Assembly (NCBI RefSeq): GCF_000425545.1
Contig: NZ_AUDQ01000002.1
Span: 1 to 64,000, forward strand
Direction of reading: 5' to 3'
DNA: 64,000 nt
DNA from: Sporosarcina ureae DSM 2281
GTDB lineage: Bacteria > Bacillota > Bacilli > Bacillales_A > Planococcaceae
Shown here: piece by piece, positions 1 to 64,000 of the stretch
How the letters are laid out: each line of letters opens with the position of its first letter
Numbering within the stretch: position 1 is the stretch's first letter
Translations under genes and position numbers: made by a program
Notes under the pieces: generated by a model
Databases searched by the model: none
Seen by the model: only the letters and a program-made list of their open reading frames with translations
What the model was told of the DNA's origin: nothing

Positions 1-220
1 ACTCGAAAGTTCTGGCCCATGACCGAAGGTATATTGTTTACCTATCGGTTGATCAAAACGATATATTTCATTTGCACGATACCATCTCATCCAGGTTTCA
101 ATCTGGGATTTATTTTTGACTCCGTGCTTCTCCATAATTTCTTTAGTTGTTAATTCCCCACTCAATTTATCTTTGACAACTGCCCATTTTACTTCGCTTG
201 AATATACATTTTTTGCCCAC
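1..220 (-). pseudogene. IS3-type transposase OrfA, apparently frameshifted at the start, cut by window edge
   Basis: A strong SD (GGAGGTG, about 228-234) lies 9 bases before a GTG at 220-218. From that GTG the frame stops after 17 codons. The transposase frame, beginning AKNVYSSEVKWAVVKD, is offset by one base and has no usable start upstream. Removing one G from the GTGGG at 216-220 would join the start to the frame. The simplest reading is a one-base insertion that inactivates OrfA. A sequencing error is the alternative. The encoded domain is a DNA-binding helix-turn-helix that recognises the IS ends. Confidence 0.5.
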
Positions 221-288
221 GCAAAAACACCTCCGTTGTAAGTACTTTTTACAAGTGTACCACTTCGAAGGTGTTTTATATTGTCTCA
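1..288 (-). mobile_element. Left-truncated IS3-family (IS150-like) insertion sequence end
   Basis: The minus strand encodes the N-terminal helix-turn-helix part of an IS3-type OrfA, with motifs such as SSEVKWAVV and KSQIETWMRWY. The putative IS end lies near 270-288, where the minus strand begins TGAGACAATATAAAACACC. The other end and the DDE transposase (OrfB) lie outside the window, so terminal repeats and target duplication cannot be tested. The element abuts the 3' end of the glycine betaine operon. Confidence 0.6.
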
Positions 289-336
289 AAAATTTAGGTT
301 AGCCCATGGGCACGATGCCCATTCTTCCCTTTTTTG

Positions 337-1578
337 TTATTCAGCTACTTTAACTGTTTCGACTGGATTAATTAGTGTCTCCTCTTCTTCATCATCAGCG
401 GAGTTGCTAATTATGCTTGAAAGTACATGAACCCGTAAAATAATACCTTCAATTCGGTTCGTTTCATCTATAACAACAAGTGGGTATTTCGAATCTAGTA
501 CACGGGGAATTATGTCTTGTACATATTCCTCAGGAGTAGCGGTCAATACATCAGTTGTCATCACTTCATCTAATGTTTTTTTGTTTTTCACGCCTTCAAT
601 CGCACAGTCGATTGTTACTAAGCCAAGCAACTGTCGTTCACGATTCGTAATGAAGACACTAGAAATACCGTTTTCCTTCATATTTTTGATTGCGACATGC
701 AAACCATCTTTACCGTTCATAACACTTAACGGTTTTGACATGATATTCATAGCTTGTAACACTTTCGAACGGTCGATTTCACGAGTGAAGTCCATAATAT
801 AATCGTTTGCAGGTGTTTCTAATAACTCTTCCGGGGTACCGATTTGCTCTACGTGACCATCTTTCATAACCGCCACGCGGTCACCAATACGGAATGCTTC
901 GTTGACATCATGTGTGATGAAGATGATCGTTTTTTGAAGACGTGTTTGAATATCCAAAAGTTCCATTTGCATCTCTCTGCGAATAAGCGGATCGAGCGCA
1001 CTGAATGGCTCGTCCATTAATAGAATATCGGGATCATTTGTCAAAGCACGTGCAATACCGACACGCTGCCGCATACCGCCTGACAATTCATCAGGATATT
1101 GATTTTCATACCCTTTCAGACCGACCGTCTCAATATGTTTTTGTGCGATATTGCGACGCTCACTCTTCGATAGTCCGCGAATTTCTAGACCGTATTCAAT
1201 GTTTTCTATAACGGTCCTATGGCTGAATAAACCAAAATGCTGGAAGACCATTGCGATTTTCTTCTGACGGTAAAATTTCAATTGTTCTTTATTGTACTTG
1301 ACAATATTCTCACCATCTACATAAATTGCACCTGACGTAGGCTTGTTCAACAAGTTGAAGCAACGGATCAGTGTTGATTTACCACTTCCAGATAGCCCCA
1401 TAATTACAAAAGTTTCACCTTCCATGATTTCCATGTTGGCATTATAGACACCTACTGTATGTCCAGTCTTTTCAAGGATTTCCCGCTTAGTAGTTCCTTT
1501 TTCGATCATAGGAATGACTTTCTTCGGGCGAGGACCAAAGATCTTGGTGACATTTTCTACTTTAAGTTTAACGGTCAT
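337..1578 (-). CDS. opuAA: Glycine betaine/proline ABC transporter ATP-binding protein
   Basis: ATPase subunit of a compatible-solute importer, working at the inner face of the membrane with the OpuAB permease. The 413-residue protein has Walker A (GLSGSGKST, about residue 61), the ABC signature LSGGMRQR (about 165) and Walker B ILLMDEPFSALD (about 185). Two C-terminal CBS domains (about 275-395) are the usual sensor of ionic strength in this family. It is the last gene of the operon. Its ATG overlaps the opuAB stop by four bases, and its SD (GGGAGGAG) lies inside opuAB. Assignment to the OpuA/ProV family is firm; the exact substrate range is inferred. Confidence 0.93.
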   Translation of the reverse strand: MTVKLKVENVTKIFGPRPKKVIPMIEKGTTKREILEKTGHTVGVYNANMEIMEGETFVIMGLSGSGKSTLIRCFNLLNKPTSGAIYVDGENIVKYNKEQLKFYRQKKIAMVFQHFGLFSHRTVIENIEYGLEIRGLSKSERRNIAQKHIETVGLKGYENQYPDELSGGMRQRVGIARALTNDPDILLMDEPFSALDPLIRREMQMELLDIQTRLQKTIIFITHDVNEAFRIGDRVAVMKDGHVEQIGTPEELLETPANDYIMDFTREIDRSKVLQAMNIMSKPLSVMNGKDGLHVAIKNMKENGISSVFITNRERQLLGLVTIDCAIEGVKNKKTLDEVMTTDVLTATPEEYVQDIIPRVLDSKYPLVVIDETNRIEGIILRVHVLSSIISNSADDEEEETLINPVETVKVAE

Positions 1579-2435
1579 GCTGATCTCCTCCCTGTATTTT
1601 GTAGGCGGTTTGCTACTCCATTTGTTAAACGGTCAATAATAATCGCTAAGAACACGATACTGATACCTGCTTCGAATCCTAGTGAAATATTGATTTGGTT
1701 AATAGAGAATAGTACACGTTCACCCAAACCGTGAGCACCAACCATTGAACCAACAACAGCCATGGATAAGGCCATCATCGTCGTTTGGTTGATTCCTGCC
1801 ATCATAGTAGGCAATGCTTGTGGTAATTGTACTTTCATTAACATTTGGTTTCGAGAAGAGCCAAATGATTCTGCAGACTCAATCACTTCAGAATCAACGT
1901 TTCGAATACCAAGTTCTGTTAAACGGATCACTGGAGGTAACGCATAAATGATGGTCGCAATGATTGCGGGAACGTTCCCCAGAGGGAAAAAGAATATTAC
2001 GGGTATCAAGTAGACGAATGTAGGCATCGTCTGCATGGCATCCAATAGAGGACGCATGATGACGGAAAATGTTTTACTAAATGCCATTAAGATGCCGACT
2101 GGAATACCGATCGCAAGGGATAGTACAACTGAAATGACGATAATAGCAACTGTTGTCATCGTATCTTCCCATAAATTGAAGGATCCAATCAAAAAGATAA
2201 AGGCGGCAAACATAATACCGTTTAAAACGGAATTAAAATACCAACCAAGTAGGAAAACCACAATCATGATGGCCCACCAAGGTGTAGCGAGTAAAGTTGT
2301 TTCAATCGTTCGGATTGTAGTGGAGGCAATAGTGAAGATGAAATCAAATAGCCAGCCAAAGTTCATTGCAAGAAAATCAATAAACTTTTCTACATAATCT
2401 CCTATAGGTATTCTGACGTTAGGGAATTCATTCAT
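1575..2435 (-). CDS. opuAB: Glycine betaine ABC transporter permease
   Basis: Membrane subunit that forms the betaine channel. The 286-residue protein has about six to eight hydrophobic segments. The permease core starts near residue 90, and the family coupling motif EAGISIVFLAIIIDR lies near the C-terminus, typical of OpuAB/ProW. It sits between the binding-protein gene (112 bp upstream, with an intervening terminator-like hairpin) and opuAA (4-bp overlap). The ATG is preceded by only a weak SD, so expression may depend on transcript read-through from opuAC. Confidence 0.92.
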   Translation of the reverse strand: MNEFPNVRIPIGDYVEKFIDFLAMNFGWLFDFIFTIASTTIRTIETTLLATPWWAIMIVVFLLGWYFNSVLNGIMFAAFIFLIGSFNLWEDTMTTVAIIVISVVLSLAIGIPVGILMAFSKTFSVIMRPLLDAMQTMPTFVYLIPVIFFFPLGNVPAIIATIIYALPPVIRLTELGIRNVDSEVIESAESFGSSRNQMLMKVQLPQALPTMMAGINQTTMMALSMAVVGSMVGAHGLGERVLFSINQINISLGFEAGISIVFLAIIIDRLTNGVANRLQNTGRRSA

Positions 2436-2500
2436 AGGCAGTAAGCTAGGACGTACTAGCTTGTCCCTCTCTTTCTCTACTTTTAGTATTCGTGCAAATT

Positions 2501-2529
2501 AAAAAGGGTGGAGCGGAAAGCGTCCACCC
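2501..2529 (-). terminator. Intrinsic terminator/attenuator between opuAC and opuAB
   Basis: On the minus strand a GGGTGGA/TCCACCC stem (2529-2523 with 2512-2506) is followed by five Ts. It lies directly after opuAC and before opuAB, so it should cut part of the transcripts and give more binding protein than membrane components. A 3'-stabilising hairpin is the alternative. Confidence 0.7.
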
Positions 2530-2546
2530 GGAAAATCTATAATGTA

Positions 2547-3539
2547 TTACAGTGCTGCTTTTACTTTTTTAGCAACATCTTCAGGCACCCATGAAGTCCA
2601 AAGTTCTTCATTTTCTTTCATGAACCACTTTGCAGTATCTTCTGGGCTAGCTTCATTTTCACCCATATATTTTAATGCATCTTCTGTTAAAGCACTGCTA
2701 GTTTCGTAATGGCTGAAGAACTCTACTACTTCAGGAGCTTGTGTTTTCAAGTCTTTATGGACACTGACGTAGACATCATTAGGAGGGAATTCACCAGACT
2801 TATCTTTATCCCAAGCCTCTTGATCAAATGGCTCGTCTTCTAAAAGTGTTAAGTCATATGTTGCAGTGACCCAAGTAGGTGACCAGTAATACCCAACCCA
2901 AGGCTCACCTTTTTTATATGCGCTAGCTAAGTCCGCTACGATAGATGAGTCAGAACCTGGAGCTAAATACGTAAACTTTTCATTTAATCCATAAGTAGTT
3001 AACTTTTCATCTAAGTGTTTACTAACTATCCAGCTAGATGGTGCACCGATGATCCGTCCCTTATCCTTGTTTTCAGGATCTTGGAATAGTTCGGGATACA
3101 TTTCTAAGTCTTTTACTGTTTTCAAATCCGGAGCTACTGCCTCAATATTACGCTCTGGATCGCCTTTAATAACGTATGTAGGGACATACAGGCCTTGTGA
3201 GTTATCGTCGAAGTTTGTTGAAACGGATTCAATGTCTCCACTGTCGATTGCTTTTGTATACGCGTCACCCAAGTTATCAGACCAAACTTCTGTATAAACG
3301 TGTAGATCACCTTGCTGTAACGCTTGCAATGTTGCAGAAGAAGTACCGTTTACTATTTCCGTATCATAGCCGTAGCCTTCTTCTAAAATGATTTGTGCAA
3401 TGCCGTTGTGGAATCGAATACTATCCCATCCTGCATCTGCTAGTTTAATTGTACTAATGGAATCTTTGCTGTCATTGTTACCACACGCAGTTAATAGTAG
3501 TAATGTAAAGACAGATAAAAATAACATAAACTTTCTCAA
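2547..3539 (-). CDS. opuAC: Glycine betaine-binding lipoprotein
   Basis: Extracytoplasmic receptor for glycine betaine. The 330-residue protein starts with a lipoprotein signal peptide ending at a lipobox (LLLLTACGN, Cys about 19). The mature part belongs to the OpuAC/ProX substrate-binding family (PF04069), with Trp/His-rich stretches (DAGWDSIRFHNG, YYWSPTWV) that normally make the aromatic cage for the trimethylammonium group. It is the first gene of the operon here; in Bacillus subtilis opuA the order is AA-AB-AC. A fair SD (GAAAGGG) precedes the ATG. Confidence 0.92.
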   Translation of the reverse strand: MRKFMLFLSVFTLLLLTACGNNDSKDSISTIKLADAGWDSIRFHNGIAQIILEEGYGYDTEIVNGTSSATLQALQQGDLHVYTEVWSDNLGDAYTKAIDSGDIESVSTNFDDNSQGLYVPTYVIKGDPERNIEAVAPDLKTVKDLEMYPELFQDPENKDKGRIIGAPSSWIVSKHLDEKLTTYGLNEKFTYLAPGSDSSIVADLASAYKKGEPWVGYYWSPTWVTATYDLTLLEDEPFDQEAWDKDKSGEFPPNDVYVSVHKDLKTQAPEVVEFFSHYETSSALTEDALKYMGENEASPEDTAKWFMKENEELWTSWVPEDVAKKVKAAL

Positions 3540-4078
3540 AAAATCAAACCCTTTCTTTTTATAATTTTTTCATCACGAAATGCTGTTTTTTGCTCGGATC
3601 TCTTAAAATCAGACATAAGTTATAATATGCAGATAGTTCAAGAGATCAAGGAAAAACCATCATTATTCTCGCGATACTATTACATGAGTTTACAGGATAA
3701 TTAAATTAATATCAATTTAATTATTAAGAAAACTATCGGTTTCAAGCGCTTTTAAAGAGATATTCAGCTTCTTTTTATAATAAAAAAATCAATGACATTC
3801 GATTGATTATGGTGGGTATACTAAGGTGCTAACCTATAGGGGGTAAAGGTTCGTGCTTTGTCGAATCATAGGGGAAATGATAATATATAGTACGCTGACT
3901 GTGTATATAAAAGGAAATTTTATCGTGCAATATGTTTATTTATGCACTTTGGACAAATATTTGTAACAGTTTAAAAGGAATCGTCTTGATTTTTTGATTT
4001 TACTTTTAAGAAAATGATATAGTTATATGTACGAATGGAAAAATATTTAAATGTAACGTAAAAGGAGAACGGACCCAT
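3540..4078. other. Intergenic region between divergent opuAC and ctaB
   Basis: This 539-bp AT-rich region separates two divergent genes, and no ORF looks coding. It holds a candidate opuAC promoter (3622-3649, minus strand) and a short inverted repeat AATCAAT/ATTGATT (3787-3793 and 3802-3808). A weak GTGCA/TGCAC repeat lies around 3925-3950. The ctaB SD (AAAGGAG) is at 4060-4066. Operator function of the repeats is only a possibility. Confidence 0.5.
3622..3649 (-). promoter_or_regulatory. Candidate sigma-A promoter of the opuAC-AB-AA operon
   Basis: On the minus strand, TTGATC (3649-3644) and TATTAT (3627-3622) are separated by 16 bases. It lies about 85 bp upstream of the opuAC start. It is a sequence match only; osmotic control elements were not identified. 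Confidence 0.45.
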
Positions 4079-4990
4079 ATGACGAAAGAAGCCCATGTTG
4101 TTTCGAGTACGACTCAAAGCCGCTCGGCGTCTACCTTCTTCTCGGATATTAAATCATTAGTTAAAGGACCTGTACTAATCGCGAATGTCTTTCCGGTTTT
4201 TACGGGGTTTTGGTTGGCACTATATTTTTCAGGTATGACACTTACAGGTAACTGGGGTGTGTTTCTGCTAACCATGATAGGTAGCACCTTTTTAGTTGCA
4301 GGTGCACTTGTAATGAATAACTGGTTTGATTCTGATATTGATACGGTGATGGAGAGAACGAAAAAACGTCCGACTGTGACAGGAAGTTTTGCTTTGAAAA
4401 CCGTATTAAAAACCGGTTTGATATTATCGGGGATTGGCATGTTATTATTATTATTCACTACTTTAGAAGCGGCGATTTATGCATTTATCGGATGGTTTAC
4501 GTATGTAATACCCTATACCATGTGGTCTAAACGTAAATATACATTAAATACAGTCATTGGTAGTGTGTCGGGAGCAGTAACTCCCCTCATAGGATGGGCA
4601 GCTATTATGTCGGCGGATCATATCGTACCTATTGTTTTGGTTGCTATACTATTCATTTGGCAAATGCCTCATACATTTGCAATTGCTATGAAAAAGTACA
4701 AAGATTATAGCGCGGCTAACGTAGCGATGTTGCCTGTTGTTTATGGTTTTAATTTCACTAAGCGCCAAATGTTGGTTTATGTATTATGTTTATTGCCGTT
4801 ACCGTTTTTATTAACGATGTTCGGTACTACTTTCATTATCATCGCGACATTGATGAACCTTGGATATATTGCGGCTAGTATCTACGGGTTTTATGCAAAA
4901 GATGATTATAAGTGGGCTAACTTCATGTTCTTATATTCAGTCAATTACATGACGCTATTATTTGGTATGATGATTCTTTGGACTTTTTAG
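4079..4990 (+). CDS. ctaB: Protoheme IX farnesyltransferase (heme O synthase)
   Basis: Integral membrane prenyltransferase that adds a farnesyl group to heme B to make heme O for terminal oxidases. The 303-residue UbiA-family protein has about eight or nine membrane segments. The prenyl-diphosphate/Mg-binding motif is NNWFDSDIDTVMERTKKRP (about residues 79-97), and the second polar loop is near KKYKDYSAANVAML. The ATG has a clear SD (AAAGGAG). It stands alone, with no ctaA or cytochrome oxidase genes in the window, and a strong terminator follows. Confidence 0.95.
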   Translation: MTKEAHVVSSTTQSRSASTFFSDIKSLVKGPVLIANVFPVFTGFWLALYFSGMTLTGNWGVFLLTMIGSTFLVAGALVMNNWFDSDIDTVMERTKKRPTVTGSFALKTVLKTGLILSGIGMLLLLFTTLEAAIYAFIGWFTYVIPYTMWSKRKYTLNTVIGSVSGAVTPLIGWAAIMSADHIVPIVLVAILFIWQMPHTFAIAMKKYKDYSAANVAMLPVVYGFNFTKRQMLVYVLCLLPLPFLLTMFGTTFIIIATLMNLGYIAASIYGFYAKDDYKWANFMFLYSVNYMTLLFGMMILWTF

Positions 4991-4997
4991 TGAATAC

Positions 4998-5041
4998 AAA
5001 AAAGACTTCCTTTCACACGATGTGAAAGAGAAGTCTTTTTT
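4998..5041 (+). terminator. Rho-independent terminator after ctaB
   Basis: A long stem of about 18 bp (AAAAGACTTC-CTTTCACA with TGTGAAAG-A-GAAGTCTTTT) with a CGA loop and a T-run, eight bases after the stop codon. Confidence 0.9.
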
Positions 5042-5127
5042 ATGTTAGAATTATTGAGAAGTTTGAAAAGTCAGGATTAAATCATGCGATAGATAACAAT
5101 GAACGACAGATATTAGGAGGCGTCTTA

Positions 5128-6255
5128 ATGAATGAGCAAGTACAGTTACTGAAGCCGAAACTAGATGAAGTGTTTGCGCATTTACACAGTCATCCGGAAG
5201 TCAGTTGGAAGGAAACGGAAACAACAACTTACTTGAAAGAATTTCTTGAGAGTGAAGGATTTCATGTGAATGTATTTGATGGAATAACAGGTTTATCCGT
5301 GACGATTGGTGAAGGTAAGCCAGTAGTCGGATTACGCGTGGATATAGATGCATTGTGGCAAGAAGTAGATGGTGTTTATCAAGCGAATCACTCATGCGGA
5401 CATGATGGACATATGACCATGGGAATTGGCGCCTTGCTTATGGCAAAAGAGCGTGGTATTCCTCAAAAAGGAACATTGAAAGTATTCTTCCAGCCAGCAG
5501 AAGAGAAGGGCGAAGGTGCTTTAGCTGTTCTTGAGCAGGGATTGATCGATGATATCGATTACTTATTTGGCGTTCATGTACGGGCTGCAGATGAAATGGC
5601 GGACGGTTACTCCGCTGCTTCACTGCGTCACGGGGCGGCGAAGATGATTAGTGGAACGATAAAGGGGACGGAAGCACATGGCGCAAGGCCACATCAAGGA
5701 AAGAATGCTATCGAGATTGGTGCTTCGTTAGTGGGAGGCTTGCAGTCCATACATTGTAATCCGATGGTTTCCCATACAGCAAAGATGACGATGTTCCAAG
5801 CGGGAGGCGAATCCGCAAATATTATTCCAGGAAACGCGAAATTCAGTTTGGATTTACGTGCCCAAGAAAATGGTGTCATGGACGAATTATATGAACAAGT
5901 GGAACGTGTAATTCAAGCGGTTGAAAGACAATACGATGTAGAAATTAACTATAAAATAATGGCGGAAATGGTCGCAGCGGAAGTAGATGCCGAAGCGGAA
6001 GATCTTATGTATCAGGCGATTGTTAAAGTAATTGGCGAAGAGAAGGCTACACGTACTGTCGTCACACCCGGAGGAGAAGATTTTCACTTTTATTCTGTCC
6101 GCCGACCGAGTGTCAAAAGTACAATGCTTGGATTGGGATGTGGCTTAACACCAGGACTTCACCATCCATATATGACGTTTAATCAAGATGCATTGGCAAC
6201 AGGAGTCGAAATTTTGACAACTGCCATCGAATTAACATTCCAATCTAAAAAATAG
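5128..6255 (+). CDS. M20-family amidohydrolase, probable N-acyl-L-amino acid deacylase
   Basis: Zinc-dependent deacylase of 375 residues (M20D/aminoacylase type). Metal-ligand motifs are HSHPEVSW (about 18), DIDALW (about 72), SCGHDGH (about 89), EEKGEGA (about 124) and the C-terminal HHPYMTFN. The dimerisation domain occupies about residues 175-290. It is the first gene of a tight operon with a GNAT acyltransferase (11 bp downstream) and an N-acylamino acid racemase. In Geobacillus kaustophilus the same trio converts D- to L-amino acids through N-succinyl intermediates, the M20 enzyme removing the acyl group from the L-form. That role is inferred from context; by sequence alone it could be a general aminoacylase. 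Confidence 0.85.
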   Translation: MNEQVQLLKPKLDEVFAHLHSHPEVSWKETETTTYLKEFLESEGFHVNVFDGITGLSVTIGEGKPVVGLRVDIDALWQEVDGVYQANHSCGHDGHMTMGIGALLMAKERGIPQKGTLKVFFQPAEEKGEGALAVLEQGLIDDIDYLFGVHVRAADEMADGYSAASLRHGAAKMISGTIKGTEAHGARPHQGKNAIEIGASLVGGLQSIHCNPMVSHTAKMTMFQAGGESANIIPGNAKFSLDLRAQENGVMDELYEQVERVIQAVERQYDVEINYKIMAEMVAAEVDAEAEDLMYQAIVKVIGEEKATRTVVTPGGEDFHFYSVRRPSVKSTMLGLGCGLTPGLHHPYMTFNQDALATGVEILTTAIELTFQSKK

Positions 6256-6266
6256 AAGGTGACAGT

Positions 6267-7109
6267 ATGAGGAAGGATATAAAAGTTAGAAAAGTGACAG
6301 CTATCGAAGACATTTATTCCGTACAAAAACTTGAGAAGCGGATTTGGGGAATGGAACCTATTCCTGTCCATCAAACCATCACTGCAGTCAAAAATGGTGG
6401 CTTAATTGTCGGAGCATTTCTAGAAAATCGTTTGATTGGCTATTCCTATAGCTTTGCAGGATATTCAAAAGGGGAAGTATATCTATGCTCTCACATGCTT
6501 GCGGTAGATGAAGAATTTCAAATGATGGGCATTGGTAAGCTTTTAAAAGAAGAACAACTTCGTCTGGCGCGGGAAATGGGATATCGATTAATCGTCTGGA
6601 CATTCGATCCACTCGAAAGTCGCAACGCCTACTTAAATACTGCGAAGTTATACGGTGTGTGTTATGACTATATAGTTAATTGCTATGGGAGTATGGACGA
6701 TGGGTTAAACAAAGGCTTACCGACTGATCGTTTTCAAGTGGCCTGGTGGATTGATAGTCCGCGTGTGTTGGAGAAATGGCAACCTGATCTCACATATAGT
6801 CGTCCTTTTCAAATTCACTTGAGTGAAGATTCACACCCTGTCGTACTTTTGCTCGAAACGAATGATTGGCTGGAGGCAGAAGCGATAGAAGTGCCAGTAC
6901 CCAAACAAATTCAATTGTTGAAGAAAGAAAATCCGCAATTGGCCTATGAATGGCGAATGGAAACGAGAAATATATTTCAACAACTGTGTAATGAAGGGTT
7001 CGCTTTGGTCGATGTATGCAGAACAGAAGAACCTGTCCAGTACTATCGTTTCTGTAAACGATCCATCATTCCGTTGCAAAATGAAAGGAGCTTATCCAAT
7101 GAAAATTAA
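6267..7109 (+). CDS. GNAT-family N-acyltransferase, probable amino acid N-succinyltransferase
   Basis: A 280-residue protein with a GNAT fold in its first half. The acyl-CoA-binding loop is about residues 85-97 ([15 protein letters not shown]), followed by [17 protein letters not shown], typical of the COG3375 group. The second half has no motif I recognise. It sits between the M20 deacylase and the racemase, and its 3' end overlaps the racemase start by 11 bases. In the known D-amino acid pathway this position is filled by the enzyme that succinylates the D-amino acid from succinyl-CoA. Acyl donor and substrate are inferred. Confidence 0.78.
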
Positions 7110-8211
7110 CTCGATTACAATTCGTAGAATGAATATGACGATGAAACATCCATTTACAACAAGTTTCGGAACGATACAGCAGAAAGATTTCCTTTTGGCA
7201 ACTGTCACAGACGCGGACGGGCATGAGGGATGGGGAGAGTCGGTTGCGTTTACGGCACCTTGGTATAGTGAAGAAACGACCGAAACGACGATTCACATGC
7301 TGCGTGATTTCCTGATTCCTGCAGTGCTTGGCAAGACTATTTCACATCCCGATGAAGTAAGTGATTTATTTGGGCATATCCGCAAAAATAATATGGCTAA
7401 AGCGACAATTGAAGGGGCGATATGGGATGTATATGCGAAACATCACCATATGACGCTTGCCGCAGCACTCGGAGGGAAACGGCAACGTATTGAAGTAGGT
7501 ATCAGCATTGGAATTGAGGAACATGTTGAAGATTTATTGGCCAATATTAATGGATTTATAGAAGAGGGATATAAGCGCATTAAAGTGAAAATCAAACCTG
7601 GATATGACGTGGAAGTGATTCGTGCCATTCGAGAAGCCTATCCTGATGTACCGTTAATGGCAGATGCGAACTCTGCTTATACACTAGACGATGTAGAGTT
7701 GTTGAAAGAACTGGACCAGTTTAATTTAATGATGATTGAGCAGCCACTTGCTTCCGACGATATTATCGATCACGCAACACTACAAAAACAAATTAAGACA
7801 CCAATTTGTCTAGATGAAAGTATTCATTCGTTGGAAGATACGCGTAAAGCTATCGAACTGGGTAGTTGTAAAATTATTAACGTGAAAACTGGTAGAGTGG
7901 GTGGCTTGTCAGAAGCGAAGAAAATTCATGATTATTGTGCTACAAAAGGGATCGATGTATGGTGTGGCGGCATGCTGGAATCGGGTATTGGCCGAGCGCA
8001 AAACATAGCATTGACAACATTACCTAATTTCACGCTCCCTGGTGACACAGCGGGGTCTTCACGTTACTGGGAACAAGATATTATTACACCAGAAGTAGTG
8101 GCTAATGAAGGTTATATTACGGTTCCGACAGGAGATGGAATCGGATACATTCCAAACATGGAAGCAGTGGAACGATTTACAGTAGACAAATGGGTATTTT
8201 TATCTGAATAA
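7099..8211 (+). CDS. Enolase-superfamily N-succinylamino acid racemase / o-succinylbenzoate synthase-like
   Basis: A 371-residue member of the muconate-lactonising subgroup. Catalytic features are the KVKIKPG lysine pair (about 161-167), metal ligands in ADANSAY (about 188), MIEQPL (about 213) and CLDESIH (about 236), and the opposite-face lysine in NVKTGRVGG (about 260). These proteins can make o-succinylbenzoate (MenC) or racemise N-acylamino acids. No menaquinone gene is nearby, and the partners are an M20 deacylase and a GNAT enzyme, so racemase is the better call. The ATG at 7099 has an ideal SD (AAAGGAG, 7084-7090). Confidence 0.85.
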
Positions 8212-8222
8212 TTATTCAGTTG

Positions 8223-8252
8223 TTGTTATTTAGTCATCACATGTGCTAGACT
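8223..8252 (+). promoter_or_regulatory. Weak candidate promoter of the rib operon
   Basis: TTGTTA and TAGACT separated by 18 bases, just upstream of the FMN riboswitch. The match to consensus is modest; it is listed mainly because its position fits. Confidence 0.3.
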
Positions 8253-8271
8253 CTTAATTAATCGAATAAGT

Positions 8272-8415
8272 TTCCTTCGGGGCAGGGCGTAATTCCCTAC
8301 CGACGGTGATGAGCTTACAAGCTCTTAGTCCGTGACCCGGATGCTTTATATAAAGCAGAAGGTGGATTTGGTGAAACTCCAAAGCCGACAGTTAAAGTCT
8401 GGATGAGAGAAGGAA
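8272..8415 (+). ncRNA. FMN riboswitch (RFN element)
   Basis: Conserved RFN blocks appear in order: CTTCGGGGCAGGG, then AATTCCCTACCGACGGTGAT, then AGTCCGTGACCC, GGTGGATTTGGTGAAACTCC, and a closing AAAGTCTGGATGAGAGAAGG. It binds flavin mononucleotide and, through the terminator at 8483-8514, should switch off ribD-E-BA-H when flavin is abundant. Confidence 0.97.
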
Positions 8416-8482
8416 CAGTGCGTATATACTACATGTAATGATTTTTCATTACTGTTTATAACGTTTATTTAGTCATGGTTAC

Positions 8483-8514
8483 AAGCCCCGCATACTCTTT
8501 TGCGGGGCTTTTGT
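8483..8514 (+). terminator. Expression-platform terminator of the FMN riboswitch
   Basis: A ten-base stem AAGCCCCGCA/TGCGGGGCTT followed by Ts, between the aptamer and ribD. This is the usual transcription-termination arrangement. Confidence 0.9.
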
Positions 8515-8561
8515 ATGTAGAATTGTCACTAGAGGAATACCGTAAGTTGGAGTGTTGCTCA

Positions 8562-9650
8562 ATGAATCAAAATTATATGGAAATGGCTTTGCAACTCGCG
8601 GAAAATGTGGCAGGTCAAACCTCTCCTAATCCACCTGTAGGTGCGGTTGTCGTAAAAGCGGGCCGGATCATTGGAATGGGCGCACATTTACAAGCGGGAG
8701 AGCGCCATGCCGAACGAGTGGCGCTAGATATGGCTGGAGCCAAAGCAACGGATGCTGATTTGTATGTAACACTTGAACCGTGTTCACACACCGGTAAAAC
8801 TTCACCTTGTGCAGATGCCGTTATTCAAGCGGGTATCAAACGTGTCTTCGTCGCAACAGCGGATCCGAATCCGCTTGTAGCAGGTAAAGGCATTGCAAAA
8901 CTTCGTGAGGCAGGAGTAGAAGTAACCGAATCGGTTTCCGTTGAACTTGCTAAAAACCTATATGCACCATTTTTTCATTTTATTAAAAATAAAACACCTC
9001 ATGTGACAATGAAAACAGCTATGACGATAGACGGTAAAATTGCGACTTCAAAAGGAGATAGCAAATGGGTGACGAGTGAGCAAGCGCGACTCGATGTCCA
9101 TCAGCTTCGCCATACGCAAGATGCAATTTTAGTAGGTGTGCAAACGCTTCTTCATGATAATCCTCTTCTCACCACCAGACTGCCCCTAGGTGGACAACAT
9201 CCTATTCGAGTTATTTTAGATACATCTTTACGAACACCGGAATCTAGCCAGATCATTCAAAACACAGAAGCACCGACGTGGATTTTTTGCGGAAAATATG
9301 CGGAATTATCACGTGAAAAGTTACTGAAGAAGCCGCATGTCCAGATCATCCGAATGCAGAAACCTCAGCTAATTGTAGAAGATATTCTACTAGAGCTAGG
9401 AAGACGTGGTGTCATGACATTGCTTGTAGAAGGTGGCGCCGCTATTAATGCTTCATTTGTAAAAGCGCGAGCTGTACAGAAAGTCATTTGCTATGTGGCG
9501 CCAAAATTACTTGGTGGAATTGGGTCTTTGACGCCAATTAGCGGGCTGGATCCTCTAATGATGAATGAGGCACTTCCGCTAACATTTGAAAGTGTGGAAA
9601 TGATCGGTCCAGACATTAAAATCATAGCTGTACCGAAAGAGAGTGATTAA
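8562..9650 (+). CDS. ribD: Bifunctional riboflavin deaminase/reductase
   Basis: Carries out the second and third steps of riboflavin synthesis: deamination of the pyrimidine and reduction of its ribosyl group. The 362-residue protein has an N-terminal deaminase with zinc site HAERVAL and PCSHTGKTSPC. The C-terminal NADPH-dependent reductase domain starts around residue 145 (TMKTAMTIDGKIATSKGDS). An upstream GTG would add 29 residues encoded within the terminator region. The ATG at 8562 is preferred because it has an SD (GGAG) and fits the family N-terminus (MNQNYMEMAL). First gene of the FMN-regulated operon. Confidence 0.96.
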   Translation: MNQNYMEMALQLAENVAGQTSPNPPVGAVVVKAGRIIGMGAHLQAGERHAERVALDMAGAKATDADLYVTLEPCSHTGKTSPCADAVIQAGIKRVFVATADPNPLVAGKGIAKLREAGVEVTESVSVELAKNLYAPFFHFIKNKTPHVTMKTAMTIDGKIATSKGDSKWVTSEQARLDVHQLRHTQDAILVGVQTLLHDNPLLTTRLPLGGQHPIRVILDTSLRTPESSQIIQNTEAPTWIFCGKYAELSREKLLKKPHVQIIRMQKPQLIVEDILLELGRRGVMTLLVEGGAAINASFVKARAVQKVICYVAPKLLGGIGSLTPISGLDPLMMNEALPLTFESVEMIGPDIKIIAVPKESD

Positions 9651-9653
9651 ACA

Positions 9654-10298
9654 GTGTTTACAGGAATAATTGAAGAGATTGGTTCAGTTCAGCAAATACA
9701 ACCTGGTGCTCAGTCTATGACACTAACGATAGCAGCATCTCTTGTATTGACAGATGTTAAGGTTGGAGACAGCATCGCGGTCAACGGTGTCTGTTTGACG
9801 GTAAAGAGTTTCTCGAAAGATCGATTTGCAGCGGACGTCATGCCTGAAACCGTATCCTCTACTTCGCTACGACAATTAGCGATGGGAAGTCCTGTGAATT
9901 TAGAGCGGGCACTCGCGGCAAATGGCAGGTTAGGTGGACATTTTGTCACGGGACATGTAGACGGAATAGCCACGATCCGTGATAAGCGAACAGTTGATAA
10001 TGCATTATATATACGCTTGTCATTACCGCAAGGATATGATCCCTATTTGTTACATAAAGGCTCTATCGCATTGGATGGTACTTCATTGACGATCTTCGAA
10101 GTGAAAGATACGGATATTACGATTTCGTTGATTCCACATTCGCAGGAAATGACAGTCATTTCGAAAAAGCCGGTAGGGGATGTAGTCAACTTTGAATGCG
10201 ATATGCTCGCAAAATATGTTGAGAATATGTTGCAAAAAAGACAAGATACGGATCAAACAATGTCGAAAGATTTTTTACAACAGCACGGATTTATGTGA
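9654..10298 (+). CDS. ribE: Riboflavin synthase alpha subunit
   Basis: Makes riboflavin from two molecules of 6,7-dimethyl-8-ribityllumazine. The 214-residue protein shows the two-fold internal repeat of the family: MFTGIIEEIG at the start with VNGVCLTV (about residue 40), then GHFVTGHVDGIA (about 98) with LDGTSLTI. The start is GTG, three bases after the ribD stop, so it is probably translationally coupled to ribD. Confidence 0.96.
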   Translation: MFTGIIEEIGSVQQIQPGAQSMTLTIAASLVLTDVKVGDSIAVNGVCLTVKSFSKDRFAADVMPETVSSTSLRQLAMGSPVNLERALAANGRLGGHFVTGHVDGIATIRDKRTVDNALYIRLSLPQGYDPYLLHKGSIALDGTSLTIFEVKDTDITISLIPHSQEMTVISKKPVGDVVNFECDMLAKYVENMLQKRQDTDQTMSKDFLQQHGFM

Positions 10299-10312
10299 AG
10301 GAGTGAATGAGG

Positions 10313-11506
10313 ATGTTTCATACAATTGAAGAAGCGTTAGAAGATTTACGACAAGGTAAAGTTGTAATCGTAGTGGATGATGAAGATCGAGAGAATGAAG
10401 GGGATTTTGTAGCATTGGCCGACCAGATTACGCCTGAAATCATCAACTTCATGGCAACGAAAGGTCGAGGCTTGATTTGTGTACCGATAACAGAACAGAA
10501 AGCAGCCCAACTAGGCTTGCAGATGATGACCGATAATAATACGGATTCACATGGTACGGCGTTTACAATCAGTATCGATCACAACTCCACCCATACCGGG
10601 ATCAGTGCATTTGAACGTGCAGATACAATCGTTAAAATGATGGGACCGAATGCAACAGCAGGTGAATTCAAACGTCCTGGACATATATTTCCACTCGTAG
10701 CGAAATCAGGCGGTGTACTGGAACGTACGGGACATACTGAAGCTGCGATAGATTTGGCGCGACTGGCAGGCAGTGCTTCTGCAGGTGTAATTTGTGAAAT
10801 TATGAGTGAAGACGGAACGATGGCGCGTGTGCCGGAGTTACGTCAGATGGCTGAAGAATTAGATTTGAAACTAATCACCATTCAAGACCTCATTCATTAC
10901 CGTCTACAGCGAGAGCATTTAGTTATACGTGAAGCAGAGATCAAGCTGCCAACGGACTATGGAGAATTCTGCATGGTCGGCTATACCGAGACTATGACAG
11001 GCAAAGAACATGTTGCGTTGGTAAAGGGCGACGTTACGACAGAAGAGCCGGTCTTAGTGAGAGTTCATTCAGAATGCTTAACAGGCGATGTCTTTGGATC
11101 ATGCCGTTGTGACTGTGGTCCACAACTGCAAGCGGCTCTCTCTCAAATTGAAGAAGAAGGGCGCGGTGTATTGTTGTATATGCGTCAAGAGGGCAGAGGC
11201 ATAGGATTGATGAATAAACTGAAAGCCTATGCACTGCAAGAACAAGGCTATGATACGGTAGAAGCGAATGAAAAACTTGGATTTGCGGCTGATTTACGTG
11301 ATTACGGTATCGGCGCACAAATTCTTCGTGAACTCGGTATTACGCAAATGCGTTTGCTGACGAATAATCCGAAGAAAATCGCTGGTTTAAAAGGATATGA
11401 ATTAGAAGTGGTGGAACGCGTCTCGATCCAGCTACCATTTAATGAAGCAAACGAAAAGTATTTACACACAAAAGCGGAAAAACTAGGTCATTTATTAACT
11501 TTATGA
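10313..11506 (+). CDS. ribBA: Bifunctional 3,4-dihydroxy-2-butanone-4-phosphate synthase / GTP cyclohydrolase II
   Basis: Supplies both precursors for lumazine. The 397-residue fusion has the RibB domain first ([12 protein letters not shown] about 23; [14 protein letters not shown]), then the RibA cyclohydrolase from about residue 205. The zinc site is [18 protein letters not shown], and [11 protein letters not shown] follows. Two ATGs lie six bases apart. The one at 10313 sits nine bases after GAAGGAG, whereas the one at 10307 is too close to it, so 10313 is chosen. Confidence 0.96.
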
Positions 11507-11519
11507 GGAGAGATGAAAA

Positions 11520-11987
11520 ATGGGTAATTTATTCGAAGGACATTTAGTAGGTACTGGTTTAAAAGTAGGTATCGTCGTAGGGCGGTTTAACGAGTTCATC
11601 ACAGGGAAGTTACTTTCTGGTGCACAAGACGCGTTTAAACGTCATGGTGTAGATGAAGCGGATGTAGACATAGCGTGGGTGCCAGGTGCGTTTGAAATCT
11701 CGTTAATCGCAAAGAAAATGGCAGATTCTAAAAAATATGACGCAGTCATTACACTAGGCACGGTCATCCGTGGTGCGACTCCTCATTTTGACTTTGTTTG
11801 TAATGAAGTGGCAAAAGGTGTTTCGCAAGCTGGTATGCAATCAGGTATCCCTGTAATTTTTGGAGTGCTCACAACGGATACAATTGAGCAATCAATCGAG
11901 CGTGCAGGCACTAAGGCGGGGAACAAAGGCTGGGACGCAGCGGTGTCTGCTATTGAGATGGCGAACCTAACGAAGCAGTTTGATTGA
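11520..11987 (+). CDS. ribH: 6,7-dimethyl-8-ribityllumazine synthase
   Basis: Condenses the RibD/phosphatase product with dihydroxybutanone phosphate to give lumazine, normally as a 60-subunit shell. The 155-residue protein has the family markers [19 protein letters not shown], the loop [14 protein letters not shown] (catalytic His) and a C-terminal [13 protein letters not shown]. Last gene of the rib operon, followed by a terminator. Confidence 0.97.
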
Positions 11988-12000
11988 TTAATAATAGAGT

Positions 12001-12050
12001 AAAAAGAGGATGTCCCGGAAGTTACTATACTTCATGGGATGTCCTCTTTT
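12001..12050 (+). terminator. Terminator of the rib operon
   Basis: A stem with an internal mismatch, AAAAGAGGA..TCCC paired with GGGA..TCCTCTTTT, plus an inner GAAGT/ACTTC, ending in Ts. Confidence 0.85.
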
Positions 12051-12060
12051 ATAATGTGTA

Positions 12061-12090
12061 ATTCAAATTCAAATTCAAATTCAAATTCAA
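12061..12090. repeat. Five perfect tandem copies of ATTCAA
   Basis: A 30-bp hexanucleotide microsatellite directly after the rib terminator, in the space between two convergent transcription units. The unit length of six and the intergenic location give no coding consequence. It may vary in copy number by slippage. Confidence 0.9.
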
Positions 12091-12170
12091 GTGCAAGATT
12101 GAAAGGGTTAGCGAATGAATGTAACATCCCCAACACCCATGCAAGCTGCTCTATTACAAACTCTATGAAC

Positions 12171-12211
12171 AAAAAAACTGTCTAAGAAACCATATTGGTT
12201 TCTTAGACAGT
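12171..12211 (-). terminator. Terminator of metE
   Basis: A perfect 15-bp stem (ACTGTCTAAGAAACC, 12177-12191, with its complement at 12197-12211) followed on the minus strand by a run of Ts, ten bases after the metE stop. Confidence 0.92.
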
Positions 12212-12221
12212 ACTAAATTCG

Positions 12222-14516
12222 TTATTTTACCGCTACTACGCCTAACTTTTCTCGTGCCTGAACAGTGGCAATTACCATATTCTTCAATGCTGCAACTGTT
12301 TCTTCACGCTTTCTTGTCTTCAAACCACAATCCGGGTTGATCCAGAACTGGTTAGGCTCTAGCACTTCAAGACCTTTGTTGATAATCTCTGTCATCTCTT
12401 CGACTGCAGGGACGCGTGGGCTATGGATGTCATAGACACCTAGACCGATTCCTTTGTCGTAATGATACTCATTGAAAGCCTCGACCAAGTCGCCGTGACT
12501 ACGTGAAGTTTCAATAGAGATGACGTCTGCATCCAGTGCGCTGATCGCTTCGATAAAGTCATTGAAATCACAATAGCACATATGTGTATGAATTTGCGTC
12601 GTATCTTCGACTGATGCTGTGGATACGCGGAAAGCATTAACAGCCCAGTCCAGATAATGTTTCCACTCAGCTTTCTTTAATGGAAGACCTTCTCGAAGTG
12701 CTGGCTCGTCAACTTGGATCATATGAATGCCGGCTGCTTCAAGCGCTTCAATTTCCTTACGCAAAGCGAGTGCAATTTGGTTTGTCACTTCTTCTCTCGA
12801 CAAGTCGTCACGAACGAATGACCAGTTTAAAATAGTGACAGGACCCGTAAGCATTCCTTTTACTTCATGATCTGTAAGGGATTTTGCATAAACGGATTCT
12901 TCCACAGTCATGGGTTTAGTGAACGCAACGTCTCCGAAGATGATTGGAGGCTTAACACAACGTGAACCGTAGGATTGTACCCATGCTTTCTCAGTAAAGA
13001 CAAAACCGTCCAGCTTTTCACCGAAATATTCCACCATGTCCGTACGTTCGAATTCGCCATGTACCAAGACATCAAGTCCCAAGTCCTCTTGAATATCGAT
13101 CCATTCTTTAATTTCAGCATTAACAAAATCTTTGTATTGCTGATTCGTAATTTCACCTTTTCTCCATTTATTCCGTGTAGCCCGTACTTCTGGCGTTTGT
13201 GGGAAACTACCGATTGTTGTAGTAGGAAGTAGTGGCAATTGGAATTTTTCCTGTTGCTTCACTTTACGTTCTGCAAATGGAAGATTTCGCTTACTGTCAG
13301 AAAGTAGACTTCCGGAAGTCGCTTGGCGTACTTCTTTATTATTGCGAGCAGGAAGGGCATTAAATGCAGTCAGTGCTGCTTCACTGTCTTCAAATACTTT
13401 AGTGAATTTTTCTTTTCCATATTGTAAAGCTGTTTGAATAGCTTTGATTTCTTCTATCTTCTCATCAGCGAATGCTAATGCGTTCAAGATGGTTTGATCT
13501 AGTTTCTGTTCCGAGCGAGTCGTGACAGGTGAGTGGAGCAAGCTACATGAAGGTTGAATCCACAATTTATCAGGTGAAACTTGCTGTTGGATTGTTTCAG
13601 TCAATGTAAGCTTTTTCTGTAAATTAGAACGCCATACGTTGCGTCCATCTACAATCCCTGCCGCAAGTACTTTGTCTTTTGGGAAGCCATGTTGTTTCAG
13701 ATTATCTAAGTTTTTCTCGCGTCCGTGGACGAAATCGAGTCCGATCGCTGCAACAGGTAACGCAATCGTTTCTGTATAATGTTCAACTGAATCAAAGTAT
13801 GTCTGTAGAAGAATATTCAGTCCGCTTAGATTATTTGTCAGTTGTGAATAAATTTCTGTTACAGTTTTCATTTCATCTGAGCTGATTGATGTACATAAAA
13901 TCGGCTCATCGATTTGAACCCATTGTACTCCTTCATCCTGTAATTCCTGGAGTACTCTTTGATAAAGTGGGATCAATTGCAGGATGATAGATGGTACATC
14001 ATTATCCTCAAACCCTTTAGATAATTTCAATAATGTATAGGGGCCAAGTAGAACGGGTTTACCTTCAATACCTAGTTCTTTCTTTGCTTCACGATAAGCA
14101 GCTAGCGGTTTATTTTCAGTTAGTTCAAAACGCTGACCTTCGTATTCGGGCACGATATAGTGATAGTTCGTATTGAACCATTTTGTCATTTCGGAAGCGA
14201 CTGCCTCATCATTACCGCGAGCCATCGAAAAGTATGTGGAAGTGGAAACTTGTCCGCCTTTCCAGTTATAGCGTGAAGGGATGATTCCAAACATTACAGA
14301 CGTATCGAGTACACGATCATACAATGTGAAGTCACCTACAGCAATGAAATCAATTCCGGCATCTTGCTGTTTTTTTAAGTTCGCCAAGCGAATCTCTTTC
14401 GTTGTTTGAAGAAGATCATCCTCTGAAATCTTCTTTGACCAAAATGCCTCAAGTGCGCGTTTCCACTCACGATTTTCACCTATGACCGGATAGCCCGCTA
14501 TACTACTTTTTACCAT
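12222..14516 (-). CDS. metE: Cobalamin-independent methionine synthase
   Basis: Transfers the methyl group of 5-methyltetrahydropteroyltriglutamate to homocysteine. The 764-residue length is typical for MetE: an N-terminal folate-binding half, then the catalytic half beginning near PLLPTTTIGSFPQT. Zinc/homocysteine ligands lie in HTHMCYCDFND and NPDCGLKTRK. The start at 14516 is chosen because AGGGGG lies nine bases upstream; an ATG 39 bases earlier would cover the terminator region. A cobalamin riboswitch precedes it, so it should be shut off when B12 allows a MetH enzyme to work. Confidence 0.96.
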   Translation of the reverse strand: MVKSSIAGYPVIGENREWKRALEAFWSKKISEDDLLQTTKEIRLANLKKQQDAGIDFIAVGDFTLYDRVLDTSVMFGIIPSRYNWKGGQVSTSTYFSMARGNDEAVASEMTKWFNTNYHYIVPEYEGQRFELTENKPLAAYREAKKELGIEGKPVLLGPYTLLKLSKGFEDNDVPSIILQLIPLYQRVLQELQDEGVQWVQIDEPILCTSISSDEMKTVTEIYSQLTNNLSGLNILLQTYFDSVEHYTETIALPVAAIGLDFVHGREKNLDNLKQHGFPKDKVLAAGIVDGRNVWRSNLQKKLTLTETIQQQVSPDKLWIQPSCSLLHSPVTTRSEQKLDQTILNALAFADEKIEEIKAIQTALQYGKEKFTKVFEDSEAALTAFNALPARNNKEVRQATSGSLLSDSKRNLPFAERKVKQQEKFQLPLLPTTTIGSFPQTPEVRATRNKWRKGEITNQQYKDFVNAEIKEWIDIQEDLGLDVLVHGEFERTDMVEYFGEKLDGFVFTEKAWVQSYGSRCVKPPIIFGDVAFTKPMTVEESVYAKSLTDHEVKGMLTGPVTILNWSFVRDDLSREEVTNQIALALRKEIEALEAAGIHMIQVDEPALREGLPLKKAEWKHYLDWAVNAFRVSTASVEDTTQIHTHMCYCDFNDFIEAISALDADVISIETSRSHGDLVEAFNEYHYDKGIGLGVYDIHSPRVPAVEEMTEIINKGLEVLEPNQFWINPDCGLKTRKREETVAALKNMVIATVQAREKLGVVAVK

Positions 14517-14543
14517 GGATAAATTCCCCCTTGATTTTTTATA

Positions 14544-14571
14544 ATAAAAAAACATCTCTAGGGGAGATGTT
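14544..14571 (-). terminator. Expression-platform terminator of the metE riboswitch
   Basis: On the minus strand an AACATCTC/GAGATGTT stem is followed by a run of Ts, 30 bases before metE. A second hairpin CATGCTA/TAGCATG (14598-14614) just upstream may be part of the alternative fold. Confidence 0.8.
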
Positions 14572-14664
14572 AGAAATGCGAGTACATATAAAATAACATG
14601 CTAAAAATAGCATGCGTTTATAGACTGCGTCTGTCTAACACTTCCCTATTCATCGTAGGATTAA

Positions 14665-14780
14665 GCGTCATGAAAAATAGGCAGGTGTCTGGCTGGACGC
14701 ATGGGCGTCTTCACAGTGGCGGGACCGCTCCAAGAAAAGGATTCCCTTTTAAGAAATGAAAATATTTTCATTCCACCTAC
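14665..14780 (-). ncRNA. Cobalamin (B12) riboswitch
   Basis: On the minus strand the B12 box AGCCAGACACCTGCC (14694-14680) is preceded by the other conserved block, AAGGGAATCC...GGAGCGGTCCCGCCACTGT (about 14750-14713). Location upstream of metE is a known arrangement: adenosyl- or methylcobalamin binding terminates transcription of the B12-independent synthase. Confidence 0.9.
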
Positions 14781-14992
14781 TTTTCAAACTATTCAATTCA
14801 GATGATTGTCTCTAAAACTATCACATGCAAAATAGTGTGTCAACTTGCTATCTGAATTTAGTGGCGGGTACCTAAAGAACAAATGGCGTAGTGAAATAAT
14901 GAAACAGTATATTTCCTCTACTGTTATATAACTGATGTCAATAGCTAGACTCAGACGTAATTAACCATGATGTGAAAATTTACACAATTCAG

Positions 14993-15021
14993 TTGAAAGT
15001 CAACTAGACTTTAGGTATGAT
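14993..15021 (+). promoter_or_regulatory. Sigma-A promoter of glcB with hairpin-containing leader
   Basis: TTGAAA (14993-14998) and TATGAT (15016-15021) with a 17-base spacer. The leader of about 155 nt contains a CTTCA/TGAAG hairpin and a GTCGAT/ATCGAC hairpin (15068-15084). No known riboswitch class is recognised in it. Confidence 0.7.
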
Positions 15022-15184
15022 ATGTACTAACACGTCTTCAAGTGAAGAAGTCATTCGTTTGTTATGTGTCGATTTTTGATCGACAGGCTATGGGGTGTTG
15101 CCGAATAATGGACGATGATAGGTGTTCATCGCTATATGTTATACAACAGAATAGCGCAAAAAACATTAAGGGGTGGCTTTATCC

Positions 15185-17374
15185 ATGACAAACTATGAAA
15201 AAGTAGGTAAATTGCAAGTCGCAACAGAACTATATAACTTCGTAAACGAAGAAGTTCTTCCGGACTTAGAAGTCCAACGTGATCAATTTTGGACAAACTT
15301 TGATTCGCTCATTCATGAACTTGCTCCTGAAAACAAAGCGCTATTAGAAAAACGTGATGAATTGCAAAAGACCATTAGCGAATGGCACCAAAATAATAAA
15401 GGCGAAATTGATTTCGCTAAATATAAAGAGTTTTTACAAGAAATTGGCTACTTAGAGCCAGTTCCTGAAGATTTCAAAGTAACAACAGCAAACGTTGACA
15501 ATGAAGTCGCAAACCAAGCAGGTTCACAATTGGTAGTTCCCATCGATAATGCTCGTTATGCATTAAATGCAGCGAATGCAAGGTGGGGAAGTCTATACGA
15601 CGCGCTTTATGGATCGGATGTAATTAGTAATGAAGCGGGTGCTGAAGCTGGCGTTCAATACAATCCGATTCGTGGACAAAAAGTAATCGATTTTGCGAAA
15701 AACTTGTTAGATCAAGCAGCGCCTTTAGCTGAAGGATCTCATGCAGAAGTAACAGCTTATAAAATTGCAGAAGGTAAACTTCAAGTAACGCTTGAAAGTG
15801 GTAACACAACTCCATTGCAAGATGAGTCCAAGTTCGTTGGATATAATGGCTCTGAAGACGCACCGACTGCTGTATTGTTAGTGAATAATGGATTGCATAT
15901 CGAAATCGCTATCGATAAGAATAATCCAATTGGTAAAAGTGATAAAGCAGGTGTGAAAGATCTTGTACTTGAAGCGGCACTCTCTACATTGATGGACTGT
16001 GAAGACTCTATTGCTGCAGTAGATGCTGAAGATAAAGTTGGTGTATACCGTAATTGGCTTGGTCTAATGAAGGGCGACTTGGAATCAACATTCAAGCGCG
16101 GTAGTAACACAGTTACAAGAAAATTGAATCCAGATCGTACGTATACAGGCGGAGATGGCAAGGAGTTGACTCTGCGTGGTCGTTCATTGATGTTCGTACG
16201 TAACGTAGGTCACTTAATGACTAATAATGCTATCCTAGACGAAAATGGCAATGAGGTACCTGAAGGGATTTTGGATGGTGTTCTTACATCACTGATTGCT
16301 ACACATAACTTTAAAGAAAACACAGAGTTTAAAAACTCCCTTCACAATTCCATTTACATTGTAAAGCCGAAAATGCATAGTCCAGCTGAAGCGGCATTTG
16401 CGAATAAACTATTTGATCGTATTGAAGATCTACTAGGTGTTGAGCGCAACACAATTAAAATCGGAGTTATGGACGAAGAGCGTAGAATGTCACTGAATCT
16501 GAAATCGGCAATCAATGAAGTGAAAGAGCGTATTGCATTTATCAACACTGGATTCCTTGACCGTACAGGTGACGAAATTCATACGTCTATGGAAGCAGGT
16601 CCAGTTATTCGCAAAGCGGATATGAAGACGTCTGAATGGCTATCTTCTTATGAATCTGCAAACGTAGCAGTAGGAATTGGAGCGGGTCTACCTGGCCACG
16701 CACAAATTGGAAAAGGAATGTGGGCAATGCCTGACTTAATGGCTGCAATGCTTGAACAGAAAATTGCTCATCCAAAAGCTGGAGCTAGCACTGCGTGGGT
16801 TCCATCACCAACAGCTGCAATTTTGCATGCATTGCACTACCATGAAGTAAATGTTAAAGATGTACAAGCCGGAATTGACAGTTCGATCGATTACCGCGAT
16901 GGTATCCTTGACATCCCATTGGCACCTAAAGCGGATTGGTCTGCCGAAGAAGTACAATCTGAACTAGATAACAACGCACAAGGTATCCTGGGCTATGTTG
17001 TTCGCTGGATTGACCAAGGAGTAGGGTGTTCAACAGTTCCTGATATCAATGATGTCGGATTAATGGAAGACCGTGCAACATTACGTATTTCGAGTCAGCA
17101 CATTGCAAACTGGTTACGTCATGGGGTTTGTACGAAAGAGCAAGTAAAAGAAACTTTGGAGCGTATGGCAAAAGTAGTGGATCAGCAGAACGCGGATGAT
17201 GAGTTGTATCAGTCGATGGCACCGAACTATGATGATTCCATCGCGTTCCAAGCAGCGTCTGACCTGATATTTAAAGGGGCAGAACAGCCAAGTGGATATA
17301 CGGAGCCGATCTTGCATGCTCGTCGTATTGAAGCGAAAGCAAAAGCCAAACAAAAAGCGACAGTACAAAACTAA
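15185..17374 (+). CDS. glcB: Malate synthase G
   Basis: Condenses glyoxylate with acetyl-CoA to malate. The length of 729 residues marks the monomeric G isoform rather than the shorter AceB type. Recognisable features are [14 protein letters not shown], the glyoxylate/Mg region [15 protein letters not shown], and [17 protein letters not shown] at 15173 is possible, but the ATG at 15185 has GGGGTGG eight bases upstream. It is monocistronic, with its own promoter and terminator. No isocitrate lyase or glycolate oxidase gene is in the window, so whether it serves acetate or glycolate metabolism is open. Confidence 0.95.
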
Positions 17375-17385
17375 TAACCATTCCA

Positions 17386-17426
17386 AACCGTCTCTCTTTC
17401 GCTAACGGAAGAGAGACGGTTTTTTA
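17386..17426 (+). terminator. Terminator of glcB
   Basis: A perfect stem AAACCGTCTCTCTT/AAGAGAGACGGTTT followed by six Ts. Confidence 0.93.
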
Positions 17427-17512
17427 CTAAATTAATCAGAGATGGATATTTTTCAAATAAGTCTGTCAACATGCTATACTAGCGAGAATGATGAAAAGGG
17501 GATGAATAAAGC

Positions 17513-18052
17513 ATGTTGCAAACAAATCAAACAGTTTTCGTATTAGTCGATGTACAAGGAAAGCTCGCGCAAATCGTTAATGAAAGTAAGGAATTACATG
17601 ATAACTTGGAAAAACTGATCAGAGGATTACAAGTATTGGATATTCCTATACTATGGCTCGAACAATATCCTGATGGTCTAGGACCGACTACCGAATCGTT
17701 ATCGAACTTGCTTGAAAAACAACAACCGATTGCCAAAATGACATTTAGTGCAATGGGCAATGAAGAATTTGTTAAACAGTTGAACGAGTTGGGTAGGAAG
17801 CAAGTATTAATTGCAGGAATTGAAACGCATATTTGCGTGTATATGACAGCGGCTGATCTTGTGAAACAAGGCTATGAAGTAGAAGTGGTAGTGGATGCAG
17901 TCACTTCAAGAACAGAAGCTAATAAAATGATCGGCTTACAAAAGATGAAACATCTTGGAGTCTCAGGTACGTGTGTAGAAACAGCTTTGTATGAGTTGCT
18001 TGGTGAGGCAGGGACAGATGAATTTAAGCAAGTTTTGAAAGTAATCAAATAG
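17513..18052 (+). CDS. Isochorismatase-family cysteine hydrolase
   Basis: A 179-residue alpha/beta hydrolase of the isochorismatase/nicotinamidase superfamily. The catalytic triad can be placed: Asp in LVDVQGKLA (about 13), Lys in IAKMTFSAM (about 75) and Cys in AGIETHICVYMTA (about 107). The short length and sequence resemble YcaC-like hydrolases of unknown substrate. SD AAAGGGGATG precedes the ATG. It is monocistronic. Confidence 0.85.
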   Translation: MLQTNQTVFVLVDVQGKLAQIVNESKELHDNLEKLIRGLQVLDIPILWLEQYPDGLGPTTESLSNLLEKQQPIAKMTFSAMGNEEFVKQLNELGRKQVLIAGIETHICVYMTAADLVKQGYEVEVVVDAVTSRTEANKMIGLQKMKHLGVSGTCVETALYELLGEAGTDEFKQVLKVIK

Positions 18053-18053
18053 A

Positions 18054-18094
18054 AAAAAAGCGAAATGCCTATTTTGATGGCATTTCGCTTTTTG
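18054..18094. terminator. Bidirectional terminator
   Basis: An AAAAGCGAAATGCC/GGCATTTCGCTTTT stem with A and T tracts on either side, between the convergent hydrolase and ypsA genes. Confidence 0.9.
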
Positions 18095-18652
18095 TTATTC
18101 CCATTGTTCCCGCTGCAAATCTTCCGCAATGAGTTGTAAATCATCGGCAGTAATCGATAATACCTCATAGTTAGTAGTCTCAGCTAGTTGTACTGCCATT
18201 TTCTTAAGGAACTTCGGTGAACCTTCATTTTCTTCATCATATACCAGTAACAAAGCATCTGAATTTCGAAGTAGAAACTTATTCTTCTCTACAAATTGCC
18301 AAGGTGCTTCATACGGCTTGTTTGTCAGACTCACTGAATAATCTGCGAGTGATAGGATTTGTTCATATGTTTCTTGTTTTATTTCATTCCATTTAGATTG
18401 TTGATCAAGAAATGGTGTGATGACCGCGTATTGTAAGTTGGGGTAGTCTTCTTGCAAATCCCACACACATTCAATAATCCACGTTTCCACTCCAAGTTGT
18501 CCACTGACGATAACCCATTCGAGTCCTTGGTCTAGAAGAGCTAGCAATTGATCTGTTAACGCTTTTTTAATGATAGGAATACCTTGATGATCTTCATTGA
18601 AAATACCTAATTCATGGGCTTTATAACCGCTCACGAGTAGACGTTTAATCAT
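18095..18652 (-). CDS. ypsA: DUF1273/SLOG-family protein YpsA
   Basis: A 185-residue protein whose sequence pattern (LLVSGYKAHELGIF, a central VIVSGQLGVETWI and TNKPYEAPWQF) matches the YpsA group of the SLOG nucleotide-binding superfamily. Members in Gram-positive bacteria have been linked to cell division and stress phenotypes; the ligand is not settled. Here it is translationally coupled to an upstream acyl-CoA dehydrogenase-like gene (4-bp overlap), which is not its usual setting. Confidence 0.85.
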   Translation of the reverse strand: MIKRLLVSGYKAHELGIFNEDHQGIPIIKKALTDQLLALLDQGLEWVIVSGQLGVETWIIECVWDLQEDYPNLQYAVITPFLDQQSKWNEIKQETYEQILSLADYSVSLTNKPYEAPWQFVEKNKFLLRNSDALLLVYDEENEGSPKFLKKMAVQLAETTNYEVLSITADDLQLIAEDLQREQWE

Positions 18653-19806
18653 TGTTGTCCACTAATTGCTGCTTGTGCGAGCTTTGTAATCGTCATGTCA
18701 TCCATCGGCGGATTGTGAAGACCAGCTCGTACATCGCGATAATATCGCTGAAGAGGATTGGACATTTCCAAGCTTTTCGCACCTACAATACGCATCGCTA
18801 AGTTAACAATTTCGATCGCACTATTCGTTACAATCGACTTCGCTACCCCCAGTTCATTTTGTAAATGAACTCGACGAGCAGGATCATCGTAAATTCTCGC
18901 GATATCATAAAGTAAATGGCGTGCCTTAATCAGTTCTAAATCCATCTTCCCAATTTGTGTTTGGATACTGAAAAGGGAAGCAATGGGTTCATTGAGGCTG
19001 TTTGGCTGATAAGTTGCTGCAAAGTGTACTGCATAATCACGTGCGGCTTGGGCAATTCCCATGTAACATGCGGGAATATGAAGAAGCCAGCCGTTTTGGT
19101 TGTTGCCGCGAGGTGCTTCATTCACTTCTACTAACTGATCATCCGTTGCTATCACTTGATCCAGTACAAGCGTTTGACTTTCGGTACCGCGCATTGAAAT
19201 CATATGCCAAGTATCTCTAATGGAGAGACCGTTTGCGTCACTTGGCAACAAGAAAAAGCCTGTTTTCTGCTTTTCTTCAATCCAAACAGATACAAGTATA
19301 TGGGTAAGGGCAGGCGCCATAGTCGTAAACGTCTTTTCACCTGAAATCATCCAGCCACTCTCAGTGCGAACAGCAGTCGTTTGTGGTCGACCGCCACGCG
19401 TAGGGCTGCCAGTTTGAGCTTCAGTAACGGAACGATTAACAAGTGCGCCTTGTTGAACCGCTTCACTAAACTGTGCTAATTGTTCTTCCGTCCATTTACG
19501 ATTCTCATACAGTTCGCCAATGACTCCCTGATGCCAGCCGATAGCAAGAGCGGTAGCACTGTCAAAACGAGCGATGGTCTCCTGAAAGAGCACCATGTCC
19601 GTCACTGTGATCCCCCCACCTCCAAACTCTTTAGGTAAGGTTAATGTCGTATAACCCATTTTTATGAGTTTTTCTATATTCTCTTGTGGGAATTTTGAAA
19701 GCTCATCAGATCGTTCTGAAAAGCCGCTGAAAAACGGACCTGCCTCAGTCAATTCATTGACCCATCGGCGTTGAAAGTCCGTTGTAATAAAAAGTTCTGT
19801 TGACAC
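18649..19806 (-). CDS. Acyl-CoA dehydrogenase-family flavoprotein
   Basis: A protein of about 385 residues with the three-domain dehydrogenase layout: N-terminal helices, a beta domain with TEAQTGSPTRGG (about 132) and WMISGEKTFTTMAP, and a C-terminal helical domain ending RYYRDVRAGLHNPPMDD. The usual catalytic glutamate context (YEGT-like) is not visible near the C-terminus, so a classical dehydrogenase reaction is uncertain; some relatives act as flavin monooxygenases. A GTG at 19815 is possible, but the GTG at 19806 has a better distance from the AGGAC SD. It overlaps ypsA by four bases. Confidence 0.75.
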   Translation of the reverse strand: MSTELFITTDFQRRWVNELTEAGPFFSGFSERSDELSKFPQENIEKLIKMGYTTLTLPKEFGGGGITVTDMVLFQETIARFDSATALAIGWHQGVIGELYENRKWTEEQLAQFSEAVQQGALVNRSVTEAQTGSPTRGGRPQTTAVRTESGWMISGEKTFTTMAPALTHILVSVWIEEKQKTGFFLLPSDANGLSIRDTWHMISMRGTESQTLVLDQVIATDDQLVEVNEAPRGNNQNGWLLHIPACYMGIAQAARDYAVHFAATYQPNSLNEPIASLFSIQTQIGKMDLELIKARHLLYDIARIYDDPARRVHLQNELGVAKSIVTNSAIEIVNLAMRIVGAKSLEMSNPLQRYYRDVRAGLHNPPMDDMTITKLAQAAISGQQ

Positions 19807-19815
19807 GAGTAACAC

Positions 19816-20280
19816 GTCCTAACTGCTTCAGTCTCTTACTGCAATTTGTACTAATATATTGTAAATTTATGTAGAAATACAAAATCACCTTGAGTACATC
19901 TCTCAAGAGTCATGAAATTCTAGTATACTAGAAAAACAAAATAAATACCATTCTGACGAAAGAAAAAATTCATATCATACTATGTAAGAATTTACTGAAT
20001 AATCAAGTGGTTTATAAAGCAATTCGCGGTTACAAGATGATGTTTGGCTTGAGTTGAAATTTCTATGTGTAAACTAGTTAAATTAGGAATTAAATGTATG
20101 AGGTTGAGTTCTTGGGACTGTTATTTTAATTTTTATAGAGAAAGTATAAAGCTCTATTAAATGTACTTGTTCAGCATTAAAGTAGCTCTTAATAATTATG
20201 AAAGAAAAAGAATATAAAACGACAAATTAATATGTAAAATGCTTTATTTTATCATAAACCCCAAATATCCCTATACGAAT
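19816..20280. other. Intergenic region upstream of the chemoreceptor
   Basis: An AT-rich stretch of about 465 bp between a minus-strand flavoprotein gene and a plus-strand chemoreceptor gene. I see no convincing ORF, no hairpin terminator and no sigma-D motif of the kind usual for chemotaxis genes. Nothing further can be supported. Confidence 0.4.
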
Positions 20281-21969
20281 ATGAAGTTCACGGTGGGGAA
20301 AAAGTTATGGGTTGGGTTTATGAGTCTTGTCATCATTATCATTGTAATTGGTTTAATAAGGTTCCTAGCGCTGAAGAGTGTTAACGAAAAGTATTCATTT
20401 TTAATTAACGATCGGATGCATAAAGTTATTTTGCTAGAGGAACAGCAAAGCGACCAACATAATTTAGCGAAAAATATTAGAGGTTTTATGTTATATGGTT
20501 CAGAATCGTACATAAACGAATTAGAAGAAACCCAATCGCGTATAGAAGGACGCTTAAATGAATTGGAGCAAATTATAAACAACGATACTATGCAGACTGC
20601 GTTGGGATCTATTCGGGAAGCGAGTGTAGAATACGACAAGGTACTACTATCTATTATAGAAGAGAAACGTGCAGGGAATGATGATCAAGCGCTTGTAATT
20701 GGAACGAATGGAGCAGGTTATCAACAAACTATAACTGATAATATTAATCAAATGACTGATTACCAAAGACAACAGCAAGAAGAGTTGGAAAAGGAAGTGG
20801 CGAGTTATACGAACAGTGCTACTTTGTTAATGGTAATCTTAATCGCACTGGGAGTCATTGGTAGTGTAGTGATCACGACGATCATTAGTCGATTGATTAG
20901 CCGTCCGGTTGGTCAAATGACGAATGCACTAGCTGCAGTATCGGGAGGAAACTTTACCATTGAAGAAGTGAATATCAAAAATAGTGACGAAATTGGCGAT
21001 ATGTCTATTACGCTGAATAAAATGGTTACTGATTTACGAGGTATTATCGATCGGGCGAAAAATTCTGCTTTGCATTTGGCAGCACAATCAGAAGAATTAT
21101 CTGCAAGTGCGGAAGAGAGTTTAGCTGCTTCTGAAATGGTAGCGGAAATTACGGAAAAGAATTTACAGACGAGTGAGATGCAGGCGAATATTGTCAATCA
21201 ATCAACTGTCTCAATGGAAGAGATGATTACGGCCATTGATGTTATCACACAGGATAATGAGGGAATGTTGAATTCGTCAGAAGATGTGGCGCGATTGGTG
21301 AGGGAAGGTTCTGCCTTAATGAAAGAAACGACTAATCAGATGACCAATATCAGTGAGACGATTGGTGAATCCGTGGAAACTATCAATAAAATGTCCAAAC
21401 ACACTGAAAGTATCCGTGGCGTTACATCCATGATTGCGGCAATTGCTGAGCAAACTAATTTACTTGCTCTTAATGCTGCAATTGAAGCAGCCCGTGCAGG
21501 AGAGCATGGGAAAGGCTTTGCTGTTGTAGCTGAAGAAGTACGAAATTTAGCGGAACAATCCAAGCGGTCTACACAAGAAATTGGTCGAATGATTGATACG
21601 ATTATTCACGATGTAGAAACAGTGGTAACGAGCACGGATGAAGGTAGAAAATGTGTGTCAGAAGGCTTATTATCAACAGAGAAAACAAATGCCATCTTTA
21701 TGGATATTGAGCACGCAACGTCAGATGTCAGTGAAAAAGTATCCACAGTATCAGCAGCAATCGAACAGATTCGCGCGATGACAGATGAAGTGACGGATGG
21801 AGCTAAACGAGTAGAAGAATTAGCTATTCAAGCAGCAAACGAAGCTCAATCTACTAGTGCGGCAACAGAAGAACAGTTAGCAGCTAATGAGGAAATCACA
21901 TCCAGTTCACAAACATTGGCTCAACTTGCAGAGCAACTTCAAAATGATATGGCCCGTTTTAAAGTGTAA
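20281..21969 (+). CDS. Methyl-accepting chemotaxis protein
   Basis: A 562-residue transmembrane chemoreceptor. One membrane helix at about 10-30 is followed by an extracytoplasmic four-helix-bundle sensor domain (about 35-170), a second helix (about 180-203), a HAMP domain (about 205-257) and a long [16 protein letters not shown] coil. The CheW/CheA-binding tip is [20 protein letters not shown], and [14 protein letters not shown] follows. The ligand is unknown. Neither the ATG at 20281, nor the GTG twelve bases on, nor the ATG at 20239 has a recognisable SD, so the start is uncertain. No chemotaxis genes are adjacent. Confidence 0.92.
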
Positions 21970-21981
21970 TAAAACAGTAAG

Positions 21982-22016
21982 GAGTTGATTGCGTAGTGTG
22001 CAATCAACTCTTTTTT
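21982..22016 (+). terminator. Terminator of the chemoreceptor gene
   Basis: An 11-bp stem GAGTTGATTGC/GCAATCAACTC followed by six Ts. It overlaps the last codons of the convergent thpR gene. Confidence 0.9.
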
Positions 22017-22552
22017 AATTGAAAATACGCGAGGGCTTCATAAGAGGGGCTTTTCTTAGGATGAATTTTAAACAATGTGAAACCTGCTATTGTAATAGGA
22101 ACAGGTTCTATAGACTTTTTTTCTAATCGCATTTTTTCAGTGGTCTTGCGTTTTTTTGCTATCGTGATATGCGGAACGAAACGAGTGTCTTTTTCCAACT
22201 CTAGGATCTTCTCTGTACGTCTAGCGATTTGCCTTTGTAGTTCGCATAAAGTGTCAGAATTCTGAACCGCTAGAAAAACGACACGTGGTCCACTTGCAGA
22301 TCCGAAAAATGATAAACCTTGTAAGTACACTGTGAACTCTGTATGCGATGTAGCGATTTTCTGTAGATTGGATTTCAGCCATGGGAGCTTAGCCTCGTCA
22401 AGCTCTCCGATATAGCGCATAGTCAAATGTAAATCTTTAGCGTGCGGAATTACTTTGTATTTCTCGTTTAATTGGTATTCTGTACGAAATTGTTGGGCTA
22501 TGTCATCAACAGGATGAGCAATAGAGATGCCGATAAAGTAATGTTGTCCCAA
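22004..22552 (-). CDS. thpR: RNA 2',3'-cyclic phosphodiesterase (2H family)
   Basis: A 182-residue member of the 2'-5' RNA ligase/2H phosphoesterase family, which opens 2',3'-cyclic phosphate ends of RNA. The two catalytic HxTx motifs are HLTMRYIG (about 43) and HITIAKKRK (about 128). The start is TTG, supported by a near-perfect SD (AGGAGGTGA) eight bases upstream. The last bases overlap the terminator of the convergent chemoreceptor gene. Confidence 0.88.
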   Translation of the reverse strand: MGQHYFIGISIAHPVDDIAQQFRTEYQLNEKYKVIPHAKDLHLTMRYIGELDEAKLPWLKSNLQKIATSHTEFTVYLQGLSFFGSASGPRVVFLAVQNSDTLCELQRQIARRTEKILELEKDTRFVPHITIAKKRKTTEKMRLEKKSIEPVPITIAGFTLFKIHPKKSPSYEALAYFQLKKS

Positions 22553-22729
22553 TTCCAGCTCACCTCCTATTCAGTAGGTTCCCTTACACTTTGAAATATA
22601 TGCATGACTGTACAAAATAATCTGTGTATAGCCCGCTGTTTAGGGAACGTACTAACAAATCATCTAAATAATGTGTATAATAAGAGTAGGATATAACTGA
22701 ATTATTATAATTGCAAAGGGGATGTCACG

Positions 22730-23524
22730 ATGATTAAAACATTGATTTTTGATCTGGATGATACATTGATATGGGATGCCAAGAGTATTTCTATGGCATT
22801 TCAAAAAACATGTGAATATGCGACAAAGAAAACAGGAGTCAATCCAGTAGAACTTGAGCATGCTGTGCGTCAGGAAGCAAGAGACTTGTATGCTACATAT
22901 GAGATATTTCCACATACTCAAAATATCGGAATTAATCCTTTTGAAGGATTATGGGGTGTCTTTGACGATGAAGGAGAAGAGTTTCAGAAGATGAAAGAGA
23001 TTGTTCCTGGCTATCAAAAGGGAGCTTGGGTCAATGGGTTAAAGAAATTAGGGGTTGATGATGAAGCGTTTGGTTGGGAATTAGCGGATGTATTTCCAAG
23101 AGAGCGTAAGAATAGCCCCTATATTTACGAAGAGACATTTGAAGTGTTGGATAAATTGAAGGGTAACTATCAGTTAATTCTTTTGACAAACGGTTCACCA
23201 AGTTTACAACAGATTAAATTAACGATTTCACCTGAAATCCCTAGCTACTTTGATCATATTATCGTTTCTGGTGCATTTGGTAAAGGAAAACCTGACGTAT
23301 CTATATTCAAGCATGTTCTTAATTTAAGTGGCGCCCAAGCAAATGAAGCGTTGATGATAGGTGATAACTTAATGACAGATATTTTAGGTTCAAGTCGTAT
23401 TGGTATGCGTAATGTATGGATTAATCGTGAAAATAAGCTTCCGAATGATGAAGTGAAACCTACTTATGAAATCGATAACTTACATGGTCTTTTCCCTATA
23501 CTTAGCACATTAGAAAACCGATGA
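22730..23524 (+). CDS. HAD-superfamily hydrolase, YsaA-like, candidate phosphoserine phosphatase
   Basis: A 264-residue haloacid dehalogenase-type phosphatase. Motif I is FDLDDTLIWD (about 8), motif II LLTNGSP (about 150), the motif III lysine lies in FGKGKPD, and motif IV is MIGDNLMTDI (about 215). A cap domain lies between motifs I and II. It resembles B. subtilis YsaA, which has been proposed to be the phosphoserine phosphatase of serine synthesis. Its position near serA is consistent with that, although the two are not co-transcribed. SD AAAGGGGATG. Confidence 0.8.
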   Translation: MIKTLIFDLDDTLIWDAKSISMAFQKTCEYATKKTGVNPVELEHAVRQEARDLYATYEIFPHTQNIGINPFEGLWGVFDDEGEEFQKMKEIVPGYQKGAWVNGLKKLGVDDEAFGWELADVFPRERKNSPYIYEETFEVLDKLKGNYQLILLTNGSPSLQQIKLTISPEIPSYFDHIIVSGAFGKGKPDVSIFKHVLNLSGAQANEALMIGDNLMTDILGSSRIGMRNVWINRENKLPNDEVKPTYEIDNLHGLFPILSTLENR

Positions 23525-23542
23525 GATGATCTCATCGGTTTT
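23514..23542 (+). terminator. Terminator overlapping the HAD stop codon
   Basis: A perfect 13-bp stem AAAACCGATGAGA/TCTCATCGGTTTT with the TGA stop inside the stem-loop. Confidence 0.88.
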
Positions 23543-23591
23543 GATTCTATTTTACTTGTTTTTAGCTGTTCGTACAGCAAGGAGGTATTAG

Positions 23592-24038
23592 ATGCTAGAA
23601 TATTTATTGGTGTTTTTAGGAGCGGCTATACCGTGGATAGAAATTATGATTGTCGTGCCGCTAGGTATTATTCGAGGTCTATCACCTATGTGGGTAATCA
23701 TTCTTTCATTTGCAGGTAATATGACAACAATTCTTCTGTTGATTGTTGGTTTCCAACGCATTAAGGAATGGATGGCACGTAGAAAACAGAAGAAGGGAAA
23801 AGGCGAGTCGAAACGTCAACAACGTGCAGAACAAATTATGAACATATATGGATTACCGGTTTTAGCACTAGTGGGTCCGATTTTGATCGGAACACACATC
23901 GCGGCTTTTATTGGTCTTGTATTAGGCGCAAAGAAAATGAATACGGCAATTTGGTCAGCGATCAGTATTGCGCTTTGGTGTTTAGTGTTCGGAATTCTGA
24001 CTGCTATGGGATTTGATTTCTTTGTCGATCGTACATAA
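23592..24038 (+). CDS. Small multidrug-export family membrane protein (COG2426)
   Basis: A 148-residue integral membrane protein with hydrophobic segments at about 1-20, 28-50, 85-110 and 118-140. A basic cytoplasmic loop follows the second (ARRKQKKGKGESKRQQR). The N-terminus LGAAIPWIEIMIVVPLGI is typical of this family, annotated as putative small multidrug exporters although transport function is poorly supported. SD AAGGAGG precedes the ATG. Confidence 0.8.
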   Translation: MLEYLLVFLGAAIPWIEIMIVVPLGIIRGLSPMWVIILSFAGNMTTILLLIVGFQRIKEWMARRKQKKGKGESKRQQRAEQIMNIYGLPVLALVGPILIGTHIAAFIGLVLGAKKMNTAIWSAISIALWCLVFGILTAMGFDFFVDRT

Positions 24039-24074
24039 AAAACATCCAGCTGAGAAAATATCAGCTGGATGTTT
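24037..24074. terminator. Bidirectional terminator
   Basis: A stem AAAACATCCAGCTGA/TCAGCTGGATGTTTT between the convergent COG2426 gene and serA. Confidence 0.93.
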
Positions 24075-24080
24075 TCATTC

Positions 24081-25667
24081 TTATAGATCGATTGCTTTTG
24101 CATCATTTATATTTTGAACTTCTTTGATACGCTTGATAGAAGCCGACTCAACGTGGTTGTCGACAGCTAACATCATGATAGCATATCCGCCTTCAGTGGA
24201 ACGTCCAACCTGCATCGCGGCAATGTTGACATTCTCTTCTGCAAGAAGTGTCCCTACACGACCAATTGCACCTGGCTGGTCTCTGTGTCGGATGAATAAT
24301 AAGTGACCGCTTGGAATTACATCCACTACATAATCGTCCACTTTTACAATACGTGCACCAAGACCATTTAGAAGTGTACCCGCTACTTTGCGAACACCTT
24401 TTTCAGTAACAATTTCTACTGTAATCAAGTTCAAGAAACCTTTACCAGTAGTTGTTTTTTGTTCATTTACTTTAATGCCGTAACGATCAGCTAATAACTT
24501 CGCATTTACATCGTTTACAGTTTCTCCAAGGTTACGCTTCAAAAGACCTTTGACTGTATTACGAGTTAGTGCGCGCACATCGTAGTTTGCCAATTCGCCA
24601 GCATATTGAATATTGATTTCATGGATAACGGAGTTTTGGATTTGTGATAAGAACATACCCAACTTCTCTGTAAGATCGAAGAATGGCTCGATTTTCGCCA
24701 ACACATCACGAGAAACAGATGGCAAGTTTACTGGGTTACGAACAGATCCGATTGTCAAGAAGTTCACTACGTCGCGGCTTACGTCGACTGCTACTGATTC
24801 TTGTGCTTCGAATGTACTTGCTCCCAAGTGTGGAGTCGCAATTACTTCAGGTAATGTCAATAATTTGTGGTCGAGGAATGGCTCTTCTTCGAATACGTCC
24901 AATGCTGCACCCGCCACTTTACCGGCAACGATTGCATCGTATAGAGCATCTTCGTCAATAATTCCACCGCGTGCACAGTTGATAATTTGTACGCCGTCTT
25001 TCATTTTCTCAAATGCTTCTTTGTTGATCATTCTACGGGTTTCTTTAAGTAAAGGTGTGTGAACTGTAATGAAGTCTGCTACTTCGAGCACTTCATCTAC
25101 TGTTCCAATTTCAATACCCAATTTCTTTGCAACATCTTCTGTTAGGTACGGGTCATATGCCACTACATTCATGCGTTGTCCTCTTGCGCGTCTTGCGACT
25201 TCAGCACCAATACGACCGAGCCCGATGATTCCTAAAGTTTTGTCTTTCAACTCCACACCAAGGAATGATTTTCTATCCCATTTATTATTTTTCAAAGAGT
25301 TGAATGCTTGAGGGATTTTGCGTGCCATAGACATCATCATAGCGACTGTGTGCTCTGCTGCAGAGTTTGTGTTACCGTCTGGAGCATTGACAACGATAAT
25401 TCCTTTTTCAGTAGCTGCGTCCAAATCGATATTATCGACACCTACTCCAGCACGACCGATAATCTTTAATTGGTCAGCTGCTTCCAACAATTCTTTTGTA
25501 ACTGTTGTCTGACTACGTACTAGTAGGGCGTCGAAATCTTTGATACGCTCTTTCAGCTGATCTGGTGTCATGTCCGTTTCCATTACAATTTCAAAACCTT
25601 CTGCTTGTCGTAGTGGGAAAATTCCGTCCTCGCTAAGTGGGTCACTAATAAGTATTTTAAAAGCCAT
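24081..25667 (-). CDS. serA: D-3-phosphoglycerate dehydrogenase
   Basis: First committed enzyme of serine synthesis. The 528-residue long form has a substrate domain, a Rossmann NAD domain ([15 protein letters not shown], about 145), catalytic residues in [13 protein letters not shown] and TPHLGAST, then an intervening domain and a C-terminal ACT domain for serine sensing (about 455-528). Two ATGs are possible. The start at 25667 ([10 protein letters not shown]) matches the family N-terminus, while the one at 25676 crowds its SD. It is preceded by a T-box leader, so expression should rise when the matching tRNA is uncharged. Confidence 0.95.
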
Positions 25668-25766
25668 GATATTCATTCTCTCCTTCGATAGTATGTAGTG
25701 GTATTTTTGTAGAAACTAGGTGCAATTGATCGTATATGTATGTTGCGCGCTACCCCCCTTATAGGT

Positions 25767-25815
25767 AAAATAAAAAAGCCTTCCATCCCTTACGTATAAG
25801 TAAGGGGCGAAAAGC
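25767..25815 (-). terminator. T-box expression-platform terminator
   Basis: A stem with CCCCTTAC/GTAAGGG at the tip and CTTTTC/GGAAGG toward the base, ending in a T-run on the minus strand. Confidence 0.85.
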
Positions 25816-26035
25816 TCGATAAACTAACGCGGTACCACCCTTGTTTGCTGCAATTGCAGCCTTCATTCAGCATGCGTAACGTGCATGTGACGGATCAGCC
25901 TACTAAAAGAGTTCAGCTAATCAATTCAGAAGTGCCCCCAACCTCAGAATTTGCTGACTTTCACCTTTGCATCAGCTCTCTGGAAAATCCTTTTTAGGAA
26001 GGTATCTCTTCGTCAAAATTGTTTAACAACTATTA
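25767..26035 (-). ncRNA. T-box leader of serA
   Basis: The minus strand carries the diagnostic T-box sequence AAGGGTGGTACCGCG (about 25842-25828). Upstream lies a stem I region starting AGAGAGCTGATG with an internal GTCAGC partner. It reads uncharged tRNA through a specifier codon. An AGC (Ser) in the context TTAGCTGAACTCT (about 25918-25906) is a plausible specifier, though I could not fold stem I to prove it. The terminator at 25767-25815 completes the switch. Confidence 0.93.
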
Positions 26036-26046
26036 ATTTAGAACTA

Positions 26047-26074
26047 ATCATAACACGTCAAAAACTATTGTCAA
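26047..26074 (-). promoter_or_regulatory. Sigma-A promoter of the serA T-box transcript
   Basis: On the minus strand TTGACA (26074-26069) and TATGAT (26052-26047) are spaced by 16 bases, just upstream of the leader RNA. Confidence 0.75.
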
Positions 26075-26281
26075 TTGCTTTTCCCGAAAATCTGAAAAAC
26101 AGTTAAATGCGAACGTAGTTATTGAATTATTTGTGAACGTTCGTGATTAGGGGGTTAATTATTAAAAAACATCTTTAATTGAACTAAGTGAAAGGATTTT
26201 ACATAAGTCGTCTAAAGAGAAGAAGTACCGATAAGAGTGTTATAGTGAGCTTATACTATTCGTAAAGAGGAGTGTTGGAAA

Positions 26282-26596
26282 TTGAAAAAATTAGAATCTC
26301 TAGAGCAATTTGAGCAACTTACACAGGAAGAAAGAGTGATTTTCTTATTCACTGCAGACTGGTGTCCAGATTGTAGAGTGATTGAACCATTCTTACCTAC
26401 ACTAGAAACTGAGTTTGCAGAGTATGAGTTCATCTCGGTTGATCGCGATGAATTTATAGACCTATGCAGTCAGTTGGATATATTCGGTATTCCTAGTTTC
26501 GTGGCATTTGGCGAAGGAACAGAAAAAGGTCGTTTGGTAAGTAAGAATCGTAAAACTAAAGAAGAGATTGAGGAGTTTATTAACAGTTTAACGTAA
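26282..26596 (+). CDS. Thioredoxin-like protein
   Basis: A 104-residue cytoplasmic thioredoxin-fold protein. The redox motif is WCPDC in FTADWCPDCRVIEP (about 26-30), and the cis-proline follows in FGIPSFVAFG. It is close to the YtpP-type thioredoxins of Bacillus. The start is TTG with an upstream AAAGAGGAG. It is monocistronic, with a TATACT-like -10 about 25 bases before the SD. Confidence 0.85.
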   Translation: MKKLESLEQFEQLTQEERVIFLFTADWCPDCRVIEPFLPTLETEFAEYEFISVDRDEFIDLCSQLDIFGIPSFVAFGEGTEKGRLVSKNRKTKEEIEEFINSLT

Positions 26597-26636
26597 TACA
26601 ATAATTCCTAATGAGTGGATCAAGAGAAATTTGAAC

Positions 26637-26680
26637 AAAAGGACTGAGGACAACTGTAACTGTTGTCCTTAGTCCTTTTT
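26637..26680. terminator. Bidirectional terminator
   Basis: A stem AAAAGGACTgAGGACAAC / GTTGTCCTtAGTCCTTTTT between the convergent thioredoxin and AbrB-like genes. Confidence 0.9.
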
Positions 26681-26719
26681 CATAAGAAGAGATTCTACAA
26701 TAGTTCTTATATATTTGTA

Positions 26720-26989
26720 TTATGTGAAATCTTTCAGTTGCTCTATAAGGATTTTTGCGCCTCGTGGACTGATGTATAGACCGTTCGACAATTGTTTGTT
26801 TTCATCCATCACATCGCCGGTGATAAAACATGCTCTGTTGACCTGATATTTTCTCAATATAATTCTGTCATCCTCTACGAAAATTTCGATAGGGTCACCC
26901 TGATCGATCGACATAGAATTTCGAAGTTCTTTTGGAATGACAATCCTGCCGAGATGATCAACTTTGCGAACTATACCTAAAGATTTCAT
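26720..26989 (-). CDS. AbrB-family transition-state regulator
   Basis: An 89-residue DNA-binding protein. The N-terminal swapped-hairpin barrel reads MKSLGIVRKVDHLGRIVIPK and is followed by LRNSM; the C-terminal part (ITGDVMDENKQLSNGLYISP) is the AbrB/Abh-type multimerisation domain. Such proteins hold back stationary-phase and sporulation genes. The start at 26989 follows a strong SD (GAGGAGGAG); a longer reading from 27034 would put 15 non-family residues ahead. It could be AbrB itself or an Abh-like paralog. Confidence 0.9.
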   Translation of the reverse strand: MKSLGIVRKVDHLGRIVIPKELRNSMSIDQGDPIEIFVEDDRIILRKYQVNRACFITGDVMDENKQLSNGLYISPRGAKILIEQLKDFT

Positions 26990-27081
26990 AAGCTCCTCCT
27001 CGAAGAAAAGTGGTTGGTAATTTCTATTATACACAAAAATAGACTATCTACAATTTACAAAACTAAAATGCGCAGAACAAT

Positions 27082-27122
27082 TTGACAATTCTGCTATACA
27101 ATTAAATTATTAATGCTATAAT
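27082..27122 (+). promoter_or_regulatory. Promoter region of metA
   Basis: TTGACA (27082-27087) with AATTAT 17 bases later, and an alternative consensus TATAAT at 27117-27122 with a poor -35. Either would start the SAM riboswitch transcript. Confidence 0.45.
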
Positions 27123-27140
27123 AGTCATTAATTAAATATT

Positions 27141-27244
27141 TCTTATCAAGAGAAGCTGAGGGAATTGGCCTGATGAAGCTTCAGCAACCTCTGTGCATAC
27201 AGGAAGGTGCTACCTCCAACAAGATTGTTGTCTTGAGAGATAAG
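27141..27244 (+). ncRNA. SAM-I riboswitch (S-box)
   Basis: It contains the conserved pieces CTTATCAAGAGAAGCTGAGG, GGCCTGATGAAGCTTCAGCAACC, AAGGTGCTACCTCC and the closing strand CTTGAGAGATAAG. SAM binding should favour the downstream terminator and repress metA. Confidence 0.97.
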
Positions 27245-27258
27245 AACGGTGAACAGTC

Positions 27259-27296
27259 AACCCTCATTTTCTTATCTAAAAGAAATGAGGGTTTTT
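27259..27296 (+). terminator. S-box terminator
   Basis: A stem AACCCTCATTT/AAATGAGGGTT followed by Ts. Its loop contains CTTATCT, which could pair with the aptamer closing strand in the alternative fold. Confidence 0.9.
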
Positions 27297-27338
27297 TGTA
27301 TAGAAATAGTAATAATAGAACGTTAAGGGGGAAATAGT

Positions 27339-28247
27339 ATGCCGATTAATATACCGAAACATCTACCAGCAGGAGAATTATTGAAAGAAGAGAAAATCTT
27401 TATTATGGATGAGGAACGTGCCACAACACAGGATATCCGTCCAATCAATATTTTGATTTTGAACTTGATGCCTGAAAAAGAGAAGACCGAGTTACAATTG
27501 CTTCGATTGCTTGGAAATACTCCATTACAAGTGAATGTCACATTCCTCAATACAGCATCCTATGTCTCAAAAAACGTCAGTCAGACTCATTTAGAAACCT
27601 TCTATACTACTTTTGAACATGTTAAAAATCGTCGTTTTGACGGTATGATCATTACAGGTGCGCCAATCGAACTTTTACAATTTGAAGATGTAGTCTATTG
27701 GAAAGAGTTAGAAGAGATCATGGAATGGACAAAAACAAACGTTACATCAGTGCTCCATATTTGCTGGGGGGCACAAGCGGCCCTTTATCATCATTACGGA
27801 ATTGACAAGTTCGAGTTGACTAAGAAATGTTTTGGAGTATTTTCACATGATATTACCGATCCGACAGTGAACTTGGCACGTGGATTCAATGATGTATTTG
27901 TAGCGCCACACTCACGCCACACGGGGGTTTCATTAGAAGAAATAAAGAGTCATCCCGATTTGACTCTACTTTCTGCTTCTGAAGAGGCAGGTGCATTCAT
28001 TGTGATCTCAAATGATGCAAAGCATATTATGGTAACTGGACATTTAGAGTACGATGCACACACGTTGGGAGATGAATATGCCCGCGATGTAGAAAAAGGT
28101 GCTGACATTGACATTCCTGTAAATTATTATCCGAATGATGATCCATCAAAAGAACCTATGAATACTTGGCGTTCCCACACGCATTTATTATTCTCTAATT
28201 GGCTCAATTACTATGTCTACCAAAAAACTCCTTACAACTGGAGTTAA
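27339..28247 (+). CDS. metA: Homoserine O-acetyltransferase (MetA family)
   Basis: Activates homoserine for methionine synthesis. The 302-residue protein has the nucleophile Cys in [15 protein letters not shown] (about 143), the catalytic His in PHSRHTG (about 235) and Glu in GHLEYD. Residue 111, in [11 protein letters not shown], is Glu. In characterised MetA enzymes Glu here goes with acetyl-CoA (Bacillus cereus) and Gly with succinyl-CoA (E. coli), so acetyltransfer is predicted. Monocistronic, controlled by the S-box upstream; SD AAGGGGG. Confidence 0.95.
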
Positions 28248-28307
28248 AAGAATTGCTGTATAAATTCCTATAGTTTACACATACTCCGACTACTGGAGGT
28301 GTATGCA

Positions 28308-29018
28308 GTGAACATAGATGAATTTTGGGAATTGGCTTTTTGGGAAATGACTTTACGAACGGTGATTTCATTTACTGTACTGTTGATCTTGGCGCGTTTC
28401 ATGGGGAAGAAACAAGTGTCTCAGCTTACTTTCTTTCATTATGTAACAGGTATAACAATTGGTTCGATTGCAGCCGACTTGGCGGGAGAGTCTGAAACAC
28501 CTTTCTTAAATGGCTTATATGGAATGGTTTTATGGGCAGTGTTAACGATTATTGCTAACTTTTTATCATTCAAATCCATTAAACTTCGCGTATTACTCGA
28601 TGATAAACCGATGATTGTTATTCAAAATGGAAAAATCCTAGAAGGTTCCATGCGTAAATTACGGTTGAGTTTCAATGATCTAAACATGTTGCTTCGAGAG
28701 CAGTCGGTATTTTCGATGAAGGATGTCAATTACGCGATATTCGAAACGAATGGTAATTTGAGTGTCTTGCTAAATACGGGCGAGAAATATGCGACAAAGA
28801 AGGATGTCAAAGCCCCATCACCAACGCCAAAATATATTCCGACTGAAATTATTACTAATGGGAAAGTAGAAAAGAAAAATATGCGAGAACTTCAATTGAC
28901 CGATACTTGGCTAACAGAACAATTAAAAAAGCAAGGGATTTCTAAGCCTGAGCATGTTCTCTATGCGGAAATTCAGACAGATGGTAGTTTATATATTAAT
29001 ACATTAAAATCGACTTGA
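28308..29018 (+). CDS. DUF421 (YetF-type) membrane protein
   Basis: A 236-residue protein with about three N-terminal membrane helices (about 12-32, 40-60 and 68-88). A conserved cytoplasmic part begins VLLDDKPMIVIQNGKILEGS and includes the DUF421 pattern LNMLLREQSVFSMKDVNYAIFE. Bacillus YetF-like proteins of this family include spore and germinant-related members; function is not established here. The GTG at 28308 is eight bases from GGAGG, whereas the GTG at 28299 overlaps that SD, so the shorter form is chosen. Confidence 0.85.
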   Translation: MNIDEFWELAFWEMTLRTVISFTVLLILARFMGKKQVSQLTFFHYVTGITIGSIAADLAGESETPFLNGLYGMVLWAVLTIIANFLSFKSIKLRVLLDDKPMIVIQNGKILEGSMRKLRLSFNDLNMLLREQSVFSMKDVNYAIFETNGNLSVLLNTGEKYATKKDVKAPSPTPKYIPTEIITNGKVEKKNMRELQLTDTWLTEQLKKQGISKPEHVLYAEIQTDGSLYINTLKST

Positions 29019-29023
29019 CGTGG

Positions 29024-29057
29024 AGAGCTCTGACATAATCAGAGCTCTTCGCGTTTT
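29024..29057. terminator. Terminator of the DUF421 gene
   Basis: A perfect 10-bp stem AGAGCTCTGA/TCAGAGCTCT followed by TTCGCG and a T-run. It lies against the 3' end of the convergent HAD gene. Confidence 0.8.
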
Positions 29058-29717
29058 TTATAGTATTTCCCAATTTCTTTGTTTGGCCACAGTAGCAAGT
29101 TTCTCATCTGGACGAACTGCTACAGGGGAGCCAACTATTTCTAAAACTGGAAGGTCGGAAATGCTGTCTCCATAGGCAAAGCTATTGTCCCAGTCGATAG
29201 TTTTTCCTAGTAGTGCTTGGTAAATTTGTTCGTTTTTACGTGTTCCTTGAATATGTAATAAGGGCTGATCCATTGCAAGATGTTCGCCATTTGATGGAAT
29301 TTCTGTACCAATAATTCGATCAAATATCAGGTGACTTGTAACTGCTTTTAAGAAAGGGGTATAGGCTCCAGAAACGAGCAAGACATGGTATCCATCTTTT
29401 CGGTGCTTTGCCAGTCGATTAATGACTTGTTCGTTAAAGTCCGGCATCATAACGTTGTGCATGCCTTTGAAAAACTCATGTAGTTCTGTCATCGTTAATG
29501 AGTCTAAGGCTTTAAGATAAAGGTGCATCGAGCGCTCTTTCATGACAGATTCAGGCAGTATTTTTAATTTATAGCGAATGTAAAGTGGTAATATCGAGCG
29601 ATAGAACTTTCTATAATACTGCTTGTACGTAGGATGATTTTTTAATTGCTCCATGAGTAATTTAAAGGTTTCTTTAGTGTACAACGTACCATCAAAATCA
29701 AAGATCGCAACTTTCAT
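29058..29717 (-). CDS. HAD-IB family phosphatase
   Basis: A 219-residue phosphoserine phosphatase-like HAD protein. Motif I is DFDGTLYTKE (about 7), motif II LLVSGAYTPF (about 114) and motif IV AYGDSISDLPVL (about 182). The cap between motifs I and II is helical and rich in Tyr and basic residues. Substrate is unknown: members of this class include SerB-like and lipid phosphate phosphatases. A TTTACTTGTA-like region precedes a fair SD (GAGGAGTG). Confidence 0.8.
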   Translation of the reverse strand: MKVAIFDFDGTLYTKETFKLLMEQLKNHPTYKQYYRKFYRSILPLYIRYKLKILPESVMKERSMHLYLKALDSLTMTELHEFFKGMHNVMMPDFNEQVINRLAKHRKDGYHVLLVSGAYTPFLKAVTSHLIFDRIIGTEIPSNGEHLAMDQPLLHIQGTRKNEQIYQALLGKTIDWDNSFAYGDSISDLPVLEIVGSPVAVRPDEKLATVAKQRNWEIL

Positions 29718-29774
29718 ATAGACACTCCTCTTTTGTATGCTTCTACTTAGTATACAAATATAACGAGTGTAAAA

Positions 29775-29808
29775 GCAAAAAGCAGATGGAGAAAAACTCC
29801 ATCTGCTT
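29775..29808 (-). terminator. Terminator of yhcQ
   Basis: A 12-bp stem AAGCAGATGGAG/CTCCATCTGCTT followed by T-rich sequence on the minus strand. Confidence 0.85.
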
Positions 29809-29819
29809 GAATTGTTAAC

Positions 29820-30449
29820 TTATTGAAGGTTGTTTGGCATACCCGGTTGACCTTGCGAAGGCGCAAAAGAATTAAGCAACATATTCATATCCTGATCATT
29901 TAATTGTGGAACTTGATAATATTGATGCTTGTTTTGGTAAATGGACAACTCATATGCCATTTCTATACAGTTGGGCACAGAATCTGCAAGTACACGGCGA
30001 ACGACTGGATTACATACTTCTAATGAAGCAGCCGTTTTGCCTGTAGCGCCTTCTTTTGTGGCGCCCAACAAAAAGCCGGAGATGATTTCATCACTGATTT
30101 CACCTGTAGATTGAATAGGTTTAGACGGTGCTTTTTCTTTCATGCCGTAAATGAAATCGCTGCCTGCTTTCATTTGATAGCGCTGTGTAGGATGTGAAGG
30201 ATCTTTTCCTGTCTTAAAACTTTCGACAAGGATATTGTACTCATCCAGTGTGAATCGGTATTGTCGATCAAGAATATCGAGAAGTTCTGGATCTTGGACG
30301 TGTGGACGTAAAATCATCGCTTGGTTCAATGCTCCGACAGTCGCGCTTAATATCTCTTTGACATCAAATAACTCATGTCCCCCGTGATTCATCGATGGGG
30401 GTACCTGTCCACCTTGCATGTGTTGAGATGTTTCGAATTGATTTGTCAA
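29820..30449 (-). CDS. yhcQ: Coat-F domain spore protein, YhcQ-like
   Basis: A 209-residue protein with a coat-F domain (about 30-175) marked by HELFDVKEILSATVGAL and RPHVQDPELLDILDRQY. Its length and Gln/Pro-rich ends fit B. subtilis YhcQ, a forespore protein. A sigma-G-type promoter upstream (30487-30516) supports forespore expression. The start is placed at a TTG (30449), eight bases after GGAGGAGG; a TTG at 30467 overlaps that SD. Monocistronic. Confidence 0.85.
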   Translation of the reverse strand: MTNQFETSQHMQGGQVPPSMNHGGHELFDVKEILSATVGALNQAMILRPHVQDPELLDILDRQYRFTLDEYNILVESFKTGKDPSHPTQRYQMKAGSDFIYGMKEKAPSKPIQSTGEISDEIISGFLLGATKEGATGKTAASLEVCNPVVRRVLADSVPNCIEMAYELSIYQNKHQYYQVPQLNDQDMNMLLNSFAPSQGQPGMPNNLQ

Positions 30450-30486
30450 ATTTATTTCCTCCTCCAATTGTCATGTACATCGAGAG

Positions 30487-30516
30487 TAGTATGTGGAATC
30501 ATCGAAATCCTATACA
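30487..30516 (-). promoter_or_regulatory. Sigma-G-type promoter of yhcQ
   Basis: On the minus strand TGTATA (30516-30511) and CATACTA (30493-30487) are separated by 17 bases, a close match to the forespore sigma-G pattern (TGnATA, CATACTA). Confidence 0.7.
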
Positions 30517-30540
30517 TATGAAATGGCATTCACGACTCAT

Positions 30541-30569
30541 GCATAGTTTGTAACGCACCATCATATCAT
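30541..30569 (+). promoter_or_regulatory. Sigma-E-like promoter of sleL
   Basis: GCATAGT, 14 bases, then CATATCAT, resembling the mother-cell sigma-E pattern. It lies 33 bp before the sleL ATG, with SD AAGAAGGG in between. Sequence match only. Confidence 0.5.
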
Positions 30570-30602
30570 AAGGATAGAACTCAAGAAGGGTAGTGGGGAT
30601 AC

Positions 30603-31886
30603 ATGCAGATTCATGTAGTTTCGCAAGGGGAGAGTTTATATGAAATTGGTAACATATACGGTGTGCCTTACGAGCAAATAGCAGATGCTAATGAATTAGA
30701 AAGCGAAATACGATTAGCTGTGGGACAAGCGCTTGTCATTCCAATAATAGGCTCTTATTACTGGGTGCGACCTGGAGATAGCCTATATACAATTGCACAG
30801 AGATACGGTTTAACAGCTGCGCGCTTGGCGCAAATTAATGCAATCGACCCTACTAGAAGGTTAATGATCGGTCAGCGTCTGTATATACCACAAGAAGTAA
30901 AAATGTTAATTGATTCATTATTATATGTAGAACCGCGTAATCCTGTCAGTCAAGATATGCTGGCGGAAGTTCGTGAACGTGTGGATGGTCTAACGTATCT
31001 CGCGATGTTTAGTTATGAAGTACAACGTGACGGTTCACTTAAAGCACCAGCTTTAGCAGATATTCCGACTATCGCAAAAAATGCAGGTGCTGAAAATATA
31101 TTAGTGCTGACGAATTTAGAAAACTATTCATTCAGTGCGGATTTAGCGCATGTAATTTTTACTGATCAAGCAGCACAAAACCAAATGATTCAAAGTGCCA
31201 TTGAAGTAGCAAAAGAAATCGGCTATAGTGATATTCACTTCGATTTCGAATTATTATTCCCCGAAGATCGCGAATTATACAATCAATTATTACGTAATGC
31301 GCGCGATCAAATTCATAAAGCGGGCCTGACGATTTCCACAGCACTTGCACCAAAAGCTGGGGAAGTAACGACAGGTATTTATGGCGCCCATGATTATAAA
31401 GCACATGGAGAGATTGTAGATTTCGTTGTATTGATGACGTATGAATGGGGATATACGTATAGTGCACCACAAGCTGTGAGCCCAATCGGTCCAGTCACAA
31501 AAGTAGTGGAATATGCCGTAAGTCAAATCCCGAATGAAAAAGTGTTTTTAGGACAGAATCTATACGGTTATGATTGGACAGCTCCATTTGGTCAATCGGA
31601 CAGTAAAGCCGCTAGAGCATTAAGTCCACGAATGGCGACTAATCTGGCAATCGAGCAGAATGTTGCTATTGAATACGACGCATTAGCCCAAGCGCCACAT
31701 TATACGTATTATGATGAAACAGGAACCGAACATGAAGTGTGGTTTGAAGATGCACGAAGCATCAACGAGAAGTTTAACTTGCTGAAGAAATTTAAGTTGC
31801 GTGGAATCATGTACTGGAAACTCGGGCTAGCATTCCCACAAAATTGGCTGCTATTAGAAGATCGCTTTACTATTCGCAAACGATAA
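30603..31886 (+). CDS. sleL: Spore cortex-lytic N-acetylglucosaminidase (LysM + GH18)
   Basis: A 427-residue enzyme of the YaaH/SleL type that cuts cortex peptidoglycan fragments during germination. Two LysM repeats (about 1-45 and 52-97; HVVSQGESLYEIG, WVRPGDSLYTIA) are followed by a glycosyl hydrolase 18 barrel with the catalytic DIHFDFELLF motif (about 210). No signal peptide is present, as usual for this family, which enters the spore coat from the mother cell. Not to be confused with the related YdhD or SleB types. Confidence 0.92.
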   Translation: MQIHVVSQGESLYEIGNIYGVPYEQIADANELESEIRLAVGQALVIPIIGSYYWVRPGDSLYTIAQRYGLTAARLAQINAIDPTRRLMIGQRLYIPQEVKMLIDSLLYVEPRNPVSQDMLAEVRERVDGLTYLAMFSYEVQRDGSLKAPALADIPTIAKNAGAENILVLTNLENYSFSADLAHVIFTDQAAQNQMIQSAIEVAKEIGYSDIHFDFELLFPEDRELYNQLLRNARDQIHKAGLTISTALAPKAGEVTTGIYGAHDYKAHGEIVDFVVLMTYEWGYTYSAPQAVSPIGPVTKVVEYAVSQIPNEKVFLGQNLYGYDWTAPFGQSDSKAARALSPRMATNLAIEQNVAIEYDALAQAPHYTYYDETGTEHEVWFEDARSINEKFNLLKKFKLRGIMYWKLGLAFPQNWLLLEDRFTIRKR

Positions 31887-31892
31887 ATATAG

Positions 31893-31922
31893 GAGCCTTT
31901 CCTTAAATAATAGGAAAGGCTC
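31893..31922. terminator. Hairpin between sleL and a small convergent ORF
   Basis: An 11-bp stem GAGCCTTTCCT/AGGAAAGGCTC. Neither side has a long T-run, so termination may be weak in both directions. Confidence 0.6.
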
Positions 31923-31936
31923 TGTCATATGAGTTG

Positions 31937-32080
31937 TCACTCGTTATTTAATAATTTCATAGCGCTTTGGAACATATCCATATCTGGATTTACGAGTAAA
32001 GCAGGTAGGAAAGCAAAAGTCATGATGAGGAGGAGGTTCGCTCCTAGGATTGATCGAATTGTACCTGTTTTCTTTGTCAT
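31937..32080 (-). CDS. Small single-pass membrane protein (47 residues)
   Basis: A 47-codon minus-strand ORF starting MTKKTGTIRSILGANLLLIM. One hydrophobic segment (about 11-32) is followed by a polar tail ending MKLLNNE. SD AAAGAGG lies nine bases before the ATG. The opposite strand has a longer ORF (31929-32141), but it lacks an SD and has an unlikely composition. The small ORF ends just before the shared hairpin at 31893-31922. I do not recognise a family; function unknown. Confidence 0.5.
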   Translation of the reverse strand: MTKKTGTIRSILGANLLLIMTFAFLPALLVNPDMDMFQSAMKLLNNE

Positions 32081-32461
32081 GGCGCTTCGCCTCTTTCTTT
32101 TCGTATTGTTCTCACTAGTATGTGTATGCGCTTACATTTAGAACCTCACATAGTTCGTTTGAATAGTTTGATAATACCTTAAATTCAGTCTAATGTAAAT
32201 GATAAAGTTTAATATAGTACATAAAATTGACACAAAAGTTAAGTCGAAATGGAGATATTCTAAAAAAATCTTGTAACTTGCTATCTTTTCAGTGATAATA
32301 TTGGAATACAAAGAAATATTTCGAACAATTAAAATTCAATTTATATTAGTAGAATTTACTCTTTTAACATACAAGTATTTTGAAGTCATAGTCACTGAGT
32401 AAATGAGCGACTGGTTAGTCAATAATTTTTAATTACCAACTAAGGAAAGGGATGATTGCAG
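32081..32461. other. Intergenic region upstream of gdhA
   Basis: About 380 bp of AT-rich DNA between the divergent small ORF and gdhA. It holds the candidate gdhA promoter at 32271-32299 and an unpartnered TTGACA at 32228. No coding sequence or structured RNA is recognisable. Confidence 0.4.
32271..32299 (+). promoter_or_regulatory. Candidate sigma-A promoter of gdhA
   Basis: TTGTAA and GATAAT separated by 17 bases, leaving a leader of about 155 nt before gdhA. Confidence 0.5.
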
Positions 32462-33844
32462 ATGACAAAGGTTGATGAGGTAGAATATAATAATCGCAAA
32501 CGAGCAAATGATTACGTTCATAATGTATATGAATTGGTGAAAAAAAGGAATCCAGATGAGAAGGAATTTCTACAAGCGACAAGAGAGATTTTTGATTCTC
32601 TTCGTCCCGTCTTTGCTAAGCATCCCGAATTCATGGAAAACGGAATTCTTGAGCGAATCACAGAGCCGGAACGAATTATTTCCTTCCGCGTAGCGTGGGA
32701 AGATGATAAAGGTAAGGTGCAAGTAAATAGAGGTTTCCGAGTTCAGTTCAATAGTGATCTCGGACCTTATAAGGGAGGACTTCGTTTCCACCCATCTGTA
32801 AATAATAGTATTATGAAATTCCTCGCTTTTGAGCAAATCTTCAAAAATGCTTTAACAGGACAGCCAATCGGGGCAGGTAAAGGTGGATCTGATTTCGATC
32901 CAAAGGGGAAGTCTGATCGTGAAGTCATGCGCTTTACGCAAAGTTTCATGACAGAACTTAGCAGACATATTGGACCGGACATCGACGTGCCGGCAGGAGA
33001 TATAGGTGTTGGTAAACGTGAAATCGGCTATTTATTTGGTCAATACAACCGGATTAAAGGTGGCTATGAAGCAGGTATTTTAACTGGGAAAAATCCTGAT
33101 CATGGTGGAAGCCTTGGTCGTAAAGAAGCGACTGGTTACGGTACAGTGTACTTTGTTGATGAGATGCTGAAAGAAAACAAGCTATCATTAGAAGGTCAGA
33201 CTGTTGTGGTTTCAGGTTCAGGTAATGTTTCGACGTATGCAATGGAGAAAGCTATGCAACTTGGAGCGAAAGTTGTGGCATGTAGTGATTCTGATGGCTA
33301 TATCTACGACAAGAACGGAATTGATCTTGAATTAGTGAAGGAACTAAAAGAGTACGGCAATAAACGTATTTGGGAATATACGAAAGAACATCTTGATGCA
33401 GAGTATCATGCAAATTGTACGGAAATTTGGTCTATTCCATGTGATATTGCACTTCCATGTGCTACACAAAATGAAATCGATGAAATTGCTGCACATATGC
33501 TAATCGCAAATGGTGTTAAAGCAGTTGGTGAAGGTGCAAATATGCCATGTACAATTGAAGCAATTGTCATTTTCCAAGAACACAATGTGTTATTCGCACC
33601 AGCTAAAGCTGCCAATGCGGGTGGCGTAGCTGTTTCCGCTATGGAAATGTCTCAGAACAGCCAGCGTCTATCATGGTCAGAAGAACAAGTAGATATGCAT
33701 TTGAAAGAGGTTATGCAGAATATCTATAAAGACTGCAGCAATGCAGCGGCGGACTACGGTAAACCAGGCAATCTAGTAATGGGTGCTAACGTAGCAGGCT
33801 TCCTGAGAGTAGCCGATGCGATGGTTGCACACGGAATACGATAA
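32462..33844 (+). CDS. gdhA: NADP-type glutamate dehydrogenase
   Basis: Hexameric enzyme that aminates 2-oxoglutarate to glutamate. The 460-residue length and motifs (YKGGLRFHP, AGKGGSDFDPKGKSD with the catalytic Lys, VPAGDIGVGKREIGYL, and VVSGSGNVSTYAMEKA in the NADP domain) fit the small hexameric anabolic class, not the RocG type. The ATG at 32462 is preferred over a TTG at 32456, which is too close to the SD (AAAGGG). Monocistronic with a terminator. Confidence 0.95.
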   Translation: MTKVDEVEYNNRKRANDYVHNVYELVKKRNPDEKEFLQATREIFDSLRPVFAKHPEFMENGILERITEPERIISFRVAWEDDKGKVQVNRGFRVQFNSDLGPYKGGLRFHPSVNNSIMKFLAFEQIFKNALTGQPIGAGKGGSDFDPKGKSDREVMRFTQSFMTELSRHIGPDIDVPAGDIGVGKREIGYLFGQYNRIKGGYEAGILTGKNPDHGGSLGRKEATGYGTVYFVDEMLKENKLSLEGQTVVVSGSGNVSTYAMEKAMQLGAKVVACSDSDGYIYDKNGIDLELVKELKEYGNKRIWEYTKEHLDAEYHANCTEIWSIPCDIALPCATQNEIDEIAAHMLIANGVKAVGEGANMPCTIEAIVIFQEHNVLFAPAKAANAGGVAVSAMEMSQNSQRLSWSEEQVDMHLKEVMQNIYKDCSNAAADYGKPGNLVMGANVAGFLRVADAMVAHGIR

Positions 33845-33852
33845 GTGATATG

Positions 33853-33891
33853 AAACAGACACATTTTTTTACATAATGTGTCTGTTTTTTT
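33853..33891 (+). terminator. Terminator of gdhA
   Basis: A stem AAACAGACACATT/AATGTGTCTGTTT followed by Ts. Confidence 0.9.
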
Positions 33892-33902
33892 ATGCTTTCC
33901 TA

Positions 33903-33930
33903 TTGCATTTTTACTACAATATGTTATTAT
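33903..33930 (+). promoter_or_regulatory. Promoter of argG with possible ARG box
   Basis: TTGCAT and TATTAT are spaced by 16 bases. Downstream, TTGAATAAACATACAT (33945-33960) resembles, on the opposite strand, the ArgR/AhrC operator pattern ATGAATnnnnATTCAA imperfectly. Arginine repression is plausible but unproven. Confidence 0.45.
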
Positions 33931-33986
33931 AAAAATACATTAAGTTGAATAAACATACATACTCTTGCATGAAAGGGGACTTACCC

Positions 33987-35198
33987 ATGGAAAAGAAAAA
34001 AGTTGTTTTAGCCTACTCAGGCGGTTTAGACACATCAGTTGCGATTCAGTGGTTAACGGATCAAGGATATAGTGTAATAGCAGTTTGCTTAGATGTCGGC
34101 GAAGGAAAAGATCTCGACTTCATTAAGGAAAAAGCTCTTACAGTTGGCGCGGTTAGCAGCTATGTTATTGATGCGCGTGAAGAATTCGCACAGGATTTCG
34201 TCCTTCTTTCATTGCAAGCTCAAACATATTATGAGAATAAATATCCACTAGTCTCTGCTTTATCTCGTCCGCTAATTTCCAAAAAGTTGGTGGAAATTGC
34301 GCATCAAGAACAAGCAACTGCAGTGGCTCATGGATGCACTGGAAAAGGAAATGATCAAGTACGTTTCGAAGTAGCGATCAAGTCGTTAGATCCAACGCTT
34401 GAAGTCATAGCACCAGTGCGTTCATGGAGCTGGTCACGTGAAGAAGAAATTCATTATGCGCAAGAACATAATATTCCCATTCCGATTGATTTGGATAATC
34501 CATACTCAGTGGACCAAAACTTGTGGGGGCGTGCAAATGAATGCGGAATTCTAGAGGACCCATGGGCAACGCCTCCAGAGGACGCATTTGGTTTAACGGT
34601 TTCCATTGAAAATGCGCCCGATACCGCTGATATTATCGAGATTGGCTTTGAACAAGGTGTTCCGGTTACGATTGATGGAGAAAAGTATACATTAAGTGAA
34701 CTAATCACCAAGTTGAATGAAATTGCCGGAAAACATGGCATCGGACGTATTGATCATGTAGAAAATCGTTTAGTCGGTATCAAATCCCGTGAAGTATATG
34801 AAGCGCCAGGAGCTATTACGTTGTTGAAAGCACATAAGGAACTTGAAGATTTAACGCTTGTAAAAGAATTAGCGCACTTCAAGCCGATCATTTCTCAAAA
34901 GCTTGGTGAATTGATCTACAATGGTCTATGGTTCTCCCCATTACGTAATGCGCTGGAGGCATTCATTAAAGAGACACAGCAATTCGTCAACGGTACAGTT
35001 CGTGTGAAATTGTTCAAAGGCCATGCAATAGTAGAAGGTCGTAAATCCCCTAATTCGCTATATGATGAGAAATTAGCGACTTATACAGCTGATGATGAAT
35101 TTGATCAAGCGGCAGCGGTCGGCTTCATCAAGCTTTGGGGACTACCTACTGAAGTGCATAGTATGGTCAATGAAAAGCAAGTTGTGAAGAAACCTTAA
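33987..35198 (+). CDS. argG: Argininosuccinate synthase
   Basis: Joins citrulline and aspartate with ATP. The 403-residue protein has the PP-loop [14 protein letters not shown] (about 10), the citrulline/aspartate site [15 protein letters not shown] (about 113) and the ending typical of the family. The ATG at 33987 has SD AAAGGGGAC; a longer reading from 33945 would add 14 residues over the operator-like sequence. argH, which usually follows argG, is not downstream: a terminator and a DUF218 gene come next. Confidence 0.96.
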
Positions 35199-35209
35199 GA
35201 TGGATAGTA

Positions 35210-35244
35210 AGAGCAGCGCGGCCAAAAGCTTCGCTGCTCTTTTT
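35210..35244 (+). terminator. Terminator of argG
   Basis: A stem AGAGCAGCG/CGCTGCTCT followed by Ts. Confidence 0.85.
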
Positions 35245-35296
35245 GAAACTACTTTTCATTCATCGCAGTCTTATGAATATAGCAAGGGGTGTCTGA

Positions 35297-35872
35297 ATGA
35301 AGAAATTGTGGGGTATAGCCATAATGGTAGTTTTAATCATGGTGGGACTGGGGATGTTTTGGATGTTACCAGGGGAACGAATAAAACAAGCACAACAAAT
35401 GATAGCGAAAGGAAAATATGATTATGCAATTATTCTAGGTGCCAAAGTGAACGGGGAGGTTCCTTCGTTGTCATTACGTTACCGATTGGAAAGCGCTGTA
35501 GAGTATGCAACGCAATATCCGCATGTGCAGCTAGTTCTTTCGGGCGGACAAGGAAAAGATGAGGGCATTAGCGAGGCCGAAGCCATGTATCGTTATTTAC
35601 AAGAACATGGTATTGCGAAAGAACGCTTAATTATAGAAGATCAATCCACTTCTACAAATGAGAATCTACAATTCAGCCAAAATATCATTCCTGAAGTGGA
35701 AGGCGTGACCATAATCAGCAGTGATTATCACTTGGCTAGAGCGAGATTTCTGGCTAGACAGATCGGATGGGAGTCTGATGTCGTTGCAGCGAAGACTCCT
35801 GAATCTGTCAGAGCAAAAGTAGGACTTCGTGAACGCTTGGCTTTATTGAAAACATGGTTGTTCAGACGATAG
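35297..35872 (+). CDS. DUF218 (YdcF/ElyC/SanA-type) protein
   Basis: A 191-residue protein with one N-terminal membrane anchor (about 5-24) and an extracytoplasmic DUF218 domain. Markers are IILGAKVNGEVPS (about 49), LVLSGGQGKDEGISEAEAM (about 83), IIEDQSTSTNENL and ISSDYHLARARF. Family members are tied to cell-envelope integrity in E. coli; the reaction is unknown. SD AAGGGGTG. Alone between argG and the convergent hisJ. Confidence 0.87.
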   Translation: MKKLWGIAIMVVLIMVGLGMFWMLPGERIKQAQQMIAKGKYDYAIILGAKVNGEVPSLSLRYRLESAVEYATQYPHVQLVLSGGQGKDEGISEAEAMYRYLQEHGIAKERLIIEDQSTSTNENLQFSQNIIPEVEGVTIISSDYHLARARFLARQIGWESDVVAAKTPESVRAKVGLRERLALLKTWLFRR

Positions 35873-35887
35873 GGATATATTGAAAAT

Positions 35888-35926
35888 AAAAAGTGACGAA
35901 ACTCCAAAGAAGTTTTCGTCACTTTT
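35888..35926. terminator. Bidirectional terminator
   Basis: A stem AAAAGTGACGAAA/TTTCGTCACTTTT between the DUF218 gene and hisJ. Confidence 0.88.
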
Positions 35927-35935
35927 CTATATATC

Positions 35936-36730
35936 TTATAAAGAAGAGATTTTATGGAATTCAGGTTGGCCTGCTGTAAATGTAGCCAAATAGTCAAAGC
36001 CGATTGACTGATATAATTCTAGAGATTCTTTGAACTCATGTGCGATTTCAGTTGTTCTATGCGCATCTGAACCAAGTGTAATGATTTCGCCCCCGCATTG
36101 TTTATACAAACGCAAAATATCTTCACTTGGCATATTATGTGGCAATCCGTAGCGAGTTCCCGAAGTATTCAGTTCAATCCCTTTACCATCTGGTATAATA
36201 GTATTGAAGATCTTTTCTAAATAGTCGTGAAATAGATTAGCTGGTGGTTGATCAGTATAGCGTTTAATCAAATCCGCGTGTCCAAGCACACTGTAACGCT
36301 TATAATGCTGAACGCAATACAATAGTTCTTTATAATATGTCTCAAAGGCAGCCTCTGTTGAACGATCTTCAAACAACTCGCGATAATGTAAGGATTTATT
36401 TTCGACTGTGTGCAGTGAACAGATGACAAAATCAAATTCATGCTCGTCCATTAATTCTTCATAAAGATGCAAGAGATCAGGTTGCAAGCCGATTTCAACC
36501 CCTTTTTTAATCGTCAGTTGTCCATCGAATTGTTCGTTCAATTGAAGAATCTTTTGTGCATATTCCATTTTATCAAAATCGAAATAAATCGTTTCATCCG
36601 GATATTCATAATCGATGTGATCGGTAAAGCAAATTTTGGTAAGGCCTTTAGCGATAGAAGCTTTGGCCATCTCTTCCATCGGGATTTCACAATCCGCTGA
36701 AAATGCGCTGTGCATATGATAATCAAACAT
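35936..36730 (-). CDS. hisJ: Histidinol-phosphatase, PHP family
   Basis: Removes phosphate from histidinol phosphate, the penultimate step group of histidine synthesis. The 264-residue PHP-type protein has metal motifs DYHMHSAFSADCE at the N-terminus, FTDHIDY, CSLHTVE, LGHADLIKRY and GSDAHRTTEIAHEF. The start at 36730 follows AAAGGAG; the reading could begin 22 codons earlier, but without an SD. It is transcribed divergently from hisZ, so the pathway is split over two units sharing an upstream region. Confidence 0.93.
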   Translation of the reverse strand: MFDYHMHSAFSADCEIPMEEMAKASIAKGLTKICFTDHIDYEYPDETIYFDFDKMEYAQKILQLNEQFDGQLTIKKGVEIGLQPDLLHLYEELMDEHEFDFVICSLHTVENKSLHYRELFEDRSTEAAFETYYKELLYCVQHYKRYSVLGHADLIKRYTDQPPANLFHDYLEKIFNTIIPDGKGIELNTSGTRYGLPHNMPSEDILRLYKQCGGEIITLGSDAHRTTEIAHEFKESLELYQSIGFDYLATFTAGQPEFHKISSL

Positions 36731-36789
36731 AGTTTTCAGTCTCCTTTTCTTTACTACATATTGTAGCAGATGAACGATGCTACTTACAG

Positions 36790-36818
36790 TTGACAATGCT
36801 CTCTATAACCATTATAGT
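36790..36818 (+). promoter_or_regulatory. Sigma-A promoter of the his operon
   Basis: TTGACA and TATAGT spaced by exactly 17 bases, about 70 bp upstream of hisZ. No T-box or attenuator is visible between it and hisZ. Confidence 0.8.
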
Positions 36819-36885
36819 AATAATTAACTTTAGCGTAGTAAAGCAGTGAAGTATATTTTTCGCATGAAAGGCGGTAGAAAATATC

Positions 36886-38118
36886 TTGTATTCTGAAATT
36901 CTTGGAAATGAACATGAAAAGCATGAAAAAATCATCGGCACATTAGGGAAACGATTCACTACATATGGCTATAAGCGAATTAAAACATCCGCATTTGAAC
37001 AATATGATTTGTATTCTAATGTCCGTACTTCAATCAATCAAAACGAAATGATCAAGGTGATTGACTATACCGGCGAAGTACTCGTATTACGCCCGGATGT
37101 AACGATACCATTGACACAGCAACTCGTACAGTTGAATGATAATTTACCCGAAGAAATGCGTTATTATTATGTGCAAGAAGTCTTTAGGCAGACGTTCCAG
37201 GAAAATGAACGTATCGGTAAAACACAGGCGGGAGTCGAGTTCTATTGCAAAAGTTCACCCGCATCAGATGCTGAAACAATTATGCTTGCATGTCACGCAT
37301 TACGAGACGTTGGTTTTACAGATGTGAAAATCGAAATTGGTTATGCTGGTTTCTTTAATGAATTAATTGCGGACTCTGATATTACTGCAGAACAAACTGC
37401 GGAACTCAAGACGTTGATTCAAGCAAAAAACGTCGTGGAAATAGGTCCGTTCTTACAGCGATTGTCTATAGACCCTTCTATTAAAGAAGTACTCGAGCAA
37501 TTACCTCTATTATACGGTGCACCTGAAGTTGTGTTTGAAAGACTACAAAACTTACAGGTTAGTGAATCGGCACAGGATGCGATCAAATATTTACAGCGAA
37601 CATGCGATATCGTCGAACTATACGGCTTGAAGAAGCACATCGTCATCGATCTCGGCTTGATTAACCACATGGGGTATTACTCGGGAATCATTTTCCAAGG
37701 CTATGTTGAGAATTTCGGCAAGCCCGTATTGATGGGCGGCCGCTATGACGCATTAAGCGAAGAGTTTGGAATGAAATTACCGGCAATTGGTTTTGCATGT
37801 GAAATCGAATCATTAGTAAAAGCTTCATCTACTAGAGAAAAGAAGGAACGATATAGTATCGATGTGACTGTAATATATGAAGAAAGCCGCATTAAATACG
37901 CAATCGATATTACGAATGAGTTGAGAGAGCGTGACTATCGTGTAATTTCTAAACCTATGAAAGATGCGGAACATCAGACAGACAGTCTCTACACGATTCA
38001 ATTAACAGAACAGCAAAACAATCTAGTAGATCAAGAAGAAATGAAAGAGTTCATCGACTTCAAACAATTGCTTGATTTGATCGCAAGCAAGAAAGGGGTA
38101 CCTGAATGGATTATCTAA
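36886..38118 (+). CDS. hisZ: ATP phosphoribosyltransferase regulatory subunit
   Basis: A class II tRNA-synthetase-like protein that activates short-form HisG and mediates feedback by histidine. Of its 410 residues, the N-terminal 320 form the HisRS-like core (LRPDVTIPLTQQL, YYVQEVFRQTFQE, the motif 3-like MGGRYDALSEEFG). A start at TTG (36886) is preceded by AAAGGCGG at a somewhat long distance, and no in-frame ATG fits. It overlaps hisG by 13 bases. Confidence 0.93.
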   Translation: MYSEILGNEHEKHEKIIGTLGKRFTTYGYKRIKTSAFEQYDLYSNVRTSINQNEMIKVIDYTGEVLVLRPDVTIPLTQQLVQLNDNLPEEMRYYYVQEVFRQTFQENERIGKTQAGVEFYCKSSPASDAETIMLACHALRDVGFTDVKIEIGYAGFFNELIADSDITAEQTAELKTLIQAKNVVEIGPFLQRLSIDPSIKEVLEQLPLLYGAPEVVFERLQNLQVSESAQDAIKYLQRTCDIVELYGLKKHIVIDLGLINHMGYYSGIIFQGYVENFGKPVLMGGRYDALSEEFGMKLPAIGFACEIESLVKASSTREKKERYSIDVTVIYEESRIKYAIDITNELRERDYRVISKPMKDAEHQTDSLYTIQLTEQQNNLVDQEEMKEFIDFKQLLDLIASKKGVPEWII

Positions 38119-38741
38119 CAGTAGCAATGGCAAAAGGACGAACAGCTGAACGGGCGATGAAGTTTCTAGAGAAATCAGATGTGCATTTCTCAGAATTTAC
38201 GGATGAAAGCCGGAAGCTGGTCATTTATGATGATAAACAAAAGATCAAATTAATTTTTGTCAAAGCAGTAGACGTTCCAGTGTATGTTGAAAAAGGCGCA
38301 GCGGACGTAGGAATTGTGGGGAAAGATGTCATGATGGAAGATCCTCGTGATGTCTATGAATTACTGGACTTAGGAATTGGGCGTTGTAAGCTGGCGGTGG
38401 CGGGATATCCCGATACACCAATTGAAAACATACCATTTCTGACAGTCGCTTCAAAATATCCATTAGTTGCGAAAGAGTTTTTTGACAAAAAAGGTATCCG
38501 TACAGAAATGATTAAATTGAATGGATCGATTGAACTCGCGCCTTTGATCGGCATGTCAGATGTTATTGTCGATATCGTCGAAACGGGTACAACATTAAAA
38601 GAAAATGGACTCGTCGTCTTGCAAGAGATGGCAGATGTTAGTGCCCGTTTAATAGTCAACAAAGCGAGTTATGCTACGAAAACTGAAGATATCCAGCAGT
38701 TCATTAAAGATATGAAGGAAGGCTTGGGGGTGCGTTCATGA
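38106..38741 (+). CDS. hisG: ATP phosphoribosyltransferase, short form
   Basis: First enzyme of histidine synthesis, joining ATP and PRPP. The 211-residue length is the short form that lacks the C-terminal regulatory domain and needs HisZ, which is encoded just upstream. Markers: VAMAKGRTAERA, GIVGKDVMMED, GLGRCKLAVAG-like region (LGIGRCKLAVAG) and the PRPP loop VDIVETGTTLKENGL. It overlaps hisZ by 13 bases and hisD by 4. Confidence 0.95.
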   Translation: MDYLTVAMAKGRTAERAMKFLEKSDVHFSEFTDESRKLVIYDDKQKIKLIFVKAVDVPVYVEKGAADVGIVGKDVMMEDPRDVYELLDLGIGRCKLAVAGYPDTPIENIPFLTVASKYPLVAKEFFDKKGIRTEMIKLNGSIELAPLIGMSDVIVDIVETGTTLKENGLVVLQEMADVSARLIVNKASYATKTEDIQQFIKDMKEGLGVRS

Positions 38742-40018
38742 AGATCATACGTGGAGCTGAATTCACAGAAGAGCTACTAAGACGCAATGATTCCAATCAA
38801 ACAGATTTGGAATTTGATCGCAATGTCTTATCGATCATTGACCAGGTTCGTTCCGAGGGCGATCAAGCAGTTCTAAATTTCACTGAACGTTTTGACGGCG
38901 TGAAGCTAGATAACTTGATTGTCACAGAAGAAGAAATTAATGAAGCGGAACAAGCAGTTACAGATGATTTCTACCGTGCATTGCGCTCAGCAAAAGAGCG
39001 TATCACGACCTATCACGAGGCGCAAAAAGAGCAATCATGGTTCTTAAATCCGAATGAAGGGATCATGCTCGGTCAGAAAGTAACACCAATCGACAGTGTA
39101 GGACTTTATGTACCGGGCGGAAAAGCAGCCTATCCGTCGACGGTCTTAATGAATGCATTGCCAGCTAAAATTGCAGGAGTTGGACGAATCTCCATGGTGA
39201 CTCCACCTCAACGTGATGGCAAGATTAATCCCTATGTTTTAGTTGCAGCAAAAGAAGCGGGTGTAGATCGAATCTATAAAGTAGGTGGGGCACAAGCGAT
39301 AGCTGCTCTAGCGTATGGTACAGAGACAATTGAAAAAGTCGTCAAAATCACGGGCCCAGGTAATGCATACGTTGCAAGAGCGAAAAAGTGGGTGTTCGGT
39401 GATGTAGCGATCGATATGATTGCTGGACCAAGTGAAATTTGTGTCGTAGCCGATGCTCATACGAATCCTATTTATGCAGCAGCAGATTTGTTGTCCCAAG
39501 CAGAGCACGATGAGCGCGCGGCTGCAGTGTGCATCACAACAAGTGAAGCATTTGCGGCTGAGCTCTCCAAAGAAGTAGAACGTCAACTAGCTGAACTCGA
39601 TCGTAAAGAAATCGCAACACAGTCTATAGAGCAATTTGGACGTATCATTATAGTCGACTCATTAGAGGAAGCATTTGATATAGTGAATCGTTTAGCACCA
39701 GAACATTTGGAGCTCATGATTGATCAGCCTATGGAGCACTTGGCAGCGATACGAAATGCAGGAGCAATCTTCCTAGGGCAACATTCACCCGAAGCTTTGG
39801 GTGACTATATGGCTGGACCGAATCACACATTACCGACGAGTGGAACAGCAGCGTTCTCTTCTCCATTAGGTGTGTATGATTTCATGAAAAAGTCGAGTAT
39901 TATCTATTATTCCGAGAACGCTTTGGCAGAAGTGGCAGATGACGTCATTACTCTAGCAGATGCTGAACAATTAACAGGCCATGCCAACTCGATAAAAGTA
40001 CGAAAGGCAGGATACTAA
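38738..40018 (+). CDS. hisD: Histidinol dehydrogenase
   Basis: Zinc enzyme that oxidises histidinol twice to histidine with NAD. 426 residues. Recognised motifs are YVPGGKAAYPSTVLM (about 123), VGGAQAIAALAYGTE (about 185), GPGNAYVARAKKWVFG, DMIAGPSEICVVAD and the zinc/catalytic region LLSQAEHDERAAAV. Start and stop overlap both neighbours (ATGA with hisG; shared base with hisB), showing a compact operon. Confidence 0.96.
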   Translation: MKIIRGAEFTEELLRRNDSNQTDLEFDRNVLSIIDQVRSEGDQAVLNFTERFDGVKLDNLIVTEEEINEAEQAVTDDFYRALRSAKERITTYHEAQKEQSWFLNPNEGIMLGQKVTPIDSVGLYVPGGKAAYPSTVLMNALPAKIAGVGRISMVTPPQRDGKINPYVLVAAKEAGVDRIYKVGGAQAIAALAYGTETIEKVVKITGPGNAYVARAKKWVFGDVAIDMIAGPSEICVVADAHTNPIYAAADLLSQAEHDERAAAVCITTSEAFAAELSKEVERQLAELDRKEIATQSIEQFGRIIIVDSLEEAFDIVNRLAPEHLELMIDQPMEHLAAIRNAGAIFLGQHSPEALGDYMAGPNHTLPTSGTAAFSSPLGVYDFMKKSSIIYYSENALAEVADDVITLADAEQLTGHANSIKVRKAGY

Positions 40019-40602
40019 TGCGTAAACAACAACTAACACGTAAGACAGGTGAAACATCTATTGAAATGGACTTTTCGTTAGATGGCACGGGAGAGACGAA
40101 TATCCACACTGGCGTTGGTTTCTTTGACCATATGCTGACGGCATTCGCAAAACACGGACGTTTTGATCTATCCGTAGCATGTGATGGTGACATTGAAGTG
40201 GACCAACACCATTCCGTCGAAGACATCGGTATTGTACTTGGACAACTATTCAACCGATGTATCGGGACAAAAGAAGGAATAGAACGCTTTGCCTTAGTTT
40301 CCACACCAATGGACGAAGCACTATCCACTGCATCCATTGATATCAGCGGTCGTTCATTCCTTGTTTTTAACGTAGATGGAATGAAAGATAAGGTAGGAGA
40401 ATTCGACACAGAACTAGTCGAAGAGTTCTTCCTAGCGTTCACAAACAACGCCAAAATCACATTACACATCAACTTGAACTACGGAAAGAACACACACCAT
40501 ATTATAGAATCCGTATTCAAAAGCTTCGGCCGCGCCTTACGCGTAGCCAGCACCATCAACCCAGAAATAAAAGGCATTCCTTCTACAAAAGGGTCTTTGT
40601 AA
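40018..40602 (+). CDS. hisB: Imidazoleglycerol-phosphate dehydratase
   Basis: Manganese-dependent dehydratase, monofunctional at 194 residues. Metal-binding repeats HHSVEDIGI (about 64) and HHIIESVFKSFGRALR (about 160) are clear, as are FFDHMLTAFAKHG and the C-terminal IPSTKGSL. The final third of the gene uses many C-ending codons (AAC, ATC, TTC, GCC), in contrast to the first half. The next his gene is expected to be hisH, but a GC-rich element follows instead. Confidence 0.96.
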   Translation: MRKQQLTRKTGETSIEMDFSLDGTGETNIHTGVGFFDHMLTAFAKHGRFDLSVACDGDIEVDQHHSVEDIGIVLGQLFNRCIGTKEGIERFALVSTPMDEALSTASIDISGRSFLVFNVDGMKDKVGEFDTELVEEFFLAFTNNAKITLHINLNYGKNTHHIIESVFKSFGRALRVASTINPEIKGIPSTKGSL

Positions 40603-40899
40603 TAGACTTTCACAGTTTGATATTTACTGTGGATTAACTGTGATAACAATTTACTAGTTGATCGGAGTGCAAGGCGGCGACTCGGGGAGGATCAGCCCGA
40701 CAGGTGAGACAACCAAAGGGAGCGAGAGCCGTCACGAAGAACGGCTTTTGCGAGTAAAAGCGAAGCGTTAGGAGCATATCTTTGCACTAGCGACCTGGTT
40801 GGCTCACCGCGGGCCCTCCCGAACGCGTCCGCCTGGAACGCAGATCAACGGTACCAATGGATTTTTAATGATTATTTCATTTATTAGGAGGACTAGTTG
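40603..40899. other. hisB-hisA gap where hisH is missing
   Basis: This 297-bp space holds no coding sequence: no glutaminase motif (such as the GVCLGMQ nucleophile region) is found in any frame. It contains the GC-rich dispersed element at 40657-40849 and the hisA SD (AGGAGG, 40885-40890). Confidence 0.8.
40657..40849. repeat. GC-rich dispersed intergenic element with imperfect terminal inverted repeats
   Basis: A 193-bp segment much richer in G+C than its surroundings. It starts GTTGATCGGAGTGCAAGGCGG and ends CCGCCTGGAACGCAGATCAAC, which are inverted copies with mismatches (GTTGATC and AGGCGG retained). I recognise the style (AAGGCGGCGACTC..., GGCTCACCGCGGGCCC..., CGTCCGCCTGGA) as an intergenic repeat family scattered in Bacillales genomes. 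No ORF. A short GCCGT/ACGGC-TTTT hairpin (40728-40749) lies inside. No clear target duplication flanks it. Confidence 0.75.
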
Positions 40900-41625
40900 A
40901 TGATTTTATTCCCAGCAATCGACATTAGAGACGGCAAATGTGTTCGCCTCATCCAAGGTGACTACGCACAAGAAATAATCTACAATGACTCACCAACCAA
41001 CATGGCACAAGAATGGCAAAACCAAGGAGCCGAGTACATACACGTCGTAGACTTAGACGGCGCCAAAACAGGAAACTCCGCCAACAAACAAGCCATCGAA
41101 GCCATCGCAAAATCAGTTAGCGTACCCGTTCAAGTAGGCGGCGGAATTCGAAACATGGAAATTGTCGACTCGCATATCGAAAACGGTGTTGCACGTGTCA
41201 TTATCGGCACTGCAGCGATCCAAGACCCTGACTTTTTGAAGAAGGCCGTTGAAAAATACGGTGACAAAATTGCTGTCTCAATCGACGCGCGTAACGGCTT
41301 AGTTGCAACTGACGGTTGGACAGAAACAAGTGACGTCAAAGCAGTTGATTTATTGCAGGACTTAGCGGAAATTGGCGTCAAAACAGTTGTCTATACAGAC
41401 ATCATGAAAGACGGCATGCTTCAGGGGCCAAACTTTGAAGAACTGAAAATAATGGATGACGCGTCTTCGATCGATATCATCGCATCAGGTGGTGTATCGA
41501 CAGAAGAGGACATTAAGAGACTTGCTGCTGAAGACATGTACGGCGCTATTATTGGCAAAGCATTATATGAAGGCAATCTATCCTTAAAAAAACTATTGGG
41601 GGACGACAGTCATGTCAACAACTAA
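40900..41625 (+). CDS. hisA: ProFAR isomerase (phosphoribosylformimino-AICAR-P isomerase)
   Basis: A 241-residue beta/alpha barrel. Catalytic Asp in FPAIDIRDGKCVRL (about 8) and second Asp in VVYTDIMKDGM (about 167), with phosphate-binding VQVGGGIR and IASGGVST. The first 230 bases are strongly biased to C- and A-ending codons, like the end of hisB, and the bias fades downstream. The ATG at 40900 follows AGGAGG by nine bases. It overlaps hisF by 14 bases. Confidence 0.96.
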   Translation: MILFPAIDIRDGKCVRLIQGDYAQEIIYNDSPTNMAQEWQNQGAEYIHVVDLDGAKTGNSANKQAIEAIAKSVSVPVQVGGGIRNMEIVDSHIENGVARVIIGTAAIQDPDFLKKAVEKYGDKIAVSIDARNGLVATDGWTETSDVKAVDLLQDLAEIGVKTVVYTDIMKDGMLQGPNFEELKIMDDASSIDIIASGGVSTEEDIKRLAAEDMYGAIIGKALYEGNLSLKKLLGDDSHVNN

Positions 41626-42376
41626 AAAGATCATTCCGTGTTTAGACGTAGATAATCGTAAAGTTGTAAAAGGAAAGAAATTTCTAGACGTACAGGAAGT
41701 GGCAGATCCCCTTACATTAGCAAAAAAATATGTCGCGGACGGCGCAGATGAACTCGTCTTCTATGACATCTCCGCATCGACGAAAAATCGTGGTATGTTC
41801 CTCGATTTAATTGAGGAAATTGCAAAAGAAGTACCGATTCCTTTCATCGTAGGCGGAGGAATTCGTACGCTCGAAGATGTGGACAAAGTATTTGAACTGG
41901 GTGGTAACAAAGTCTCCATCAATAGTGCAGCTTTGACAAATCCGGAACTAATTAAAGAAGTAGCAGATAAATACGGATCAGAGCGTGTAATGTTATCAAT
42001 GGATGTTCGTCAAGAAGGCGAAAACAAGTGGTCGGTTTATGCAAAAGGTGGTATGGAAGAAACAGGGATCGATGCGATTGAATGGGCGAAGAAAATGGAA
42101 GCACTTGGCGCTGGTGAGCTAGTCGTCAATAGTGTGGACGAAGATGGCGTCAAAGACGGTTATAATCTTGCACTCAACCGCGCTATGGCTGAAGCTGTCA
42201 ATATTCCAATCATCGCAAGTGGTGGCGCAGGAAAACCCGAACACTTTAAAGAGGTATTGACAGAAGGAAAAGCAGATGCAGCTCTGGCCGCTTCCGTATT
42301 CCACTTCAATGAAATCAATATTCGAGACTTGAAAAATTACTTAGCAGAAGAAAATATTGCAGTTAGGAATGACTAA
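41612..42376 (+). CDS. hisF: Imidazole glycerol phosphate synthase, cyclase subunit
   Basis: A 254-residue barrel that cyclises PRFAR using ammonia normally delivered by HisH. Catalytic Asp in [17 protein letters not shown] (about 12) and [11 protein letters not shown] near the C-terminus are present; the second Asp lies in [16 protein letters not shown] (about 172). The partner glutaminase hisH is not in this operon. The enzyme may therefore work with free ammonia or with a HisH encoded elsewhere. Confidence 0.96.
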
Positions 42377-42377
42377 A

Positions 42378-43019
42378 ATGACACTAGACATCAATGCATT
42401 ACAATTCGACGACAAAGGTCTAATCCCTGCGGTTGTACAAGACGATCGCACAGGCGAAGTCTTAATGCTTGCTTACATGAATAAAGAATCTATTGAAAAG
42501 ACGCTAGAAACAAATGAAACATGGTTTTATAGCCGCTCAAGACAGGAACTCTGGAATAAAGGTGCAACATCCGGAAATACACAGCAAGTACAACGTATAT
42601 CTGTAGACTGCGATCAAGATACATTGCTAGTTCAAGTTACACCAAAAGGTCCGGCGTGTCACACAGGCGAGAAAACTTGCTTCTTCACAACGGTAATGGA
42701 AAAAGAAGAATCATTACGTGAAGTTGTCTATGAAGTAATCGACGAAATCGCAGATCGCAAAGCGAATCCGATAGATGGTTCGTATACGACGTATTTATTT
42801 AACGAAGGTATCGACAAAGTATTGAAAAAAGTCGGAGAGGAATCTACAGAAGTCGTAATTGGCGCAAAAAATGCTGATAAAGAAGAAGTGTCCAATGAAA
42901 TTGCAGACCTAGTCTACCATACACTTGTATTGATGAATATTCTTGACGTCGATCTAACGGATGTTCAGCAAGTGTTACGTGAAAGACGACCGAAAAAGGA
43001 AGTGCCACGCAATGAGTAG
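42378..43019 (+). CDS. hisIE: Bifunctional phosphoribosyl-AMP cyclohydrolase / phosphoribosyl-ATP pyrophosphatase
   Basis: Performs the second and third steps of the pathway. The 213-residue fusion has the HisI domain first ([48 protein letters not shown] metal ligands), then HisE ([27 protein letters not shown]). The ATG at 42378 is best placed after TTAGGA; an ATG at 42369 would overlap that SD. It overlaps hisC by eight bases. Confidence 0.95.
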
Positions 43020-44073
43020 ATTTCTGAGCACTGTTGCGCGCCGTACAGAACCTTATGTTCCGGGTGAGCAGTTAAATCAGCCAGATATCATTAAATTAAA
43101 TACGAATGAAAATCCATATCCACCAAGCCCTAAAGTATTAGAGGCCATTCAAGCAGAATTGAATGGTAACACGTTACAGCGCTACCCTTCACCAACAGTA
43201 GATCCATTGCGTCACGCGATAGCGGAGACGTACGGACTGACAAAAGATCATGTTTTTGTTGGTAATGGCTCTGACGAAGTACTGGCATTTTCATTCATGG
43301 CATTTTTCGAGCCAGGAAAAACTATTAAGTTTCCTGAAATTAGCTATAGCTTTTATCCAGTCTATTCCAAGCTATTTAATATTTCATTCGAAAAAGTACC
43401 ATTAAATGCTGATTTCACATTACCCAAAAAGCAATTCTATAATTCACCAGGCGGCGTCATTCTACCAAACCCAAATGCACCAACAAGTATTTATGCTGAG
43501 TTGGATGTAATTGAAGACATTTTGCGAAACAATCAGGATCAAGTAGTCATTATTGATGAAGCGTATATTGATTTTGCAGGTCCGTCTGCGATGAAACTGA
43601 TTGATCGCTATCCAAATTTACTTGTAATTCAAACCACGTCTAAATCTCGTGCACTCGCTGGATTGCGTGTCGGATTCGCACTTGGACAGCCTGAATTGAT
43701 TGCTGGATTGACGCGCATCAAAGATTCATTCAACTCGTACACGATTGATCGTTTAGCTATGGCGGGGGCTACTGCTGCATTTGTAGATCATGCGTACTTC
43801 TCGGAAAGTATTAATAAAGTTATTCGCACACGTGAATCTACAGTCCATACTTTAGAAGAATTAGGATTTGAAGTTCTTCCTTCGGATGCAAACTTCGTCT
43901 TTGTAAAACCTCTGCATAAGGACGCAAAAGTGTTATATCAACAATTAAAAAACCGTGGAATTTTAGTCCGTCACTTTGATCAAGCGGACATTCGTGAGTA
44001 TTTACGTATTTCCATCGGTACAGACGAACAGATGAATACGCTGTTTGAAGTGCTTAAACAACTTACTAAATGA
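43012..44073 (+). CDS. hisC: Histidinol-phosphate aminotransferase
   Basis: PLP enzyme for transamination of imidazole acetol phosphate, often also aromatic amino acids in Bacillales. 353 residues, fold type I. Markers are [13 protein letters not shown] (about 27), [12 protein letters not shown] (about 83), [11 protein letters not shown] (about 182), the PLP lysine in [16 protein letters not shown] (about 216) and [12 protein letters not shown]. The start at 43012 is inside the end of hisIE with SD AGGAAG. It is the last gene of the operon and is followed by a terminator. Confidence 0.95.
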
Positions 44074-44084
44074 ATAAATCGATC

Positions 44085-44115
44085 AAAAGCCATTCGATAC
44101 TGAATGGCTTTTTCT
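44085..44115 (+). terminator. Terminator of the his operon
   Basis: A stem AAAAGCCATTC/GAATGGCTTTT with a six-base loop and T-run. Confidence 0.88.
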
Positions 44116-44231
44116 CTGCATTAATGTATACGAAGTAGCATAAAGCCTTGTGAAATTAGCTTTTGTGACAAAGCACAGGACATACAATCAATGTATATGT
44201 ATACAAAATCGTGTATTTTAAACTTTTTCTA

Positions 44232-44260
44232 TTGTATTTTTATACATGTTGGCTTATAAT
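44232..44260 (+). promoter_or_regulatory. Sigma-A promoter of the cDPG synthetase-like gene
   Basis: TTGTAT (44232-44237), a 17-base spacer and a perfect TATAAT (44255-44260). Confidence 0.75.
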
Positions 44261-44293
44261 AATAGAAAGAAGCTTGATTGGAGAGATGAATTT

Positions 44294-45646
44294 ATGAAAA
44301 CTAAAAATATAATCATTATTGGTGCAGCAGGAAGAGACTTCCACAATTTCAATACATACTACCGTGGTAAAGAGGAATACAATGTCGTAGCATTTACAGC
44401 TACGCAAATCCCGGATATCGATGGACGTAAATATCCAACTGAATTAGCCGGTGAATTGTATCCTGAAGGAATTCCTATTTATTCACAAGATCAACTACCT
44501 GAGTTGATTAAAGAACTAGAAGTAGATGAATGTGTATTCTCTTATAGTGACCTTAGTTACGAAAAAGTTATGGGGATTGGTGCGATTGTAAACTCGGCAG
44601 GCGCTAACTTTACACTACTTGGGTCAAAAGCAACGATGATCAAAAGTAATAAACCAGTTATTTCTGTTTGTGCAGTGAGAACAGGAACAGGGAAGAGCCA
44701 AACATCACGTAAAATCATCGAAACATTACTCGAGCATGATTTGAAAGTAGTAGCGATCCGTCATCCAATGCCTTATGGCGACTTGGCTGAACAGCGTGTA
44801 CAACGTTATGCAACAGTAGAAGATTTCAAAAAACATAAATGTACGATTGAAGAAATGGAAGAATATGAGCCACACGTTGACCGTGGAAATATCATCTATG
44901 CAGGTGTAGATTACCAAGATATTCTAGACGCTGCTGAAAATGATCCAGACGGCTGTGACGTAATTCTTTGGGATGGCGGGAACAACGACTTTTCATTCTA
45001 CGAGCCAGACTTGGCAATTACAGTTCTTGATCCGCATCGTCCTGGCCATGAGTTGAAATACTATCCAGGTGAAGTTTGCTTGCGTACAACAGATGTATCA
45101 ATTATAAATAAAATTGACAGTGCATCTGAAGAAGCAATTCAGACGGTCGAAAACAATATTAAATTTGCGGCACCAAATAGCACAATTATTAAAGCTGAAT
45201 CCAAAATCTCTGTAGATAATCCCGAAATTATTAAAGGCAAGCGCGTGCTAATTGTTGAAGATGGACCGACATTGACTCACGGTGAAATGAAACTGGGTGC
45301 AGGTGTAATTGCAGCACAGCGTCTAGGTGCAGCTGAGATTGTCGACCCACGTCCATATGCGGTAGGAAGCTTGATTACAACTTTCGATAAGTATCAGCAC
45401 ATCGAAAATATCTTACCGGCAATGGGATACGGCGAAGAGCAGTTGAAAGATTTGGAAGCGACGATCAATGCAGCTGATGTAGATGCAGTCATTATCGGTA
45501 CACCTATGGATCTTTCACGTGTCATCAACATCAACAAGCCTTGTACACGAGTCTATTATGACTTGGATGAAATCGGAACACCAAATCTTGAGTCAGTTCT
45601 TACAGATTTCATCAAAGAGCATAATCTTACTGCAACAAATGTGTAA
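44294..45646 (+). CDS. Cyclic 2,3-diphosphoglycerate synthetase-like P-loop protein (COG2403)
   Basis: A 450-residue protein. The N-terminal part (IIIIGAAGRDFHNFNTYYR) resembles a nucleotide-binding domain. A P-loop follows in CAVRTGTGKSQTSRKI (about 130-145), and a C-terminal region reads LIVEDGPTLTHGEMKLGAG. This is the family of archaeal cyclic 2,3-diphosphoglycerate synthetase, which makes the thermoprotectant from 2,3-diphosphoglycerate and ATP. Bacterial members are annotated only as predicted GTPases, and whether they make cDPG is unknown. The ATG at 44294 has SD GGAGAG; monocistronic. Confidence 0.8.
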   Translation: MKTKNIIIIGAAGRDFHNFNTYYRGKEEYNVVAFTATQIPDIDGRKYPTELAGELYPEGIPIYSQDQLPELIKELEVDECVFSYSDLSYEKVMGIGAIVNSAGANFTLLGSKATMIKSNKPVISVCAVRTGTGKSQTSRKIIETLLEHDLKVVAIRHPMPYGDLAEQRVQRYATVEDFKKHKCTIEEMEEYEPHVDRGNIIYAGVDYQDILDAAENDPDGCDVILWDGGNNDFSFYEPDLAITVLDPHRPGHELKYYPGEVCLRTTDVSIINKIDSASEEAIQTVENNIKFAAPNSTIIKAESKISVDNPEIIKGKRVLIVEDGPTLTHGEMKLGAGVIAAQRLGAAEIVDPRPYAVGSLITTFDKYQHIENILPAMGYGEEQLKDLEATINAADVDAVIIGTPMDLSRVININKPCTRVYYDLDEIGTPNLESVLTDFIKEHNLTATNV

Positions 45647-45663
45647 GAATAGATAACTTATCC

Positions 45664-45706
45664 AGCACCTGTCTCGAATGGAAATTCGTCTGCAGGTGCT
45701 TTTTTC
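45664..45706 (+). terminator. Terminator of the cDPG synthetase-like gene
   Basis: A stem AGCACCTG/CAGGTGCT with an inner CGAAT/ATTCG hairpin and six Ts. Confidence 0.85.
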
Positions 45707-45743
45707 TGATATACTACAGGTAGGACAGTAAGGAGGTAGTAAC

Positions 45744-45926
45744 TTGTTTAATTCAAAAATCATTGATCTCGTCATTGGTCTGGTGATGGCGTATTTTGCA
45801 TATGACCGAATCGCTACAGGACATACCGGAATGGGAATATTCTTCGTTGTGCTTGCGGCATTGAATCTATTGGCATTTTTCCTGAAACTTAGAACTGACA
45901 AAAACGTTCAGCAAAAACCACTATAA
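45744..45926 (+). CDS. Small two-helix membrane protein
   Basis: A 60-residue protein with two hydrophobic segments (about 8-22 and 30-47) and a basic tail (KLRTDKNVQQKP). The start is TTG, seven bases after a strong AAGGAGG SD, which supports expression. No family recognised. It lies between a terminator and the RlmN-family gene. Confidence 0.65.
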   Translation: MFNSKIIDLVIGLVMAYFAYDRIATGHTGMGIFFVVLAALNLLAFFLKLRTDKNVQQKPL

Positions 45927-46006
45927 AACGAATCAGTTGTTCCTTTAACCGGATTCTTGTAGTATAATAAAAAGATTGTAATTTTTGAAATGAGGCTAGA
46001 AATCAC

Positions 46007-47083
46007 ATGAAAAAATCGATATATGGTTTGACAATTGAACAATTGACAGACTTTCTCATAGAAAACGGACAAAAAAAGTACCGTGCAGCACAAGTTTGGG
46101 ACTGGCTTTATAAAAAACGCGTCTTATCATTTGATGAAATGCAAAACATAAATCAAGAGACCATTGATGTATTGAATGAAAACTTCGCGATCCAAACACT
46201 TGAACAAAACGTCAAGCAAGTTTCACAGGATGGCACAGTGAAATTCCTATTTAAAATGCATGATGGAAACTTAATCGAAACGGTTTTGATGAAATTCCCA
46301 TATGGCCATTCAGTTTGCGTAACAACTCAAGTAGGATGTAATATCGGTTGTAGTTTCTGTGCAAGTGGACTTTTGCGCAAAAACCGCGATCTTGATGCAG
46401 GTGAAATCGTGGGTCAAATTATGAAAGTGCAAGAGCATCTTGATGGTAAGGGCGAAGATGAGCGTGTCAGTCATATCGTGGTCATGGGCATAGGGGAACC
46501 GTTCGATAACTATACGAATCTGATGAATTTCCTTCATGTCGTAAATGATCAAAAAGGTCTGTCGATCGGTGCGCGTCATATTACGGTTTCAACAAGTGGA
46601 TTGACGGAAAAGATCAAAGACTTCGCAGATGAAAAACTTCAAGTGAACTTGGCGGTTTCATTACACGCACCGAATAATGAGTTGCGTTCATCCATCATGA
46701 AGATCAACAAAGCATTTCCGATCGAAAAGTTGATGGATTCAATCAACTACTATTTAGAAAAGACGAATCGTCGGATTACATTCGAGTATATTTTATTGCG
46801 TGACGTCAATGACCATGTAAAAGAAGCGGAAGAGTTGGGTCGATTGCTCGCGGATAAGCGTCACTTGTCATATGTCAATCTGATCCCGTACAATCCGGTA
46901 GATGAACATGGTCAGTATCAGCGCAGTGAACCGGAAGCGATTAAATCGTTCTACGAGGCACTTAGACGCAAAGGCATCAACGGTGGTGTGCGTCTTGAAA
47001 ATGGTACCGATATCGATGCAGCATGCGGTCAACTACGAAGTAAACAAATCAAAAAAACAAAAAAACAACCGGTCGGAGAATAA
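46007..47083 (+). CDS. rlmN: RlmN-family 23S rRNA adenine-C2 methyltransferase
   Basis: A radical SAM enzyme of 358 residues that should methylate A2503 of 23S rRNA. The iron-sulfur motif is [12 protein letters not shown] (about 110), the SAM-binding region is [12 protein letters not shown] and [10 protein letters not shown], and the methyl-carrying Cys is in [11 protein letters not shown] (about 340). The segment after the cluster ([12 protein letters not shown]) differs from the TLGGLKRNLEAGE-type stretch of B. subtilis RlmN. The gene is outside the usual rsmB/prkC cluster, so it may be a second, divergent copy. Confidence 0.85.
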
Positions 47084-47101
47084 TTCTCCAACCGGTTTTT
47101 A
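47068..47101. terminator. Bidirectional terminator
   Basis: A stem AACCGGTcGGAGAA/TTCTCCaACCGGTT with one mismatch. It overlaps the last rlmN codons and serves the convergent membrane-protein gene. Confidence 0.85.
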
Positions 47102-47473
47102 ATTTTTACGAGCTAATTTCACGATAAATTGAACGATAACGGAAATGGCTAGTCCGAATGATGAAATAATGAACAAAGATAAAATGCCAATGGCTTCCGA
47201 AAATTCATTATCCATCATCAGGAAGCTGCGAAACATTTCAGCAAATGCTAGAACAAGTACGACCATGAACATTTTAAATGCAATCGATAGTTCATAGAAC
47301 AATAAAAGGGAACTGACAATGCCGACCATCAGACCGAACACTGCAAACGTCAAATAGTTATTGACAACCAAGTCATGTCCAAGGACTGTCCGCACGCCTA
47401 AAATGAGTAGAACAAATGAAATCAATCCCGTAAAAAAACCGACCTTCCAATAACGAGAATCCAACACGTACAC
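47099..47473 (-). CDS. Four-helix membrane protein of unknown function
   Basis: A 124-residue protein with four hydrophobic segments (about 10-30, 40-62, 66-86, 96-118). No motif known to me. It is the last gene after the response regulator, sensor kinase and Sco gene, 56 bp downstream of sco, so it may belong to that copper-related unit. SD context (GGAAAGCAGGTGT) precedes the ATG. Function not inferred. Confidence 0.65.
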   Translation of the reverse strand: MYVLDSRYWKVGFFTGLISFVLLILGVRTVLGHDLVVNNYLTFAVFGLMVGIVSSLLLFYELSIAFKMFMVVLVLAFAEMFRSFLMMDNEFSEAIGILSLFIISSFGLAISVIVQFIVKLARKN

Positions 47474-47529
47474 CTGCTTTCCTTACTTAGTATAGCGGAA
47501 TCGACGAAATTCGTCACGCAACCCGACTG

Positions 47530-48090
47530 TTATTTCATGCGTTTTAGATCGGCCAATAATTCTTCTTTATAGGCTTCATTCGAGAAATTATATTCCTTGA
47601 GAATATAGCCTTCGGAATCCATTAAATAAAAATTTGTGCCATGGACAACTTGTGTAGAAGATTCATGTTTCAACACAAATGTCTGGAATTCTTCCCGAGC
47701 AAATGCTTCGAATTCTAGTTGGGTGTAGCCCGTCAGAAAATGCCAGTTCGATTCATCATCAGTAAAGTGTGCGATATAGTCTTTCAATACTGCAGGTGTA
47801 TCGGTATCAGGATCTACAGAGAAAGAGACGAAGTTCATGTCGATGTCCAGATCTTTCAATTCGGCTTGGAGATCCGCCATTTCACTCGTCAACGACGGAC
47901 AAACTGTTGTACAATTCGTGAAAATGAAGTCTGCAATCCATGGCGAACCAGAAAGCTCCTTGGAACTAAATGGTTGATTATGCTGATCCGTGAAGGTGAA
48001 TTCACGGATTTGTTTCCCACGTTCAAGAGGTTGACTACAACCACTGACGAACACTACGAGCAGCAACAGAAAAGGAATCAGACGTTTCAA
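47530..48090 (-). CDS. SCO1/SenC-family copper-chaperone lipoprotein
   Basis: A membrane-anchored thioredoxin-fold protein of 186 residues needed in relatives for building the CuA centre of cytochrome c oxidase. A lipobox lies at FVSGCSQP (Cys about 18). The copper ligands are the CTTVC pair in FTNCTTVCPS (about 58-62) and the His in VVHGTNFYLMD (about 150). Its start overlaps the sensor kinase stop by four bases, so copper handling and [13 protein letters not shown] co-expressed. A second Sco protein occurs in the mnx operon (56215-56793). Confidence 0.9.
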   Translation of the reverse strand: MKRLIPFLLLLVVFVSGCSQPLERGKQIREFTFTDQHNQPFSSKELSGSPWIADFIFTNCTTVCPSLTSEMADLQAELKDLDIDMNFVSFSVDPDTDTPAVLKDYIAHFTDDESNWHFLTGYTQLEFEAFAREEFQTFVLKHESSTQVVHGTNFYLMDSEGYILKEYNFSNEAYKEELLADLKRMK

Positions 48091-49490
48091 CTGCTTTCAC
48101 TCCTTTGCATTTGCCCCGGTAATTCAATCACCACAATAGTTTCTGTTGTTTCATTGGAAATCGTGAATGTACCTACATGTAACCGGACGATTTCTTTGAC
48201 AATCGATAGACCAAGTCCAGTACCGCCAGTTGTGCGAGTTCGTGCTTTATCGGTACGGAAAAAGCGTTCTCCGATCCGCTCTACATCCTCGTCTCCGATG
48301 GTCACACCGTCATTCGCGATGCGGTATTGTACACCTTGTTTACTGGCGGTGAGATGAACAGAAATGAATTGCTCTGCATATTTTACGGCATTATCGATCG
48401 TGTTATAAAAGACTTGTTGCAATCGTTTAGGATCACCTTCCAAAATTAATTCTTCATCAATCGATGTGTGCAATTGAATATTTTTATCCTGTAATCGTAT
48501 TGAAAATAATTCCAATGTATCCAATAGTAATTGTGCAATTGCAATCGGTTCCGTTTCGAGTGTATATATATCTTGCTCTAAATGATTCAACTCGACTAGA
48601 TCATGTATGAGTTTCTTCAGGCGTTCTGTTTCTTTCTCGATGGTCGATAAGTAGTGTTTTACATCATCAGGAGACAAATCAATTTTATCGCGTGAAAGTT
48701 GTGCGTAGCCGCTAATATACGTCAAAGGTGTCCTGAGCTCATGTACAATATTTGACGTAAAATCTTTCTTGCGCTGATCTTGTTCTTCAAGAGAACGGCT
48801 CATTGTGTCGAATGCAGTGGCCAGTTTACCAATTTCGTCTTTCCGTCCTGTATTGAGTCGGTTCGAATAATCGCCTTTAGACACTTCTGCCGAATAGGTC
48901 TGCAATGTTTGTAACGGCTCGAATAACGAACGCCATACACGTTGCAAAATTAAAAAAAGAACCATAAAGAAAATACTGCCTACAAGTAACATGATTGGAA
49001 GACTGTCATGGAAAACATCTTGAATCGCAGCGAGCGGAACATAAATATAAATAAAACCGATTAGTCCATTTTCGCCTTTAATCGGGAAAATCCCACCAAA
49101 GATTTCCCGTTTTAATTCATCCACATAGCCTTCTTTCATAACAGGCTGACCCGTTTCTAGTATCTTCTCGTCGCTTTCATTAATGAGTGATTGATAATCA
49201 ATCTGATAAGGGAAATAGGAAGTTAGATCATCCAGACGATCCACGACGATGATTTCATACTCCGAGACGATGTTATACCATTGAATCTTTTCGATGATGG
49301 AATCACTTAGCTCGCCGTAATGATAGTGAGAAGCTGTTCGATTTCCCTGATACATGATGGACTCTTTAATCTGTTCTTTATATAAATCGGTATACAAGTA
49401 GTGAATAAAGAAAAATGAGAATAATATGGTACAGGTGATGCTACCTAAAAACACAATCAACATCTTTTTGCTTAGATTCAAATTATTCAT
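48087..49490 (-). CDS. Sensor histidine kinase
   Basis: A 467-residue membrane kinase. One helix at about 10-30, an extracytoplasmic sensor region (about 31-160), and a second helix (about 162-182) precede HAMP (about 183-235), a HisKA domain with phospho-His in NIVHELRTPLTYISGY (about 250) and an ATPase domain with NDGV, GIGERFFR-like and GTGLGLSIVKEI boxes. The signal is unknown. Co-transcription with a Sco protein suggests copper, redox or oxidase status (inference). Confidence 0.9.
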   Translation of the reverse strand: MNNLNLSKKMLIVFLGSITCTILFSFFFIHYLYTDLYKEQIKESIMYQGNRTASHYHYGELSDSIIEKIQWYNIVSEYEIIVVDRLDDLTSYFPYQIDYQSLINESDEKILETGQPVMKEGYVDELKREIFGGIFPIKGENGLIGFIYIYVPLAAIQDVFHDSLPIMLLVGSIFFMVLFLILQRVWRSLFEPLQTLQTYSAEVSKGDYSNRLNTGRKDEIGKLATAFDTMSRSLEEQDQRKKDFTSNIVHELRTPLTYISGYAQLSRDKIDLSPDDVKHYLSTIEKETERLKKLIHDLVELNHLEQDIYTLETEPIAIAQLLLDTLELFSIRLQDKNIQLHTSIDEELILEGDPKRLQQVFYNTIDNAVKYAEQFISVHLTASKQGVQYRIANDGVTIGDEDVERIGERFFRTDKARTRTTGGTGLGLSIVKEIVRLHVGTFTISNETTETIVVIELPGQMQRSESS

Positions 49491-50164
49491 TCACAGTCCT
49501 CTAATTTGTAGCCGATCCCCCATACCGTCTCAATCATTTTACCTGCGTCTCCTAGTTTTAATCGAAGCGTTTTGATATGCGTATCAATTGTACGCTCACT
49601 GCTCTGGTGATCGTCGCCCCAGACCAATTCAAGTAATTGTTCACGGGAATATGCACGTCCTTTATGTTTGACTAGCAACAATAGCAAGCCAAACTCCTTC
49701 AAAGTTAAACTTAAAGGTTTTCCGTTAAGCTGTGCGGTATACGAGTCTTCATTAATGGTAAGGGGACCTGCTTGTAATACGAGTGGAACAGGATTATGAC
49801 GGTAGGTTCTGCGCAAGACGGCTTCGATACGCGCCACAAGTTCTCCTGGTAAGAAGGGCTTGACGATATAGTCGTCTCCACCAAGCTTCAACCCTTGGAC
49901 TTTATCCCATTCCTCGCCTCGTGCAGATAGGAAAATCAAGGGGGTCGAGGAAGTTCGTTTCATCTCCTCTGCAAATGTGAAGCCATCCATATAGGGCATC
50001 ATCACATCGACTATGCATAAATCTATAGTATGTTGCTTAATTACTGACAAAGCTTGCAAACCGTCGCTGGCTTCTAATACGCTATATCCCACATCTTCCA
50101 GAATCACTCGAATTAAATCACGCATTTGCGGTTCATCATCAATGACTAATAATTGGTAACCCAA
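49487..50164 (-). CDS. OmpR-family response regulator
   Basis: About 225 residues: a receiver domain (VIDDEPQMRD; phospho-Asp in CIVDVMMPYMDG; Lys in DDYIVKPFLP) and a C-terminal winged helix (SREQLLELVWGDD, RTIDTHIKTLR). An ATG at 50179 is possible, but it has no SD and its own bases (ATGAGGCG) form one for the TTG at 50164, which is therefore chosen. It leads the operon and is divergent from a YtkA-type lipoprotein, with an inverted repeat between them that may be its binding site. Confidence 0.9.
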   Translation of the reverse strand: MGYQLLVIDDEPQMRDLIRVILEDVGYSVLEASDGLQALSVIKQHTIDLCIVDVMMPYMDGFTFAEEMKRTSSTPLIFLSARGEEWDKVQGLKLGGDDYIVKPFLPGELVARIEAVLRRTYRHNPVPLVLQAGPLTINEDSYTAQLNGKPLSLTLKEFGLLLLLVKHKGRAYSREQLLELVWGDDHQSSERTIDTHIKTLRLKLGDAGKMIETVWGIGYKLEDCE

Positions 50165-50228
50165 TTCAATACGCCTCATTTCATAAAATCTCTATACGCC
50201 AATTTTCCGGAAAAGATGTGAAATCCAC

Positions 50229-50259
50229 ATGAAGTTTCAATAAGTTGTCGAAACTTCAT
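50229..50259. promoter_or_regulatory. Perfect 10-bp inverted repeat, candidate response-regulator operator
   Basis: ATGAAGTTTC (50229-50238) and GAAACTTCAT (50250-50259) with an 11-base spacer, and a further related ATTGAAATTTC at 50258-50268. The repeat ends exactly where the -35 of the lipoprotein promoter starts. The arrangement suits control of both divergent units. Confidence 0.55.
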
Positions 50260-50286
50260 TGAAATTTCGTAATCATATTTTATAAT
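50259..50286 (+). promoter_or_regulatory. Sigma-A promoter of the YtkA-domain lipoprotein gene
   Basis: TTGAAA (50259-50264) and TATAAT (50281-50286) with a 16-base spacer, immediately beside the inverted repeat. Confidence 0.75.
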
Positions 50287-50322
50287 CATAACAGTAAAAT
50301 GAATAGATAGGAGAATGAAAAG

Positions 50323-51072
50323 ATGAAACGTTTCGGAATGTTTGTAATGAGTACGGCAATGATTGGTATTCTCGCTGGGTGTGGTCAAGACGAGAAGGTA
50401 CCGACGGAAGCTGTTTTACCTGAACCAATTGAAGTTGAACTTACAGTACCTGAACAAGGAAATGTGGATGAACCGGTAACGATCACTACGCTCGTGACGC
50501 AAGGTGAAGAATATGTAGATGATGCATCAGAAGTAGAGTATGAAATTTGGGAAGAAGGCAAGAAAGAAGACAGCATTCTCGTAGAAACAACCAATGATAA
50601 GGAAGGTATTTATTCAGCAGAAAACACATTTGAGACTGACGGGTTGTATCACGTGCAAGTTCACGTTACTGCACGGGGCATGCACGTCATGCCTGAAAAG
50701 CAAATTCAGATCGGAGAAGCTACTCAACAACCGGATGAACACGAAAGCGCACAAGAAGGTCAACATCATGAACATGGCGATGGAGTAGAAGGACTTTCTA
50801 TTCACTTCGTGCAACCTGAGGAAGCAAAAGCAACGACAGATACAGAGTTGATGACGCATGCGCAGCTTGACGGCGAAGCAATTAAGGCACAGGTCCGTTA
50901 TGAAATCATCTCTGCAGACAAAGAAACTACATGGGTAGATACGGATGAATCCAAGCCTGGTGAATATACAGCAAATTATCAATTCCCTAAAGCAGGCAGT
51001 TATCAAGTGATTATCCATATCGAAAATGAAGATATTCACGAGCACGAAGAACATACAGTAGAAGTGAAATAA
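50323..51072 (+). CDS. Lipoprotein with two YtkA-like domains
   Basis: A 249-residue surface lipoprotein (lipobox GILAGCGQD, Cys about 20). Two FixH/YtkA-like beta domains (about 33-132 and 165-248) are each built on VEVELTVPEQ- or VRYEIIS-type strands. A His/Glu-rich linker (HESAQEGQHHEHGDG) lies between them, and HEHEEHTVEVK closes the protein. Methionines and histidines such as ARGMHVMPEK suggest copper binding. It is divergent from the regulator-kinase-Sco operon. A role in copper delivery to an oxidase is inference. Confidence 0.8.
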   Translation: MKRFGMFVMSTAMIGILAGCGQDEKVPTEAVLPEPIEVELTVPEQGNVDEPVTITTLVTQGEEYVDDASEVEYEIWEEGKKEDSILVETTNDKEGIYSAENTFETDGLYHVQVHVTARGMHVMPEKQIQIGEATQQPDEHESAQEGQHHEHGDGVEGLSIHFVQPEEAKATTDTELMTHAQLDGEAIKAQVRYEIISADKETTWVDTDESKPGEYTANYQFPKAGSYQVIIHIENEDIHEHEEHTVEVK

Positions 51073-51079
51073 GTACCAT

Positions 51080-51109
51080 CCCTCGTCACTCCGGTGGCGA
51101 GGGTATTTT
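51080..51109 (+). terminator. Terminator of the YtkA lipoprotein gene
   Basis: A 10-bp stem CCCTCGTCAC/GTGGCGAGGG (one G-T pair) followed by TATTTTA. Confidence 0.8.
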
Positions 51110-51194
51110 ATTGGGAAGTAAAAGCTGTAATTCATTGATGAAAAGGGTTACACTAGTATATGTGAAAGATTAACGAATCAAGAGGAGTGTTAGC

Positions 51195-51527
51195 ATGACA
51201 AATTATCCAGAAAAAACATGTTCCATTGAAAGACTTGTAACCATTCCGGAGGACGTACAAAAAGTACTTAACGGTGAAAAGTGGGCTACTAGACGTAATG
51301 GTGTCTATGCATACCCAGGCGAAACGATGACGTTAGAAGGTAAAGAGTATAAAATTGATAAATTATATGAACAAACACTCGGAGAACTAACAGATGAAGA
51401 CGCCAAATCAGAAGGTCATACAACAGTTGAAGAGTATAAACAGGCGATGTTGTCGATCCACGACAAAATGCCTTGGCTTCCTAAAATGAAAGTTTGGGTG
51501 CATGAATATAGCCCAATTCAGAAATAA
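51195..51527 (+). CDS. ASCH/PUA-like domain protein
   Basis: A 110-residue protein. The pattern IERLVTIPEDVQKVLNGEKW, followed by ATRRNGVYAYPGE and KMKVWVHEYS, resembles ASCH domains, small PUA-like folds thought to bind RNA or nucleosides. SD AAGAGGAG. A DUF2269-like gene follows eight bases later without an SD of its own, suggesting coupling. Confidence 0.65.
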   Translation: MTNYPEKTCSIERLVTIPEDVQKVLNGEKWATRRNGVYAYPGETMTLEGKEYKIDKLYEQTLGELTDEDAKSEGHTTVEEYKQAMLSIHDKMPWLPKMKVWVHEYSPIQK

Positions 51528-51535
51528 TCTCCTAA

Positions 51536-51976
51536 ATGAACTATTATTACGGAGCGATTGTCTTTGCACACGTAGTCTCGGCTATAATTTCAGTAGGACC
51601 TTTATTCCTCCTACTGCCATTAATACGCCGGCTACGTACTGCTAAAGCAGAAGCGGAAGACATCTATCTGGCGTTTATCCGAGTCATTATCCGACTCGTT
51701 ATGCATTCAGGCCATGTGCTTGTTGTGTCCGGTATCCTACTGATTTTATTTGGTCCGTGGCCATGGCACACTTCGTGGGTTGTTCTCACAATAGGCGTCA
51801 TGTTGCTGTCCGGATTCTTCCTGGCTACCGGTTTTTCCTCTGTATTGAAGAAATTCCATGAGTCAGGCAATGACAGGGATGCAGTTGTCAATAAACTGCA
51901 ACGCACTGCTTGGATCTATATTGGATTGCTTATGGTGATGCTTTGGCTTATGGTACAAAAACCGGCAGTCTGGTAA
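51536..51976 (+). CDS. DUF2269-like membrane protein
   Basis: A 146-residue protein with four membrane segments (about 4-26, 48-70, 78-100, 120-140) and conserved His near the start (IVFAHVVSAIISVGP) and in VMHSGHVLVVSG, as in DUF2269 proteins. Function unknown; such histidines in membrane helices can bind heme, but nothing shows it here. No SD precedes the ATG, eight bases after the ASCH gene. Confidence 0.65.
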   Translation: MNYYYGAIVFAHVVSAIISVGPLFLLLPLIRRLRTAKAEAEDIYLAFIRVIIRLVMHSGHVLVVSGILLILFGPWPWHTSWVVLTIGVMLLSGFFLATGFSSVLKKFHESGNDRDAVVNKLQRTAWIYIGLLMVMLWLMVQKPAVW

Positions 51977-51991
51977 AATTACATAGCGAGC

Positions 51992-52023
51992 AAAAAGATG
52001 TGTACAATGTTGCACATCTTTTT
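51992..52023 (+). terminator. Terminator after the DUF2269-like gene
   Basis: A stem AAAAAGATGTG/CACATCTTTTT with a ten-base loop. Confidence 0.88.
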
Positions 52024-52103
52024 AATTTCAAGATTTGGTTTGACAGTGAAAATTACAGCGAATATGATGAAGATAGCAGTTTTTTGAAGGGAACGATTTG
52101 AAG

Positions 52104-52889
52104 ATGAAAATGAAAGTACTCGGTCTGATGACGATCGTTGGATTGCTATTAACAGCGTGTAGTCCAACAAGTAGCAATGAAACGATAAAAATTGGTACGA
52201 CGGCAGGAATTTATGCAAAAGTCATCGATCAGGCACTAAAACCAGCACTTGAAGAACAAGGTTACAATGTAGAAGTCGAATCATACGTAGATTTAATCGA
52301 GCCGAATAAAGAGTTGGCTGATGGCGAAATCGATGCCAACATGAACCAACAACAAATTAATCTCAATCAGTTTAACGAAGAATATGATTTGCCTATAGTT
52401 GCTCTGACGGAAGTTCCAAGCGTTGGTCTTGGTTTATACTCCAACTCGTTGACATCGATGGATGATATACCTAATGGATCATGGATTACTATTCCGAATG
52501 ATGAACTAGGCACAGCTAGAGCACTACGCTTTCTCGAACAGCAGGGGTTAATTTCATTAGATCCAGATATTTCGACTTATGCGGTTACAGAAAAACACAT
52601 TGAGAGTAATCCAAAAAACTTGAATATCCAGCCCGTCTTGATTGCTCAGCTAATTCCATCTATGGCAAGTGGTGATTTGGCGATCATTCCAGACAACTAT
52701 GTCATTGTCAATGAAATGGAATTGGAAGATGCTCTTGCACATGAACAGCTTGGTGAAGAATTGCAATATATTGTTGCGGTCAGAGAAGAAGATCGTGAGA
52801 AGGATTTTGCCATAGCGATTAAAGAAGCTGTCGCATCAGAGAAGTTCCAAGAAGCTATTGATGAACATTTCCAAGGCTTCGGAAAATAA
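52104..52889 (+). CDS. MetQ/NlpA-family substrate-binding lipoprotein
   Basis: Methionine-type ABC receptor of about 261 residues. Lipobox LLLTACSPT; the NLPA fold is marked by IKIGTTAGIYAKV, DGEIDANMNQQQ (usually NAFQH in MetQ), SWITIPNDELGTARAL and MASGDLAIIPDNY. No ATPase (metN) or permease (metI) adjoins it, so it must share a transporter encoded elsewhere. The NMNQQQ replacement in the ligand pocket leaves the substrate open. The ATG at 52104 is chosen over a TTG at 52098 on SD distance (GAAGGGA). Confidence 0.82.
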   Translation: MKMKVLGLMTIVGLLLTACSPTSSNETIKIGTTAGIYAKVIDQALKPALEEQGYNVEVESYVDLIEPNKELADGEIDANMNQQQINLNQFNEEYDLPIVALTEVPSVGLGLYSNSLTSMDDIPNGSWITIPNDELGTARALRFLEQQGLISLDPDISTYAVTEKHIESNPKNLNIQPVLIAQLIPSMASGDLAIIPDNYVIVNEMELEDALAHEQLGEELQYIVAVREEDREKDFAIAIKEAVASEKFQEAIDEHFQGFGK

Positions 52890-52932
52890 AAACCACGTAT
52901 GGACTCAACTATGAGTCATACGTGGTTTTTTC
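52889..52932. terminator. Bidirectional terminator
   Basis: A long stem AAACCACGTATGGACTC/GAGTC-ATACGTGGTTT with T and A tracts, between the convergent MetQ and YfkAB genes. Confidence 0.92.
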
Positions 52933-52939
52933 GTCTTCC

Positions 52940-54043
52940 TTATTTTTGCTGTCGCTTCAAAAAATCTACATCTGGATAATAGGCATCTTTCACGAGTAAA
53001 TTGGGTCCAAGACAACGAACAGCAGGGCAGTGACAGCTTACGCTTTTTGCTAATGGATGTTGTTGCCATTTAGCATATAAATCAGTCAAATGGTCGGTTT
53101 GAATATTCCCAAGTGGGGGAACATCTCCGAAATCTGTCACGATCACGTCTCCGGTAAACATATTGACATTCAACCGGGAACGTCCATCTGGATCATTTCG
53201 TACAGTGACATTTTCACTTGCTGCAAGTTTCGTAAATAATTCTTGGTCTCTCGCGTCGTTACTGCAATTATAAAATGGCAATGTTCCAAATAGCATCCAA
53301 GTTTGTGGATCACGGTATGATAGCAAATCGAACATTGCTGTGCGTGTTTCATCTAAAGTTAGCACATCCAATGAAGAAGCGAAATCGCTAGGATACATAG
53401 GATGTATTTCATGGCGTCCGCATTTCATTTCATGGACAATTTGTTCGTGGATCGTCTGTAAATGAGGCAATGTTCGGCGATTCAGCATCGTTTCCGCTGA
53501 CACCATAACACCCATTTCAGACAAGGCGCGACTGTTTTCGATCATTCGTCCGAATTGTGCTGCACGGCGTTCACGTGGCGGCTTGCGTTCCATCCGAGCG
53601 AATCCACCATCGATGAAATCATCCACTGTACCCCAGTTATGTGAAATATGCAGTACATTCAAATACGGTGCGATTAATTCATAACGTTCAATTGGCATAG
53701 TTAGGTTTGAATTCATCTGTGTCTGGATCCCGCGCGCATGTGCATACTGCAATAATGGTACGACATACTGCTCTACGGACTTCTTCGAGAACATCGGTTC
53801 TCCACCAGTCAAGCTAATCGTTCGCAAGTGGGGGATCTCCTCCAACCTCTGCAACAACAGCTCGATTGGTAATGCTTGTGGATCTTTCGGTTGTAGCATA
53901 TAACCTACCGCGCAATGTTCACAACGCATATTGCAGAGATAGGTCGTCGTGAATTCTATGCTGGATAGGACTTGCTTACCGTGCAAATCTACATCTTGAT
54001 ATGCTTCCCATGCATCTGATAAACGGGAATGTGATAGTACCAT
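52940..54043 (-). CDS. yfkAB: Radical SAM protein YfkAB
   Basis: A 367-residue radical SAM enzyme. The cluster motif is CNMRCEHC (about 37-44), followed by LTGGEPMFS. A C-terminal cysteine group (VSCHCPAVRCLGPN) marks the CxCxxxxC subfamily called YfkAB in Bacillus. The substrate is unknown. The start has a fair SD (AAGGAGTTAGAAAC). It lies 21 bp downstream of the SEC-C gene and is probably co-transcribed with it. Confidence 0.88.
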   Translation of the reverse strand: MVLSHSRLSDAWEAYQDVDLHGKQVLSSIEFTTTYLCNMRCEHCAVGYMLQPKDPQALPIELLLQRLEEIPHLRTISLTGGEPMFSKKSVEQYVVPLLQYAHARGIQTQMNSNLTMPIERYELIAPYLNVLHISHNWGTVDDFIDGGFARMERKPPRERRAAQFGRMIENSRALSEMGVMVSAETMLNRRTLPHLQTIHEQIVHEMKCGRHEIHPMYPSDFASSLDVLTLDETRTAMFDLLSYRDPQTWMLFGTLPFYNCSNDARDQELFTKLAASENVTVRNDPDGRSRLNVNMFTGDVIVTDFGDVPPLGNIQTDHLTDLYAKWQQHPLAKSVSCHCPAVRCLGPNLLVKDAYYPDVDFLKRQQK

Positions 54044-54064
54044 GTTTCTAACTCCTTATATTCA

Positions 54065-55039
54065 TTAATTTTTATCGCTAGCATATTCCGCTAGATCCTT
54101 CGCATATTTACTCATCGAAGAGGTAGAAACATCGAATGCTTCGGCGATCTCTTTTAATGTCATATCAAGCGATTCGTAATAATTATTGTCTTGTCCATAA
54201 CGGATTGCACCCGCCGCGATCGCTAGTTTCTTACGCGCTTTCGGCTGTTCATCTACTAAGAAGTCTTCGAGCACTTCAAGCAAAGCGTTCGATTCTCGGT
54301 CATGTTGCTTTAAAAATTCACTAGCCGACTCTATAACGCCTGCTTCAAATTCGGTAAACTCATCTCCGGTATAGCCACTTTCACCAAGTGCAATCCAGAA
54401 TTTCATGATGGAGTCTTTTAGTGAAGGATTCTCTGTATCTGCAAGTGTTTTAGCAAACTGTTTGATTGCTTCCGAATGATCAATCGGGAAGAAAATTAAA
54501 CTTGAGACTGCTAGATAATTACCTTCAGACGTCCCATCGGAAAGTATGAAGCAATAGAAGTGTACGCCAACGGGAACAGGTTTATCGCTTTCTTTCCACA
54601 AGTTAATCGTTTCATCACCAAGAATACTTGTAGCTGTTAAATATGTATCTCCGACAGCAGTTACTTCACCGACAAATACCCGCGGCTCTGACCATCTATC
54701 AAGCAATTCTAGAATGGATGGCCGAATATGTTTTTTCTTCTGCTTTGCCACATAGTCGTCCCAAATATCTCTTCGTTGATGGAAGAAGAATTCATCAAGC
54801 GCAATCGTTTCAATCATTTCTTGTGGTAAATAACTATTCAATGAAGATTTCCATGTATTTGCAAATTCCACGAACGCAGGTATATCTGATCGCTGTGGAT
54901 GAATATCATAAAACGTTTGCAATAAGTGCTCCATTTCATCTGTCAACAAATCCTCAACTGTCACAGCTTCTTTTCGTTCACAGCACTTTTTATATTTCTT
55001 GCCACTGCCACATGGACATGGATCGTTACGTCCAACCAT
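54065..55039 (-). CDS. SEC-C zinc-motif protein with C-terminal helix-turn-helix
   Basis: A 324-residue protein. The N-terminal SEC-C motif is NDPCPCGSGKKYKKCC (about 5-20), a zinc site shared with SecA. A long helical middle follows, and a C-terminal HTH-like segment (LKEIAEAFDVSTSSMSKYAKDL, about 292-313). Function is unknown. The sequence around its start codon and promoter recurs in degenerate form at 63147-63234, on the far side of the mnx genes. Confidence 0.8.
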   Translation of the reverse strand: MVGRNDPCPCGSGKKYKKCCERKEAVTVEDLLTDEMEHLLQTFYDIHPQRSDIPAFVEFANTWKSSLNSYLPQEMIETIALDEFFFHQRRDIWDDYVAKQKKKHIRPSILELLDRWSEPRVFVGEVTAVGDTYLTATSILGDETINLWKESDKPVPVGVHFYCFILSDGTSEGNYLAVSSLIFFPIDHSEAIKQFAKTLADTENPSLKDSIMKFWIALGESGYTGDEFTEFEAGVIESASEFLKQHDRESNALLEVLEDFLVDEQPKARKKLAIAAGAIRYGQDNNYYESLDMTLKEIAEAFDVSTSSMSKYAKDLAEYASDKN

Positions 55040-55123
55040 AAAAACACTTCCCTTTTTAAAATTACTACATATCTAAGTGTACCAAACGAGAGGCAACTTC
55101 GCATGATATTTGTGTGATGAGTA
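55029..55123. repeat. Left copy of an imperfect direct repeat flanking the mnx region
   Basis: Includes the start codon, SD and promoter area of the SEC-C gene. TTCGCATGATATTTGTGTG (55098-55116) is identical at 63210-63228. The flanks (CTAAG.GTAC..AA..GAGAG.CAA before it, GAGTAA after) match with a few changes, and similarity reaches past the SEC-C ATG. Confidence 0.8.
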
Positions 55124-55253
55124 ATCAGCAGTGAAATCTTCGCTTATTTGTACAAAAAAATAGTGTTGGAAGTATACAAGTACATGGAATAAAAGAAAGT
55201 ATGCAGTTTAATTCTATCTTTTATTTTTGGAAAAATATTACGCAATTAGGTTA

Positions 55254-55280
55254 ACATTTTGTCTGTTCTTCCATATGCTA
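55254..55280 (+). promoter_or_regulatory. Sigma-K-like promoter of the mnx operon
   Basis: AC (55254-55255), 16 bases, then CATATGCTA (55272-55280), an exact fit to the late mother-cell pattern AC...CATAnnnTA. The mnx operon of Bacillus SG-1 is also reported to have a sigma-K-type promoter. A caution: the predicted start site falls within or just before the mnxA SD (GAGGTGA, 55285-55291), leaving almost no leader. Confidence 0.6.
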
Positions 55281-55294
55281 TTTCGAGGTGACCT

Positions 55295-55714
55295 ATGGAA
55301 CAGTCGATCTTGCTGTTTTTATTGTATGCAGACATCTGTTTGATCATTGGCTTTTATATGTACATCCGAAAAATGAGGAAATTGATTGGTTTTCATTTAG
55401 GTATGAATATGAGCATGGTTATGGGCGGTATGGCCGCATTGTTATTTGGAATCATGCTTATCACGCATATGCCGTTTCACTTTACGTATATTACATTACT
55501 CTCGGCAATTATCGGAGGAGCAGTTGGAGCTTGGTTTGGCTTGTTGATTGATTATCAGACGTTTGTGACTGGATTGACAAATGGTCTGATTGTCGGGCTG
55601 ATGGCACCAATGATTGGCACGGTTTTGGAGATGCAAATGCTATTTGTCTGGTTTCTACATGCTTTCTTCATCGGTAGTTTAGGTGTATTGTTCATTTCTA
55701 TTAAAAGGGCGTGA
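55295..55714 (+). CDS. mnxA: MnxA-like membrane protein
   Basis: A 139-residue protein with about five hydrophobic segments and repeated Gly/Met-rich helices (MNMSMVMGGMAALLFG, IIGGAVGAWFGLLI). It is the first gene of an operon whose order and product types match mnxA-G of marine Mn(II)-oxidizing Bacillus spores. Its function in that system is unknown. The name rests mainly on position. SD GAGGTGA; the 3' end overlaps mnxB by four bases. Confidence 0.7.
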   Translation: MEQSILLFLLYADICLIIGFYMYIRKMRKLIGFHLGMNMSMVMGGMAALLFGIMLITHMPFHFTYITLLSAIIGGAVGAWFGLLIDYQTFVTGLTNGLIVGLMAPMIGTVLEMQMLFVWFLHAFFIGSLGVLFISIKRA

Positions 55715-56184
55715 AGGGGGCTATGCTACTTATAATTTTGCTGTTCATGTGGTGTGTTGGTGAAATACTAATCAACTATCGAGTAGTGAGGAAGAAAAGA
55801 CTGTTGTTTGAAGACCGATTCACAAAAACGATTTGTATGGCAATTGCGTCCATTTCTTCCTTCGCAACAGCATTGTACTTCGAATTATTGTTACCGGAAG
55901 ATCAAATCGCTACTTATTTATTACCCGTATTACTAGGAGTGTTTATCGGTTGGCAATTCGGCTCGCTTATTAAAGCACCAGCTTCATTAAATGGTCTATA
56001 TAACGGCGTGATAGGAGGCGTAATGGGTATGATGCTTGGTGCAGTGCTGAAAAATCCTGCACTTTGCAATATACCTCTTGATTCTAATTCAATGATTGCG
56101 AGTAATCTTTTCACCATCACTATATTTATAGCCTTTTCTCATTCGTTGGTTTGTTTCTTCATCCGCCGTTCTATGAGAGGGTGA
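55711..56184 (+). CDS. mnxB: MnxB-like membrane protein
   Basis: A 157-residue protein with four or five membrane segments. Its GVFIGWQFGSLIKAP and IGGVMGMMLGAVL parts echo the Gly/Met-rich helices of MnxA, suggesting the two are related. The GTG start overlaps the mnxA stop; an ATG at 55723 is the alternative but sits only two bases from AAGGGGG. Role in manganese oxidation unknown; named by position. Confidence 0.68.
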   Translation: MKGAMLLIILLFMWCVGEILINYRVVRKKRLLFEDRFTKTICMAIASISSFATALYFELLLPEDQIATYLLPVLLGVFIGWQFGSLIKAPASLNGLYNGVIGGVMGMMLGAVLKNPALCNIPLDSNSMIASNLFTITIFIAFSHSLVCFFIRRSMRG

Positions 56185-56214
56185 AGATCATTTGGGCAGG
56201 AGAGGAGAACAGTA

Positions 56215-56793
56215 GTGAAAAAGTTCATCATCATTTTGATGTTGCCTATCTTTTTCGGGATTATATACGCCGTGTGGTCAAAGGCAGTGGAACTACCGAA
56301 AATTGGGGAAGTAACGGAATGGCCGTTTACCGAAGTGGGCGGGAACGAGACAAACTTCCAGGGCAAACCGAAGCTTGTCACATTTTTCTACACAAAGTGT
56401 CCCGATGTTTGTCCAACTACTATGTGGGATCTGACAGCCTTGCAGAAGGTAATGGAAGGTAGGGGAATATCCCAAGATGAGTACTTCATCATAGCTATCA
56501 CCGTAGATCCTGAATATGATACGAAAGAGAAAATAGTACGTTATAAAGAATTATTTACTATCGAAGACCCTAACTGGTTGTTCTTTAGAGGTACAGAAGA
56601 ATCGACTAAAGAGTTCTCAAAATACCTGAATTTTTATTACGACAAAAATGAAGATGGTTTCGTTACGCATTCGACGTCTATGTATATTGTTGATGATCAG
56701 GATTTGGTAAGAGCTCATCATAATATGGCAACAGGGAAAAATAGCGTAGCCATTGAGGAAATCGCTAATCATTTACAACAACTTATCAAATAG
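56215..56793 (+). CDS. mnxC: MnxC-like SCO-family copper protein
   Basis: A 192-residue, membrane-anchored (about 4-22) thioredoxin-fold protein. The copper/redox pair is in YTKCPDVCPTT (about 60-64) and the His in FVTHSTSMYIVDD (about 148). In SG-1, MnxC is likewise Sco-like and is thought to help copper reach the oxidase. There is no lipobox, unlike the other Sco protein here. GTG start with SD AGGAGAGGAG. Confidence 0.88.
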   Translation: MKKFIIILMLPIFFGIIYAVWSKAVELPKIGEVTEWPFTEVGGNETNFQGKPKLVTFFYTKCPDVCPTTMWDLTALQKVMEGRGISQDEYFIIAITVDPEYDTKEKIVRYKELFTIEDPNWLFFRGTEESTKEFSKYLNFYYDKNEDGFVTHSTSMYIVDDQDLVRAHHNMATGKNSVAIEEIANHLQQLIK

Positions 56794-56826
56794 TTCTAGC
56801 GTTACTTTTCGAATGATAGTAAGGAG

Positions 56827-57558
56827 GTGATCTTCATAAAGGAAGTTAGTAGAAATCCCGCTTTTTCCTCGCCAACAAGTAATGGGCCTGATGAACAAAC
56901 TAGAGTGTTAACAGATTATATCAGCCAGAAAAATTTATTTAAAATAGCCGGAATTCATGAGCCCCTCAGGAAATCATTGACACTCAAAAAGTTCTTCAAA
57001 AGCAAACGGAACCAGCAAGTCGTCATTTCATCATTTGGCGAGGTGGACAGTAGTCTAGAAACAGAGGGGAAAGTCGCAGCAATTGGTAGAGATTTTGTTA
57101 TGCTGACGAATCTACAGAAACGAATATGGATTCCCTACACGTATATTGAAACAGCAAATATCCCCTTTGGTTTTCCTTCCTATTCCAATACGCATCAGCA
57201 TCACCTATATGATAATCAGTTGCAAAAAAATCTTACGCTTCGATTTGGCGAAACGGTTAACAAAAGAGAAGTACTCGTCCAACAGTTTTTTGAGGAATCT
57301 TTTCGGACCAATTTTCTTTCATGGAAAGGTACGAGAGTGGAAGCCGTTTTGAGTAATGAAACCGTAAGCGGAAAGATCATGAATACGACAAAGAGCGAGT
57401 TACTGCTCACGAGCTTTGGCACAGTACGCAAGATTCCTTTAGTGGAAATTCGCATTGTATCTACTATCTCACTAGTTTCCTTTTGGAAAAAAGAGATGAG
57501 AACGTTGCTCCAATCATTTGGTGGAAAAGTAAGAGGAGGCAGAAAGAATGAAAAATAA
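56827..57558 (+). CDS. mnxD: MnxD-like protein with two small beta-barrel modules
   Basis: About 243 residues, soluble. Two similar segments (about 62-115 and 165-225) each read as a short barrel: G-x-V strands, a turn, and an IP-type closing strand (RIWIPYTYIETANIP; VRKIPLVEIRIV). It precedes mnxE and overlaps it by 11 bases. Start uncertain: the GTG at 56827 lies inside the AAGGAGGTGA SD, and the codon at the ideal distance (56836) is ATA. Role unknown; named by position. Confidence 0.7.
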   Translation: MIFIKEVSRNPAFSSPTSNGPDEQTRVLTDYISQKNLFKIAGIHEPLRKSLTLKKFFKSKRNQQVVISSFGEVDSSLETEGKVAAIGRDFVMLTNLQKRIWIPYTYIETANIPFGFPSYSNTHQHHLYDNQLQKNLTLRFGETVNKREVLVQQFFEESFRTNFLSWKGTRVEAVLSNETVSGKIMNTTKSELLLTSFGTVRKIPLVEIRIVSTISLVSFWKKEMRTLLQSFGGKVRGGRKNEK

Positions 57559-57838
57559 AAAAAAGATTCAATCCCATGATTTCTCAGGATTGATAGATCA
57601 GGAAGTTCTTATCATTACAAAGGCAGTGCAGCTTAATATACTAGGCCAAGTATTCCGTCCAATTTTTTGCGGTACAGTTTCTGAAGTGGGTGTAGGGCAT
57701 TTAACCTTAACGCCTGTTACAGTCAAAATGGTGAATGCTCCTTTTTATAAGTTCCCGACACCATTGAGTATACCTTTGGAGAAAATCGTGTCATTTACGA
57801 CAGAAGTACCTTGTGATTTAGTCTTTCCGTTAACTTAA
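57548..57838 (+). CDS. mnxE: MnxE-like small subunit of the manganese oxidase complex
   Basis: A 96-residue protein with the same barrel pattern as MnxD and MnxF (DQEVLIITKAVQ, CGTVSEVGVGHLTL, LSIPLEKIVSF). In SG-1, MnxE and MnxF form an oligomer that holds MnxG and binds copper. SD AGAGGAGG lies inside the end of mnxD. The single Cys of the barrel and a C-terminal Cys are notable. Confidence 0.8.
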   Translation: MKNKKKIQSHDFSGLIDQEVLIITKAVQLNILGQVFRPIFCGTVSEVGVGHLTLTPVTVKMVNAPFYKFPTPLSIPLEKIVSFTTEVPCDLVFPLT

Positions 57839-57853
57839 AAAGGAGTTGAATGC

Positions 57854-58141
57854 ATGACACAGCAAAATGAATGTCAGCCAATCAATATTGTTCGGGAAGA
57901 AGGAATCATCGTCCACTTTAGCCAGAACATAGGCCAAAGAGTATTGATCCTGACGGAGGCCTTTCCGTTTATGTTCATAGGTGAAATTATTAGTGTAGTG
58001 GATGATATTGTGGAAATGAAAGTTCAGACAACATCTATCCCTGCATTGGAAGGGAAAACATGGTTTGTTCATATTGACACCATTGAAGTGTTCTATATCG
58101 AAACAGAAAATGGAGTTCCAATCCCGGAATTAAAAGAGTAG
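57854..58141 (+). CDS. mnxF: MnxF-like small subunit of the manganese oxidase complex
   Basis: A 95-residue protein related to MnxE (GQRVLILTEAFPFMFIGEII, VDDIVEMKVQT, WFVHIDTIEVFYIE). Partner of MnxE in the Mnx complex of SG-1. SD AAAAAGGAG; the gene is 17 bp before mnxG. Position and fold both support the call. Confidence 0.82.
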   Translation: MTQQNECQPINIVREEGIIVHFSQNIGQRVLILTEAFPFMFIGEIISVVDDIVEMKVQTTSIPALEGKTWFVHIDTIEVFYIETENGVPIPELKE

Positions 58142-58158
58142 AAGATGAGGTGAAGTGA

Positions 58159-61100
58159 GTGAAAAGACGCTACCACGTAGTAGCCATTCCTATACGGATT
58201 GTCCTGAACACATTTGGGGATCACAATCCGAATGGCATGATGTATGTATTGAAGGAAAACGAAGAAAAAGTGAAGCAACTCGTAAAGAAAAATCCTTTTA
58301 TGCCTGTTGATCTCGTTCAACCGCTCTTTATCCGGGCGAATGAAGGAGATGTCGTGGAAATACTGTTTGAAAATAAACTCCCATTCCATGCAGGTATGCA
58401 TTTTCAGGAAGCAGAATACGATGTTTGCCAATCGGATGGAGCGAATGTTGGATTCAATAAGGAAACGACTGTAGCGCCATGTGAAAAAATCTTATATAAG
58501 CTGCATTTGATGAAAGAAGGAAACTATTACTTCTCTGATCTAGGAAATGTCTCGAGTGACCAAAACGGTTCTAACTCCAACGGTCTTGTCGGAGGATTAT
58601 GTGTGCAAAGCCGTTTCTCCTGGTGGACCGATCCTGAAACAGGCAAGCCAATAAATAGCGGACAATATGCGGATGTCCATCATCCTTTGCTACCTTCCTT
58701 CCGAGAGTATGTGTGGATGTTTACAGATGAAATGGAAGTGGATGATCTAACAGGCAACAGACCGATTAATCATTTCTCCAATCAAGAAGTAGAGTCGTTC
58801 CATGGCGCTAATTATCGCTATGAACCAGAAAACAGACGAGAACAATTAGTCGCAGAAGGCGTCGTCTGTCCAAACTGTGAGGGAGAAGAAGTGCACCATG
58901 ATTCATGGGTCTTCGGCGACCCGTCGACACCGATTCTGCGGGGGTATGTCGGGGATCCTGCAAAAATACGACTATTTCATGGCGGTGTGAAGGAAACACA
59001 TGTATTCCACTATCACGTCCACCAATGGTTCAGTGATCCAGGTGATTTGTCTTCTGAGATTTTTGATGCGCAGGCCATTAGTCCGCAAAGTCATTACACG
59101 ATTCAGCCGCTATACGGTCTTGGCAGCTTGCACGGCTCTTTTGGAGATGCAGTCATCCACTGTCATCTCTATCCGCATTTCGCGGCAGGAATGTGGGGGA
59201 TGAATCGTGTCTTCAATACACTTCAAGACGGCAGCCAGTGCTATCCGAATGGTGTTCCGATCAAGGCACTTAAGCCACTACCGGATAGACCGGCGCCGCC
59301 AAAACCAACTAAACAGAAACCTGGATTCCCGAATTTTATTCCAGGAAAAGTCGGTTTGAAAGCACCTCGTCCACCAATGAGTATTGTTGGAGGTAGGGTG
59401 TTGACTGAACTTGAGAGAAATGCTGCAATTGCAAATCCTAGACCGGGGGCAGTTTTTACCGACCCGTGTCCTGAAGGTGTACCTGTAAAGGAGTTCAATA
59501 TCTCCTTAATTGAGATTCCGCTTACTTATAACCGAGAAGGTTGGCATGACCCGACTGGACGAATATTTGTGCTTGATGAAGATTTGGACGATATTTGTTC
59601 AGGAAAGAAAGCACCGGAACCGCTCGTCATCCATGCATCCAGTAATACGCGCTATGAAATCAATTTCACAAACCGTTTGCCGCATATCTTGGATGGTGAC
59701 GCATTCCAGCTAGTTACGCGAACTTACGAGGCGGGTTTGCACATCCACTTTGTGAAGTTCGATGTACTCGTAAATGACGGTGGAAATATCGGATGGAACT
59801 ATGATTCATCTGTTCTATCCGGTGAAACGATCCGATACTCTTACTATGCAGATGTTGAGCTTAAAGCATGGTTCTTCCATGATCATATATTCCCGTCAGC
59901 CCATCAACAGCACGGTGTCTTCGGTTCCGGTGTCGTCCATCCGCGCTTTTCTGGATTTCTTGATTCCGCGACTGGGGAGGAAGTGGATCAGGGGGTGGAA
60001 ATTACTGTTACCAATCCACTTATCCCCGATTATAGAGACTTTGCGATATTCGCACAAGACTTCACACACTTATTTAACAAAGACGGTAAACCATTAGCAC
60101 CTCCGCCATTCCCGGGCTCACCAGATGATCCAGGGCTGTTTGGAGTGAACTATAAAAATGAACCACTGCAATTCCGTTTAGGTAAGGACTGCGATCCTGC
60201 TTACAGTTTCAGTTCGTATGTAAAAGGCGATCCTATTACACCGATTTTTAAAGCGTATGAGGGGGATTCCATCCGGATCCGGTTGCTTCAAGGGGCACAG
60301 GAAGAATCCCATAGTTTTAATGTGCATGGTCTACGTTGGCTGAATGAGCGCGGAGATCTAAATTCCAGGTTGGAAAACCAGCAGCATATAGGAATCTCCG
60401 AATCATTTACGATGGAGATGAATGTGCCGAGGTCAGGTGATTATTTATGGACTTTTGAAACGGAAGAGGATTTATGGAATGGACTCTGGGGTCTGATTAG
60501 GGCATACGATGAAAAAGTTCCTGAACTAATCAAACTGCCCGATCGGTCCGAACCGAAAGAGCGTTCAAAACCTTTGCCGGAATGTACAGGGATCAAACCG
60601 CCATCAGCAGCAGATCCAACTATAGAGATAGTGGAGGGGCCTCTGCGAAAATACGATGTCGTAGCCTTTCAAACCTCGATCCAGTATAACTCGTTCGGTG
60701 ATCATGATCCGGATGCCATCATCTTTGCGTTGCGTGAGGATATGGAGGCTATACAGAACGGCGAGAAAGAACCGGTACCGCTCATCTTACGTGGCAACGT
60801 GGGGGATACTGTCGATGTTACGTTAACTAGCTATCTGAAACCAGAGCTGTTTCCATTCAAGGACGGAATCTATCCGTATCCGATTGTGAAGGAGCAAGCA
60901 TTTTATCCACCATCTTTACGTATCTCACTTCATGCTCAATTACTTGATTATGACGTTAAGACGTCTGCAGGAGAGACAGTTGGATTCAATGGCGATCAAA
61001 CAGTTGGTCCAGGTGAGTCTAGGACGTATCGCTGGTATGTCGATTCTGCGGTCGGTGTGTGCGGCATGTGGGATATGGCGGATATCCGCAACCATCGTTC

Positions 61101-61800
61101 GCAAGGCGCGTTCGGTGCATTTATAGCAGAACCGAGGGGAACCGAATATTTGGATCCGTATACACTGGAGCCAGTCACGATAGGAGCGAATGTTATCTTG
61201 CGCAATCCCTACTTGCCAGATACGAGAGAATTCGTGATTGTGATGCATGACGGTGTCAGGCTACTTGATCAAAACAATCAAGTCATTTTCGATCCAGTGG
61301 ACGGTATTTTGCTGGCTCCGCCTGAGATAGACGAGGATTTGCTAGATACGTATGATCAAGGGTCGCGAGGCTTTAACTATCGAAGCGAGCGGCTGATTAA
61401 TCGTTATCGACAACATGCAAAAATCCATGATGTATTCAGTTCAGATGTTTTTGGCGACCCATCCACTCCAGTTTTCGAAAGCTATGTGGGGGACCCGGTT
61501 ACAATACGATTAGTCACACCGGCTGAAAGACGAAGATCGCACACATTCCATCTGCATGGTCACCGTTGGAAATTTGATTCCAAAGATATTTATTCACGAA
61601 CAGAATCATATGTCGGATTTAACGTTGCGGGTGCTAAAAGAAATTTGCAACTGCTTGGCGGTGCAGGAGCTTATAACGGATTCTCGGGCGATTTCATGTA
61701 TCGATCAGGAAACATTCGCTGGGATATCGAGCAAGGGATGTGGGGGATCATGCGGGTTTTCGAAGAGCTTAAAAAGCATCTCCCAAAACTAGATCAATAG
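58159..61800 (+). CDS. mnxG: MnxG-type multicopper manganese oxidase
   Basis: A 1213-residue multicopper oxidase, far larger than laccases (about 500) and close to the 1217 residues of SG-1 MnxG, which oxidises Mn(II) to Mn(IV) oxide on the spore surface. Copper-site motifs: FHAGMHFQ (77-83), THVFHYHVHQW (about 278-288) and IHCHLYPHFAAGMW (about 333-346). Later domains carry FFHDHIFPSAHQQHG (about 571-585), HSFNVHGLRW (about 718) and HTFHLHGHRW (about 1128), consistent with six cupredoxin domains. No signal peptide, as for a coat/exosporium protein. GTG start, SD AGGTGA. Confidence 0.93.
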   Translation: MKRRYHVVAIPIRIVLNTFGDHNPNGMMYVLKENEEKVKQLVKKNPFMPVDLVQPLFIRANEGDVVEILFENKLPFHAGMHFQEAEYDVCQSDGANVGFNKETTVAPCEKILYKLHLMKEGNYYFSDLGNVSSDQNGSNSNGLVGGLCVQSRFSWWTDPETGKPINSGQYADVHHPLLPSFREYVWMFTDEMEVDDLTGNRPINHFSNQEVESFHGANYRYEPENRREQLVAEGVVCPNCEGEEVHHDSWVFGDPSTPILRGYVGDPAKIRLFHGGVKETHVFHYHVHQWFSDPGDLSSEIFDAQAISPQSHYTIQPLYGLGSLHGSFGDAVIHCHLYPHFAAGMWGMNRVFNTLQDGSQCYPNGVPIKALKPLPDRPAPPKPTKQKPGFPNFIPGKVGLKAPRPPMSIVGGRVLTELERNAAIANPRPGAVFTDPCPEGVPVKEFNISLIEIPLTYNREGWHDPTGRIFVLDEDLDDICSGKKAPEPLVIHASSNTRYEINFTNRLPHILDGDAFQLVTRTYEAGLHIHFVKFDVLVNDGGNIGWNYDSSVLSGETIRYSYYADVELKAWFFHDHIFPSAHQQHGVFGSGVVHPRFSGFLDSATGEEVDQGVEITVTNPLIPDYRDFAIFAQDFTHLFNKDGKPLAPPPFPGSPDDPGLFGVNYKNEPLQFRLGKDCDPAYSFSSYVKGDPITPIFKAYEGDSIRIRLLQGAQEESHSFNVHGLRWLNERGDLNSRLENQQHIGISESFTMEMNVPRSGDYLWTFETEEDLWNGLWGLIRAYDEKVPELIKLPDRSEPKERSKPLPECTGIKPPSAADPTIEIVEGPLRKYDVVAFQTSIQYNSFGDHDPDAIIFALREDMEAIQNGEKEPVPLILRGNVGDTVDVTLTSYLKPELFPFKDGIYPYPIVKEQAFYPPSLRISLHAQLLDYDVKTSAGETVGFNGDQTVGPGESRTYRWYVDSAVGVCGMWDMADIRNHRSQGAFGAFIAEPRGTEYLDPYTLEPVTIGANVILRNPYLPDTREFVIVMHDGVRLLDQNNQVIFDPVDGILLAPPEIDEDLLDTYDQGSRGFNYRSERLINRYRQHAKIHDVFSSDVFGDPSTPVFESYVGDPVTIRLVTPAERRRSHTFHLHGHRWKFDSKDIYSRTESYVGFNVAGAKRNLQLLGGAGAYNGFSGDFMYRSGNIRWDIEQGMWGIMRVFEELKKHLPKLDQ

Positions 61801-61825
61801 TTTGTGAAGGAACGGGGGTGTGAAA

Positions 61826-62545
61826 ATGGGTAAAAAGAGAATAAAGAAAAAACAAATGAAAAAGCAAATGGAAAAGCAAATCGAAAAACAGGATTTTTTC
61901 ATCCCGAAAAAATGCTGTCCAAGCCGGGCAGAGAATCCGGAATTGCCATCTCCAGAAAGCTGTCTTCCTCCTGAAAAGCGTGAGGAAGTAGACAAGAAAA
62001 TCGCAGAAGCCAATAGATTATTACTGGATCTGGCACTTGACGATAACCGATCCGTTCAAGAAACGTATCAACGGGCGTTTGACGGTTTGATTGGTCTGGA
62101 AGTAGAGATAATAAATCCTTTAGATGAAACGCTTTCTGGAGTAGTGGTGATGGCGGCATTTGATTTTATCTTGTTAAGGCGAGACGATTATAAAATCATC
62201 GTGCCATATGAACAGATTGAATCGGTCAAATCCTCGGGCTGCTATGCTGAACTAGTACCGGAGGCCAATTTACTGAATATCGGTCCACGTTTACGTAGGA
62301 AGCTAACATTTCAGTTTGGAAAAGTCGTCGGCTCTTCTCCAGAGCTTATTCAGCTATTCTTCAAAATTCCGTTAGCGGTCTATCTGCTGTTGTTTGAAGA
62401 GCAAACTATAAAAGTTCGAGTTGGACGGTCACTAATTGAAGGGGTACTAGTGGATGTGAATAAAGAGTCCATTGTACTGGAGTTGAATAAAGAAAAAAGT
62501 ATCATCGCCATTGGAAATATTGGCCACATCGTGGTAGATAAATAA
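61826..62545 (+). CDS. MnxD-like paralog downstream of mnxG
   Basis: A 239-residue protein. A very basic, Lys/Gln-rich N-terminus (about 1-28) and a CC-containing proline-rich stretch precede two barrel modules (about 85-140 and 190-239). The second region (LRRKLTFQFGKVV...ELIQLFFKIP) aligns by eye with MnxD (LQKNLTLRFGETV...VLVQQFFEES). It follows mnxG by 25 bp with no terminator, so it belongs to the operon. It is not part of the seven-gene mnx operon as I know it. Start ATG 61826 with SD GGGGG. Confidence 0.75.
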   Translation: MGKKRIKKKQMKKQMEKQIEKQDFFIPKKCCPSRAENPELPSPESCLPPEKREEVDKKIAEANRLLLDLALDDNRSVQETYQRAFDGLIGLEVEIINPLDETLSGVVVMAAFDFILLRRDDYKIIVPYEQIESVKSSGCYAELVPEANLLNIGPRLRRKLTFQFGKVVGSSPELIQLFFKIPLAVYLLLFEEQTIKVRVGRSLIEGVLVDVNKESIVLELNKEKSIIAIGNIGHIVVDK

Positions 62546-62580
62546 AAAATCAGTCCCTATAATTGGGGACTGATTTTTTA
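62545..62580. terminator. Bidirectional terminator ending the mnx operon
   Basis: A stem AAAAATCAGTCCC/GGGACTGATTTTT between the convergent MnxD paralog and Cys-rich gene. Confidence 0.9.
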
Positions 62581-62588
62581 TTACTATA

Positions 62589-63023
62589 CTACCTGCATGG
62601 GTTCTTGGAATGGCAACATCCTAGGGTCTTGATTTGTGAAATCTTGTCGATTGGTAAAATCAAAGTATTACCGATTGGATGATCTACTTTCTTTCGTTTC
62701 TTTCCTTTTTTATCAGCAGTACAACCACAGTCTGCGGGCAATTCGCCTGGTTTCCCGTTCACGAATATCTCGACAAAGTTAGAGCCGACAAAAGTAATAG
62801 TACCCTTTACAATTTCTTCTTCCATTTGGAACTCCACCTCACAACAAACCATTTGGCGCAAACGGAAGTTAAGACCGTCTTGCAAACCGCCTAAACGGAC
62901 CATGAAGCACGGATTACATAAGTCTTTTCTACAACGGGTACAGTATTTGGCACCACATTTTTTTTTGGGGCACTTCTGACAGTAATTGTGTTCTCCACAT
63001 TTACAATGATTTTCTTTTTTCAA
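62589..63023 (-). CDS. Cysteine-rich protein with one Mnx-type barrel module
   Basis: About 144 residues. The N-terminal 45 are packed with cysteines (CKCGEHNYCQKCPKKKCG, CTRCRKDLCNPCF), like a metal- or coat-crosslinking segment. The rest reads as the same small barrel (CCEVEFQMEEEIVKGTITFV, LILPIDKISQIKTLGCC). The TTG at 63023 is eight bases from GGGAGGTGA and is preferred over the GTG at 63032. A CATATACTA sequence upstream suggests sigma-K control. A coat or exosporium role is inference. Confidence 0.7.
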   Translation of the reverse strand: MKKENHCKCGEHNYCQKCPKKKCGAKYCTRCRKDLCNPCFMVRLGGLQDGLNFRLRQMVCCEVEFQMEEEIVKGTITFVGSNFVEIFVNGKPGELPADCGCTADKKGKKRKKVDHPIGNTLILPIDKISQIKTLGCCHSKNPCR

Positions 63024-63048
63024 AGCATTCACCTCCCACCGCTCTTTG

Positions 63049-63057
63049 TAGTATATG
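63049..63057 (-). promoter_or_regulatory. Sigma-K-like -10 box of the Cys-rich gene
   Basis: CATATACTA on the minus strand fits CATAnnnTA exactly, differing from the mnxA box (CATATGCTA) by one base. The AC of the -35 is not at the expected distance, so support is partial. Confidence 0.4.
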
Positions 63058-63146
63058 AATATCTGATGCTTGGGAGATGATGTAACAACCTAATGAAGTT
63101 GTATTATCTAAAAATTGACTGATTAAAATATATAGTGGATGTATTT

Positions 63147-63234
63147 CGACTAACCAGCCACACACTTCCTTTTCAATTATAAGGCTAAGCGTACAAAAAG
63201 AGAGTCAAGTTCGCATGATATTTGTGTGGAGTAA
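63147..63234. repeat. Right, degenerate copy of the direct repeat flanking the mnx region
   Basis: Shares the exact 19-mer TTCGCATGATATTTGTGTG (63210-63228) with the left copy, and about three-quarters of the bases around the SEC-C start (CACTTCC; CGACTAACCA versus CGTCCAACCA). The SEC-C start codon is destroyed here. It lies between the Cys-rich gene and the ptsI terminator. Confidence 0.75.
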
Positions 63235-63251
63235 CAATGTTGGAGAAATTA

Positions 63252-63289
63252 AAAACCACTCTTTGAATCATCTAGATTCAGAGAGTGGT
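63252..63289 (-). terminator. Terminator of ptsI
   Basis: A 15-bp stem ACCACTCTTTGAATC/GATTCAGAGAGTGGT (one G-T pair) followed by Ts on the minus strand. Confidence 0.9.
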
Positions 63290-63302
63290 CCATTACGTAG
63301 TA

Positions 63303-64000
63303 TTAGCTATCCAAACTCTTGATGAATTGCAATACTTCATCCGCGGTAGATAGGGAAAGAATATGATCTATCTGATTTTCTAAGGTGGCCTTAGATAGTT
63401 TCTGGATTTGTGAACGTGCACGAAGTATCGAGGATGCACTCATGGAAAACTCATCCAATCCCATCCCGAGTAGTATAGGAATTGCCGTTTCGTCACGAGC
63501 CATTTCTCCACACATTCCTACCATCTTACCTTCTTTATGAGCTGCATCGATAATCATTTTTATAAAGCGTAAAATAGATGGATTATATGGCTGGTAGAGG
63601 TACGAAACGTGTTCATTCATCCGATCAGCAGCCATCGTATATTGAATTAAATCATTTGAACCAATTGAGAAGAAATCTACTTCCTTTGCAAATATGTCAG
63701 CCAATATAGCTACAGCTGGCGTTTCAACCATAATTCCGAGTTGAATCGTCTCGTTCACGTCAATTTTTTCACTGATGAGTTGTTGCTTTACATCTAAGAA
63801 TATTTCTTTTGCTTGCCTGAATTCATCAATCGTTGTGATCATCGGAAACATGATCCGCAAGTTTCCATATATACTGGCACGCAATAAAGCGCGTAACTGT
63901 GTTCTGAACATCTCTTCGTGATCGAGACATAGACGGATAGCACGTAGCCCTAAGAATGGATTGGCTTCATGCGGAAGCTGTAAGTAAGGTAATTCTTTGT
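63303..64000 (-). CDS. ptsI: Phosphoenolpyruvate-protein phosphotransferase (Enzyme I), 3' part
   Basis: Carboxy-terminal 232 residues of Enzyme I; the 5' part is beyond the window edge. The frame stays open to base 64000, with [14 protein letters not shown] before the internal Met at 63911, so that Met is not the start. PEP-binding barrel motifs are visible: [25 protein letters not shown] and the active-site Cys in [11 protein letters not shown]. It passes phosphate from PEP to HPr. ptsH should lie upstream, outside the window. Confidence 0.95.

Follow-up and report, generated by a model that had tools for sequence, protein, structure and literature searches.

A Predicted Mnx-Type Manganese Oxidase Locus of Sporosarcina ureae and Two Genes That Accompany It

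Introduction

The manganese cycle is driven by bacterial oxidation of Mn(II), a reaction for which Mnx is the enzyme studied in most depth. The closest described systems are those of Bacillus sp. SG-1, with the operon mnxABCDEFG, and of Bacillus sp. PL-12. According to the accessible portion of a report on PL-12 (PMC5622069), spores of this strain oxidize manganese and growing cells do not; mnxE, mnxF, and mnxG are the minimal set for activity, and PL-12 MnxEFG made in Escherichia coli is active. The same portion of that report describes the complex as one MnxG with an E3F3 ring whose E and F subunits bind copper, and it raises the question of why the oxide does not bury the enzyme. The chain content of the PL-12 structure 9bxa is one G, three E, and three F.

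This analysis concerns a stretch of 64,000 nucleotides (the window) from contig NZ_AUDQ01000002.1 of Sporosarcina ureae DSM 2281, in which a preliminary description had recognized a complete mnxA–G operon.

Results

Organization of the Locus

Seven open frames, mnxA to mnxG, follow one another on the plus strand of the window at positions 55295–61800. The preliminary description had called them co-directional and had matched them to the SG-1 operon in order and kind, and this comparison holds: the whole set is found in SG-1 (locus L049) in the same order and direction. MnxG is 73% identical between the two strains (tblastn match); the other eight proteins, orfH and orfI (see below) included, are 33–62% identical. 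The same description had the genes mostly overlapping, which is too strong, since only two of the six junctions (A/B and D/E) overlap and the other four are gaps of 15–33 bases.

The small membrane proteins MnxA (55295–55714; 139 aa, 48% identical to SG-1 over 109 aa) and MnxB (55711–56184; 157 aa, 37% over 141 aa) have a profile match of 99.5% and are thus paralogs. MnxC (56215–56793; 192 aa, 38% over 188 aa) is a copper/thiol protein of the SCO1/SenC type (Pfam SCO1-SenC, 6.3e-23), as its earlier designation as a Sco protein implied. MnxD (56827–57558; 243 aa, 46% over 229 aa) belongs to a sister family of orfH, and a phmmer search of solved structures with MnxD gave no match up to E 10. The ring subunits MnxE (57548–57838; 96 aa) and MnxF (57854–58141; 95 aa) do resemble characterized subunits, matching PL-12 chains 9bxa_B (MnxE) at 1.5e-32 and 9bxa_E (MnxF) at 4.3e-19. 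The last of the seven genes, mnxG (58159–61800), encodes a putative multicopper Mn(II) oxidase of 1213 aa. MnxG, MnxE, and MnxF match the PL-12 proteins over their full or nearly full length; the PL-12 sequences matched include no chain of MnxD, orfH, or orfI.

Two further genes adjoin mnxG. orfH, for which we propose the name mnxH, lies on the same strand (61820–62545), starts 19 bases past the mnxG stop, and encodes 241 aa with two predicted Sm/Hfq-type barrels; an ATG at 61826 may be its true start. orfI (proposed mnxI; 62589–63032, minus strand) is convergent with orfH and encodes 147 aa with a Cys/His-rich tail and one predicted Sm-type barrel. SG-1 has the same arrangement, with orfH 15 bases past mnxG and a convergent orfI. 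MnxA, MnxB, MnxD, MnxE, MnxF, orfH, and orfI of the window matched no Pfam or NCBIfam family above cut-off, and the SG-1 copies of orfH and orfI likewise had no match in either collection. The two loci differ beside mnxA, where SG-1 has genes for PKD-domain and collagen-like proteins and the window has an adjoining gene for a SEC-C protein. A search of the host genome, run without a positive control, did not find the PKD protein of other mnx loci.

The host is a spore former. Its genome contains CotE (model match 195 bits over cut-off) and sporulation-type sigma factors; the best match to the sigK model, 283.6 bits, is slightly under the cut-off of 298.65.

MnxG and Its Copper Ligands

MnxG aligns with PL-12 MnxG (9bxa_A) from end to end, over residues 1–1212, with 2006 bits; the next solved structure reaches 32 bits. 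The six domains assigned to the protein in the preliminary description rest on this alignment; Pfam itself recognizes only Cu-oxidase_3 and Cu-oxidase_2, with two stretches each. The HYHVHQW and HCHLYPHFAAGMW motifs that had been noted are both present. The Pseudomonas-type MnxG (NF041487, 1894 positions) is a multicopper oxidase of the same name, but the window protein scores only 327 bits against it, far below the cut-off of 3100 bits, and NCBIfam gave no match to a model of the Bacillus-type MnxG. Two further multicopper oxidases are encoded elsewhere in the host genome.

Copper ligands were assigned by the multicopper-oxidase consensus. By this assignment, codons 281–345 (58999–59193) would provide the type 1 ligands H281, C335, H340, and M345 together with H284, H286, H334, and H336 of the trinuclear site, and codons 528–576 (59740–59886) the remaining trinuclear-site ligands H528, H530, H574, and H576. 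Each of these twelve canonical ligands is kept in all 83 rows of an alignment of window MnxG with 82 full-length copies, which come from 77 of the 78 loci described below (the broken copy L073 was left out). MnxG is thus predicted to carry the ligands of a single type 1 copper and of a single trinuclear site. The title of PDB entry 9bxa, “Structure of Mnx H340A complex,” names a residue that is likewise H340 in the window protein, and the choice of this mutant fits the view of H340 as a key (type 1) ligand.

In a tree restricted to MnxG relatives, which had no outside multicopper oxidase and to which PL-12 was compared by alignment instead, window MnxG stands next to those of Sporosarcina sp. 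P32b and P34 (support 100) inside a 20-row clade that includes SG-1 (SH-aLRT 99). The preliminary description had named two outcomes that would speak against its assignment, a MnxG outside the MnxG clade and MnxE and MnxF unlike the SG-1 subunits; neither was seen.

Distribution of mnxG

A scan of genome contigs gave 138 relatives, of which the best 80, lying in 78 loci, were kept; going by the titles of the records, these loci alone represent at least 28 named genera. Among 261 genomes of the order, 45 have a MnxG match, 43 of them full-length. The other two are G213, with a fragment of 89 residues, and G221, which lacks the first 424 residues. The spread is patchy, with mnxG in 9 of 19 genera; in Sporosarcina it is found in 16 genomes, in two of them broken. 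The Mnx system thus reaches beyond marine Bacillus. The suggestion that the present locus extends it beyond that group is true of the host but is not special to this genome.

Some loci are in decay. G213 retains mnxA and a scrap of mnxG; from G221, D, E, and F have gone together with the front of G, though matches to orfH and orfI are present. In G206, mnxC and a broken mnxD stand beside orfI, and E, F, and G are gone.

Companion Genes around mnxG

Profiles seeded with the window proteins were run on every open frame in the 78 loci that hold the best 80 of the 138 relatives. They found MnxA in 60 loci, MnxB in 50, MnxC in 45, MnxD in 63, MnxE in 72, MnxF in 76, and MnxG in all 78; orfH was found in 67 and orfI in 62. 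Among the 1121 other open frames of these loci, the best unrelated neighbor family reaches 12 loci, and a reading of orfH and orfI as chance neighbors was dropped on this count. All 67 orfH matches score at least 154 bits; those of orfI are weaker, with 41 of the 62 at 60 bits or more and 21 below. The complete set A–G occurs in 44 of the loci, and 39 of these also have both orfH and orfI.

The position of orfH within this sample of 78 varies. It immediately follows mnxG, on the same strand, in 46 loci, is divergent and upstream in 14, is found elsewhere in 7, and is absent from 11; both orfH and orfI remain near mnx where the order of the locus has been rearranged. All 11 loci that lack orfH lack orfI as well. 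Several of these 11 represent a second copy of mnxG or are cut by the end of a contig. Genes for collagen-like and PKD proteins occur near mnxA in 12 of the 78 loci, SG-1 included, which fits an exosporium setting.

Co-occurrence across Genomes

Profiles of orfH and orfI built from mnx loci were searched over the 261 genomes of the order. Matches of at least 198 bits were classed as orfH and those of 74–122 bits as MnxD. orfH is present in 41 of the 43 genomes with a full MnxG and in 1 of the 218 without, 42 genomes in all, the extra one being G221. The corresponding counts for orfI are 40 of 43 and 3 of 218 (G221, G206, and G119). Matches of the MnxD class occur in 44 genomes, namely, all 43 with full MnxG and G206; MnxD and orfH are both kept in 41 of the 43. 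Nominal Fisher p values are 3e-44 for orfH and 6e-40 for orfI, but they are not true probabilities; given the relatedness of the genomes and the origin of the profiles in mnx loci, it is the counts that are relied on.

That orfH and orfI nearly always come and go with MnxG is well supported by these observations. Two of the genomes with orfI in the absence of a full mnxG, G206 and G119, were considered as breaches of the rule and dropped, the first being a decayed mnx locus and the second a match of 25 bits with two stops. In the other direction, G019 and G120 have a full mnxG and neither companion, and G091 has a full mnxG and no orfI, its contig ending at that point. The two genes are thus not needed everywhere, given their absence from G019, G120, and 11 of the 78 loci of the best 80 relatives. 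Co-occurrence of this kind can also arise from joint inheritance of a block of genes.

The Transcription Unit

A hairpin flanked by an A-run and a T-run follows orfH at 62541–62585. It has a folding energy of −25.6 kcal/mol (z −9.5) on the plus strand and −21.9 kcal/mol (z −8.0) on the minus strand, and as a putative terminator on both strands it would suit the end of the mnx operon as well as that of the convergent orfI; the terminator scan had missed it. No such hairpin is seen at the mnxG–orfH junction (61795–61830; −2.0 kcal/mol, z −0.7). The mnx transcription unit appears to extend into orfH. A–G are all present, as the preliminary description had it, but the operon would not be complete with these seven, and that description ended one gene too early.

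Upstream of mnxA, a pattern scan found AC-N16-CATANNNT, a sigma-K-like motif of the kind that late expression in the mother cell would call for, at 55254–55279 on the plus strand. The site is weak and unconvincing, because it lies so near the start codon that its start point would fall in the ribosome-binding site. A scan for sites of the sigma-70 type gave 16, with 18.7 expected.

The sigma-K-like pattern was also counted 5′ of each gene over the loci of the best 80 of the 138 relatives, with expectations from shuffles, and is enriched at the heads of operons. It precedes orfH in 14 of 23 cases where this gene heads its own unit (2.1 expected) and in 1 of 44 where it stands behind another mnx gene (0.8 expected). 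Among other unit heads of the same sample, the motif occurs at 16 of 61 for orfI (3.3 expected), 13 of 37 for MnxD (1.5), and 12 of 60 for MnxA (2.6). The counts for internal genes, 8 of 80 for MnxG (3.2 expected) and 5 of 30 for MnxD (1.6), mean that the sigma-K background is not clean.

Predicted Fold and Kinship of the Barrel Proteins

In the solved complex MnxE and MnxF have an Sm-like fold, and MnxD, orfH, and orfI are predicted to be barrels of the Sm type. The orfH model (mean pLDDT 85.4, pTM 0.69) has two five-strand barrels, with strands at 94–139 and 196–240 and helices before each. Its best match is the viral protein 2x4j (Z 14.3 over 109 residues, 2.4 Å); it matches Hfq proteins at Z 8.3, and Foldseek places 9bxa_E (MnxF) at rank 48 (E 0.029). 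The model of orfI (mean pLDDT 68.9, pTM 0.54) is good only within the barrel, where a helix at 53–60 is followed by five strands over 65–136. It matches Hfq at Z 10.2 and the spore protein GerQ (8zra) at Z 9.6, and in its Foldseek list 9bxa_E is second (E 0.012) and 9bxa_B (MnxE) fourth (E 0.018). Since Sm-type barrels are common, fold matches at Z of about 8–10 are weak evidence of kinship. The part of orfI that precedes the barrel has a median of 22% Cys plus His in the 55 of 63 sequences that could be split.

In profile comparison by hhalign, MnxD and orfH match over 206 columns (99.9%, E 4.2e-32), and orfH is also related to orfI (96.6%, E 7e-10). MnxE and MnxF are likely kin of one another by profile (74%); to MnxD, orfH, and orfI they reach at most 31% (E to orfI), so that the link is by fold only. 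A tree, in which some branches are long, divides D (60 rows) from H (65 rows) as two clades, and the branch to either one has support 100. The notion that orfH is a miscounted MnxD was dropped on this evidence. A Cys/Pro-rich N-terminal stretch occurs in orfH and not in MnxD, with C33 kept in 52 and S44 in all 54 of 54 rows.

Discussion

The closest known system is otherwise unchanged in the window, and in itself the locus is a member of the known Mnx systems that one would expect. What this analysis adds is the pair of near-exclusive companion genes, well supported as a co-occurrence. A search of the open-access literature found no paper naming orfH or orfI, and the original operon paper may mention the sequence after mnxG.

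We consider it very probable that the locus encodes an Mnx-type manganese oxidase carried on spores and that the module comprises nine genes, orfH and orfI included. MnxEFG would perform the chemistry of manganese oxidation, as published for PL-12; because the E, F, and G parts are intact in the window, the same chemistry is to be expected. MnxC and the paralogous membrane proteins MnxA and MnxB probably have a part in supplying or exporting copper. Because MnxEFG needs no further mnx gene to be active in E. coli, the remaining conserved genes would matter for copper loading or for placement of the enzyme on the spore. A probable role of MnxD, orfH, and orfI, the last by way of its Cys/His-rich tail, is to construct the layer of enzyme at the spore surface or to fix it there. 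From the gene content we predict that spores of the host strain oxidize Mn(II).

A more specific picture is tentative, and we give it somewhat less than an even chance. MnxD, MnxE, MnxF, orfH, and orfI may belong to one group of Sm/Hfq-type barrels, from which proteins of the spore coat are drawn as well, and the enzyme of this nine-gene system may sit on a stack of rings. With two barrels in each protein, three copies of MnxD or of orfH could close a six-position ring like that of E3F3 and could be stacked on it. The stack would then consist of the heteromeric E3F3 ring, three-copy rings of MnxD and of orfH, and a ring of orfI, whose Cys/His-rich tails would either bind metal or attach the enzyme to the exosporium.

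An ordinary role for orfH and orfI, as proteins of the spore coat or exosporium that merely adjoin mnx and are inherited with it, seems unlikely; Mnx proper would then be seven genes. GerQ does appear in the fold list of orfI, and both proteins resemble tandem-barrel DUF2642/DUF6897 proteins of genomes without mnxG (hhalign 94% and 86%, with a three-sequence profile). The activity of MnxEFG alone in E. coli, as given in the accessible portion of PMC5622069, would also suit a seven-gene system. With GerQ and the DUF2642/DUF6897 proteins, orfH and orfI share a predicted fold and a weak profile kinship, and they differ in the two barrels and Cys/Pro-rich N terminus of orfH and the Cys/His-rich tail of orfI. 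Against this reading, a general coat protein would be expected in relatives without mnxG, where orfH is found in 1 of 218 genomes and orfI in 3; of these, G221 and G206 have decayed mnx loci, and G119 has only the 25-bit match. The two genes also stay near mnx after reordering, whereas other neighbors reach no more than 12 of the 78 loci of the best 80 relatives.

We regard it as improbable that orfH merely duplicates MnxD, as another assembly chaperone might, and has no separate role. The profile kinship of the two proteins over 206 columns is what such a copy would show, but D and H are separate clades where both are present, orfH alone has the Cys/Pro-rich N-terminal stretch, and 41 of 43 genomes keep both genes. 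Least probable is an operon with an intact sequence that either acts on a different substrate, such as iron or phenols, or is not expressed, with spores that deposit no manganese oxide: mnx loci of the same genus are in decay (G206, G213, G221), but in the window all frames are open, the twelve copper ligands are kept, the E and F subunits that Mn activity requires are present, and the host genome has CotE and sporulation-type sigma factors.

The host range widens the choice of strains to many isolates from soil, cold sites, and caves, as judged from the names of the records. Conserved and nearly exclusive to mnx, orfH and orfI provide a short list of candidates for a part in attaching the enzyme to the spore, and both are also present in SG-1, the strain of the original operon description.

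Loss and Second Copies of mnx Genes

Within the genus to which the window belongs, the mnx trait is undergoing loss in place, because three mnx loci are decayed (L087, L088, and L089, in genomes G206, G213, and G221, respectively) and the internal loss is different in each. Additional copies of mnxG are also seen. Loci L019, L022, L033, L044, and L050 each contain two full-length copies, and some genomes carry a second mnxG elsewhere (for example, L020 with L059, and L023 with L027), often without orfH and orfI, the two conserved genes found beside mnxG.

Tandem-barrel proteins encoded at L082 (2162–2887), L083 (1637–2332), and L084 (1688–2419) occur in genomes that lack mnxG or at sites distant from it. 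Pfam scans of the first two identified DUF2642/DUF6897. It is possible that these proteins represent ancestors of MnxD and its sister family, orfH.

Neighboring Genes and Other Oxidases

Genes for a collagen-like and a PKD-domain protein, probably exosporium proteins, adjoin mnxA in Bacillus sp. SG-1 (L049, 4153–6758), in L010 (4492–7058), and in ten further loci; a search of the window's genome, conducted with no positive control, found no PKD protein. Copper-type neighbors among the 78 mnxG loci (from the best 80 of 138 relatives in genome contigs) include a CopC/CopD fusion in seven (L066, 6800–8047, and six others) and YtkA-like lipoproteins in five, one being the window gene at 50323–51072, 4 kb upstream of mnxA.

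Besides MnxG, the host genome encodes two further multicopper oxidases (G000:C10:76162–76509 and G000:C11:45465–45860; frames of 548 and 599 residues), and one of the two could be a coat laccase resembling CotA and a competing candidate for Mn oxidation.

NF041487, the NCBIfam model that bears the name MnxG, represents the long form of the protein from Pseudomonas. With its cut-off set at 3100 bits and the Bacillus-type protein reaching 327, the latter will be missed or misnamed in automatic annotation.
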